Source: Methanobacteriota archaeon
GTDB lineage: Archaea; Thermoplasmatota; Thermoplasmata; Methanomassiliicoccales; UBA472
NCBI GenBank assembly: GCA_021372335.1
Contig: JAJFUR010000078.1
Location: forward strand, 1 to 36,039
Reading direction: 5' to 3'
Length of the DNA: 36,039 nt
Made by a program: the position numbers and the translations under genes. The notes under the pieces are model-generated. The model was not told the origin of the DNA. It worked only from the letters and a program-made list of their open reading frames with translations, and searched no databases. Shown here piece by piece: positions 1 to 36,039 of the stretch. Each line of letters begins with the position of its first letter. The stretch's first letter is position 1.

Positions 1-273
1 CTCGGACTGGGGCGCGTGCTGGTTATGGGCGGCCCCATCGAACCCCCCTTCCTGGCCAGCATGGAGGATGTATTCGCCTGGGACCTGGCGCGATGCTTGG
101 AGGCGGGGGTGCAGTGGGCTGCGGGGCCGGTCGTCGTAGAAGGACTGAACGTCCCCTCCGAAGGCCTGGAGGGCTCGTTCGCCCTGAGCGCCCCGGGGAT
201 GGGTGTGAAGGTATCCATCTACAGCCGGGACGACGCGCACGCCCTTTTCAGCAGCGTTCTCGTCAGGGCCTGA
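1..273 (+). CDS. C-terminal part of an unrecognised protein (5' end outside window)
   Basis: The frame is open from the first base to the TGA at 271-273, so this is probably the C-terminal 90 residues of a gene that begins upstream. A GTG at 16 and an ATG at 25 could act as internal starts, but neither has an evident ribosome binding site. The peptide mixes hydrophobic and acidic stretches and ends ...DDAHALFSSVLVRA. It has no cysteines beyond one and no obvious membrane helix. I do not recognise the family. Its stop abuts the stop of the converging glycosyltransferase gene, the two forming TGATCA. It could be a chance open frame, but the tight tail-to-tail junction, also seen at confident genes here, favours a real gene. 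Confidence 0.5.
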   Translation, partial: LGLGRVLVMGGPIEPPFLASMEDVFAWDLARCLEAGVQWAAGPVVVEGLNVPSEGLEGSFALSAPGMGVKVSIYSRDDAHALFSSVLVRA

Positions 274-1377
274 TCAGCCTTCCGGAATGGCGCTGCTCAA
301 CGTGTTCCATACATAGCCGATGCCGAACCCCAGGAACATCGGCCAAAGCTGCACGGCGTAATTGGTGGAGAGCAGCGTGTAGAAGAAATAGAGCGCGACC
401 AGGTAGCCGGAGAAGCCGGTGAAGACCACCTTCATGCCAATGATCAGGCGGTCCCTTTTCCCACGGGCCAGCAGGAACTTGTTGGCCACCACGAGATAGG
501 CCATGGCCAGGACGAACGCCAGGACCGTGGAGGTCACGAGCTGGTCATCGTAGGCCATGTTCAGGGTGCCCATCAGGGCGAAGGTGAAGCCGAGGCCGAG
601 GGCCAAGGCGGAGATGTACCTTCCCAGCATGTTGATGAAAAGGAAGTTCACGGCCAATGCGGCCAGCTTCCCCATCGGCCCGCACTGCCTGAGGATGGAC
701 AGGACGACCCGCGAGGAAAGCTTGGAATGACCGCTGCGGCGCTGGTGGAACTCGAACTCCAGCTCCTCGACGACCGCATCCCGGGGAAGGAACTTCAACA
801 GGTCGAAGAGGACCTTGAACCCGCCCCGCTCGAACCTATGCCCATGCTTCACCAGTACGTCCTGGCAGAGTTCGGTCCTCCCTCCAAAGAAGCCGCTCAT
901 CACGTCCTCGGTGGAGGGCCTGCGCATTATGAACAGGTACGTTTTGGCCAAGGCGTTCGCCCCCCATGAGGCCAGCGTCCGGCTGAGGCTCAGGCTGTTC
1001 TTGTTCACCCGCTTGCCGACCGCGACGTCCGCCCCCCGTTCCAACAGGTCATACAGCCCTCCCACCGATTCCGGGGGATGCTGGAAATCGGCATCCATGA
1101 CCACAAACCGCTCGGTGCGGCAGGCCATGATGCCATCCATGATGCTGGCGGTCAGCCCCCTGTCCTGGGGGGCACGGGCGAGGAGCACGGTCTTCGGATG
1201 GACCGCCGAGAACGAGCGCACGGTCTCGGGCGTACCATCGGTGGAGTTGTCATCGGCGACGATGATCGAGACCCCGGGGTACAACGCAATGAGGGCCTCA
1301 AGCATGGAACGGATGTTCCCTCCCTCATTGTATGTGGGAAGGATCACCGTCAGGTCTTCGTAGGACCGCAATAGCAT
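274..1377 (-). CDS. GT2 family glycosyltransferase with C-terminal GtrA-like membrane domain (dolichol-phosphate mannosyltransferase-like)
   Basis: A 367-residue protein. Residues about 9-200 form a GT-A glycosyltransferase domain with the nucleotide-sugar motif PTYNEGGN (14-21), the ADDNSTDGT loop (41-49) and DADFQHPP (95-102), which carries the metal-binding acidic pair. This is the pattern of dolichyl-phosphate mannose or glucose synthases. Residues about 230-367 hold four hydrophobic helices like a GtrA-type flippase domain, so the likely job is making or moving polyprenyl-phosphate sugars for N-glycans or cell-surface glycoconjugates at the membrane. The donor sugar is unknown. The ATG at 1377 is preferred over an upstream TTG at 1395 because a TATA-like element (1407-1417) would start transcription at about 1386. 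The gene is divergent from a second GT2 gene at 1487. Confidence 0.88.
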   Translation of the reverse strand: MLLRSYEDLTVILPTYNEGGNIRSMLEALIALYPGVSIIVADDNSTDGTPETVRSFSAVHPKTVLLARAPQDRGLTASIMDGIMACRTERFVVMDADFQHPPESVGGLYDLLERGADVAVGKRVNKNSLSLSRTLASWGANALAKTYLFIMRRPSTEDVMSGFFGGRTELCQDVLVKHGHRFERGGFKVLFDLLKFLPRDAVVEELEFEFHQRRSGHSKLSSRVVLSILRQCGPMGKLAALAVNFLFINMLGRYISALALGLGFTFALMGTLNMAYDDQLVTSTVLAFVLAMAYLVVANKFLLARGKRDRLIIGMKVVFTGFSGYLVALYFFYTLLSTNYAVQLWPMFLGFGIGYVWNTLSSAIPEG

Positions 1378-1406
1378 CCCAACTCCGCAACTCAAGATTT
1401 TTTATT

Positions 1407-1417
1407 GATATTTATAG
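1407..1417 (-). promoter_or_regulatory. TATA box for the 1377 glycosyltransferase gene
   Basis: Read on the minus strand this is CTATAAATATC, a good archaeal box A. It sits about 35 nt upstream of the ATG at 1377, predicting a leader of roughly 9 nt. Confidence 0.5.
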
Positions 1418-1453
1418 ATTGTTGACCGGAGAACGCCGACCAACGGCCTCGAC

Positions 1454-1463
1454 AATATTTATC
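1454..1463 (+). promoter_or_regulatory. TATA box for the 1487 glycosyltransferase gene
   Basis: AATATTTATC is centred about 28 nt upstream of the ATG at 1487, so transcription should begin at or next to the start codon (leaderless mRNA). No Shine-Dalgarno sequence precedes the ATG. Confidence 0.6.
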
Positions 1464-1486
1464 ACACCTTCCCGTTCTCCTCTTTG

Positions 1487-2395
1487 ATGCTTGCCCTCTC
1501 CGCCGGGGTGTGCGCGTACAACGAGGAAAGGAACATCGTCCAGTGCCTCCGTTCCTTAAGTGCCCAGAGGCTCAATGGGAAGGAGCTCGTGGAGATACTT
1601 GTCATCTCGAGCGGCAGCACGGACCGTACAGACGAGCTCGTGGCCCGCTATGCGAAGGAGGCCGACCATCGGGTCAGGCTGATCAGGCAGGAAAGGCGGG
1701 AGGGCAAGAACTCCGCCGTGAACGCGTTCATCGAGGCAGCCAAAGGGGAGGTCCTTTTCCTGGCCAACGCGGACAACGTTATGCGAGAGGATACCTTCGA
1801 CCTCATGGCGGAGCACTTCCTCGATCCGACCGTGGGGGTCGTCGGCGGGCATCCTGTTCCGGTGAACGACAGGGGCACCTTCATGGGCTTCGCGGTGCAC
1901 ATGCTATGGGACATGCACCACCGGCTCTCGCTCATCCATCCGAAGGTGGGGGAGATCGTGGCCTTCCGGAACACGGGGCTGAGGATCCCGGTGGGGATGG
2001 GGAGCGACGAGGACCTCATCCGAAGGGACATGGAGGCCAAGGGGCTCAAGGTCCTGTACGAGCCTTCGGCCATCGTCTACAACCGGGGGCCGACCACCCT
2101 GGGGGACTTCCTCGAGCAGCGCACCCGGGTGAACATCGGGGAGCGCTACATGAAGCGGTGGTTCGACTACGACATCCCGACCTGGGACCAGCGATACCTC
2201 TTCAACGCCTACCTCAGCTTCCTCAAGGACAATGCCAGGCACCCGCTTAAGATGGCCTGGGCCATGGCCCTCGAGGCCTTCGCCAGGGCCTACGCCGCAC
2301 TGCACGTCCGTCTCGACAGGGGGGACCGAGCGATCTGGCAGGTGGTAAGCAGCACCAAGGAGGTGAGCGCCGATGACAAGGAGAAAGATAGATAG
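1487..2395 (+). CDS. GT2 family glycosyltransferase
   Basis: A 302-residue soluble GT-A glycosyltransferase. Visible motifs are CAYNEERN (9-16), SSGSTDRT (41-48), a DXD-like LANADN (92-97) and GSDEDL at about 165, which resembles the catalytic-base region of processive or polysaccharide GT2 enzymes. It transfers a sugar from a nucleotide donor; donor and acceptor cannot be told from sequence. No clear transmembrane helix is present, although a C-terminal amphipathic region around 250-280 may touch the membrane. A TTG three bases upstream is also in frame, but the ATG at 1487 fits the TATA spacing. It shares a promoter region with the divergent GT2/GtrA gene, suggesting a small surface-glycan locus. 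It ends in TAG. Confidence 0.85.
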   Translation: MLALSAGVCAYNEERNIVQCLRSLSAQRLNGKELVEILVISSGSTDRTDELVARYAKEADHRVRLIRQERREGKNSAVNAFIEAAKGEVLFLANADNVMREDTFDLMAEHFLDPTVGVVGGHPVPVNDRGTFMGFAVHMLWDMHHRLSLIHPKVGEIVAFRNTGLRIPVGMGSDEDLIRRDMEAKGLKVLYEPSAIVYNRGPTTLGDFLEQRTRVNIGERYMKRWFDYDIPTWDQRYLFNAYLSFLKDNARHPLKMAWAMALEAFARAYAALHVRLDRGDRAIWQVVSSTKEVSADDKEKDR

Positions 2396-2416
2396 GAAAA
2401 TGTTTGAGGGGGCCGC

Positions 2417-3619
2417 TCATCGCTTCCTGAAAGCCACCACGCCCGCCAGGACCACCAATGCGATAGCCCCAATGATAATGGCCACGCCGCCGGGGGAGAG
2501 CAGCGCGTCCATGGGATCGACGCTCTCGACCGTGAGCGCGCCAACGGTGCTTGCGGGCAGGTAGACCAGCATCTGCTGGACCTCCCCGTCGTCCACGACC
2601 GCGTAGCAGGCGTCCTCAGGTTGCCCGTACAGGAGCTCTAGCGGGTCCTCGACGCAGCGCATCTCCTGGGCGTTCAGGCGCACCCGGAGGCGGTCCTGGG
2701 ACATGTCCATGGTCCCTGTCTCCGTGTGGACCAGAACGAGGGCACCCTGGGCGTTCTCGCCATGGGCATTCAGCCGGAACCTGTTCTTGGCCACCTCCTG
2801 CACCTGCACCTGCAGCTCCTGGCAGTAGGAAACGGTGTCATAGACGCCGCCCTCCTCCCCACCAACGAGGGTGACCTCGGCCGCCACCCTGCCCTCACGG
2901 ACGGCCTGCATCAGGGCCAGCTCGATCCATTGATGACGATGGGCCACCTGGGGCAGGAAGCGTATCATGAGATGCTCCGTGACGGTGCATGTGACCACCG
3001 TGCCGTTCTCCGACACCAGGAAGGGGTCGTCGGAGGCGATGACGCCCCTCGAGGCCCCATCGGCGATGACCAGCTGGTAGGTCAGATCGCTCGTTTCGTT
3101 CTGAACCCTGTTCTCCACCACGGTCATGTTCCCAGCCAGGACGATGCTCACGTTCGCGGCCTCGTCGACGAACAGATGGTACATGCCCGTAGGATTATCG
3201 TGGATGACGGCGATCAGACCCCCATCGCTCAGCCTGACGATGGACCCGTGCACCTCGATCTCCTGAAGGTCGAACCCTTCAACCGTGATATTAGCGATCA
3301 GGACCTTCTCCCCCCCGGAGGTCAGCAGGCCGTAGTCGGTGAGGGTGCCGTTCGCTTCATCCAATGTGTAGAAGACGAAGCTCCCCCTGCCATAGCCATA
3401 CGAGTAGTTCATCTTCCCCATCAGGGATGTCTTCGCCCCTTTCTCGTACATCCCATCGTCCTGTCCAGGCACGATCGTTGTCTCCCCACCGCCGTCGGAC
3501 CAGGGACCATGCCCCCGCCCGTTGCCACCGTCGGCCACGGCCGGCGCCGCTAGCAATGCGAAGGCGGAGAGAAGGAGCATGCCCCCTACTATCAGGCACA
3601 ATGCCTTTGCGTTCCGCAT
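2417..3619 (-). CDS. Secreted, membrane-anchored cell-surface protein of unknown function
   Basis: A 400-residue protein. Residues about 1-30 are a signal peptide (positive MRNAK, hydrophobic core, AVA-like cleavage region). A glycine-rich linker follows, then a long beta-rich ectodomain. A C-terminal helix (about 375-395) followed by FRKR forms a membrane anchor. The ectodomain has several N-X-S/T sequons, which fits archaeal N-glycosylation and the two glycosyltransferase genes alongside. I do not recognise a domain family; a conserved archaeal surface protein or S-layer-associated protein is possible. The start was set at 3619 rather than an upstream in-frame start at 3655, because GGTGAG lies 5 nt before this ATG and the signal peptide begins there. 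No strong TATA box is visible upstream. Confidence 0.75.
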   Translation of the reverse strand: MRNAKALCLIVGGMLLLSAFALLAAPAVADGGNGRGHGPWSDGGGETTIVPGQDDGMYEKGAKTSLMGKMNYSYGYGRGSFVFYTLDEANGTLTDYGLLTSGGEKVLIANITVEGFDLQEIEVHGSIVRLSDGGLIAVIHDNPTGMYHLFVDEAANVSIVLAGNMTVVENRVQNETSDLTYQLVIADGASRGVIASDDPFLVSENGTVVTCTVTEHLMIRFLPQVAHRHQWIELALMQAVREGRVAAEVTLVGGEEGGVYDTVSYCQELQVQVQEVAKNRFRLNAHGENAQGALVLVHTETGTMDMSQDRLRVRLNAQEMRCVEDPLELLYGQPEDACYAVVDDGEVQQMLVYLPASTVGALTVESVDPMDALLSPGGVAIIIGAIALVVLAGVVAFRKR

Positions 3620-3720
3620 GTTCTCACCGCTCTCGCATCCGGGGGGAGGGGTCATTAGGGTTTTGGTACGTCCCTCGAACCGGCTGGTACAAGCTTCGAA
3701 CGCCCCCGGACGGCGGTTCG

Positions 3721-4032
3721 ATGATTGAACCAGAAGATGCTTATCCCCTGCCCGACGATTTCGAGCGCATGGAAGCGTGGCAGTTGGCCCTGAGGATCGT
3801 ACTGCTCGGCCTGAGCGTGATAATGCTGGGCATCAGCGCCCAGGCCTGGCGGCGGGCCAGAGGGAGGCGGATGGTGTGGGTGATGGTCTCCTTCGCCGGG
3901 TTCGTCCTCCTTTCCTCGTCCACCCTCCTGGGGGCAATATGGGGGGATTCCTCATGGGCCGTTCCCGATGCGATCGTTGGACTACTGATCCTGATAATAG
4001 GCGCCATTTACCTGGCGCTGCTGAAGGGCTGA
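3721..4032 (+). CDS. Small membrane protein (about three helices), partner of the following regulator
   Basis: A 103-residue protein with an acidic N-terminus (MIEPEDAYPLPDD) and three hydrophobic helices at about 20-40, 50-72 and 80-101. There is an arginine-rich loop (RRARGRR) between helices 1 and 2. It has no recognised family. Its stop codon overlaps the start of the winged-helix gene (TGATG at 4030-4034), so the two are translationally coupled and probably act together. A membrane sensor or anchor for the regulator is a guess. The frame is open further upstream, but this ATG is where the composition becomes protein-like and the upstream part is antisense to the surface-protein gene. Confidence 0.7.
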   Translation: MIEPEDAYPLPDDFERMEAWQLALRIVLLGLSVIMLGISAQAWRRARGRRMVWVMVSFAGFVLLSSSTLLGAIWGDSSWAVPDAIVGLLILIIGAIYLALLKG

Positions 4033-4562
4033 TGGTGGTGGACGGCACCCTGGACCTGGAGAACCGACGGAGAATATATGAGATGATCCGTTCCAGGCCA
4101 GGGACGTACCTGCGGGAGATGGAGAGGGAGCTGGGGCTGCAGGTCGGAACGCTCTCCTATCACCTCGGGATACTCACCGAGGCGGGCATGGTGCGGGCCG
4201 AGCCGGAAGGGAACCATGTCCGGTACTTCCCCTCGGAGGGCTTCATCCTCAACGACCGGCGGACACTGGCATACCTCCGCTCCCGGACCACTAGGGCGAT
4301 CCTCATGCACATCCTCGACCAGGGGACGGTGAGCTTCCAGGGGCTGATGGCGCTCGTCAAGGTATCGAAGTCGACCATGTCCTACCACCTCAAGCGCCTG
4401 GCCTCCGCCGGGCTGATCAAGGTGAGCAAGGGCGAGGAGACCATGGTCTCCGCGGCCGACCCCGTCCGCCTAACGAACCTGCTGGTCTGGGTCCGGGAGG
4501 ATGTGGAGAGGGACGCTGCGGACGCCCTCATCGATGTTTGGAACAGGCTCACTGAGAGATAG
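4032..4562 (+). CDS. Double winged-helix (ArsR-like) transcriptional regulator
   Basis: A 176-residue protein with two tandem winged-helix domains. The first (about 10-75) contains YLREMERELGLQVGTLSYHLGILTEA in helix-turn-helix spacing. The second (about 88-145) contains FQGLMALVKVSKSTMSYHLKRLASAG. Both share the SYHL signature of ArsR/MarR-type recognition helices. Paired winged-helix proteins of this size are common in methanogens and Thermoplasmatota. The start overlaps the stop of the small membrane protein gene, implying co-translation. No ligand-binding domain is visible, so the signal may come through the membrane partner. It ends in TAG. DNA binding is well supported; the targets are unknown. 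Confidence 0.88.
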   Translation: MVVDGTLDLENRRRIYEMIRSRPGTYLREMERELGLQVGTLSYHLGILTEAGMVRAEPEGNHVRYFPSEGFILNDRRTLAYLRSRTTRAILMHILDQGTVSFQGLMALVKVSKSTMSYHLKRLASAGLIKVSKGEETMVSAADPVRLTNLLVWVREDVERDAADALIDVWNRLTER

Positions 4563-4672
4563 GGTTCCATCGGGCCCCGCTCCGTTGGGAGGGGAGAAAG
4601 GGCATGGGTCCGAGCGCCGCCAATGCAATCATGGGGCCTCCCCGTCCATCCAGCCATGGTCCAGAGCGGGCC

Positions 4673-4695
4673 GCCGGTCATTACTGAATGACGGC
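4673..4695 (+). repeat. Inverted repeat upstream of the ilv promoter
   Basis: GCCG, one bulged G, TCATT, a four-base loop ACTG, then AATGA and CGGC. This gives nine paired bases with one bulge. It lies 17 nt upstream of the TATA box at 4712 and could be a regulator binding site. Confidence 0.45.
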
Positions 4696-4711
4696 AGGGC
4701 CTAAGACAACC

Positions 4712-4719
4712 CTTAAATA
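4712..4719 (+). promoter_or_regulatory. TATA box for the ilv leader and operon
   Basis: CTTAAATA matches the archaeal box A pattern YTTAWAWA at every position. The expected transcription start, about 26 nt downstream, falls at 4741-4744, right at the ATG of the 19-residue micro-ORF. The ilvN start is some 350 nt further on, so the operon would carry a long 5' leader. Confidence 0.65.
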
Positions 4720-4743
4720 CGGTAGCAGAAATACAAAATCTCC

Positions 4744-4803
4744 ATGCGCGCTGCGGCCCTCCCCGGTGTTATTGTTCAGGTCCTGCGTGCATTGGGCGTC
4801 TGA
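4744..4803 (+). CDS. Putative leaderless leader peptide rich in branched-chain residues
   Basis: This 19-codon ORF encodes MRAAALPGVIVQVLRALGV followed by TGA. Eight of its 19 residues are Val, Ile or Leu. The central GTT ATT GTT codons end in T in a genome that strongly prefers G/C at third positions. Its ATG coincides with the predicted transcription start from the TATA box at 4712, so it would be translated as a leaderless ORF. It lies about 290 nt upstream of ilvN and ilvE, the genes for branched-chain amino acid synthesis, as expected for a regulatory leader peptide. Its existence and role are inferred from position and composition; a chance short ORF cannot be excluded. Confidence 0.45.
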   Translation: MRAAALPGVIVQVLRALGV

Positions 4804-4831
4804 AAGGGAGGCCAATGGCCTGTCCGTCCAT

Positions 4832-5077
4832 ATGGTGGGTATGTTAATGGTGCATAGCGCGTTGCTCGGGCTGTTGGTGCTAGGTGTGGCAGAGGGTGGG
4901 GTCCGCCGTCCGAAGAGAATAGAGGGAAGCGATAGCCATCAGCTTCCCTGGCTGTCCACGCCCAAGTACCCCTGCGGTCCGGACAACGGGCGCGCCGACG
5001 ACGGGTACTATCAACCGATCAAGAAAGAGCACAGCATGCGGAACTACGAGATACCGATAAAGTGCAAGAGGAAGTGA
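4832..5077 (+). CDS. Leu/Val-rich leader ORF or small membrane protein upstream of ilvN
   Basis: An 81-codon ORF. Its first 20 residues, MVGMLMVHSALLGLLVLGVA, contain six Leu and four Val. The six Leu codons use five synonyms including TTA and CTA, which look rare in neighbouring genes. The rest is polar and ends in a basic KCKRK tail. ATGs at 4832, 4841 and 4847 are all possible starts; the one at 4847 overlaps the TAA of a ten-codon ORF (4815-4847) preceded by GGGAGG. The stop lies 14 nt before the ilvN ATG, close enough for translational coupling. The coding sequence contains the two competing hairpins at 4924-4956. I do not recognise a family. It may be a leader peptide, a small membrane protein, or non-coding leader RNA. 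Confidence 0.35.
   Translation: MVGMLMVHSALLGLLVLGVAEGGVRRPKRIEGSDSHQLPWLSTPKYPCGPDNGRADDGYYQPIKKEHSMRNYEIPIKCKRK
4924..4956 (+). promoter_or_regulatory. Two mutually exclusive hairpins in the ilv leader
   Basis: Stem A pairs GGGAAGC (4924-4930) with GCTTCCC (4942-4948), seven perfect base pairs. Stem B pairs GATAGCCA (4931-4938) with TGGCTGTC (4949-4956), eight pairs with one G-U. The arms interleave with zero-length connecting loops, too short for a pseudoknot, so only one stem can form at a time. No oligo-T tract follows, so neither is a classical terminator. Confidence 0.5.
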
Positions 5078-5091
5078 GGAACGGGATCGAG

Positions 5092-5454
5092 ATGGAGGTC
5101 ATATCGATGGTCGTGAACGACGAGTTCGGGGTCATGCAGAGGATCATGGGCGAGTTCACCCGCCGCAAGATAAACGTGGACACCATCGTTGTTGGGAAGT
5201 GCGAGCTGCCTGGCAAGTCCCGCGTGGTCCTGACCGTCTCCGACCGCACGCAGGCGGAGTGGGCGGCGGACAGCCTGCAACGGCTGCACGACGTCCTGCA
5301 CGTGGAGCTTGTGGACGAGAGCCACCAGGAGGCGTATGCGCTGGTGGGCAACGGCGCCGGTAAGGCCCGGCTGATCGGCTCCATCGAGGAGGTGGAGAAG
5401 ATGCTCCGTGCCACCAATCCGGACCGCTTCATCAGGGCTGTGAACGCCATCTGA
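5092..5454 (+). CDS. ilvN: Acetolactate synthase small-subunit-like ACT-domain protein
   Basis: A 120-residue protein. Residues about 1-75 form an ACT domain typical of the regulatory subunit of acetohydroxyacid synthase, with VVNDEFGVMQRIMGEFTRRKINVDTIVVG followed by a beta-strand and helix repeat. This domain binds Val, Leu or Ile and controls the catalytic subunit, which is not in this window. The C-terminal 45 residues do not look like the usual second domain, so this is a short variant. The ATG at 5092 is preferred to an upstream GTG at 5062 because the ACT domain begins there and GAGG lies 12 nt upstream. ilvE follows after nine bases, so the two form an operon behind the leader. Confidence 0.8.
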   Translation: MEVISMVVNDEFGVMQRIMGEFTRRKINVDTIVVGKCELPGKSRVVLTVSDRTQAEWAADSLQRLHDVLHVELVDESHQEAYALVGNGAGKARLIGSIEEVEKMLRATNPDRFIRAVNAI

Positions 5455-5463
5455 GGTGCGGCC

Positions 5464-6381
5464 ATGAAGGGCAAGGTCTGGATGGACGGGCGCATGGTGG
5501 ACTTCGAGGACGCGAAGGTGCACGTGCTGGCCCACGGGCTTCACTATGGGACCGGGGTGTTCGAGGGGATCCGTGTCTACCACACCCCGAAGGGGAGGAA
5601 CATCTTCCGTCTGCGGGACCACATGGTTCGCTTCCTGAACTCCGCCAAGGTATTGCAGATGGACGTCCCGTATTCATTGGACGAGCTGTGCGAGGCCTGC
5701 CGGGAGGTGGTCCGCTCCGCCGGGCCAGAAGGGGACTACTTGAGGCCGTTGGCCTTCTATGGGGTGCATCCCGAGTGGAAGATCGGACTGAACCCAAGCG
5801 GACTAGGCACCAACGTGAGCATCATGTGCACCCACATGGGCGTCTACATGGGAGAGGACCAGGTGGAGCAGGGGGCGGCCATCATCACATCCTCTTGGGA
5901 GAAGTACTCTAACCGCGCCGCCGCCCTCAACGCCAAGGTGTGCGGGCACTACGTCAATTCAGTGATAGCCAAGCTTGAGGCGATCCAGCGAGGCTGCGAC
6001 GAGGCGCTCCTGCTCAACGGGAACGGCTCGGTCGCCGAGGGGACGGGGGAGAACGTGTTCATGGTCAAGAACGGAAGGCTGTACACCCCCCCGGTGTCCG
6101 CCGGCATCCTCGAGGGCATCACCCGTGACTGCGTCATGACCATCGCCCAGGATATTGGCATCGAGGTGACGGAGAAGGATCTGACCCGCTCCGAACTCTT
6201 CATGGCGGACGAGGTGTTCCTGACCGGCACCGCGGCGGAGATCTCCCCGGTCCGCTCCATCGACGACCGGATCATCGCAAACGGGGCGACAGGGCCGATG
6301 ACCCAGCGGCTGGGGGAGGCGTTCCACAGGGCGGCCATGGGGGAGGACCCCAGGTACAAGGATTGGTCCGACCTGGTGTAG
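5464..6381 (+). CDS. ilvE: Branched-chain amino acid aminotransferase
   Basis: A 305-residue fold-type IV PLP enzyme that interconverts Val, Leu and Ile with their 2-oxoacids, using glutamate/2-oxoglutarate. Visible features are the N-terminal HGLHYGTGVFEGIR segment (about 24-37), the PLP-binding lysine K158 in NAKVCGHYVNS, EGTGENVF (192-199) for phosphate binding, and GTAAEISPV near 256. The length is normal for the family. GAGGTG lies a few bases before the ATG. It is co-transcribed with ilvN. D-amino acid transaminase and aminodeoxychorismate lyase share the fold, but the LRPLAFYG and GLNPSG stretches and the ilvN context favour IlvE. It ends in TAG. Confidence 0.95.
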   Translation: MKGKVWMDGRMVDFEDAKVHVLAHGLHYGTGVFEGIRVYHTPKGRNIFRLRDHMVRFLNSAKVLQMDVPYSLDELCEACREVVRSAGPEGDYLRPLAFYGVHPEWKIGLNPSGLGTNVSIMCTHMGVYMGEDQVEQGAAIITSSWEKYSNRAAALNAKVCGHYVNSVIAKLEAIQRGCDEALLLNGNGSVAEGTGENVFMVKNGRLYTPPVSAGILEGITRDCVMTIAQDIGIEVTEKDLTRSELFMADEVFLTGTAAEISPVRSIDDRIIANGATGPMTQRLGEAFHRAAMGEDPRYKDWSDLV

Positions 6382-6454
6382 CCCCGTTGGAACCAGGGGA
6401 TGCGTGGCCTTCCCAGGCCACGTCCATGTCCATCGATCACCAAGGGGAAGGACG

Positions 6455-6946
6455 ATGGGCAAGACCAGGAAGGACCTTGAAAGGGATATTCGCCGGTGGA
6501 CCCTAGGCAATCAAAGATATCTGACCCATGCCAAGCGGGCCGTGGCGGACGACCTTCCGGAGAGGGCCAAGCCGTTCAGCGCCGCCGCGGACTCGGAAAC
6601 AGTGAATGGCATGCACCCCCCGGGGGCGATGGGCGGGATGACCGGCTCCGATGCACCCTCAAGGCCGGCCATTGAGGGCGAGAACGCCGGGCATACCAAT
6701 GTGTAGCCGCCAACGATCGTGCAGGCCAAGGCGGAGGGCGAGCAAAAGGCCAGGACAGGCTTGCACCACGCCAAGGGGGAGGGCCACAAGACCCTCCGCA
6801 GGGCTGCCCTGGAGGCCATGCAGGCGAGGAGGGACCCGCCCAGGGAACGGCTCCGGATGCGCCAGGTCTGCGGGGAGGTGCAGAGGGGCGGTGGCCCGCT
6901 GGAAAGATGCCAGGGGCGAAGTATCCAAGAACGAACGTTCAAGAGG
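6455..6946 (+). pseudogene. Decayed rubrerythrin with in-frame TAG
   Basis: One frame from the ATG at 6455 resembles rubrerythrin along its full length. The N-terminus is MGKTRKDLE. FSAAADSETVNGMHP stands where the family has F.AAA.AETVHAMNH, AIEGEN..HTNV aligns with AIEGEN..HTNMYP, and KAEGEQKA follows. The C-terminal QVCGEVQRGGGPLERC resembles the rubredoxin-like zinc/iron knuckle. A TAG at 6704-6706 falls where the family has the Tyr of HTNMYP. Diiron ligands are lost: the first Glu (GESQAN region), the His of ETVH, and the ExxH of the second half (here GEGH). One cysteine of each CxxC pair is also gone. No frameshift is needed, and many changes look like single-base substitutions. A GGGGAAGG ribosome site remains before the ATG. 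The alignment is from memory of the family. Confidence 0.72.
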
Positions 6947-6993
6947 ACGGCATGGCCCCCCGCAACCCCTTCCCGATCATTTCTTCCAGTAGG

Positions 6994-7002
6994 ATTTAAT
7001 AT
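6994..7002 (+). promoter_or_regulatory. TATA box for the por operon
   Basis: ATTTAATAT is centred 25 nt before the ATG at 7023, predicting a leaderless porGD transcript. Confidence 0.65.
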
Positions 7003-7022
7003 CGGCCGCTGGCCTCTCTCAT

Positions 7023-7934
7023 ATGGGGATCGCGTTGTACGAGGTCCGGTTCCATGGGCGAGGGGGACAGGGGGCCGTAATGGCCGCCCAGACATTGGCC
7101 GAGGCGGCGGTGATCGAAGGGATGCACGCGCAGGCGTTCCCGTACTTCGGGGCGGAGCGCCGGGGGGCGCCGGTCACGGCCTTCGCCCGGATCGATGAGC
7201 GCAAGATCAGCATCAAGTCCCAGGTCTACGAGCCGGACCTGTTGGTGGTGCTCGACGAGACCCTTCTGGACGTAGAGCCGGTGGCCAGGGGGCTGAAGGC
7301 CGATGGGAGGGCGGTGATCAACACCCGCCGGCTGCCCACCGAGATCGACCTGGGGGTGGAGGTGGAGTGCGCCACGGTGCCCGCCACGACCATCGCCATG
7401 GAGCACCTGAAGGCGCCCATCGTCAACACGGCCATCCTCGGCGCAGTGGTCCGGATGTGCGCCCTGGTGAGCATGGAATCCATGCGGGAGGCCATCGAGA
7501 GCCGTTTCGGGGAGAAGTTCGGGGAGGCCGCCGCCCGCACGAACGTGGCCGCGGCCGCCATGGCTTACCAGCAGGCCGCCGTTGGCAGGTGCAAGGGGGA
7601 AAGGCCCCTATCGAGCAGGGAGGAGTGGCTGCCCACATGGCAGGAGGTCCCCATCGGGGTCGCCCTCGGCGAGGGCGTTAAGGGCGGGGTGACGGTGGGC
7701 CCGGGCGGGGCGCGGAGGAACCTCACCGGCAGCTGGAGGGTGCAGACCCCCCGGTACGATAAGGGGAAGTGCGTGCGCTGTCTGCGATGCTGGTTCTCAT
7801 GCCCGGAAGGGTGCATAAAGCGGGAGGAGGACGATTACGTCCGGTGGGACCTCAACTATTGCAAGGGCTGCGGCATATGCGCGCAGGTATGCCCGGCGAA
7901 GGCCATCGCCATTATCAAGGGGGGACAGGGATGA
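7023..7934 (+). CDS. porGD: 2-oxoacid:ferredoxin oxidoreductase, fused gamma and delta subunits (pyruvate synthase type)
   Basis: A 303-residue fusion. Residues about 1-180 are the gamma subunit, with GRGGQGAVMAAQTLAEA near the N-terminus and FGAERRGAPVTAF. Residues about 220-303 are the delta ferredoxin subunit carrying two 4Fe-4S motifs, CVRCLRCWFSCP and CKGCGICAQVCP. In archaea gamma and delta are often separate genes; here they are one polypeptide joined by a linker at about 185-220. The complex reversibly converts pyruvate or a related 2-oxoacid, CoA and oxidised ferredoxin to acyl-CoA, CO2 and reduced ferredoxin. In a methanogen it mostly makes pyruvate. The start is leaderless. The end overlaps porA by four bases (ATGA). 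Confidence 0.92.
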   Translation: MGIALYEVRFHGRGGQGAVMAAQTLAEAAVIEGMHAQAFPYFGAERRGAPVTAFARIDERKISIKSQVYEPDLLVVLDETLLDVEPVARGLKADGRAVINTRRLPTEIDLGVEVECATVPATTIAMEHLKAPIVNTAILGAVVRMCALVSMESMREAIESRFGEKFGEAAARTNVAAAAMAYQQAAVGRCKGERPLSSREEWLPTWQEVPIGVALGEGVKGGVTVGPGGARRNLTGSWRVQTPRYDKGKCVRCLRCWFSCPEGCIKREEDDYVRWDLNYCKGCGICAQVCPAKAIAIIKGGQG

Positions 7935-9106
7935 GCGTCAAGGTGATAAGCGGCGATCACGCCGTTGCCTACGCGGCCAAGCTGGCTAGGACCGAGGTCG
8001 TCCCAGCGTTCCCGATCACCCCGCAGACGCTCATCGTCGAGCGGTTGGCCGAGTTCATCAACGACGGGGAGTTGGACGCCGACTTCATCCCGGCGGACAG
8101 CGAGCACTCGGCCATGAGCATCGCCATCGGGGCGAGCGCCGGGGGAGTGCGGGCGTTCACGGCCACATCCTCCCAGGGGCTGGCGCTGATGCATGAGATG
8201 CTGTACGCGGTGCCGCAGTGCCGCCTCCCCATCGTCATGGCCAACGTGAACCGCTCGCTGGGTGCTGCGGCCGGCATCTGGGTAGAGCACAACGATTCGA
8301 TGGCAGAGCGCGACTCGGGCTGGCTCCAGGTATACGTGGAGGACAACCAGGAGGCCTTGGACGCCACGCTGATGGCCTTCCGGCTTGCCGAGGACAGGCG
8401 CGTGCTCCTGCCGGTGATGGTATGCCTCGATGGCTTCATCCTCTCCCATACCGTGGAGCGGGTGGAGGTGCCGGGGCAGGAGGAGGTGGACCGCTTCCTC
8501 CCCAGGTTCGAGCCATGCACCGTCCTTGACCCCGCTGAGCCCAAGCTGATCAACCCCATCGTCCCCCCCGAGTACGCGATGGAGATGCGCTACCAGCTGG
8601 ACCGGGCGGTGGACCGTTCCCGCGAGGTCATCGCGGAGGTGGACGCCGGGTTCGGCAAGGCCTTCGGCCGCTCCTACGGCGGCCTCCTGGACACCTATCG
8701 CCTGGAGGACGCTGACTTCGCCCTGCTCACCCTCGGCACAGCCACGGGGCTGGCCCGGGCCGCGGTGGACGAGCTTCGATCGGAGGGGAAAAGGGCGGGG
8801 CTGATCAAGCTGCGCTTCATGCGCCCCTTCCCGTTCCAAGGGCTCAGGGAGAAGGCCGAGGGCCTCAAGGCGCTCGGCGTCCTCGACCGTTCCGTGTCGT
8901 TCAACGGCGGCGGGCCTGTATATACCGAGGTGGCGGCGGCGCTATGCAACGTCCCGACCATCGTCACGGGGCACGTGGCCGGCATAGGCGGGCGGGACAT
9001 AGCCCCGGACCACATGCGGGAGATGTTCGCCCTCGTGGAAAGGGCGGCGAGGGGGGAACGGGTCAGGCCGGTCACCTGGCACGGGCTCAGGGGGGAGATG
9101 GAATGA
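7931..9106 (+). CDS. porA: 2-oxoacid (pyruvate):ferredoxin oxidoreductase alpha subunit
   Basis: A 391-residue alpha subunit. Visible signatures are FPITPQTLIVERLAEF (about 27-42), a SEHSAMSIAIGASAGGVRAFTATSSQGLALMHEML stretch, the DSGWLQVYVEDNQEALD segment, and LPVMVCLDGFILSHTVE. These match PorA more closely than the 2-oxoglutarate (KorA) or indolepyruvate enzymes. This subunit supplies part of the thiamine-diphosphate and substrate site. The ATG at 7931 overlaps the stop of porGD (ATGA), and its own stop overlaps porB in the same way, so the three genes are tightly coupled. Branched-chain 2-oxoacids as substrate (VOR) remain possible, since Por and Vor alpha subunits are close relatives. 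Confidence 0.92.
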   Translation: MSVKVISGDHAVAYAAKLARTEVVPAFPITPQTLIVERLAEFINDGELDADFIPADSEHSAMSIAIGASAGGVRAFTATSSQGLALMHEMLYAVPQCRLPIVMANVNRSLGAAAGIWVEHNDSMAERDSGWLQVYVEDNQEALDATLMAFRLAEDRRVLLPVMVCLDGFILSHTVERVEVPGQEEVDRFLPRFEPCTVLDPAEPKLINPIVPPEYAMEMRYQLDRAVDRSREVIAEVDAGFGKAFGRSYGGLLDTYRLEDADFALLTLGTATGLARAAVDELRSEGKRAGLIKLRFMRPFPFQGLREKAEGLKALGVLDRSVSFNGGGPVYTEVAAALCNVPTIVTGHVAGIGGRDIAPDHMREMFALVERAARGERVRPVTWHGLRGEME

Positions 9107-10071
9107 GCGAGATGGGCACGATCAAGGACATGCCCGCGAACGACATGTTCGTCAGCGGCCACGGGGCATGCCCCGGGTGCGGGATGGCCGTGGCGGTCAA
9201 GAACATCATGCGGATCCTGGGCGCGGACACGACCGTGTACGTTCCCGCCTCCTGCCTCGTCGTCATCAGCGCCATGTACCCCACCAGCAGCTTCCGCACC
9301 CCGTTCCTGTTCACCGCCTTCGAGAACACGGGGGCGGTTACCACGGGCATCAGGGCCGCCCAGCGCCGGAGGGGGCTGCGCTCCACTGTGGTCGGGCTGG
9401 CCGGGGACGGGGGGACGTTCGACATCGGCCTCCAGGCCCTGTCGGGGGCCGCGGAGCGCAATGAGGACATCCTGTACGTGTGCCTGGACAACGAGGGCTT
9501 CATGAACACCGGTATCCAACGGTCCGGCGCCACGCCCTTCGGGGCATGGACGACGACCACCCCCGTGGGCAAGAAGGTGGAAGGGAAGAGGGAGTTCAAG
9601 AAGGACATCATGGCAATCGTCGCCGCGCACGATCCGCCCTACGCCGCATCGCTGTCCATCGCCCATTACAACGATTTCATCAAGAAGGTCGAGAAGGCCA
9701 AGAGCAAGCAGGGCTTCAGGTTCCTGCACGTCCTGACGCCCTGCGTCCCAGGCTGGCGCTCCGATTCGTCCATGACCGTGGAGATCGCCCGGCTGGCGGT
9801 GGAGACAGGCATGTGGACGCTCTACGAGGTGGAGGACGGGAACGCCCGGACGACGTACAAGCCGAAGGCCATGCTTCCGGTCACCGACTATCTGAAGCTG
9901 CAGGGGCGCTTCAGGCACATGGAGGACGCGGATATCGCCCAACTGCAGGAATGGCTGTGCGCCAAGTGGTATCTCCATTATGGCGATGAGATCGAGCAGC
10001 CTGTGTGCGCGATGCTCGAAAAAGGGAAGAGGATGCGGTATCCCCACGAGGAGCAGCTGCACTTCGTCTAA
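9103..10071 (+). CDS. porB: 2-oxoacid (pyruvate):ferredoxin oxidoreductase beta subunit
   Basis: A 322-residue beta subunit. GHGACPGCGMA (about 19-29, cysteines 23 and 26) provides iron-sulfur ligands. GLAGDGGTFDIG followed by LDNEGFMNTGIQ is the thiamine-diphosphate binding motif (GDG...N). TTPVGKKVEGKREFKKD, LTPCVPGWR and VTDYLKLQGRF are typical of pyruvate-type beta subunits. It completes a porGD-A-B operon encoding the whole enzyme. The ATG at 9103 overlaps the porA stop (ATGA). Its TAA overlaps the TAG of the convergent DUF1638 gene by three bases, so no room remains for a terminator between them. Confidence 0.94.
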   Translation: MSEMGTIKDMPANDMFVSGHGACPGCGMAVAVKNIMRILGADTTVYVPASCLVVISAMYPTSSFRTPFLFTAFENTGAVTTGIRAAQRRRGLRSTVVGLAGDGGTFDIGLQALSGAAERNEDILYVCLDNEGFMNTGIQRSGATPFGAWTTTTPVGKKVEGKREFKKDIMAIVAAHDPPYAASLSIAHYNDFIKKVEKAKSKQGFRFLHVLTPCVPGWRSDSSMTVEIARLAVETGMWTLYEVEDGNARTTYKPKAMLPVTDYLKLQGRFRHMEDADIAQLQEWLCAKWYLHYGDEIEQPVCAMLEKGKRMRYPHEEQLHFV

Positions 10072-10697
10072 TGCAGATGCCGAGATGCCAAGTCCTTCGT
10101 CTCCATCAGGCCGTCCCGGAGCATCTGCACCGTCCCCTCCCGGGTCTCGTATCTCAGGCTCAGCTGCCGCGCGAACTCCTTGGAGAGGTTCTCATAGCGC
10201 TCGCGGTCCCCGATGCCGGTGTCTATGAACAGGCACCTGGAGTACCCGTCGAACATGATGCCCAGGTACCAGTCCAGGTCGACCCCCAGCTCCTTGAAGT
10301 TGGGCATCTTGGAGGTCAGTTCCTTCTCGAAGTAGCCCACCCCCATCTGGGACATGAAGGGGATGTGGAACATGGTGCCGGCGCACCTTTTCCGTTCCCT
10401 GGCGTACTCCTCTGGGGTGAGCAGGGCGCCGATGCAATCGTCGGCGCGGAGCGTGACCGTCGGGACCTCCAGCTCATCGGCGATCCCGCCCAATGAATTA
10501 CATACGCCATACGCAAGGAATACGGCGTCCACCTTCCCCTTCAGGCCGTTCACGGTCCTGACGATCTCCCTCCTCAGCTCCTGGGGGTAGGCATGCAGCC
10601 CGAACTCGAGGTACACCTTCTCCTCCACGGTCTCCCCGGCGAGCACCATCTCAAGCTCGTTCTTGAAGCACTCGCACGCCACCACCCCGATCCTCAT
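10068..10697 (-). CDS. DUF1638 family protein
   Basis: A 209-residue soluble protein that fits the DUF1638 family as I recall it: VACECFKNELE near the N-terminus, AYGVCNSLGG, LRADDCIGALL and MFHIPFMSQMG. Conserved cysteines at 8 and 10, in GVCN and in DDC suggest a metal or corrinoid-related function. Family members occur in methylotrophic methanogens and some anaerobic bacteria, often near corrinoid methyltransferase genes; that association is recalled knowledge and is not shown here. Its biochemical role is undefined. It is divergent from the winged-helix regulator at 10766 and shares its palindromic control region, so it is a probable target. It ends in TAG. Confidence 0.78.
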   Translation of the reverse strand: MRIGVVACECFKNELEMVLAGETVEEKVYLEFGLHAYPQELRREIVRTVNGLKGKVDAVFLAYGVCNSLGGIADELEVPTVTLRADDCIGALLTPEEYARERKRCAGTMFHIPFMSQMGVGYFEKELTSKMPNFKELGVDLDWYLGIMFDGYSRCLFIDTGIGDRERYENLSKEFARQLSLRYETREGTVQMLRDGLMETKDLASRHLH

Positions 10698-10720
10698 GCC
10701 TATTCCAAGGGGAGCACGGG

Positions 10721-10767
10721 ATTGGTAATATTAAAATATTATTTAGTACTAATTAGTTATTACCAAT
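10721..10767. promoter_or_regulatory. Nested palindromic operator and overlapping divergent promoters
   Basis: A perfect 10-bp inverted repeat, ATTGGTAATA (10721-10730) and TATTACCAAT (10758-10767), brackets 27 bp. The 3' arm covers the first two bases of the ATG at 10766. Inside are two overlapping perfect palindromes, TTAGTACTAA (10743-10752) and ACTAATTAGT (10748-10757), and an AT-rich box (TTAAAATATT, 10731-10740) that can serve as TATA element in both directions. Binding here would cover both promoters, so autoregulation by the 10766 regulator and control of DUF1638 are likely. Confidence 0.65.
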
Positions 10768-11518
10768 GCCCGAGCCCACCGAGGAACTGATCAGGAAGAT
10801 GGACGAGCTGCGAACGGACATCAAGGCCCTTCTCAGCTCCCTCAACAGGGCCGATGGGCAACCCTATGACGGCATGGCCTCCGCCTTCCGGGAGCAGATC
10901 GGAAGGTCCTTCCTCGAGCAGAACCGCACCGCGATGAGGGACGCAATAGGGGGCTTCGAGGGGGCTCCGCCCCGATCACAGAAGGCACTCTCCCAAATGA
11001 CCGCCCAATACGAGGACGCTATCGATCGCTTTGAGAAGGACGACCTGAACGAGGCCCTTGCCCGCCTGGAAGGATTGCGCGAAAGCATCGTCCATTCGCC
11101 GGAGGAGGTCCTGCCCGCGCCCATGGCAAGCACGTTGCTCGGTGTCGTGGAAAGGGCAAGGGAGCAGATGGCCCTCGCCGAGACGCTGCGGTTCAGGGTC
11201 GGCCGCCCCATGGTCCGCCGCTCCTGCGAGATCGCCCTGGGAGGGGTGGAACCGGAGGATGCGGAGCGATGGCTGGCGCCCTTGGCGAGCGCCCCCCGCC
11301 TGAGGATCATGGCCATGCTGTACACCGGTCCCCGCCCCTTCACGGAGATGATGAAGGGGCTGGAGATGCAGAAGGGGCACCTGCGGTTCCATCTGAACAA
11401 GCTCCTCGAGGCCGGTTATGTTAAGGTCGAGGGCCGAACGCACCTGTACTGCATCGAGGAGAGGGGGTATGCCGCCATGAAAGGGCTCAGCGGCCTCCTG
11501 GCCCAGATACGGCGGTGA
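10766..11518 (+). CDS. Winged-helix transcriptional regulator with helical N-terminal domain
   Basis: A 250-residue protein. Residues 1-170 are predicted mostly helical (charged, heptad-like stretches at 1-30 and 80-120) and could be a dimerisation or ligand domain of no recognised family. Residues about 178-245 form an ArsR-like winged helix: SAPRLRIMAMLYTG, FTEMMKGLEMQKGHLRFHLNKL as helix-turn-helix, then EAGYVKVEGRTHLYCI as wing. A DNA-binding domain at the C-terminus after a long sensor is unusual for simple ArsR proteins. The ATG lies within the 3' arm of a perfect inverted repeat, which suggests that the protein represses its own near-leaderless promoter. The neighbouring divergent DUF1638 gene is the natural second target. 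Confidence 0.85.
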   Translation: MPEPTEELIRKMDELRTDIKALLSSLNRADGQPYDGMASAFREQIGRSFLEQNRTAMRDAIGGFEGAPPRSQKALSQMTAQYEDAIDRFEKDDLNEALARLEGLRESIVHSPEEVLPAPMASTLLGVVERAREQMALAETLRFRVGRPMVRRSCEIALGGVEPEDAERWLAPLASAPRLRIMAMLYTGPRPFTEMMKGLEMQKGHLRFHLNKLLEAGYVKVEGRTHLYCIEERGYAAMKGLSGLLAQIRR

Positions 11519-11527
11519 TGCGACCGC

Positions 11528-11746
11528 TCAATCCTTGGCCAAGGCCCCCACCAGGAGTATGAACGTCCCGATGACGGCCAATGCTATTGCCCCAGTGACG
11601 TGGTCGGTATCGTAGGTCAGGACCTCATATACGACCGGCCCGATGGTCTCCTCATGCGTGGCGGTGTTGAAATAGTACGCCAGCCCATTGCCGATGAAGG
11701 CCATTCCGGCCCCTATTACGCACATCGCCTTCTTCGCCATGCTCAT
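11528..11746 (-). CDS. Small two-helix membrane protein
   Basis: A 72-residue protein with hydrophobic helices at about 7-26 and 50-69, and a short exposed acidic loop (HEETIGPVVYEVLTYDTDH) between them. No family recognised. A GAAATATC element read on the minus strand (about 11774-11781) lies about 30 nt upstream of the ATG, giving a leader of only a few bases. It converges with the winged-helix gene at 11518 with a nine-base gap. Coding is supported by the clean hydrophobic pattern and the promoter, but homologues cannot be judged from sequence alone. Confidence 0.6.
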   Translation of the reverse strand: MSMAKKAMCVIGAGMAFIGNGLAYYFNTATHEETIGPVVYEVLTYDTDHVTGAIALAVIGTFILLVGALAKD

Positions 11747-11833
11747 TTCGATCGTTCATCGATTCAACTAGACGATATTTCCCTCTTTCGACCTGGTCCC
11801 TGGCCTGAGGCATGGCGATGGCCTCGGGGATGC

Positions 11834-11857
11834 CCGCCCTCCTGAATGGAAGGGCGG
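11834..11857. repeat. Inverted repeat upstream of the rpl7ae promoter
   Basis: CCGCCCT (11834-11840) and AGGGCGG (11851-11857) form a perfect 7-bp inverted repeat with a 10-base spacer. It ends six bases before the TATA region at 11864, a position suited to a regulator site. Confidence 0.4.
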
Positions 11858-11863
11858 ATAAGC

Positions 11864-11873
11864 CTTTTATAGG
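11864..11873 (+). promoter_or_regulatory. TATA box of the ribosomal protein operon
   Basis: CTTTTATAGG predicts transcription from about 11894. This leaves a 5' UTR of roughly 57 nt before the rpl7ae TTG, unlike the leaderless genes elsewhere in the window. Confidence 0.6.
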
Positions 11874-11916
11874 ACCATCCCTTTGAGCGTCCCTGCTCTT
11901 ATGAGCCCGTGAATAA

Positions 11917-11944
11917 TGAGGATGTTCGCGCATCGGAAGGAGGT
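11917..11944 (+). promoter_or_regulatory. Possible kink-turn-like hairpin overlapping the rpl7ae ribosome site
   Basis: A short hairpin, GATG (11921-11924) with CATC (11931-11934), is flanked by TGAG on the 5' side and GGA on the 3' side. The 3' flank runs into the Shine-Dalgarno AAGGAGGT (11937-11944). GA steps beside a short stem recall kink-turns bound by L7Ae, but an extra G breaks the strict consensus. Suggestive only. Confidence 0.25.
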
Positions 11945-11950
11945 ATAAGT

Positions 11951-12322
11951 TTGGCAAAGGCAGTGTTCGTTAGGTTCGAAACCCCCAAGGAGCTCAAGGA
12001 AAAGGCCTATGAGGTCGTCGAGCTGGCCAGAGACACCGGCAAGCTGAAGAAGGGCACCAACGAGGTCACCAAGATCGTGGAGCGCGGCGAGGCCTCCCTG
12101 GTCGTGCTGGCGGAGGACGTCCAGCCGCCGGAGATCCTGGCTCACATGCCCATGCTCTGCGATGAGAGGAATGTGCCCTATGTATACGTGGACAGCAAGG
12201 CCCAGTTGGGCAACTCCTGCGGATTGGAGAAGCCGACCGCGTCCATTGCCATTCTCGACGCGGGGAAGGGCAAGCCGATCCTCGAGGCCTTGGTGGACCA
12301 GGTCAAGAAGATAAAAGGCTAA
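11951..12322 (+). CDS. rpl7ae: Ribosomal protein L7Ae
   Basis: A 123-residue L7Ae/L30e-family RNA-binding protein. It binds kink-turns in 23S rRNA, box C/D and H/ACA guide RNAs and, in many archaea, RNase P. The motif LKKGTNEVTKIVERGEASLVVLAEDVQPPEILAHMP is diagnostic. The start is TTG at 11951, chosen because GGAGGT lies six bases upstream and the N-terminus then reads (M)AKAVFVRFETP as in other archaea; the frame is open further upstream but unlike the family. It heads the cluster rpl7ae-rps28e-rpl24e-ndk. Autoregulation through the 5' UTR is possible. Confidence 0.96.
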   Translation: MAKAVFVRFETPKELKEKAYEVVELARDTGKLKKGTNEVTKIVERGEASLVVLAEDVQPPEILAHMPMLCDERNVPYVYVDSKAQLGNSCGLEKPTASIAILDAGKGKPILEALVDQVKKIKG

Positions 12323-12334
12323 AGGGTGTCACAG

Positions 12335-12547
12335 ATGGCTGACGAAGAAAGCATTCCTTCAGAGGTCGTGGAGATAATCGGCAGGACGGGCATGACGGGG
12401 GAGGCCACCCAGGTCAAGGTCCGTGTGCTGGATGGCCGGGACAAGGGAAGGATCATCACCAGGAACATCATGGGGCCGGTCCGTATGGGCGACATCCTGA
12501 TGCTGAGGGAGACGTCCAGAGAGGCCAGGAAGCTCTCCCTGAGGTAA
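12335..12547 (+). CDS. rps28e: Ribosomal protein S28e
   Basis: A 70-residue small-subunit protein with the family core [40 protein letters not shown] and the typical tail [13 protein letters not shown]. It is an OB-fold protein near the mRNA exit channel. The ATG at 12335 is preferred over the GTG at 12326; AAAGGGTG lies upstream at normal distance. It starts 12 bases after rpl7ae. Confidence 0.96.
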
Positions 12548-12560
12548 GGAGGTCGTTCAC

Positions 12561-12911
12561 ATGGTAGAGCAGCACTTATGCTCCTTCTGCGGAGAGCAGA
12601 TCGAGCCCGGGACCGGCAAGATGTACGCGAGGAAGGACGGCATAGTCATGCTCTTCTGCAGCAACAAGTGCTACAAGAACATGGTGGAGCTGAAGAGGGT
12701 GCCCAGGAACATCACCTGGACCAAGGCCTATGCCGCCAAGAAGGGTGTCGCCAAGGCCGCCAAGGAGAGGGTCGAGCCGAAGGTCGAAGATAAGGTCGAG
12801 GCCGCCGAGGAGAAGGTCGAGAGGAAGGCCGAGCCCAAGGAAAAGGCCGGGAACCGAAAGAAGGCCAGGGCTGCGAAGAGGGCCGAGGCCGAGGCGGCGA
12901 CGAAGGAGTGA
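12561..12911 (+). CDS. rpl24e: Ribosomal protein L24e with lysine/alanine/glutamate-rich tail
   Basis: Residues 1-62 are the L24e zinc-ribbon domain, with zinc ligands in CSFCG (7 and 10) and CSNKC (33 and 37) and the motif [15 protein letters not shown]. The domain binds the large subunit next to the interface. Archaeal L24e is usually little longer than this; here a roughly 50-residue tail rich in Lys, Ala and Glu, with repeats of the type VE.K.E, is added. It is probably a disordered or helical RNA-contacting extension. GGAGGT lies seven bases before the ATG. It is coupled to ndk downstream. Confidence 0.95.
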
Positions 12912-12916
12912 GCCCC

Positions 12917-13369
12917 ATGATGGAGCGGACCTTCGTAATGCTCAAGCCCGACGCCGTGCAGCGGGGCCTCATCGGCCAGATAGTCGCCCGCTTCGAGGCC
13001 AAGGGCTTCCGCCCAGTGGCCATGAAGTTCATGCGCATCCCACGCGAGCTGGCGGAGAGGCACTACGCAGAGCACAGGGGCAAGGGGTTCTTCCCAAAGC
13101 TCATCGAGTATATGACCTCCGGCCCAGTGCTCGTCATGGTCTGGGAGGGGGACAACATAATCTCCGTCGTGCGGGGGATGATGGGCAAGACCAACCCGGC
13201 GGAGGCCGCTCCCGGCACCATTCGCGGGGACTATGCCCAGCAGACCGGGCGCAACCTCATCCATGGCTCCGATTCCCCGGAATCGGCCAAAAGGGAGATC
13301 GAACTGTTCTTCAATGACTACGAACTCCTGGGCTATGAGGCCTGCACCAAGGCCTGGCTGTTCGAGTAG
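12917..13369 (+). CDS. ndk: Nucleoside diphosphate kinase
   Basis: A 150-residue enzyme that transfers the gamma-phosphate between nucleoside tri- and diphosphates through a phosphohistidine. Key features are [16 protein letters not shown] (5-20), R84 and N113 in the nucleotide site, and the catalytic histidine H116 in NLIHGSDS. Length is normal. GGAGTG precedes the ATG by about seven bases. A GTG at 12908, overlapping the rpl24e stop, is an alternative start adding three residues. Its place at the end of a rpl7ae-rps28e-rpl24e cluster is conserved in many archaea. It ends in TAG. Confidence 0.97.
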
Positions 13370-13470
13370 GCACAGACCCCTCCCAAAACCCTCCTTTCTC
13401 GTTCTCCGCGCTCCCGCATGTCAGGTGCTCCCCGTTGCAAGAAAGGTACTAATAGAGATTCCTAAATCCG

Positions 13471-15225
13471 ATGCTCATGACCATCCGTCAACCCATAGTC
13501 AGTGTGTTGGGCCATGTGGACCATGGGAAGACCAGCCTGCTCGATTACATCAGGGGGACGGCGGTCATCACCCGCGAGGCGGGGCGCATAACCCAGCACA
13601 TCGGGGCCACCGAGGTGCCGCTGGAGCACATCAACAAGGTGTGCGCCAAGCTCCTGGGCAACAAGAGGTTCACCATCCCCGGGCTTCTCTTCATCGACAC
13701 CCCCGGGCATCACTCCTTCACGACGCTCCGCGCCAGGGGGGGCTCCCTGGCGGACATAGCCATCCTGGTCATCGACATCAACGAGGGGCTGAAGCCCCAG
13801 ACGTTGGAATCGATCAGTATCCTCAGGCGCTTCAAGACCCCCTTCATCATCGCCCTGAACAAGATAGACCTTGTGGACGGCTGGGTCCCCTCTCCCGCGA
13901 CCCCTTTCATCCTCTCCGAGAAGGCCCAGACGGAGGAGGCCAGGGCCGCGTTGGCCGACAAGCTCTACGCCATCGTCGGGCGTCTCTCCGAGGAAGGCCT
14001 CTCCGCGGATCGCTACGACCGCATAGAGAACTTCACCAAGAACATCGCCCTGGTGCCCATCAGCGCCCGCAATGGCGAGGGCGTTCCGGACCTGCTGCTG
14101 GTGCTGATCGGGCTGGCTCAGCGCTTCCTCGAGGATTCCTTGCGGACCGCTGAGGGTCCGGCCAAGGGCACCATCCTGGAGGTCAAGGAGGAGCGCGGGC
14201 TCGGGCAGACCATCGACGTCATCCTGTACGATGGGGAGCTGCAGCAGGGGGACCAGGTCGCCTTGGGGACGAAGGGCAGGCCGCTCATCACCAAGGTCAA
14301 GGCCATCCTGAAGCCCAAGCCCCTCGACGAGATCCGCGACCCGCGGGACAAGTTCGACCGCGTGAAGACGGTGGGCGCCGCCGCGGGCGTGAAGCTCCTC
14401 TGCCAAAACCTGGACGGGGCGGTCGCCGGCGCCCCGCTTAGAGCCATCAAGGGCAATTTGGAGGAGGTGCTGAGGGAAATAGAGGAGGAGACCACGATCG
14501 ACATCGAGGTCGCCGACGACGGAGTGATGATCAAGGCCGATGCCCTGGGCTCCCTCGAGGCCCTGGCGTACGAGTGCAAGAGGGCCGGGATCCCCATCCG
14601 GAAGTACGAGATCGGGGACATCTCCAAGCGGGATATCATCGAGGTCAGTTCGTACACCGACCCACTCCATAAAGTGGTCCTAGGCTTCAACGTCAGCATG
14701 CTTCCGGACGCCAAGGACGCCCTCACCACCCATCAATCGAAGGTGTTCCTGAACGCCGTGGTGTACGGCCTGATCGACGACTACCTGAAATGGGTGGAGG
14801 AGGAGAAGCGCCGCGCTGAGGAGGAGAAGCGCGCCCTCACGGCCTTCCCGGGAAAGATCCGGGTCCTGCCGGACTGCGTTTTCCGGGCGAGCAAGCCGGC
14901 CATAGTAGGCGTCCGGGTGCTCGCCGGCCGGATCCGCACCAACCAGCGGCTCATCTCCGCGGATGGGAAGGAGATAGGCCGGATCCGGTCGCTGCGCACG
15001 GGCGAGGACGCCTTGAAGGAGGCGACCGCCGGCCAGGAGATCGCCGTGGCCATAGAAGGGGCGACGGTCGGACGCCAGCTGAACGTGGACGACATCCTCT
15101 ACGTGGACATCCCGGAATCGGAGGTGAAGGGCCTGCAGGCCTACGACCTCAACCTGGACGAGCGGGAGGTCCTGGAGGAGCTCATGGCGATAAAGCGGAG
15201 GGAGGACCCCTTCTGGGGCATGTGA
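13471..15225 (+). CDS. infB: Translation initiation factor aIF5B (IF-2 homologue)
   Basis: A 584-residue GTPase that helps subunit joining and initiator tRNA positioning. The G domain has GHVDHGKT (14-21), DTPGH (76-80) and NKID (130-133). Domain II starts near 225 (GTILEVKEERGLGQTIDVILYDG), domain III near 335, and the C-terminal domain IV, which binds initiator tRNA, follows a charged helix (VEEEKRRAEEEKRA) at about 440-455. Archaeal factors lack the long N-terminal extension of eukaryotic eIF5B, as here. A second ATG at 13477 suits a TATA-like ACTAATAGAG (13448-13457) better and may be the true leaderless start. It ends against a convergent gene with no spacer. Confidence 0.97.
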   Translation: MLMTIRQPIVSVLGHVDHGKTSLLDYIRGTAVITREAGRITQHIGATEVPLEHINKVCAKLLGNKRFTIPGLLFIDTPGHHSFTTLRARGGSLADIAILVIDINEGLKPQTLESISILRRFKTPFIIALNKIDLVDGWVPSPATPFILSEKAQTEEARAALADKLYAIVGRLSEEGLSADRYDRIENFTKNIALVPISARNGEGVPDLLLVLIGLAQRFLEDSLRTAEGPAKGTILEVKEERGLGQTIDVILYDGELQQGDQVALGTKGRPLITKVKAILKPKPLDEIRDPRDKFDRVKTVGAAAGVKLLCQNLDGAVAGAPLRAIKGNLEEVLREIEEETTIDIEVADDGVMIKADALGSLEALAYECKRAGIPIRKYEIGDISKRDIIEVSSYTDPLHKVVLGFNVSMLPDAKDALTTHQSKVFLNAVVYGLIDDYLKWVEEEKRRAEEEKRALTAFPGKIRVLPDCVFRASKPAIVGVRVLAGRIRTNQRLISADGKEIGRIRSLRTGEDALKEATAGQEIAVAIEGATVGRQLNVDDILYVDIPESEVKGLQAYDLNLDEREVLEELMAIKRREDPFWGM

Positions 15226-15894
15226 TCATCGCTCCTTCCCGCAGTACGGGCAGAACCGCCCGTCGGTTATGGAGACCTTGTCACAGCTGGCGCACCGTTT
15301 CCTGCGCTGCGCATCGACATGCCCGACCCTGCGCTTGAGGTATAGGCTCAGCCCCACCAGGAACGCCCCGCCGAGCAGCGCAACCAGGGCCAAGAGGCCC
15401 AGGAAGGCGCTCCATCGGGGCTCTCGCTCCACCTCCACGTTGTTGGCCTCGAGCTGGTAACGCACCTTCAGCTCGGCCGGGGCTTTGGGCGCCCCGCCCA
15501 CGTCCGAGTTGTCAATGAGCAGCACGTACCTCCCTTCATCAAAGAGATAGACCAGGTTGTACGCCGGGGCCGCGCCGGCGCCTTCGGAGCTCCAGCCGCT
15601 GACCGGTCGGAACCCCTCCCCGGCAAGATACCCCTGATAGCTCTCATAGGGCATCACGAAGACGTCGAACACGTCCTGCTCCGACCCCTCGTCCAAATAG
15701 ACCAGGTAGCGCACGTTCCCCGCGGCCGCCGGATCATCGACGCCGGTCCCCGCGACGGTGAAGTCCAACAGGACCGCGTGCCCCCCCGCCGCCACCGTCA
15801 CAGTTCCGTCCTCGGACACTGCCGCCGCGCTTCCAGGGGCCAGCGCAGCCAGGAGCATCACGAGCGCGACCATCGGGACGGCCGACCTGAGCAT
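15226..15894 (-). CDS. Secreted/membrane protein with C-terminal zinc ribbon
   Basis: A 222-residue protein. An N-terminal signal peptide (about 1-25, ending in a run of small residues) is followed by a beta-rich extracellular domain of about 125 residues. One membrane helix (about 163-190, LLALVALLGGAFLVGLSLYL) comes next, and then a cytosolic tail with a CxxC...CPYCG zinc ribbon at the C-terminus. The arrangement suggests outside sensing coupled to a small cytosolic zinc knuckle. Family unknown. The frame stays open far upstream across the aldehyde dehydrogenase gene, but the ATG at 15894 marks the signal peptide and lies about 29 nt from a TATA-like TGTTTATCT. Confidence 0.72.
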   Translation of the reverse strand: MLRSAVPMVALVMLLAALAPGSAAAVSEDGTVTVAAGGHAVLLDFTVAGTGVDDPAAAGNVRYLVYLDEGSEQDVFDVFVMPYESYQGYLAGEGFRPVSGWSSEGAGAAPAYNLVYLFDEGRYVLLIDNSDVGGAPKAPAELKVRYQLEANNVEVEREPRWSAFLGLLALVALLGGAFLVGLSLYLKRRVGHVDAQRRKRCASCDKVSITDGRFCPYCGKER

Positions 15895-15917
15895 TGCCAA
15901 GGGAATCGGCCTCCGGC

Positions 15918-15927
15918 TAGATAAACA
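15918..15927. promoter_or_regulatory. Shared AT-rich promoter element between two divergent genes
   Basis: TAGATAAACA reads as TGTTTATCTA on the other strand. In minus orientation it fits a near-leaderless start at 15894. In plus orientation it could serve the aldehyde dehydrogenase with a leader of about 18 nt. Confidence 0.4.
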
Positions 15928-15966
15928 ATGGTCAGCTTCATCTACGCTCATTGCGTTCCCAGGACG

Positions 15967-17529
15967 ATGAGCCGAACCGTCATCCGCAAGCACAACCCCG
16001 CCACCCTGGAGGTGATCGGGGAGGTCGAGGCCACCATCCCCGAGGAGGTCCCCTCGATCGTCGAACGGGCCCGGACGGCGCAGATGGGCTGGAGCGCTCT
16101 CCCCGTGAAGGAAAGGGAGCGCATCCTGCGCCAGGTGCAGGCCGCCCTCTGCGCGGATATGGACGCTCTGATCGACGTCGTATGCAGGGAGACGGGGAAG
16201 CCGCGCCTGGAGGCCCTGGCCACCGATGGCCTGGGCGCCCTCGGTGCTGCCGATTTCGCCATCGGCCGCATGGCCCGGCTGTTCCAGGAGAGCAGGGTGG
16301 ACCTCGGCGGGCTCTCTGCGGCGATGAGGTACATGGGCCGCACCTCCCTCCTCGTCCCCCGCCCCCTGGGGGTCATAGGCATCATCGCCCCCTGGAACTA
16401 TCCCCTCGCCATCCCGTACTCGCAGACCATGATGGCCCTCGCCGCCGGCAACGCCGTGGTGCTGAAGCCTTCCTCCCAGACCCCCTTCACCGCCCTGCGC
16501 ATGGGGGAGGTCATGGCCAAGGCCGGCCTGCCCGAAGGTCTCCTCCAGGTCGTGCTCGGCCCCGGAGGGGCGGTCGGCGAGGCCCTGGTGACCTCCGGGG
16601 TGGACCGCATCATCTTCACCGGTCACCCGGACGTCGCCCGCAGGGTGATGGTGCTAGCATCCCAGCGGTTGACCCCCATGACCCTGGAGCTCGGCGGGAA
16701 GGACGCCCTCATCGTGCTCGAGGACGCCGATCTGCGGCGGGCAGCGAGGGCCGCCTGCTGGGGAGCGTTCGTGAACTGCGGCCAGACATGCGTCGCGGTC
16801 AAGCGCATCTACGTTCACAGGGCCATCGAGGAAAGGTTCACCGAACTGTTGTTGCGGGAGGTCTCGGCCATCCGGCAGGGGTACGACCCACGGGACCCGA
16901 CAGTAACCCTCGGACCGCTGATCTCCGAGGAGGCGGTCCAGGACATGGAGGCCCAGGTGGCCAGGGCCGTGGAGCAGGGGGCGGTGGTCCTTGTCGGAGG
17001 GGCCCGGCCCCCGGGGCTCAAGGGGCACTTCTTCCAGCCCACGGTGCTCTCCGGCGCCGAGCAGGGGGCCGACATCGTGCAGAGGGAGACCTTCGGACCG
17101 GTGGTGGTCCTGCTGCCGTTCGAAGGTGACGAGGAGGCCGTCCGCCTGGCGAACGATTCCAAGTACGCCTTGAACGGAAGCGTATGGACCGCCGACCTGG
17201 CAAGGGGGAAGGCGTTGGCGACGAGGATGCGCTCCGGGACGGTCACCGTGAACAACGTCGCCTACACTTACGGGCTGGGGGCCACCCCCTGGGGCGGCCG
17301 GGGGGAGAGCGGCTTCGGGCGCACCCACGGGGACGCCGGGCTCGAGGAGCTGATCGAGAGGCAGCATGTGCACTTGGACAGGGGCCGGTTCCCCTCGGAG
17401 GTCTGGTGGCCGCCCTATGGGGAGGACGGCGTGGAGGCCGTCCACACCCTCATCGGCATGGCCTTCGCCGGGGAACGCGCCCATCTCATGCGAGGACTGC
17501 TCCAGGCAAGGCGGCTCATGAGGCGTTGA
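15967..17529 (+). CDS. NAD(P)-dependent aldehyde dehydrogenase
   Basis: A 520-residue member of the aldehyde dehydrogenase superfamily, oxidising an aldehyde to the acid with NAD(P). Visible are APWNYP with the oxyanion asparagine N144, KPSSQTP, the general base E241 in ELGGKDALIVLEDADL, the catalytic cysteine C275 in CGQTC, and ETFGPVV. The C-terminal 50 residues after GESGFGRTHG extend beyond the minimal family and end in a basic stretch (QARRLMRR), reminiscent of membrane-associated fatty-aldehyde or succinate-semialdehyde types. The substrate cannot be assigned. The ATG at 15967 was chosen over one at 15928, which lies inside the promoter element. Confidence 0.9.
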   Translation: MSRTVIRKHNPATLEVIGEVEATIPEEVPSIVERARTAQMGWSALPVKERERILRQVQAALCADMDALIDVVCRETGKPRLEALATDGLGALGAADFAIGRMARLFQESRVDLGGLSAAMRYMGRTSLLVPRPLGVIGIIAPWNYPLAIPYSQTMMALAAGNAVVLKPSSQTPFTALRMGEVMAKAGLPEGLLQVVLGPGGAVGEALVTSGVDRIIFTGHPDVARRVMVLASQRLTPMTLELGGKDALIVLEDADLRRAARAACWGAFVNCGQTCVAVKRIYVHRAIEERFTELLLREVSAIRQGYDPRDPTVTLGPLISEEAVQDMEAQVARAVEQGAVVLVGGARPPGLKGHFFQPTVLSGAEQGADIVQRETFGPVVVLLPFEGDEEAVRLANDSKYALNGSVWTADLARGKALATRMRSGTVTVNNVAYTYGLGATPWGGRGESGFGRTHGDAGLEELIERQHVHLDRGRFPSEVWWPPYGEDGVEAVHTLIGMAFAGERAHLMRGLLQARRLMRR

Positions 17530-17533
17530 GCGC

Positions 17534-17545
17534 ATTTATATAATC
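17534..17545 (+). promoter_or_regulatory. TATA box of the membrane protein/reductase operon
   Basis: ATTTATATAATC is a strong box A. The predicted start at about 17565 leaves a leader of about 15 nt containing GGAGG (17571-17575) before the ATG at 17580. Confidence 0.65.
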
Positions 17546-17579
17546 GGCGCCCTTTAAAGGGAGGAGGTCAGGAGGCCAC

Positions 17580-18242
17580 ATGAGGAGCAGGGGATGGAAC
17601 CGCAGGGCCAAGTTCTACTTCGCCCTGACCATCGCCCTGATCGTTGCGGCATGGACCTACACCTGGTTCACCCGGGAGGTCCCTCTGCACCATGAGCTCC
17701 TCATCCCCTTCGCGTTCGTCACGTTGGGGATGGCGATAAAATACGGGGACCAGGTCTTCGACCTGAACATCGGGAGCAAGCGCAAGGCGGTCCTGCTCTC
17801 CATCCCCGTGGGGGCGCTCATGGGCGCATTGATATTCCTGGACGAGGGCTCTGCCACCATCTTCATCGGGCTGCTGCTGGCCCTGCTGCTGGTGGCCAAG
17901 TACGACAACCTGGCGTTCAAGCTGGGCTTCCTGACCGCCGGCGCGATGGCCGTCCTGGCGGTGCTCGAGGGGAGGCCCTTCCACCTGCTCGGGACCATCA
18001 TCGTCATGGTCGCCGCCATCGCCGACGAGGTGCTAAGCGACCGCGGGGACCGGATGAGGGAGGGAGCGCTATCCCTGCTCCTGAAGGAACGGCTGGTGCT
18101 CAAGGGGGCCGTTCTGGTCCTGTGCGCGGTCGGCTTCCTGCCCACCTTCCTCTACTTCTTCGCCTTCCTCGGCTTCGACACCGGCTACTCCTTCGTGGAG
18201 CAGATCAGCCTCTCAGGGGGGATCGGCCACCGAAAGGCATGA
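17580..18242 (+). CDS. Seven-helix membrane protein of unknown function
   Basis: A 220-residue integral membrane protein with hydrophobic segments at about 11-30, 39-55, 68-88, 90-106, 110-128, 134-152 and 172-200. Short charged loops (KYGDQVFDLN, SDRGDRMREG) separate some of them. It heads an operon with two geranylgeranyl-reductase-family flavoproteins, which suggests a role in isoprenoid lipid handling, but that is inference. A GGGGGG run at 18216-18221 near its 3' end is the point where a one-base frame change would join it to the next gene. Its TGA at 18240-18242 lies one base before the GTG start of the reductase. Confidence 0.75.
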   Translation: MRSRGWNRRAKFYFALTIALIVAAWTYTWFTREVPLHHELLIPFAFVTLGMAIKYGDQVFDLNIGSKRKAVLLSIPVGALMGALIFLDEGSATIFIGLLLALLLVAKYDNLAFKLGFLTAGAMAVLAVLEGRPFHLLGTIIVMVAAIADEVLSDRGDRMREGALSLLLKERLVLKGAVLVLCAVGFLPTFLYFFAFLGFDTGYSFVEQISLSGGIGHRKA

Positions 18243-18243
18243 C

Positions 18244-19278
18244 GTGCTGGTGATCGGCTCCGGCCCGGCCGGGGCCGCCGCAGCGTTCTTCATTCCCTAC
18301 CTGAGCGAGGGAAGGCTCAGCGTCCTCTCTCTAGAGAAGCTGGACAGGAACTTCGCCAAGTACCATCGGATGTGCGGGGAGGCGGTGAGCAGGGCCGCCT
18401 TCGACACCCTCGCCCCCCTGGAACCGCACGCGGTGGAGTTCACCATCCGCCGGGCGGTGGAGCACTGGCCCGGAGACATCACGATCGAGACGGAGGCCCA
18501 GGGGTACGTGCTCGATCGGCCCAGGTTCCTGACGCATGTCATGGACATGGCGAGGAAGGAAGGGTGCCATACCGAGGTCGGGGCCGCGGTCGAGGTCGGC
18601 AGGGACGAGAACGGATACATGGTCCGAACCCGGGACGGGAGGAGGTTCGGCGCAAGGTTCCTGGTGGGGGCGGACGGCTGGAACTCCCTGGTCAGGAGGA
18701 CGTTCTTCCCGGGCGGTCCCCGCCTGCTCTGGGCTGAGCAGTTCGTCCTGGCGGAGAGGAGCGAGGAGGACGCCATGCACTTCTTCTACGACGAGAGGTA
18801 TCGGGGAGGATATCGCTGGGTGTTCCCCCACCGCTCCGGAAGCCGGGTCGGCTTCACCCGGGGCGCGGACGAGAGACCGAAGTGCCTGGAGAGGCACGGC
18901 CGGCCGATCCCCTACGCCTATGGCGGAACGGTCATGGGCAACGCATGCCTGATCGGGGATGCGGGGGGTCAGGCCAACCCGATCACCTTCGGCGGCATCC
19001 GCATCGGGATGATGGCCGCCAGGATGGTCGCCGAGTCCTTGGCCAAGGGCGATCTTGCGGACTACGCGCGCAGATGGCCGCGCTCTCCGTACGCCTCGCC
19101 CGTCTATATTAAGGCGTTCGAGACCCTACAGGGCATGGACAACGAGGAGCTGTACCGTTCGGTGCGGCCGTTCCGCGATGGGTACGGCCGGATGGCGGGG
19201 CTGAGGGCCCTCTTGAACGGAAGGAGGTACCTGGGCCTGTACCGTGCCTACGACCTGGGGGCCAAATGGGGGTGGTGA
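18244..19278 (+). CDS. Geranylgeranyl reductase family FAD-dependent oxidoreductase
   Basis: A 344-residue flavoprotein. The N-terminal VIGSGPAGAAAAF is the FAD dinucleotide-binding motif. YHRMCGEAVS resembles the family CGE region, VGADGWNSLVRR is the second FAD motif, and LIGDAGGQANPITFGGIRIGMMAA is the GD motif. Members saturate isoprenoid chains of archaeal lipids, chlorophyll or quinones. The only conventional start is GTG at 18244, directly after the previous stop, leaving almost no residues before the first beta strand. The frame stays open upstream and reads ...SATERHDVLVIGSGPAG, a more natural N-terminus, so the true 5' end is uncertain. A second paralogue follows one base after its stop codon. 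Confidence 0.85.
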   Translation: MLVIGSGPAGAAAAFFIPYLSEGRLSVLSLEKLDRNFAKYHRMCGEAVSRAAFDTLAPLEPHAVEFTIRRAVEHWPGDITIETEAQGYVLDRPRFLTHVMDMARKEGCHTEVGAAVEVGRDENGYMVRTRDGRRFGARFLVGADGWNSLVRRTFFPGGPRLLWAEQFVLAERSEEDAMHFFYDERYRGGYRWVFPHRSGSRVGFTRGADERPKCLERHGRPIPYAYGGTVMGNACLIGDAGGQANPITFGGIRIGMMAARMVAESLAKGDLADYARRWPRSPYASPVYIKAFETLQGMDNEELYRSVRPFRDGYGRMAGLRALLNGRRYLGLYRAYDLGAKWGW

Positions 19279-19279
19279 C

Positions 19280-20479
19280 ATGTTGGACTGTGATGTGCTG
19301 GTGGTTGGTGCCGGTCCGGCCGGCAGTGGGGCAGCTCGGGCCTCCGCGCTGCAGGGCGCAAGGACGCTGATGGTGGACAAGAAGAAGGAGATAGGGACGC
19401 CGGTGCAGTGCGGGGAGGTCATCGGGCTGGAGCTGGTGAAGCGCTCCGGGATGCGCATCCCCGAGAGCGCCATCGTCGCCAGGCACGCCTTCACCCGCTT
19501 CGTGCTGGGAAGGGAGGTCATCATCGACAACCACGAGCCGTACTGGCGGGCGGTGACCGTGGAGCGGAAGATATTCGACAAGCACCTGGCCTTCAGGGCG
19601 GCCTCCGCCGGGGCGGCGGTCCAGGCGGACACCAGGCTGCTGTCGGTAAGGAAGGACGGGGAGCGCGTCGCAGGCTGCATGCTCTCCCATCACGGCGAGG
19701 AGATGGAGGTGTCCCCGAAGGCCATAGTGGCCGCGGACGGGGTGCACTCCACGCTCGCCAAGGAGCTCGGCGTCGAGTTCTTCTCCCCCAAGGACGTGGC
19801 CAGGGGTGTGGAGTTCGAGCTGGTGGCCAAGCGGGACATCCCCCAGGCCATGCAGATCTTCATCGAGGAGGAGATCGGGCTGGGGTACGGATGGATAATC
19901 CCCAAGGGGAAGAGGAGGGCGAACGTCGGGCTCGGCCTAGTGGGGACCAACGCCTCCCGCCGCACCTTCCTGGAGGAATGGATAACGGGCCACCCCGTCG
20001 TGTCCCGGTACTTCGATGTGGACAAGGTGCTCGAGGTCAAGATGGGGGATGCCCCCGTCCCCGGGTTCCTCGGCGGCCCGGTCAGGGGGAACGTGCTCTT
20101 CTGTGGGGACGCCGCCGGCCAGACCCTGGCCTTCGTGGGCGAGGGCATAATGCCCTCCTACATCTGCGGCGGGCTCGCGGGCAAGCACGCCGCCCTCCTG
20201 GCCCAGGGCAAGGGGGAGAGGTACGAGGAGGAGCTGGTGGAGAACATGGCCGACCAACTGATGATGGGGGCGGCGCTCAGGGACGCCCTGGTGGAGCTGT
20301 GGGCCTCGGGCCCCTATGACGGGAGGGCCCGCGCCCTTCTGTCCGGGGCGGTGATGAACGAGCTGGTCTCCCCCGATGCCCTGGATGATGTCATCGGGCC
20401 CATGGTCGCCGACCCCCTGCGCACCTTCCGGGACCTCGCCAAGGGCAGCGGGATGACGCTGAGGGTCAGGCGGTGCTGA
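19280..20479 (+). CDS. Geranylgeranyl reductase (digeranylgeranylglycerophospholipid reductase-like)
   Basis: A 399-residue flavoprotein with VVGAGPAGSGAARASALQG (FAD motif, about 8-26) and the family marker PVQCGEVIG containing the conserved cysteine. AADGVHSTLAKELG and FCGDAAGQTLAFVGEGIMPSYICGG form the second and third FAD motifs. Archaeal members hydrogenate the geranylgeranyl chains of archaeol precursors at the membrane. It fits that family more closely than the preceding paralogue does. GGTGGTGA precedes the ATG, and the stop of the upstream gene lies one base before, so translation is coupled. Related enzymes acting on menaquinone or other prenyl groups remain possible. Confidence 0.9.
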   Translation: MLDCDVLVVGAGPAGSGAARASALQGARTLMVDKKKEIGTPVQCGEVIGLELVKRSGMRIPESAIVARHAFTRFVLGREVIIDNHEPYWRAVTVERKIFDKHLAFRAASAGAAVQADTRLLSVRKDGERVAGCMLSHHGEEMEVSPKAIVAADGVHSTLAKELGVEFFSPKDVARGVEFELVAKRDIPQAMQIFIEEEIGLGYGWIIPKGKRRANVGLGLVGTNASRRTFLEEWITGHPVVSRYFDVDKVLEVKMGDAPVPGFLGGPVRGNVLFCGDAAGQTLAFVGEGIMPSYICGGLAGKHAALLAQGKGERYEEELVENMADQLMMGAALRDALVELWASGPYDGRARALLSGAVMNELVSPDALDDVIGPMVADPLRTFRDLAKGSGMTLRVRRC

Positions 20480-20597
20480 GCCCCCTGCTGCACCGCGGCG
20501 AGCGCGCAGGGGCGGATGGTCCTAGACCCGAGTAACGTCTCCTTTGAAACGCCCGGGCGCCCAGGTCCCATTCCACCCAGTGGTCGGTGCGGCCCCT

Positions 20598-20611
20598 GGG
20601 GGCGCGCCCCC
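20598..20611. repeat. 14-bp perfect G/C palindrome
   Basis: GGGGGCGCGCCCCC is perfectly self-complementary. It lies between the reductase operon and the rps6e promoter, starting 24 bases upstream of the TATA region. It could be a regulator site or a hairpin at the 3' end of the reductase transcript. No T-run follows. Confidence 0.45.
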
Positions 20612-20621
20612 CGTACCAATA

Positions 20622-20631
20622 ATTATTTAAG
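20622..20631 (+). promoter_or_regulatory. TATA box of the rps6e operon
   Basis: ATTATTTAAG predicts initiation at about 20653. The leader of about 28 nt contains AAAGGTG shortly before the ATG at 20681, so this translation operon uses a Shine-Dalgarno start. Confidence 0.6.
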
Positions 20632-20680
20632 TGATACTCCATTAGGGCCGAGTGCTCACAACGCTCGAAAGGTGTTTGGA

Positions 20681-21076
20681 ATGGTTGAATTCAAGGCCGT
20701 TGTTAACGACATGAAGACCGGCAGGTCCTACAGCGTCCCGGTTTCCGGGCATCACGCCAATTCCCTGATCGGAAAGAAGATCGGGGACACCATCGATGGC
20801 ATATTCGTAGGGCTGCCCGGCTACAAGCTGACGATCACTGGCGGAAGCGACAAGGACGGCTTCGCCATGAGGAAGGACCTGCCAGGCCCGCGCCGGAAGA
20901 GGCTGCTGCTGACCACCAGCACCGGCTTCTACACCACCGAGGGCGGCCTCAGGAGGAGGAAGTCCGTCCGGGGGCAGGCCATCGCCACCGACACGGTCCA
21001 GATCAATATGAAGATCATCTCTCAGGGCCCCAAGCCGGTCGAGGAGCTGATCAAGAAAGAGGAGAAGAAGAAATGA
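20681..21076 (+). CDS. rps6e: Ribosomal protein S6e
   Basis: A 131-residue small-subunit protein. Family features are [29 protein letters not shown], the [31 protein letters not shown] core and the [13 protein letters not shown] segment. Archaeal S6e lacks the long phosphorylated tail of eukaryotic S6; here it ends in a short lysine-rich tail. It overlaps the aIF2-gamma gene by four bases (ATGA), the usual archaeal arrangement. Confidence 0.97.
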
Positions 21077-22302
21077 AGGTGTCCCGCCAGCCTGAGATCA
21101 ACATCGGGATGATCGGCCACGTGGACCACGGCAAGACCACGCTCACCAAGGCCCTCTCCGGTGATTGGACCGACCGCCATTCGGAGGAGATCAAGCGAGG
21201 CATCTCCATCAGGCTGGGGTACGCGGACGCGGCCTTCTACAAGTGCAAGCGGTGCGAGGACGCCTACTCCAACTCCCCCGTGTGCAAGGTGTGCGGCGGG
21301 GAGGCCGAGTTCGTCCGCTCCGTGTCCTTCGTGGACGCCCCCGGGCACGAGACCCTGATGGCCACCATGCTGTCGGGCGCGGCCATGATGGACGGGGCGC
21401 TCCTGCTGGTCGCCGCCAACGAGGAATGCCCCCAGCCCCAGACCAAGGAGCATCTCATGGCCCTCTCCATCATCGGCGTGGAGAGGATCATCATCGTGCA
21501 GAACAAGATAGACATAGTCACCCGCGAGGAGGCCATGGAGAACTACAACCAGATCAGGCAGTTCATCAAGGGCACCATCGCAGAGGGCGCGCCGATCATC
21601 CCGGTCTCCGCCCATCACGACGTCAACATAGACAAGCTCATCGGCGCCATCCAGAAGTACATCCCGACCAAGGAGCATGACGAAAGGAAGCCGGCCCGGA
21701 TGTTCGTGGCCCGGTCCTTCGATATCAACCAGCCGGGGATGTCCCTGGAGGAGCTCAAGGGGGGCGTGCTCGGCGGCACCCTGATCCAGGGCGTGCTGAG
21801 CGTAGGCGACGAGATCGAGATCTCCCCCGGGCGAAAGGTGGAGCAGCCCGGCGGCAAGTTCACCTGGGAGACGATAACAACCACCATCGAGTCGTTGCAG
21901 ACGGGCGGAGGGTTCGTGGACAGGATCAAGCCCGGCGGGCTGGTGGCCATCGGTACGAAGCTGGATCCCTCCCTCACCAAGTCCGACGGGCTCACCGGAA
22001 GGGTGGTGGGCAAGCCTGGCACCCTCCCTCAGGTCCATTTCAAGTTCAGGATGAACACCCATCTCCTGGACCGCGTTGTGGGGACCAGCGAGGACCTGGT
22101 CGTCGACAACATCAAGACGAACGAGCCCTTGATGCTGAGCATCGGGACGGCCACCACCGTGGGGCTGGTCACCAGCGCTCGCGGCGATCAGTCCGAGGTC
22201 GCCCTCAAGATCCCGGTCTGCGCCGAGGAGGGGCAGCGCGTGGCGATCTCCCGCAAGATCGCCAACAAATGGCGCCTCATCGGCTACGGCATAGTCGTGT
22301 GA
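21073..22302 (+). CDS. eif2g: Translation initiation factor aIF2 gamma subunit
   Basis: A 409-residue GTPase core of aIF2, which carries initiator methionyl-tRNA to the small subunit. G1 is GHVDHGKTT (15-23) and G3 is DAPGHE (88-93); NKIDIV is the base-recognition motif. A zinc ribbon inserted in the G domain has cysteines 58, 61, 71 and 74, diagnostic of the gamma subunit versus EF-Tu or SelB. Domains II and III follow, ending in the typical WRLIGYGIV. The gene is coupled to rps6e and followed after six bases by a PIN-domain gene, an order conserved in many archaea. Confidence 0.97.
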
Positions 22303-22308
22303 GGGGCC

Positions 22309-22662
22309 ATGCAGAAGGTGGTCCTGGACACCAACGCGCTCCTCATGCCCTTCGAGTTCAAGATGAACCTGGACCTTGAGCTTGCCCACCTTTTCGGGGA
22401 GTTCGAGGCGTACGTCCCCGGCCCTGTGATCGGGGAACTCAAGCGCTCGGGGAGCAAGCATGCCAAGGCCGCCCTGATGCTAGCGGGCAAGTACAAGAGG
22501 TTCGAGACGTCCACTCAGGGCGACGCGGGCGTGCTGGAGGCCGCAAAGGCCCTGGACGCGATGGTGGTCACCAATGACATCATCCTGCGGCGGAAGATGA
22601 GGAAGGAGGGCGTGCATGCCGTGCTCCTCCGCTCCCGACGGCACCTGGTCATCGAGGAATGA
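22309..22662 (+). CDS. PIN-domain protein (Fcf1/Utp24-like nuclease)
   Basis: A 117-residue PIN-domain protein. Conserved acidic residues for metal binding are in VVLDTNALLMP (D7), VIGELK, GDAGVLEAA and VVTNDIILRRK. Nearest families are the archaeal Fcf1/Utp24-like PIN proteins, linked to rRNA processing, rather than VapC toxins: no antitoxin gene is adjacent and it sits in a translation operon behind rps6e and aIF2-gamma. Its stop abuts that of the marker-8 gene within TGATCA. Confidence 0.85.
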   Translation: MQKVVLDTNALLMPFEFKMNLDLELAHLFGEFEAYVPGPVIGELKRSGSKHAKAALMLAGKYKRFETSTQGDAGVLEAAKALDAMVVTNDIILRRKMRKEGVHAVLLRSRRHLVIEE

Positions 22663-23487
22663 TCAGATGAGCGGCCGGGCCGGGCAGTCAGGGCCGCTCC
22701 TCGCCTCCTTGCCGATCTGCCTCAGCCGGACGGTGCAGATCTCCCTCCCCAGCTCGGTTATCGCGAACACAGGCACCTTAGTGCCGACCTGCATGGCGCC
22801 CAGCCGCTTTCCCAGGGCCCACATGTGCTTGGAGGCGCAGGCGGTGGCGATGTCGCAGTGGGCGAAGAGCGCCTCGGCCTCCTCCTCGGTCACCCCCGAG
22901 GTGTGCACCGCGAAGAGCACGACGTGGTCCCCGAACTCCCTGCGCAATGCCTCGGCGTCCGCGCCCTTGACCACCGTGACCCCTATCTTCCTATAGCCCA
23001 TTGCCCACGCCTTGCGGACGCCGGCCACCTGGTCTATGCGGGCCGTCTCGGGGTCCAGCACCCGGTCGCGGCCGATCTCCGCGAGCACGCTTTGGATCGG
23101 GCTCGTCTCCACAAGCCCGGAGAGCCTTCCTCCGATGCCCTGGATGAGCTCCGGGTCATCGACGACGGCCGTACCGGAGCCATCGCAGACGCAGACCGAG
23201 CAGTCCATGATCCCCTGCGAGACGCACATGCTCATGAGTTCGGATACCCCGAAGCTCAGGAAGTCCTTCATCCGCATCTGCCTCCTCTCTGTGAAGATGC
23301 CGAAGTCCCTGATGCGGAACTCGACGTTCTGGCGGACGCTCTCCTTGGTCAGCCTCTCGATCCCGCGATGGTTGTTGAAGAGGGGGCAGAACTCGATCCT
23401 CGGCTCGCTGACATCGACGACCGCCCCGTTCTCCACGACCACCCTGGACAATCCCAGGACCTCCATCACATGATGGTCCTTCGCCAT
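22663..23487 (-). CDS. Methanogenesis marker protein 8 (DUF2099)
   Basis: A 274-residue protein matching the marker-8 family: VVVENGAVVDVSEPRIEFCPLF near the N-terminus, RGIERLTKESVRQNVEFRIRDFGIFT, FLSFGVSELMS, and LIQGIGGRLSGLVETSPI. The family is characteristic of methanogens and is thought to relate to methyl-coenzyme M reductase or its cofactors, with no established reaction. A cluster of cysteines (DCSVCVCDG) could bind metal. The ATG at 23487 is favoured over one at 23502, because a TATA-like GATATCGATATAG (23504-23516) is then correctly spaced for a leaderless start. It is divergent from riboflavin kinase. This gene is the main reason to call the organism a methanogen. Confidence 0.88.
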   Translation of the reverse strand: MAKDHHVMEVLGLSRVVVENGAVVDVSEPRIEFCPLFNNHRGIERLTKESVRQNVEFRIRDFGIFTERRQMRMKDFLSFGVSELMSMCVSQGIMDCSVCVCDGSGTAVVDDPELIQGIGGRLSGLVETSPIQSVLAEIGRDRVLDPETARIDQVAGVRKAWAMGYRKIGVTVVKGADAEALRREFGDHVVLFAVHTSGVTEEEAEALFAHCDIATACASKHMWALGKRLGAMQVGTKVPVFAITELGREICTVRLRQIGKEARSGPDCPARPLI

Positions 23488-23503
23488 GTGGGACGGGAAC
23501 ATA

Positions 23504-23516
23504 CTATATCGATATC
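23504..23516 (-). promoter_or_regulatory. TATA box for methanogenesis marker 8
   Basis: On the minus strand this is CTATATCGATATC reversed, GATATCGATATAG, centred about 23 nt upstream of the ATG at 23487, giving a leaderless start. Confidence 0.5.
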
Positions 23517-23539
23517 AAACCTGCGGAAAGGTTCAGCAA

Positions 23540-23550
23540 TCTATTAATTG
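23540..23550 (+). promoter_or_regulatory. TATA box for riboflavin kinase
   Basis: TCTATTAATTG predicts a start at about 23571 and a 48-nt leader before the TTG at 23619. Confidence 0.45.
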
Positions 23551-23618
23551 GGATAACTGATAACCACGAAAGTGCCCTGTTACAGGTTGCATAGTAGCGG
23601 GCCGGGGAGTTGTTGCCT

Positions 23619-24293
23619 TTGCAGTCAGAGAACGACGAGAAGTTCGTTACCGCCCTCCGCAGGATAGCCCTGATGGGGGGGTTGCACGATTACGTCGCCC
23701 TTTCGTCCCGGGAGCTGGGGGAAATGCTCGACATGTCCCAGCAATCGGCCTCCAAGCGCATCCTGGAGCTCCTGGACGCGAAGCTCATAGAACGGGACCT
23801 GGGGGCCAGGCGCCAGCGCATCCGGATCACCAGCAAGGGGGCGGACATGCTCCGCAAGGAGTACCTCGAGTACCAGAAGATCTTCGAGATGAAGGACGAG
23901 CTGGTGATCAAGGGGACGGTGGTCGAGGGCATGGGCGAGGGGCAGTACTACGTCACGCAGCCCGGCTACATGGAGCAGTTCGTGGAGAAGCTCGGGTTCC
24001 GGCCCTACGAGGGAACGCTGAACGTCAAGCTCCTTCCGACCGAGGTCCACAAGCTCGACGCCCTCCGGAACGGAAGGACCATCGACATCAAGGGGTTCGA
24101 GCGGAACGGAAGGACGTTCGGGGACGTGCACTGCATCCCCGCCAGCATCCAGAACATCGAATGCGCGGTCGTCCTCCCCCGGCGCTCGCACTACGAGGAC
24201 GTGCTGGAGGTGGTCTGCAAGTTCCATCTCCGGCGGACCCTCGGCCTCGAGGACGGGGACCAGGTGGAGGTGCGCATCCACCTCTCCTTCTGA
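23619..24293 (+). CDS. ribK: CTP-dependent riboflavin kinase with N-terminal winged helix
   Basis: A 224-residue protein. Residues about 1-85 are a MarR-like winged helix (LSSRELGEMLDMSQQSASKRILELLD). Residues about 90-224 are the archaeal riboflavin kinase domain: KGTVVEGMGEGQYYVTQPGY, GFRPYEGTLNVKL, IDIKGFERNGRTFGDVHC and VVLPRRSHYEDVLEVV. The enzyme makes FMN from riboflavin using CTP. The fused winged helix may regulate flavin genes. No ATG is available near the start; TTG at 23619 lies nine bases after GGGGAG, while TTGs at 23610 and 23613 are too close to it. FMN is a precursor of FAD and is needed by flavoproteins such as the reductases in this window. Confidence 0.92.
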   Translation: MQSENDEKFVTALRRIALMGGLHDYVALSSRELGEMLDMSQQSASKRILELLDAKLIERDLGARRQRIRITSKGADMLRKEYLEYQKIFEMKDELVIKGTVVEGMGEGQYYVTQPGYMEQFVEKLGFRPYEGTLNVKLLPTEVHKLDALRNGRTIDIKGFERNGRTFGDVHCIPASIQNIECAVVLPRRSHYEDVLEVVCKFHLRRTLGLEDGDQVEVRIHLSF

Positions 24294-25109
24294 TCAGCGC
24301 ACGCTTTCCACGATGGAGCGGAAAAGGGGCAGGCCGTCGCCCTCCTCCCTCCCCGGCGTCCTGGTCCAGTCGGGATGCGTCTCCCTTCTCAGCACCCTCT
24401 CCGGGTGCGGCATCATCCCTAGGACGTTCCCGGCCGGGTTGCAGATCCCGGCGATGTTGTAGATGGAGCCATTCGGGCACCACGGGTAGCCAGCATACTC
24501 CCCGTCCGGGTTCACGTAACGGAACACGATCTGATCGTTCTCCAGCAACCGCTCGAGCGTCCGCCGCCGCGTTCCCCGTGGGAACATGAGCTTGCCCTCA
24601 GCATGGGCGGAGGGGCACATCACTACTGAGCCGTGCGGGATGCCGGCAGTGAAGGGGCCCTTGCCCCGCCTCTCCTGCCGGAGGAGGGTCGGCCGGCACT
24701 CGAACCTGCCGGAGTCGTTGGTGTACAGCGCCGCCTCGGGCGCCTCGGCCATGGTCCCGTCCATCGCCGGGAGCAGCCCCAGCTCCACCAGGACCTGGAA
24801 GCCGTTGCACACGCCGATCACCGGCCTTCCGGCCTCCACGAAGGCGACGAGCTCCTTCCTGAGCCCGCTCTTCAGGCGGGCGGCGAAGATCGCCCCCGCC
24901 CGCACGTAATCGCCGGCCGAGAAGCCCCCGGGCAGCATTAGGACGTCATAGCTGTCCAGCTCCCTCCTCCGATCGGAGGGGCACTGGCCAAGGAGCTGCT
25001 TCAGATGGACCTTCTCCGGGGAGGCGCCGACGGAGGCGAAGGCCTGGGCGGCCTCGTCCTCGCAGTTCGTCCCCTCTATCCTCAGGACACAGACCCTGAC
25101 GGCCTTCAT
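24294..25109 (-). CDS. purQ: Phosphoribosylformylglycinamidine synthase, glutaminase subunit
   Basis: A 271-residue class I glutamine amidotransferase that supplies ammonia to PurL in purine synthesis. The nucleophile is C101 in PVIGVCNGFQ. LPGGFSAGDYVRAGAIFAARL is the PurQ signature, and MMPHPERVL contains the catalytic His/Glu pair. It starts four bases after the purL stop and is last in the purS-purL-purQ operon. Its TGA abuts the ribK TGA in a TGATCA hexamer. Confidence 0.96.
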   Translation of the reverse strand: MKAVRVCVLRIEGTNCEDEAAQAFASVGASPEKVHLKQLLGQCPSDRRRELDSYDVLMLPGGFSAGDYVRAGAIFAARLKSGLRKELVAFVEAGRPVIGVCNGFQVLVELGLLPAMDGTMAEAPEAALYTNDSGRFECRPTLLRQERRGKGPFTAGIPHGSVVMCPSAHAEGKLMFPRGTRRRTLERLLENDQIVFRYVNPDGEYAGYPWCPNGSIYNIAGICNPAGNVLGMMPHPERVLRRETHPDWTRTPGREEGDGLPLFRSIVESVR

Positions 25110-25113
25110 CGCA

Positions 25114-27423
25114 TCACCCCATCAGTCGCGGGAGCGTGCCGCTCCAGGCCTTTCTCATGTCCCTCAGGGAGAGGGACGCCCTCCCCTTCCCGGCGATCAG
25201 TCGCAAGGAACGGCCGCCGACCGTCCCGAGCCGGGTGATGGGAACGGTCATGGCGGAGACGAACTTTCCTTCTCTGGAGGGCTCGACCTCCACCACCCAG
25301 CGGGTGTTGCTCTCCGAAAAGGCCTCCCATTCGGCGCCCACCTCCACGGCGGCGCCCAGGTCGCCGCCCAGGCACATCTCGGCCACCGCGATCGCCAGTC
25401 CCCCATCGGAGACATCGTGGCAGGAGGCGATCAGCCCTTCCCCCATCGCGGAGAGCATCTCGTCCATGGAGCGCCTCAGCCGCTCCGGGGACACGGCCGG
25501 GACCTCGCCCCCCCTTCCCCCGAACCTGCGGTAGAGGGCAGAGCCCCCGAACTCCCGCCTGGTCTCGCCTACGAGGTACAGGGCGTTCCCTTCCCTCTTC
25601 AGGTCGGTGGTCACGCACCTGCGCACATCCTCCACTATCCCCACGCCGAGCACGGTGGGAGTGGGGAGCACGGCCCCGCTGGCCGTCTCGTTGTAGAGCG
25701 AGACGTTGCCGGACGGCACAGGCAGGCCCAGGTACCTGGCCAGGTCACCCATGCCCGCCACGGCCTGCCGTAGCTCCCCTAGCCGCTCAGGCCTCTCCGG
25801 GTTCCCGAAGTTGAGGCAGTCCGTGAACGAATCAGGCCGCCCGCCCACCGCGACGATGTTGCGGCACGCCTCGTCGATGGAGGCCATCCCGCCGCGGTAC
25901 GCATCCGCCCCGCAGAACCAGGGATTGACGCCGACCGCCAGGGCCAGCCCCCTCTCCCGGTCCGGAAGGGGCCTGATGACCGTCGCGTCCGAGGGGCCGC
26001 CCCTGTTCATCCTTCCCGAGGCCGGTTTGATGACGGTGCCGCCGCGCACCTCGTGGTCGTACATGCGGAACACCCACTCCTTGCTGGCGATGTTGGGGTC
26101 CGCCAGCAGCCCCAACGTCACGGTCCGCAGGTCCGGGAGCTTGGGGGTCACCTCCTCGGTCTGCCTGGAGCGGACCTCCATCTTGCAGGGCCGGCAGTAC
26201 TCCGGCCCCTTGGTCAGAAAGTCCAGGTCCAGGTCGAGGACCCGCACCCCTAGCCATTCGAGCGTGACATGGTTCCCCGGGACCACCCTCCCGATGACTG
26301 TGGCGTCCACGTCCCACATCGCAAAGGTCTCCAGCACCCGCTCCACGTTCCCCTCGGGCACTGCCAGCATCATGCGCTCCTGCGACTCCGACACCCAGAC
26401 CTCCCAGGGGGCAAGCCCGCTCTCCTTGAGCGGCACCCGATGCAGGTCGACCTCGGCGCCGCAGCCCCCGGCCAGGGCCATCTCGCCCACGACGCAGGAC
26501 AGCCCACCCCCGCCCAGGTCCTTCATGCCGCTGACGAGGCCCAGCGAGTTCACCTCCAGGCAGGCGTGGATGAGCGGCTCCTTGGTGATGGGGTCGCCGA
26601 GCTGCACAGCCCCCCGGCTCTCGTCCTCGGACCTGGCGCTCAACTCCGCGGAGGCGAAGGTCACGCCGTGGATGCCGTCCCTCCCGGTCCGCCCCCCGCA
26701 TAGTATCAGGCGGTCGCCCACCCCGCCCACGGCGTTGCGGCGAAGGTCCCGCTTCCTCACGATCCCGACGCACCCGACGTTCACAAGGCAATTGCCCAGG
26801 TATGATTCGTCGAAGAACAGCCCTCCGCACACCGTCGGGACCCCGATGCGGTTGCCGTAGTCACGTATCCCGGAGACGACCCCGGAGACGAGGTACTTGG
26901 GCGCCTTGGAGCCCGCGGGGACCTTCCCCTTGAGGTCCAGGGGACCGAAGAAGAGGGGGTCCACGAGCGCGACGGGCTGCGCGCCCATGCACAGCACGTC
27001 CCGGACGATGCCCCCGATGCCGGTGGCGGCGCCCCCGTACGGCTCGATGGCGGACGGATGGTTATGGCTCTCGATCCTGAGCGCGTACCCATATTCATCG
27101 TCGAACTCCATGACCCCAGCGTCGCCCCGGGAGAGCACGCGGCCGTTGTCGATGCCGAAGATGTGCTCCCGGAGGATGACCTTGGACGACTTGTAGCAGC
27201 AATGCTCGCTCCAGGCCTGGGCTATCGACTCCAGCTCCACGTCCGTCGGCCGCCGTCCCAACCCCTTGAAGTGGTCCCTGACCCGGCGCATCTCCTCCAA
27301 TGAAAGGGAAAGCCCCATCTCCCCGCTCAGGGCCTTCAGCTCGTCGTCCGTGGCCGCCGCCAGGTCTATTTCCGCCAGATGGAAGGGCACTGGGCGCTTG
27401 ATGAAGAGATGCTCCAAGGACAT
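25114..27423 (-). CDS. purL: Phosphoribosylformylglycinamidine synthase II
   Basis: A 769-residue small-type PurL, the ATP-dependent subunit that converts FGAR to FGAM using ammonia channelled from PurQ, with PurS as bridge. Features are AWSEHCCYKSSK near the N-terminus, SHNHPSAIEPYGGAATGIGGI (nucleotide and metal binding), SGMKDLGGGGLSC, and SCHDVSDGGLAIAVAEM in the C-terminal half. The ATG at 27423 lies five bases after the purS stop and fits the family N-terminus (MSLEHLFIKRPVPFHLAE); the frame is open further upstream over purS but is not used. Length is normal for PurL that works with separate PurS and PurQ. Confidence 0.97.
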   Translation of the reverse strand: MSLEHLFIKRPVPFHLAEIDLAAATDDELKALSGEMGLSLSLEEMRRVRDHFKGLGRRPTDVELESIAQAWSEHCCYKSSKVILREHIFGIDNGRVLSRGDAGVMEFDDEYGYALRIESHNHPSAIEPYGGAATGIGGIVRDVLCMGAQPVALVDPLFFGPLDLKGKVPAGSKAPKYLVSGVVSGIRDYGNRIGVPTVCGGLFFDESYLGNCLVNVGCVGIVRKRDLRRNAVGGVGDRLILCGGRTGRDGIHGVTFASAELSARSEDESRGAVQLGDPITKEPLIHACLEVNSLGLVSGMKDLGGGGLSCVVGEMALAGGCGAEVDLHRVPLKESGLAPWEVWVSESQERMMLAVPEGNVERVLETFAMWDVDATVIGRVVPGNHVTLEWLGVRVLDLDLDFLTKGPEYCRPCKMEVRSRQTEEVTPKLPDLRTVTLGLLADPNIASKEWVFRMYDHEVRGGTVIKPASGRMNRGGPSDATVIRPLPDRERGLALAVGVNPWFCGADAYRGGMASIDEACRNIVAVGGRPDSFTDCLNFGNPERPERLGELRQAVAGMGDLARYLGLPVPSGNVSLYNETASGAVLPTPTVLGVGIVEDVRRCVTTDLKREGNALYLVGETRREFGGSALYRRFGGRGGEVPAVSPERLRRSMDEMLSAMGEGLIASCHDVSDGGLAIAVAEMCLGGDLGAAVEVGAEWEAFSESNTRWVVEVEPSREGKFVSAMTVPITRLGTVGGRSLRLIAGKGRASLSLRDMRKAWSGTLPRLMG

Positions 27424-27428
27424 GCCCT

Positions 27429-27668
27429 TCACCTGAGGTCGACCCTGTACTTCTGGATGACCGGATTGGCAAGGAGCCTGCGGCACATCTCCTCGCACTC
27501 CTGGCGGGCGACGGCCGGGTCGGCGTCCAACTCCACCTCGAACATCTTGATGGAGCGCACGCCCCTGATGTCATTGAAACCGAGCAGTTCCAGGGCCTTC
27601 CTGGTGTTCCTGCCCTCCGGGTCAGCGACCCCCGGCTTGAGCTCGATCCTGATCTCTGCCACGACCAT
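27429..27668 (-). CDS. purS: Phosphoribosylformylglycinamidine synthase subunit PurS
   Basis: A 79-residue protein with the PurS pattern: EIRIELKPGVADPEGRNTRKALELLGF, then VRSIKMFEVEL and NPVIQKYRVDL. PurS dimers link PurL and PurQ and help channel ammonia. It is the first gene of the purS-L-Q operon. The ATG lies about 9 nt downstream of the predicted transcription start. Confidence 0.95.
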   Translation of the reverse strand: MVVAEIRIELKPGVADPEGRNTRKALELLGFNDIRGVRSIKMFEVELDADPAVARQECEEMCRRLLANPVIQKYRVDLR

Positions 27669-27696
27669 TGATGCACCGCCTGAGGAATCATCCTCC

Positions 27697-27708
27697 AGTA
27701 ATTAATCT
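27697..27708 (-). promoter_or_regulatory. TATA box of the purSLQ operon
   Basis: On the minus strand this reads AGATTAATTACT, centred about 35 nt before the purS ATG, predicting a very short leader. Confidence 0.55.
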
Positions 27709-27719
27709 TCTGCCCCCTT

Positions 27720-28367
27720 TCAGATGCCCCAATGGTTGGACACCGCCTCGAAGGTGCCCGAGAGCACGAACTCAACGGCCATCGCCGCCAGGAGGAGCCC
27801 CATGATCCTGGTGAAGGCCATGGCCCCGCTCTTCCCCATGCGGGAGAACAGCGGCTCGGCGTACTTCAGCAGGACGAACGATATCGCCACGGTGGCGAAG
27901 ATGCCCAGGAAGAGGAAGAGGAGGTTGAGGGTGGGCTCCCCGGAGTCCTGGGCGTAGCTCACGTAGATCATGACGGTGGTGATGGCCCCCGGGCCGGCGA
28001 AGAGGGGGATCCCCAACGGCACGACCCCCACCTCCTCCTTCTCTGAGGCCTCCTCGGCCTCCTCCTCGGTCATCTTGGACTTGGTCAGCTGCCCCCTGGT
28101 CATGGTGAAGGCGATCGAGAACAGGAGGATGCCGCCGGCGATCTTGAACGCCGGGATCGTGATCCCGTACAGGTCGAAGATGACGTTGCCGAAGAGGGCG
28201 AAGACGACCAGGACGCTCCCGGCGACGATGCAGACCTTGTTGCGGACCTTGCGCTTCAGCTCCGGCGAATAGCCTTCGGTGATGGCCACGAACACCGGGA
28301 GGTTGCCCACGGGGTTCATGACCGCGAAGATGGAGGCGAAGGCGGTCACCGCAAAGGCTAGGTCCAT
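27720..28367 (-). CDS. MarC family integral membrane protein
   Basis: A 215-residue, six-helix MarC/UPF0056 protein. Characteristic stretches are FASIFAVMNPVGNLPVFVAIT at the N-terminus, PAFKIAGGILLFSIAFTM, and VPLGIPLFAGPGAITTVMIY. The loop between helices 3 and 4 is strongly acidic (EEEAEEASEKEE). The family was once tied to antibiotic resistance, but its function is not established; transport is assumed. A TATA box at 28389-28396 places the transcript start on the ATG itself. Confidence 0.9.
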   Translation of the reverse strand: MDLAFAVTAFASIFAVMNPVGNLPVFVAITEGYSPELKRKVRNKVCIVAGSVLVVFALFGNVIFDLYGITIPAFKIAGGILLFSIAFTMTRGQLTKSKMTEEEAEEASEKEEVGVVPLGIPLFAGPGAITTVMIYVSYAQDSGEPTLNLLFLFLGIFATVAISFVLLKYAEPLFSRMGKSGAMAFTRIMGLLLAAMAVEFVLSGTFEAVSNHWGI

Positions 28368-28388
28368 GGGCCAGGAACCATTCTATGG

Positions 28389-28396
28389 ATATATAA
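28389..28396 (-). promoter_or_regulatory. TATA box for marC (leaderless)
   Basis: TTATATAT on the minus strand is centred 26 nt from the ATG at 28367, a textbook leaderless spacing. Confidence 0.65.
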
Positions 28397-28454
28397 CCCC
28401 GCCCTCGGCGCTCGCTCGCCCCCAATGGCATATGGCCCGCTGTCCGGCCAGGGG

Positions 28455-29240
28455 TCAGTGCTCGATGGGAGCGGGGCCCGGCCGCTCCACCTTCCTGGCG
28501 AAGATGAGGTACCCGGTATGGCCCAACGTCTCGTACGAGGGCCGCACGCCCATCTCGTGCACGACCATCTCCCGCTGGATGTTCTCCAGGCTGCGGACCT
28601 CCACGAAGCCCTCCCTGCGCAGACGGCGCACCACCTCCTCCAGCTGGTTGGTGTTGGGGACATAGGCGCAGAACCGCCCGCCGTTCCTGAGCATGGCCGC
28701 CACGTTGCCCACGGCGTTCCAGGGGTCCGGGATGTCCAGGACCGCGGCGTCCGCCAGGATGTCCAGACGGTCATTGCGCACATCCCCGATCTCCAGGCGC
28801 CAATGCTCCAGCAGGCCGGCCTTCTCCACGTTGCGCCGCCCATTCTCGGCGAACTCCGGGCGGATCTCCATGGAGACCACCTTGCCCCAGGGACGCACCT
28901 GGTTCAGCAGCGCGATCGTGAGGGCCGCGGAGCCGACGCCCGCCTCGAGCACGACGTCCCCGGCCTTGATATTCAGCTCCAGGAGGATGGTCGCGGCGTC
29001 CTTGGGGGTGATGACCTGCGCTCCGCGCTCCACGGAGGACATCATCTCCGAGGCGCCCGGCACAAGAAGCCAGAAGCGCCTGCCAGCGATGCTCAGCTCC
29101 GCCCCATCCTCGGCCGCAAGAAGCCGGTCACCATCCACCACCCCGAGGGCACCGAGCCGCAGCATGCCCTTCCTGAGGACCACCCACGTCCTCCTGCCTT
29201 TTTCGTCCAAAAGATAGACCAGGGAGCCCTCGGGCAGCAT
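28455..29240 (-). CDS. trmI: tRNA (adenine-N1)-methyltransferase, TrmI type
   Basis: A 261-residue AdoMet-dependent methyltransferase that modifies A57/A58 in the T loop of tRNA. The N-terminal beta domain (about 1-65) is followed by the Rossmann domain with VLEAGVGSAALTIAL (motif I), VVSMEIRPEF (motif II), DVRND and AAVLDIPDPWNAV (catalytic region). QVITPKDAATILLELNIKAGDVVLEAG is typical of TrmI/Trm61. Length fits the homotetrameric archaeal enzyme. CTTTTTATCC on the minus strand (29261-29270) lies about 26 nt upstream, so the mRNA is leaderless. Confidence 0.94.
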   Translation of the reverse strand: MLPEGSLVYLLDEKGRRTWVVLRKGMLRLGALGVVDGDRLLAAEDGAELSIAGRRFWLLVPGASEMMSSVERGAQVITPKDAATILLELNIKAGDVVLEAGVGSAALTIALLNQVRPWGKVVSMEIRPEFAENGRRNVEKAGLLEHWRLEIGDVRNDRLDILADAAVLDIPDPWNAVGNVAAMLRNGGRFCAYVPNTNQLEEVVRRLRREGFVEVRSLENIQREMVVHEMGVRPSYETLGHTGYLIFARKVERPGPAPIEH

Positions 29241-29260
29241 AGGTAGGTCATCCTGCCGCG

Positions 29261-29270
29261 GGATAAAAAG
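29261..29270 (-). promoter_or_regulatory. TATA box for trmI (leaderless)
   Basis: CTTTTTATCC in minus orientation is centred 25 nt before the ATG at 29240. Confidence 0.55.
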
Positions 29271-29277
29271 GGTTCCC

Positions 29278-29682
29278 CTACTTCCTTAGCTTGGCGCCGC
29301 ACTCCCGGCACCGCTCGTCCAGGCTGGAGACGGCCGCCCCGCACTCCGGGCACCGGGGGATCCCGTCGATCCTCTTCACTTCCTTCTTTGGCCTCGGTTC
29401 GGGGGCGGGCTCCGTCTTGACCATTTCCTTCCCCTCCCCCTCCTTCAGCTTATATTCCGGAGGCTGGTAGCCCTTGGGGTCCACCGCCTTGTCCCTGCCC
29501 CTCTCCCTCATCGAGCGGACGCCGATGAAGGCCATGAGGCCCAGGACGGAGAGGAGGAGGCCGATCACCACCCAAAGGGGCTCCACCTTCCCCTCCCGTT
29601 GCATGAGCCGATACAGATAGATGGCGATGGCCGCGCCGATCGCCAGCCAGACCAATGCAGGTATCCAGAGGTCCAAAGGCAT
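29278..29682 (-). CDS. Two-helix membrane protein with C-terminal zinc ribbon
   Basis: A 134-residue protein. Helices at about 5-25 and 37-55 are followed by a charged, proline-rich linker (about 57-105). A C-terminal zinc ribbon follows, with cysteines in CPECG (about 112-116) and CRECG (about 126-130). The ribbon would sit in the cytosol. Family not recognised. This design, membrane helices plus a terminal zinc ribbon, also appears in the 15226-15894 protein. A TGATATAGC element (29712-29720, minus strand) lies about 34 nt upstream. It ends in TAG, 37 bases before the trmI ATG. Confidence 0.7.
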   Translation of the reverse strand: MPLDLWIPALVWLAIGAAIAIYLYRLMQREGKVEPLWVVIGLLLSVLGLMAFIGVRSMRERGRDKAVDPKGYQPPEYKLKEGEGKEMVKTEPAPEPRPKKEVKRIDGIPRCPECGAAVSSLDERCRECGAKLRK

Positions 29683-29991
29683 CCCGTCCCGTCCTTCGCA
29701 ATCGTCCTCATGCTATATCAAAGTGATTTTGATTTTTGCCTCTCGGAACCCCCTCGTCCCCATCGTCCAGAGGGCCATGGCGATGGGTATCGGGCCCTAA
29801 GGCCGGGAAGCGACCTGGGACCGCCCTGTATTCATGAGCTCCGGCCGGAGGGGAGGGGCGGAGGGCGCCTCTAAACGGAAAACGTCCAAATGGCTGGCCC
29901 ACCGGGCCCGCCCCCGTCCTGGCATGGGTGTGGAAGGGAGCGTTTGGCTTGGGGAACAAGATATTAATAGGCCGACCACGTTTGACGCCCG
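29683..29991. other. 309-base stretch without a convincing gene
   Basis: This interval lies between two outward-facing small membrane protein genes and holds their promoters at its two ends. The G-rich middle (about 29740-29940) has short open frames on both strands but none with protein-like composition. It contains GGAAGGGAGC, also found in SRP RNA, without the rest of that RNA. I could not identify an RNA gene here, though a structured RNA is not excluded. Confidence 0.4.
29961..29969 (+). promoter_or_regulatory. TATA box for the 29992 gene (leaderless)
   Basis: ATATTAATA is centred 27 nt before the ATG at 29992. Confidence 0.6.
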
Positions 29992-30198
29992 ATGGCCGAG
30001 CCTGCCTACCCCAAAAGGGCTGTGAAGACGTTCTCGCTGCTCCTGATCGTAGCGGCGGCGCTGCTCTACTGGGTATGGGGGATCTCCTATGGCAGCTGGA
30101 ACATTTTCGCCGCGGAGAACATGGGCATCTATTCCCTGTTCGTGGTCCTGCTAGGCTTCGGGCTGTTCGGCTACCTGCTCACCAAGTTCAAGCAGTAG
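29992..30198 (+). CDS. Small two-helix membrane protein
   Basis: A 68-residue protein with helices at about 13-32 and 44-64, a conserved-looking aromatic loop (YWVWGISYGSWNIF) and a short basic tail (LTKFKQ). No family recognised. The well-placed TATA box and clean hydrophobic pattern support coding. It ends in TAG and precedes another membrane protein gene by 55 bases; that gene has its own TATA-like element. Confidence 0.7.
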   Translation: MAEPAYPKRAVKTFSLLLIVAAALLYWVWGISYGSWNIFAAENMGIYSLFVVLLGFGLFGYLLTKFKQ

Positions 30199-30211
30199 CC
30201 CCAACGGAACC

Positions 30212-30220
30212 ATTATATCC
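30212..30220 (+). promoter_or_regulatory. TATA box for the 30254 gene
   Basis: ATTATATCC predicts a start at about 30242, 12 nt before the TTG at 30254. Confidence 0.5.
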
Positions 30221-30253
30221 GGTCCAGCTGAATATTGCCCAGAGGCGGGGCAA

Positions 30254-31153
30254 TTGAGGAAGTTGGGGAGCTGGTTCATGCCATACCTGATGGGCCTCCT
30301 CGTGGCCTTCGAGGGGGTGGCCCTCATCGTTCTGGCCCGTAGGGTGGAGCTCGTGGACGTAATGGTCATGGACCGCACCATCGTGATGGTGCTCGGCCTG
30401 GCCCTCTTCATTCTAGGGATGGTCCTCTTCGTCCCGCTCTTCCCGCAGCTCCAAAGGGCCGGGGAACGCCTGATGTGGAGGTTGCAGGTGGGGGCTGCGG
30501 TGACCATCATCGCCATCTCCCTTCTGTTCCTGGCGATGGCCGCGCCCATCATCATCGAGGGCGTCGGCTCCATAGGCAAGAGGTATGCTGTGCTCGCCAC
30601 CGCGCAGCTGTTCTTCCTGGGCATTACCGCCCTGGTCTTCCTGTTCTATGAGGCGGCCCAGGACCGCCGCAAGGCCTGGCTGGAATGGGTCGGCATCTTG
30701 GCCTCCTGCCTCGTGATGACGGAGGGGGTCGTCATCTTCGGCCTCCGGGGGGACCTGAACATCCATGGACAATTGGAGGCGGGCCCGGCCTTCATGACGG
30801 TCATCGGCATCGCGCTGGTCGCCCTCGGGGTCATAGAGGTCGTGGTCTTCAACCGGCGCCGGGAGGGGACGGAGAGGGCGATCGAGCTCCTGGACTGGAG
30901 CGGGGTGGCGGTCAGCGTCGTCATTGGCGCCCTGGGCCTATTCGCCCTGACCTTGGTCACGTCCATGACCCTCGACGGCGTCATCTACGATTACTACTGG
31001 CTGTTGGCGGCCGGCCTCGTCCCTGGGCTGCTCGGCCCCCTGCTGGACTACACGCAGACGATGGTCTCCGACCGGGAGGGGCCGACCATGGACGTGGGGC
31101 TGGTCACCACGATAGGGTTGCTCATCGCCATCCCGATCGCGCTCCTCCTTTGA
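30254..31153 (+). CDS. Multi-spanning membrane protein of unknown function (about nine helices)
   Basis: A 299-residue membrane protein with nine hydrophobic segments spaced through its length and short charged loops such as RRVELVDVMVMDR and NRRREGTERAIE. No signature of a known transporter family is evident. TTG at 30254 is taken as start because GAGG lies about eight bases upstream; an in-frame ATG at 30278 is the alternative. Its TGA is one base from the convergent proS stop. Confidence 0.72.
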   Translation: MRKLGSWFMPYLMGLLVAFEGVALIVLARRVELVDVMVMDRTIVMVLGLALFILGMVLFVPLFPQLQRAGERLMWRLQVGAAVTIIAISLLFLAMAAPIIIEGVGSIGKRYAVLATAQLFFLGITALVFLFYEAAQDRRKAWLEWVGILASCLVMTEGVVIFGLRGDLNIHGQLEAGPAFMTVIGIALVALGVIEVVVFNRRREGTERAIELLDWSGVAVSVVIGALGLFALTLVTSMTLDGVIYDYYWLLAAGLVPGLLGPLLDYTQTMVSDREGPTMDVGLVTTIGLLIAIPIALLL

Positions 31154-31154
31154 A

Positions 31155-32552
31155 TCACATGGAGCGGGCCGCGTACGCGGCCCTGTCCACTTCCCTTCCG
31201 CACACCACGCACCTGCCCCGGTACTCCTCCTTCAGATAGGGGGTGCCAAGCATCTTGAGGCCGGTGCGCTCCTCGAACCTGTGCCCGCATTCCTCCTCCC
31301 CGCACCAACCGAAGCGCACCACCTTCTCGGGGACCCTGTCCAAGGAATCGAGGTCCTGGATCGCGGCGCCGGAGGCGGTAGCCGCCCTCGCGCGCATATC
31401 CACGGCGATGGCCCGCAGGACCTCGTGGACCTGGGGCACGATAGCGGAGCGGTCCAGGGCGCCCTTCCCGCCCGTGTCCCTCCGGGCATAGGCGACCTTC
31501 CCGCCCTCGATGTCCCGCATCCCCAGCTCGAGCCGAAGCGGGACGCCGCGGATCTCCCAGTTGTTGAACTTGCTGCCAGGGCGCTCGTCCCCGTCGTCCA
31601 GCTTGACCCGGAGCCCAGCGGCGGCGAGCTCCGCCCTCAGCCGCTGGCACTCCTCGGCCACCCGCTCCACGTTGCCCTTGGTCGGGATCGGGACTATGAC
31701 CACCTGGAACGGGGAGATGGCCGGAGGGAGCACGAGGCCCTTGTCGTCCCCGTGCACGGCGACCACGGCGCCGACCAGCCTCTCGGACATGCCGAAGGTG
31801 GTCTGATGCACGAACCTGTGCTCGCCCTTCTCGTCCTCATAGGTGATGTTGAACGGCCGGGAGAAGTTCTCGCGGTAATGATGGATGCTCCCGAGCTGCA
31901 GGCTGCGCCCGTCCGGAAGAAGGGTGTCGACGCCCACGGTGTAGTAGGCCCCCGGGAACTTGTCCCATTCGGTCCTGCGCAGCAGCAGGTACGGAAGGCA
32001 CAGGCGCTCCATCAGGTTCTCTAGGATGACGAAGTCCTCCTCCACCTGCCGCTGGGCGTCCGCCTCGTCCACATGGCAGGTGTGCGATTCAAAGAAATGG
32101 ATCTCACGCACCCGGATGAACGCCCGGGTCTGCTTGGTCTCGTAGCGGAAGGTGTTCACGATCTGATAGACCTTGAGCGGGAGGTCGGTGTGCGAGCGCA
32201 CCCATAGGGCGAAGATCGGGTACATGGCCGTCTCGCTGGTCGGCCTCAGGAGCAGGCGCACATCCAGCTCATTGAGGCCGGCGTGCGTCACCCAGTACAC
32301 CTCCGCGTCGAACCCCTTGATGTGCTCCTTCTCCTTCTTGAACTCCGTCTCCGGGATGAGCAGGGGGAAGCATACCTCCTCATGACCGGTGGCGTCGCAC
32401 TCCTCGCGGATGAAGGTGTCGATGAGGCGCATCAGCCTCCAGCCGTACGGCGTCCAGACGTTCATGCCCTTTATCGGGTAGCGCTTGTCGGTGAGGTTGG
32501 CCAGCTCCACGACCTCATTGTACCATTCACTGAAGTCCTCTTGCTTCCTCAT
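31155..32552 (-). CDS. proS: Prolyl-tRNA synthetase (archaeal/eukaryotic type)
   Basis: A 465-residue class II synthetase. Motif 2 lies in NTFRYETKQTRAFIRVREIHFFESH. LLRPTSETAMYPIFALWVRSHTDLPLK is the proline-site TSE loop, and motif 3 is around FGMSERLVGAVVAVHGDDKGLVLPP. The anticodon-binding domain starts near 280 (FQVVIVPIPTKG). The C-terminal zinc-binding domain of archaeal-type ProRS holds CGEEECGHRF and CVVCG. The bacterial editing domain is absent, as expected. The start is the ATG at 32552. A weak promoter may lie near 32600. Confidence 0.97.
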   Translation of the reverse strand: MRKQEDFSEWYNEVVELANLTDKRYPIKGMNVWTPYGWRLMRLIDTFIREECDATGHEEVCFPLLIPETEFKKEKEHIKGFDAEVYWVTHAGLNELDVRLLLRPTSETAMYPIFALWVRSHTDLPLKVYQIVNTFRYETKQTRAFIRVREIHFFESHTCHVDEADAQRQVEEDFVILENLMERLCLPYLLLRRTEWDKFPGAYYTVGVDTLLPDGRSLQLGSIHHYRENFSRPFNITYEDEKGEHRFVHQTTFGMSERLVGAVVAVHGDDKGLVLPPAISPFQVVIVPIPTKGNVERVAEECQRLRAELAAAGLRVKLDDGDERPGSKFNNWEIRGVPLRLELGMRDIEGGKVAYARRDTGGKGALDRSAIVPQVHEVLRAIAVDMRARAATASGAAIQDLDSLDRVPEKVVRFGWCGEEECGHRFEERTGLKMLGTPYLKEEYRGRCVVCGREVDRAAYAARSM

Positions 32553-32616
32553 GTCAGCACCCCTGGGTCCGGATCGAATCGGAATGGGCCGTTCCGCCTT
32601 AAGCCTTTGCCAGGCA

Positions 32617-33471
32617 TCATTCCTGTATTGCCCTGGCCACGACCGGCGCCACGGAGATCAGGGAGACCTCGCTCTCCAACGTATTGGCGCAGGCCAGCCT
32701 GTCCACGTGCTTCTTCAGGTTGTCCAGGGCGTTGCCGACGAAGAGCCCGTGGGTGCAGGCCGCCATGACGTTCCTGGCCCCCAGCCGCTTCAGCTCCTCG
32801 GTGGCCGCTATTATCGTTCCGCCGGTCGAGATGATGTCATCGACGATGAGCACCCTGCGGTCCTTGGCATCGATGTTCTTGGGCGTCATGTGCACATGCG
32901 TTCCGGAGAGCCGGGTCTTTATCATGTAGTCCCAATCCACGCCCAGCCTCTCGGCGGTCCATCCCGCCCGCTTCAGCGCCCCCTCGTCCGGTGCCAGCAC
33001 GAGGTCCACGCCATGTTCCTTGAAGAAGTCGCCGATGCAGGGGGCGGCGTGCACGTCCTTGACCTTGGCCTTGGTGAACCAGTCCATGATCTCCGGGTTG
33101 TGTATGTCCACGAGCACGACCCTGTCCGCGCTCATCTGGATATGCTCCACCATGACCTTTGCGGAGAGGGGCTCGCCCCTGTTGAAGCGCTCATCCTGCC
33201 TGGCATAGCCGAAGTAGGGGATGACGCAGGTGACCTTCTCCGCGCCCAGGCCCAGGGCGGCGTCCTGCAGGAGCAGGAGCTCCACGAGCTTGTCGTTGGG
33301 ATAGGAGTTCTGCACGATGACCACCTCCCCGTGGAGGGCGTCGCGGTCGATGCGGGCGTACGTCTCCCCGTCCGGAAAGGTCTTGGTGAGGGCCTGGACG
33401 TACTCGGCGTTCAGCTCTCTGGCGAGGTCCTTGGCAAGACCAGTGGAGGCGGAGCCACCTACGACTATCAT
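32617..33471 (-). CDS. prs: Ribose-phosphate pyrophosphokinase
   Basis: A 284-residue enzyme making PRPP from ribose 5-phosphate and ATP, the entry point for purine synthesis (purS-L-Q lies nearby), pyrimidine, His and other pathways. Motifs are FPDGETYARI, PYFGYARQDERF (ATP loop), LVDIHNPEI, and the PRPP loop VLIVDDIISTGGTI. The ATG at 33471 is chosen because GCTTATCTATC on the minus strand (33492-33502) is centred 26 nt upstream and the protein then begins MIVVGGSAS as in the family. An upstream in-frame start at 33513 would lie beyond that promoter. Confidence 0.96.
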   Translation of the reverse strand: MIVVGGSASTGLAKDLARELNAEYVQALTKTFPDGETYARIDRDALHGEVVIVQNSYPNDKLVELLLLQDAALGLGAEKVTCVIPYFGYARQDERFNRGEPLSAKVMVEHIQMSADRVVLVDIHNPEIMDWFTKAKVKDVHAAPCIGDFFKEHGVDLVLAPDEGALKRAGWTAERLGVDWDYMIKTRLSGTHVHMTPKNIDAKDRRVLIVDDIISTGGTIIAATEELKRLGARNVMAACTHGLFVGNALDNLKKHVDRLACANTLESEVSLISVAPVVARAIQE

Positions 33472-33491
33472 CGGGCGGAGATCAAGTTCCC

Positions 33492-33502
33492 GATAGATAA
33501 GC
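33492..33502 (-). promoter_or_regulatory. TATA box for prs (leaderless)
   Basis: GCTTATCTATC in minus orientation is centred 26 nt before the ATG at 33471. Confidence 0.6.
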
Positions 33503-33561
33503 GATTCTCCCAAGTCCGGCCTTCCAGGCGCGCCGACGTTGCGCCGAACCTCATCCCCAAC

Positions 33562-33571
33562 CTATTTATTG
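33562..33571 (+). promoter_or_regulatory. TATA box for herA (leaderless)
   Basis: CTATTTATTG is centred about 28 nt before the ATG at 33595. Confidence 0.6.
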
Positions 33572-33594
33572 GGAGGTCCCGATATCTAGCACGG

Positions 33595-35238
33595 ATGGGA
33601 ATGCAAACCAATTCTATTTCAGAGCCCAGCGGTAAGGCCGTCCTCCCTGAAGAGGAAATGCCCGCGGAGGAGGAGGTCCTGGAGGACGCGGTCGAGGAGG
33701 TCGACTCCCCGGACGTGGATGTGGCCCCCAGGGAGCGCAGGCCCTCCAAGCATGTTCTGGAGGATGAGAGGTATGGCCATTTGGACGGGGTGGGCATAAT
33801 CTACGGCAACGTGGGGGCGACCTCCTTCAACCTCAGGGTCCTGGGCGACCTGCAGAAGATGGACTACGTGCAGGTGATGCATCCGTCCCATGGCTGGGTG
33901 CTCGGGCAGGTAGCCGAGATGGAGCGCAAGACCGACCTCACCCTCGAGCGCGCGAAGCAGCTCAGCGAGGGCATGGACGTGAACATTGACGAAATCGTCA
34001 TCGCCAAGATATCCATCCTTGGCTACAGGGACGAACGGAACCTGCTCCAGGTCCCGCGCTCGCCCTTCAAGGCCGGAGGGATGGTCTATCACGCGAAGGA
34101 CGAGCTCATCAAGGAGGTCATCGGGCTGAAGGAGAACACCCCCACCGGGGCGTACCTGGGGAAGCTCTTCGGCTACGACATCAAGGTCGAGGTGGACATC
34201 AATGCCATGGTGCAGAAGCATGTGAGCATCCTGGCCAAGACCGGCGGGGGGAAGAGCTTCCTGTGCGGGGACCTGGTGGAGGAGCTCATGAAGTACGACG
34301 TCACCGTGCTGATCCTCGACCCGCACGGAGAGTACGGCTCGATGCGCGACCCCGGCCAGGTGATGCCCGGGAAGCGCGATTTCGGCGTGCAGCCCATGGG
34401 CTTCAAGGACAAGATAATCGAGTATGCCACGGACACGACCTTGAACAAGGACGCCAAGCCCCTCAAGTTCACCCTGGCGAACATCGATGCCCGGGACCTT
34501 CTGGCCCTCACGTCCATCAAGAACGGCAAGATCTATCTGAACGCCCTGCGCAAGGCCATCGACGGCCTGCGGGCGGTCAAGAAGGACTACGGGCTGAGGG
34601 AGATCATCGCCATGCTGGAATCCGACGAGGATACCAACAACCAGACGCTCATCGCCGAGCTGGCGTACCTGAACGATGTGAACATCTTCGCCCCGCAGGG
34701 CACCAAGATCGACGAGCTCATCTCCCAGGGGAAGACCACCATCATCAATCTGAAGGGCACGCCTCCAGACATCCAGGAGCTCATCGTCACCCGCCTGGCC
34801 ACCGCCATGTTCGAGCTCAGGAAGATGGGCAAGGTCCCCCCGATGATGATGATCGCCGAGGAGGCGCACAACTTCTGCCCGCAGCAGGGCGTCACCGCCT
34901 GCTCCAAGATATTCAGGACCATCGCTGCGGAGGGCCGCAAGTTCGGCCTCGGGCTGACGATCATCTCCCAGAGGGCGGCCAAGATCGACAAGAACGTCCT
35001 CTCCCAGTGCAACACCCAGATGATCCTCAAGGTCACCAACCCCAACGACCTGAAGGCCATCGTCGCCTCCGTCGAAGGGCTGCAGGAGGGCATGGACCAG
35101 GAGATCCAGCGCCTCCCGATCGGGGTGGCGGTGATCATGGGCGGGAACGTCCAAATGCCCCTGTTCGTGGAGGTCCGCCCCAGGCAGAGCAGGCACGGGG
35201 GAGAGAGCGTGGAGATCATCCCCTCCAAGAGGCTATGA
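33595..35238 (+). CDS. herA: HerA-type DNA translocase/ATPase (DUF87)
   Basis: A 547-residue hexameric ATPase of the HerA/FtsK superfamily. Residues 1-50 are acidic and low-complexity. Residues about 60-150 form the HAS-barrel, and the ATPase domain follows with Walker A AKTGGGKS (214-221), ILDPHGEYG (240-248), Walker B MMIAEEAHNF (418-427) and the sensor-like ISQR (457-460). HerA works with the NurA nuclease and Mre11-Rad50 in DNA end resection. Here none of those genes is adjacent; a DUF357 gene follows one base after the stop. The frame is open far upstream over proS and prs on the other strand, but the TATA box fixes the start at 33595. Confidence 0.92.
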   Translation: MGMQTNSISEPSGKAVLPEEEMPAEEEVLEDAVEEVDSPDVDVAPRERRPSKHVLEDERYGHLDGVGIIYGNVGATSFNLRVLGDLQKMDYVQVMHPSHGWVLGQVAEMERKTDLTLERAKQLSEGMDVNIDEIVIAKISILGYRDERNLLQVPRSPFKAGGMVYHAKDELIKEVIGLKENTPTGAYLGKLFGYDIKVEVDINAMVQKHVSILAKTGGGKSFLCGDLVEELMKYDVTVLILDPHGEYGSMRDPGQVMPGKRDFGVQPMGFKDKIIEYATDTTLNKDAKPLKFTLANIDARDLLALTSIKNGKIYLNALRKAIDGLRAVKKDYGLREIIAMLESDEDTNNQTLIAELAYLNDVNIFAPQGTKIDELISQGKTTIINLKGTPPDIQELIVTRLATAMFELRKMGKVPPMMMIAEEAHNFCPQQGVTACSKIFRTIAAEGRKFGLGLTIISQRAAKIDKNVLSQCNTQMILKVTNPNDLKAIVASVEGLQEGMDQEIQRLPIGVAVIMGGNVQMPLFVEVRPRQSRHGGESVEIIPSKRL

Positions 35239-35239
35239 G

Positions 35240-35533
35240 ATGAGGGATACGATCACGAAGGAGCATCTGGACCGGTACCTCGCGCTCACGAAGGCCGCCC
35301 TGGGCAAGCTGCGCATCTGCGCCCCTGAGCGATCCTTCAACCGGAGGCTCGCCGAGTCCTTCCTGGAGATGGCCCGGACGTACTTCTCGGACGCAGAGCA
35401 CTTCGCCGCCCAGGGCGATTACGTGAACGCCTTCGCCTCCGTGAACTATGCCCACGGCTGGCTCGACTGCGGCGCCCGGGTCGGCCTCTTCGACGTGGGC
35501 CAGGACGACCAGCTCTTCACTCTTTTTGAGTGA
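35240..35533 (+). CDS. DUF357 family protein
   Basis: A 97-residue, all-helical protein. EHLDRYLALTKAALGKLRI, a helix with MARTYFSDAEHFAAQGDYVNAFASVNYAHGWLDCGARVGLF, and the short tail are typical of the archaeal DUF357 family, whose helices resemble TPR or HEPN-like bundles. Its function is unknown. The ATG is one base after the herA stop, so the two are translationally coupled. Its TGA is followed by TCA, giving the same TGATCA seen at other gene ends here, although the next minus-strand gene ends 80 bases away. Confidence 0.85.
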   Translation: MRDTITKEHLDRYLALTKAALGKLRICAPERSFNRRLAESFLEMARTYFSDAEHFAAQGDYVNAFASVNYAHGWLDCGARVGLFDVGQDDQLFTLFE

Positions 35534-35613
35534 TCACCGGCGCCCCGTTCGGTCCGTCTCGCTCATTGAAAGGGAAGGGATACCCCGCGCCCCTTGCCAA
35601 GCGCTTTCCAGCG

Positions 35614-36039
35614 TCACAGCAGCCGGGGCCCTTTGAGGTCCACCGAGCAGCGATAGACATCACCGTACGCTGAGAGCGCCCCCGCGAGGAGGTCGAGGTC
35701 CGGCCCGGTGGCGAAGACGGAATTGCCGATCATGGCCTGGCTGGCCCAGCCCCATTTCTTTGCCTCCCAGACCGCCCTTCTGATCTCCGGCGTGGCCAGT
35801 CCGGAACCGTCCATGAACTCGCTCGACAGGCGGAAGAAGTTCTCCAACGTCGGCTCCTTCAAAAGCGAATCGACGCAGCGGGAACCGACGGAGTTGATCT
35901 TCTCCAGGGTCTCCTTCTTCGAGAGCATCTCGGCCGTGGGTATGGACGGGCCGACCACGGCCAATACGAGGTCCATGTGCCCGTTCATGCGGTCCACGGT
36001 GCCAATGGGCGGCAATCCCGGCTTCTTGCGTAGCTCGAT
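35614..36039 (-). CDS. Pantoate kinase, C-terminal part (5' end outside window)
   Basis: About 141 residues of the C-terminal half of an archaeal GHMP-family pantoate kinase, which phosphorylates pantoate on the archaeal route to CoA. The matching stretches are RKKPGLPPIGTVDRM, VVGPSIPTAEMLSKKETLEKIN, LLKEPTLENFFRLSSEFMDGSGL and WASQAMIGNSVFA. The frame is open to the window edge, so the ATP-binding N-terminal half lies beyond it; the internal TTG at 36015 is not a likely start. Phosphopantothenate synthetase often lies next to this gene in archaea, which cannot be checked here. Confidence 0.85.
   Translation of the reverse strand: MELRKKPGLPPIGTVDRMNGHMDLVLAVVGPSIPTAEMLSKKETLEKINSVGSRCVDSLLKEPTLENFFRLSSEFMDGSGLATPEIRRAVWEAKKWGWASQAMIGNSVFATGPDLDLLAGALSAYGDVYRCSVDLKGPRLL

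Follow-up and report, generated by a model that had tools for sequence, protein, structure and literature searches.

The question raised by the ilvN-ilvE locus of this Methanomassiliicoccaceae archaeon (UBA472 group) is whether an archaeal operon for branched-chain amino acids can be governed by a ribosome translating a short leader peptide. In bacteria, attenuation by the translating ribosome is textbook knowledge, and ribosome-mediated transcription attenuators are known from the ilv, leu, trp, and his operons (ilvB, ilvGMEDA, and leu in Escherichia coli). No archaeal case was found in the open-access literature, most subscription journals lying outside that search. In the window (the whole stretch of DNA analyzed, 36,039 nucleotides), ilvN is preceded by a 348-nt leader, which, judging from comparison with related genomes, is probably best explained as a ribosome-mediated attenuator responding to branched-chain amino acids. 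The features of the locus are as follows.

4705 to 4719, + strand: promoter, GACAAcc (BRE-like) plus TTAAATA box; read from the sequence, with GACAA...TTAAATA kept across the genus
4744 to 4803, + strand: leaderless leader-peptide ORF, MRAAALPGVIVQVLRALGV followed by a stop codon; an ORF rich in Ile, Leu, and Val (ILV) lies here in 20 of 20 family ilvN loci
4768 to 4776, + strand: rare control codons GTT ATT GTT; from codon usage of the window genes against that of the genus ilvN leaders
4780 to 4782, 4783 to 4785, and 4792 to 4794, + strand: other ILV codons of the leader, GTC, CTG, and TTG, respectively
4798 to 4800, + strand: last sense codon of the leader, GTC, an ILV codon
4744 to 4792, + strand: predicted helix P1 within the leader ORF, 4744 to 4751 pairing with 4785 to 4792; from the predicted fold, pairing exceeding that of shuffles in all three leader sets
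4806 to 4825, + strand: hairpin P2, 2 nt past the leader stop; same place in 34 of 34 ilvN and ilvB loci, with compensatory pair changes (ilvB)
4847 to 5077, + strand: orphan small protein of 76 amino acids, start codon uncertain, not a leader peptide; from alignment, in 15 family genomes
5092 to 5454, + strand: ilvN, acetolactate synthase regulatory subunit (Pfam ACT_AHAS_ss, 5.7e-15)
5464 to 6381, + strand: ilvE, branched-chain aminotransferase (Pfam Aminotran_4, 9e-51; gene name by synteny with ilvN)

The first-pass annotation had described a perfect box A, a leader of about 350 nt, and a 19-codon ORF whose first codon coincides with the expected transcription start, and these elements are borne out: CTTAAATA is present at positions 4712 to 4719, the leader length holds when counted from the predicted start to the ilvN ATG at 5092, ATG 4744 is placed 24 nt past TTAAATA, and 8 of the 19 residues are Ile, Leu, or Val, with GTT ATT GTT in the place given for it. 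It had also held that absence of the ORF and its codon bias from close relatives would tell against a regulatory role. The ORF, its start position, and its ILV richness were instead found at all 20 loci, drawn from seven genera and covering all family genomes in which the region upstream of ilvN is available. The ORFs run to 19 to 22 codons (for example MGALSICTDIVLVQRVLGI, MSSPAAWGIVLSGAVSLQVLVI, MRSTAACKIIVLLVSERYVVI, and MLSVAQTPVLIVVVEQLVLGI, each closed by a stop), differ in length by whole codons, and in one case start with GTG. The distance from box to leader start is 24 nt in most ilvN and ilvB leaders and 22 to 26 nt in nearly all others. ILV residues make up a fraction of 0.44 of the ilvN leaders in frame 0, against 0.19 and 0.17 in the other frames; the final residue is ILV in 19 of the 20 loci (95%), and the third residue from the stop is ILV in 100%.

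A second Leu/Val-rich ORF, previously suggested to belong to the leader system, is real as an ORF and loses that role, being the N terminus of a conserved 76-amino-acid protein (W[LN]STPKYP..DNGRDDEGYY.PIKK). This protein has no Pfam or NCBIfam match and is encoded once per genome in 15 family genomes, invariably beside ilvN; it is present in genera g1, g2, g3, and g7 and absent from g4 to g6, and variable columns in its core number 3, 1, and 11 at the first, second, and third codon positions. Two competing hairpins had been proposed without coordinates. The evident stems, at 4924 to 4948 and 4966 to 5008, do not overlap, lie inside the 76-amino-acid coding region, and are broken in several congeners, and we rejected them as regulatory structure; alignment of the relatives thus upheld the micro-ORF and its ILV codons and failed to uphold the stems. 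The conserved hairpin right after the leader stop, at 4806 to 4825, had been missed. The likeness to the bacterial order of leader peptide, RNA structure, and branched-chain biosynthesis genes survives in its core, which recurs at ilvB and is modified at leuA, and is lost for the second ORF and the named stems. The whole-leader fold of the window is not unusual (z of −0.73 against shuffles), no Rfam covariance model matches the window region even at an E value of 5, and 15 related loci have no match to a T-box, riboswitch, or known leader at the Rfam gathering score.

The ilvB-ilvC genes occupy a separate genomic locus (G000:C39) with a leaderless Val/Ile/Leu leader of their own, which was found in 14 of 14 and then in four more readable family loci, 18 of 18 in all. 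It begins with GTG, 24 nt past the box in most genomes (examples, with the start codon written M and a stop at the end, are MSNVRTSVPVVLLGLGVVVVI, MSRTNTGERTSLLLPSLTAVVVL, and MRTHITCSGRLDVLVGTVIVVLG). Counting back from the stop, positions 2 to 4 of the peptide hold ILV residues in 14 of 14 loci, while the codons used there vary among GTC, GTT, ATC, ATT, CTC, and TTG. Taken over the ilvN and ilvB leaders, the ILV fraction is 0.44 to 0.47 in frame against 0.14 to 0.19 in the other frames. At leuA (best match, TIGR02090), all 19 loci carry a Leu-rich leader in which a CTTTTG-type run of rare Leu codons is invariant, the three leuA leaders of g6 reading TTGATTTTG. The leuA peptides of the window's genus hold two Leu codons only, which makes that subset weaker. 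The leuA leader is not leaderless; it starts about 45 nt past the box, often behind a GAGG-type Shine-Dalgarno site, and its ribosome-binding site and start codon pair with sequence past the leader stop in a helix that beats most shuffles in most loci and shows pairing-preserving changes (GAGG/CCTC versus GGGG/CCCT). The amino acids match the pathway, a Val/Ile/Leu mix at ilv and Leu at leuA. As a side observation, two ilvB-like genes contain in-frame stops, one TGA and one TAG (G012:C24:4818-6419 and G021:C9:1887-3503); the TAG might signify pyrrolysine or a pseudogene.

Since RNAalifold on MAFFT alignments put the ilvB P2 arms one column out of register, the hairpins were dissected locus by locus. 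P2 begins 0 to 3 nt past the leader stop in 34 of 34 ilvN and ilvB loci, and in the ilvB set three adjacent stem positions each occur as several pair types (A-U/C-G/G-U, A-U/C-G/G-C, and C-G/A-U/G-C). The 40 nt past the stop have mean z scores against shuffles of −2.96 (ilvB) and −1.95 (ilvN); in the window itself, P2 is weak (z of −0.75, P of 0.2), and the support for P2 is comparative. A U-tract after P2 is missing in 33 of the 34 loci, the exception being L017 with TTTTT, so that P2 is not a recognizable archaeal intrinsic terminator. In helix P1, the 5′ end of the leader ORF pairs with a stretch at or before the terminal codons. In each of the three leader sets, its summed pairing is above all 100 family means obtained from shuffles, an effect inflated by the relatedness of the sequences; P1 is significant in few single loci, and the pairing register of the window differs from that of its congeners. 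P1 and P2 do not overlap, and the alignment folds revealed no alternative helix, of the mutually exclusive antiterminator kind, common to all loci. The footprint of a ribosome held at the final ILV codons is large enough that it would lie over both the 3′ arm of P1 and the beginning of P2.

Comparison thus gives good support to both the leader peptide and its hairpin: the conserved ORF, its codon content, its start position, the hairpin, and the link to branched-chain amino acid genes are all shown by the related genomes. From these we infer where transcription starts, that the leader is translated, that the ribosome stalls, which way the switch works, and what its last step is. Transcription would begin at ATG 4744 or within 1 to 2 nt of it, and a ribosome would translate the 19-codon leader directly behind RNA polymerase. 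When charged tRNA-Val, -Ile, or -Leu is scarce, the ribosome would slow at the rare GTT, ATT, and TTG codons as well as at the ILV codons that precede the stop, covering the 3′ arm of P1 and the beginning of P2, so that neither forms and ilvN-ilvE are expressed. When charged tRNA is plentiful, the ribosome would finish and depart, P1 and P2 would form, and downstream expression would drop.

For this last step, we favor a reduction in transcription elongation by factor-assisted termination, for example through FttA, to which archaeal polarity has been attributed (PMC12548453), over translational control, because the distance between P2 and ilvN is very variable and P2 covers no ribosome-binding site. 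The translational alternative, in which a ribosome on the leader changes local RNA folding and so decides whether the next ORF (the 76-amino-acid protein, ilvN, or ilvB) has its ribosome-binding site exposed, appears unlikely to us. Inspection of the sequences shows that, within the window's genus, nucleotides around the start of the small protein can pair with those immediately past P2, and the leuA helix covers the leader's own Shine-Dalgarno site and start and ends near the leuA Shine-Dalgarno site, both of which would suit such control. Opening energies computed at ilvB argue the other way: with the leader and the 5′ arm of P2 masked, the ilvB start becomes no more accessible and is mostly unchanged or less open, and sequestration of the ribosome-binding site was rejected as a common mechanism on that account. 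The leader stop lies 145 to 346 nt from ilvN across the loci, and L011 has no intervening ORF of at least 20 codons ending near ilvN. Termination-reinitiation is likewise improbable over these distances, since in Haloferax such coupling weakens once the gap exceeds about 30 nt (PMC12548453).

Attenuation by codon-by-codon reading of tRNA charging has also to be weighed against an arrest peptide, in which a specific nascent sequence would sense a metabolite. We regard this as rather improbable. The N-terminal half of the leader peptides is poorly conserved, and the C-terminal half is almost invariant within the window's genus (TDIVLVQRVLGI), as an arrest peptide would have it; related motifs (VSLQVLVI and VSVQVLVV) recur between families as well. 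The exception within the genus is the window itself, whose peptide, MRAAALPGVIVQVLRALGV, is the most divergent of its genus and breaks the shared sequence. Among operons and lineages the sequences diverge widely, whereas ILV content and position persist, and the leuA leaders switch to Leu. Codon choice points in the same direction. An attenuator needs rare codons at its control positions, and rare synonymous codons are overused here: GTT supplies 6% of Val, ATT 5% of Ile, and TTG 7% of Leu codons in the 24 genes of the window that served as reference, against 33%, 75%, and 34%, respectively, in the ilvN leaders of the window's genus and 31%, 100% (of 4), and 52% in its ilvB leaders. That these codons merely reflect the relaxed composition of a noncoding stretch is opposed by the conservation of frame and ILV class.

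Ordinary small hydrophobic proteins or translated upstream ORFs without amino acid sensing, with P2 serving as an mRNA stability element, would be a very improbable account of the leaders, even though small proteins and upstream ORFs have been reported in archaeal (Haloferax) 5′ regions (PMC4983044). Among the operons tested, leaders stand only at those for branched-chain amino acids, with matching amino acid content; in the same genomes, trpE, hisG, and ilvD have short 5′ regions with no such ORF, and a second leuA-like paralogue has no obvious leader. The poorly conserved N-terminal half, the rare codons, and the fixed position of P2 at the stop codon also speak against this account. We observed separately that trpE (L164 to L178) starts close to its promoter and that palindrome-like repeats, similar to TGTATAATAATACAATAATG, are conserved around its box, which suggests a repressor site rather than an attenuator.

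Finally, while coincidence could account for a single short ORF in a single GC-rich genome, a chance ORF in an unrelated 5′ untranslated region is already refuted by the conservation at 20 of 20 loci, the second and third operons, and the shuffle and pattern controls. When both strands of the window were scanned for box A followed at 22 to 26 nt by a short ILV-rich ORF, this ORF was the only hit, against 0 in 60 shuffles. Genome wide, the pattern of box, start, and ILV-stop occurs just twice in the window's genome, once as the ilvN leader and once as the ilvB leader; 22 whole family genomes together give 30 matches versus 2 for the reversed pattern, and 18 of the 30 are ilvN or ilvB leaders, as read by eye from the matched sequences.

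The archaeal leaders share with bacterial attenuators a short leader ORF with product-cognate codons, an adjoining stem, biosynthetic genes downstream, and separate leaders for ilv and leu. They differ in their archaeal host, in the leaderless start for ilv, and in a hairpin placed at the stop codon with no U-tract, and the classical antiterminator/terminator pair is not recognized in them. A leaderless leader peptide for branched-chain amino acids has an experimental precedent in a bacterium: in the ilvBNC leader of Corynebacterium glutamicum, MTIIRLVVVTARRLP, the start codon lies one nucleotide from the transcription start, and the peptide has three Val codons in a row (PMC11857589). Mutational evidence underlies the three-hairpin switch with a terminator hairpin in that operon (PMC11857589), whereas the archaeal leaders are known from sequence comparison. 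Actinobacterial ilvB leader ORFs overlap terminator hairpins followed by poly-U (PMC1262725). There, as in the archaeal leaders, the ILV run lies against or inside the hairpin, so that a ribosome stalled there could keep the hairpin itself from forming; the archaeal hairpins, however, have no poly-U. The finding that changing the candidate codons of Streptomyces coelicolor ilvB was without effect (PMC1262725) counsels caution for the archaeal case. The mycobacterial cys leader peptides, for which factor-dependent termination has been proposed (PMC1262725), resemble the archaeal leaders in their conserved control-codon run near the stop and in having no recognizable intrinsic terminator. Unlike the archaeal leaders, they have no conserved hairpin past the stop, and Rho is the bacterial factor where FttA is the archaeal candidate.

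Beyond the family, the search covered the phylum of the host. A leader with a post-stop hairpin was found upstream of ilvB or ilvBN in family f5 (L211, MNAALIFVNSSLLVSVQVLVV and stop; L222, L041, and L182), in f3 (L223), in f6 (L184, L185, and L212), and in two loci titled Candidatus Methanomethylophilaceae (L046 and L048). By sequence comparison, at least three further families of Methanomassiliicoccales, an order of methane-producing archaea, thus have related leaders upstream of ilvB. Four more Thermoplasmata loci (L049 to L052) have an ORF rich in branched-chain residues with a less clear hairpin, and the leaders probably extend beyond the order to a wider set of Thermoplasmata. In most of the sampled f2 genomes (L187 to L201 and L214 to L221), ilvB lies near its promoter and has no leader, possibly through loss, as L046 and L048 have one.

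The ilvN leader of genera g4 to g6 aligns with the ilvBN leader of f3 and f5 from the promoter through P2 towards the next start (L011, L013, L016, L018, and L022 compared with L041, L211, L222, and L223), and a short ORF in L013 begins like ilvB (VRGS versus MRGS). This homology implies that ilvB was lost between leader and ilvN, and under the simplest reading of the alignment, an ilvBN operon lost its ilvB in this family while the leader was retained, now in front of ilvN. More tentatively, we propose that archaea have a ribosome-mediated amino acid attenuation of their own, old in Thermoplasmata and acting on three loci for branched-chain amino acids, in which leaderless peptides may gate a stop-codon hairpin that is not an intrinsic terminator, probably through factor-dependent termination or decay. 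If so, transcription and translation would be coupled tightly enough in archaea for tRNA charging to be read, the leaders would offer a natural reporter of that coupling, and both leaderless translation and factor-dependent termination in archaea would gain a physiological role open to direct test. It would then be worth asking whether archaea and bacteria share the mechanism or came to it separately.

A different conserved element stands upstream of ilvB in family f9 of the same class (L204 to L210). It consists of a mini-ORF ending in RFI, SFI, or RLI before its stop codon (for example, MKSVSRFI), followed by the nearly invariant CATCTGTGGCG.
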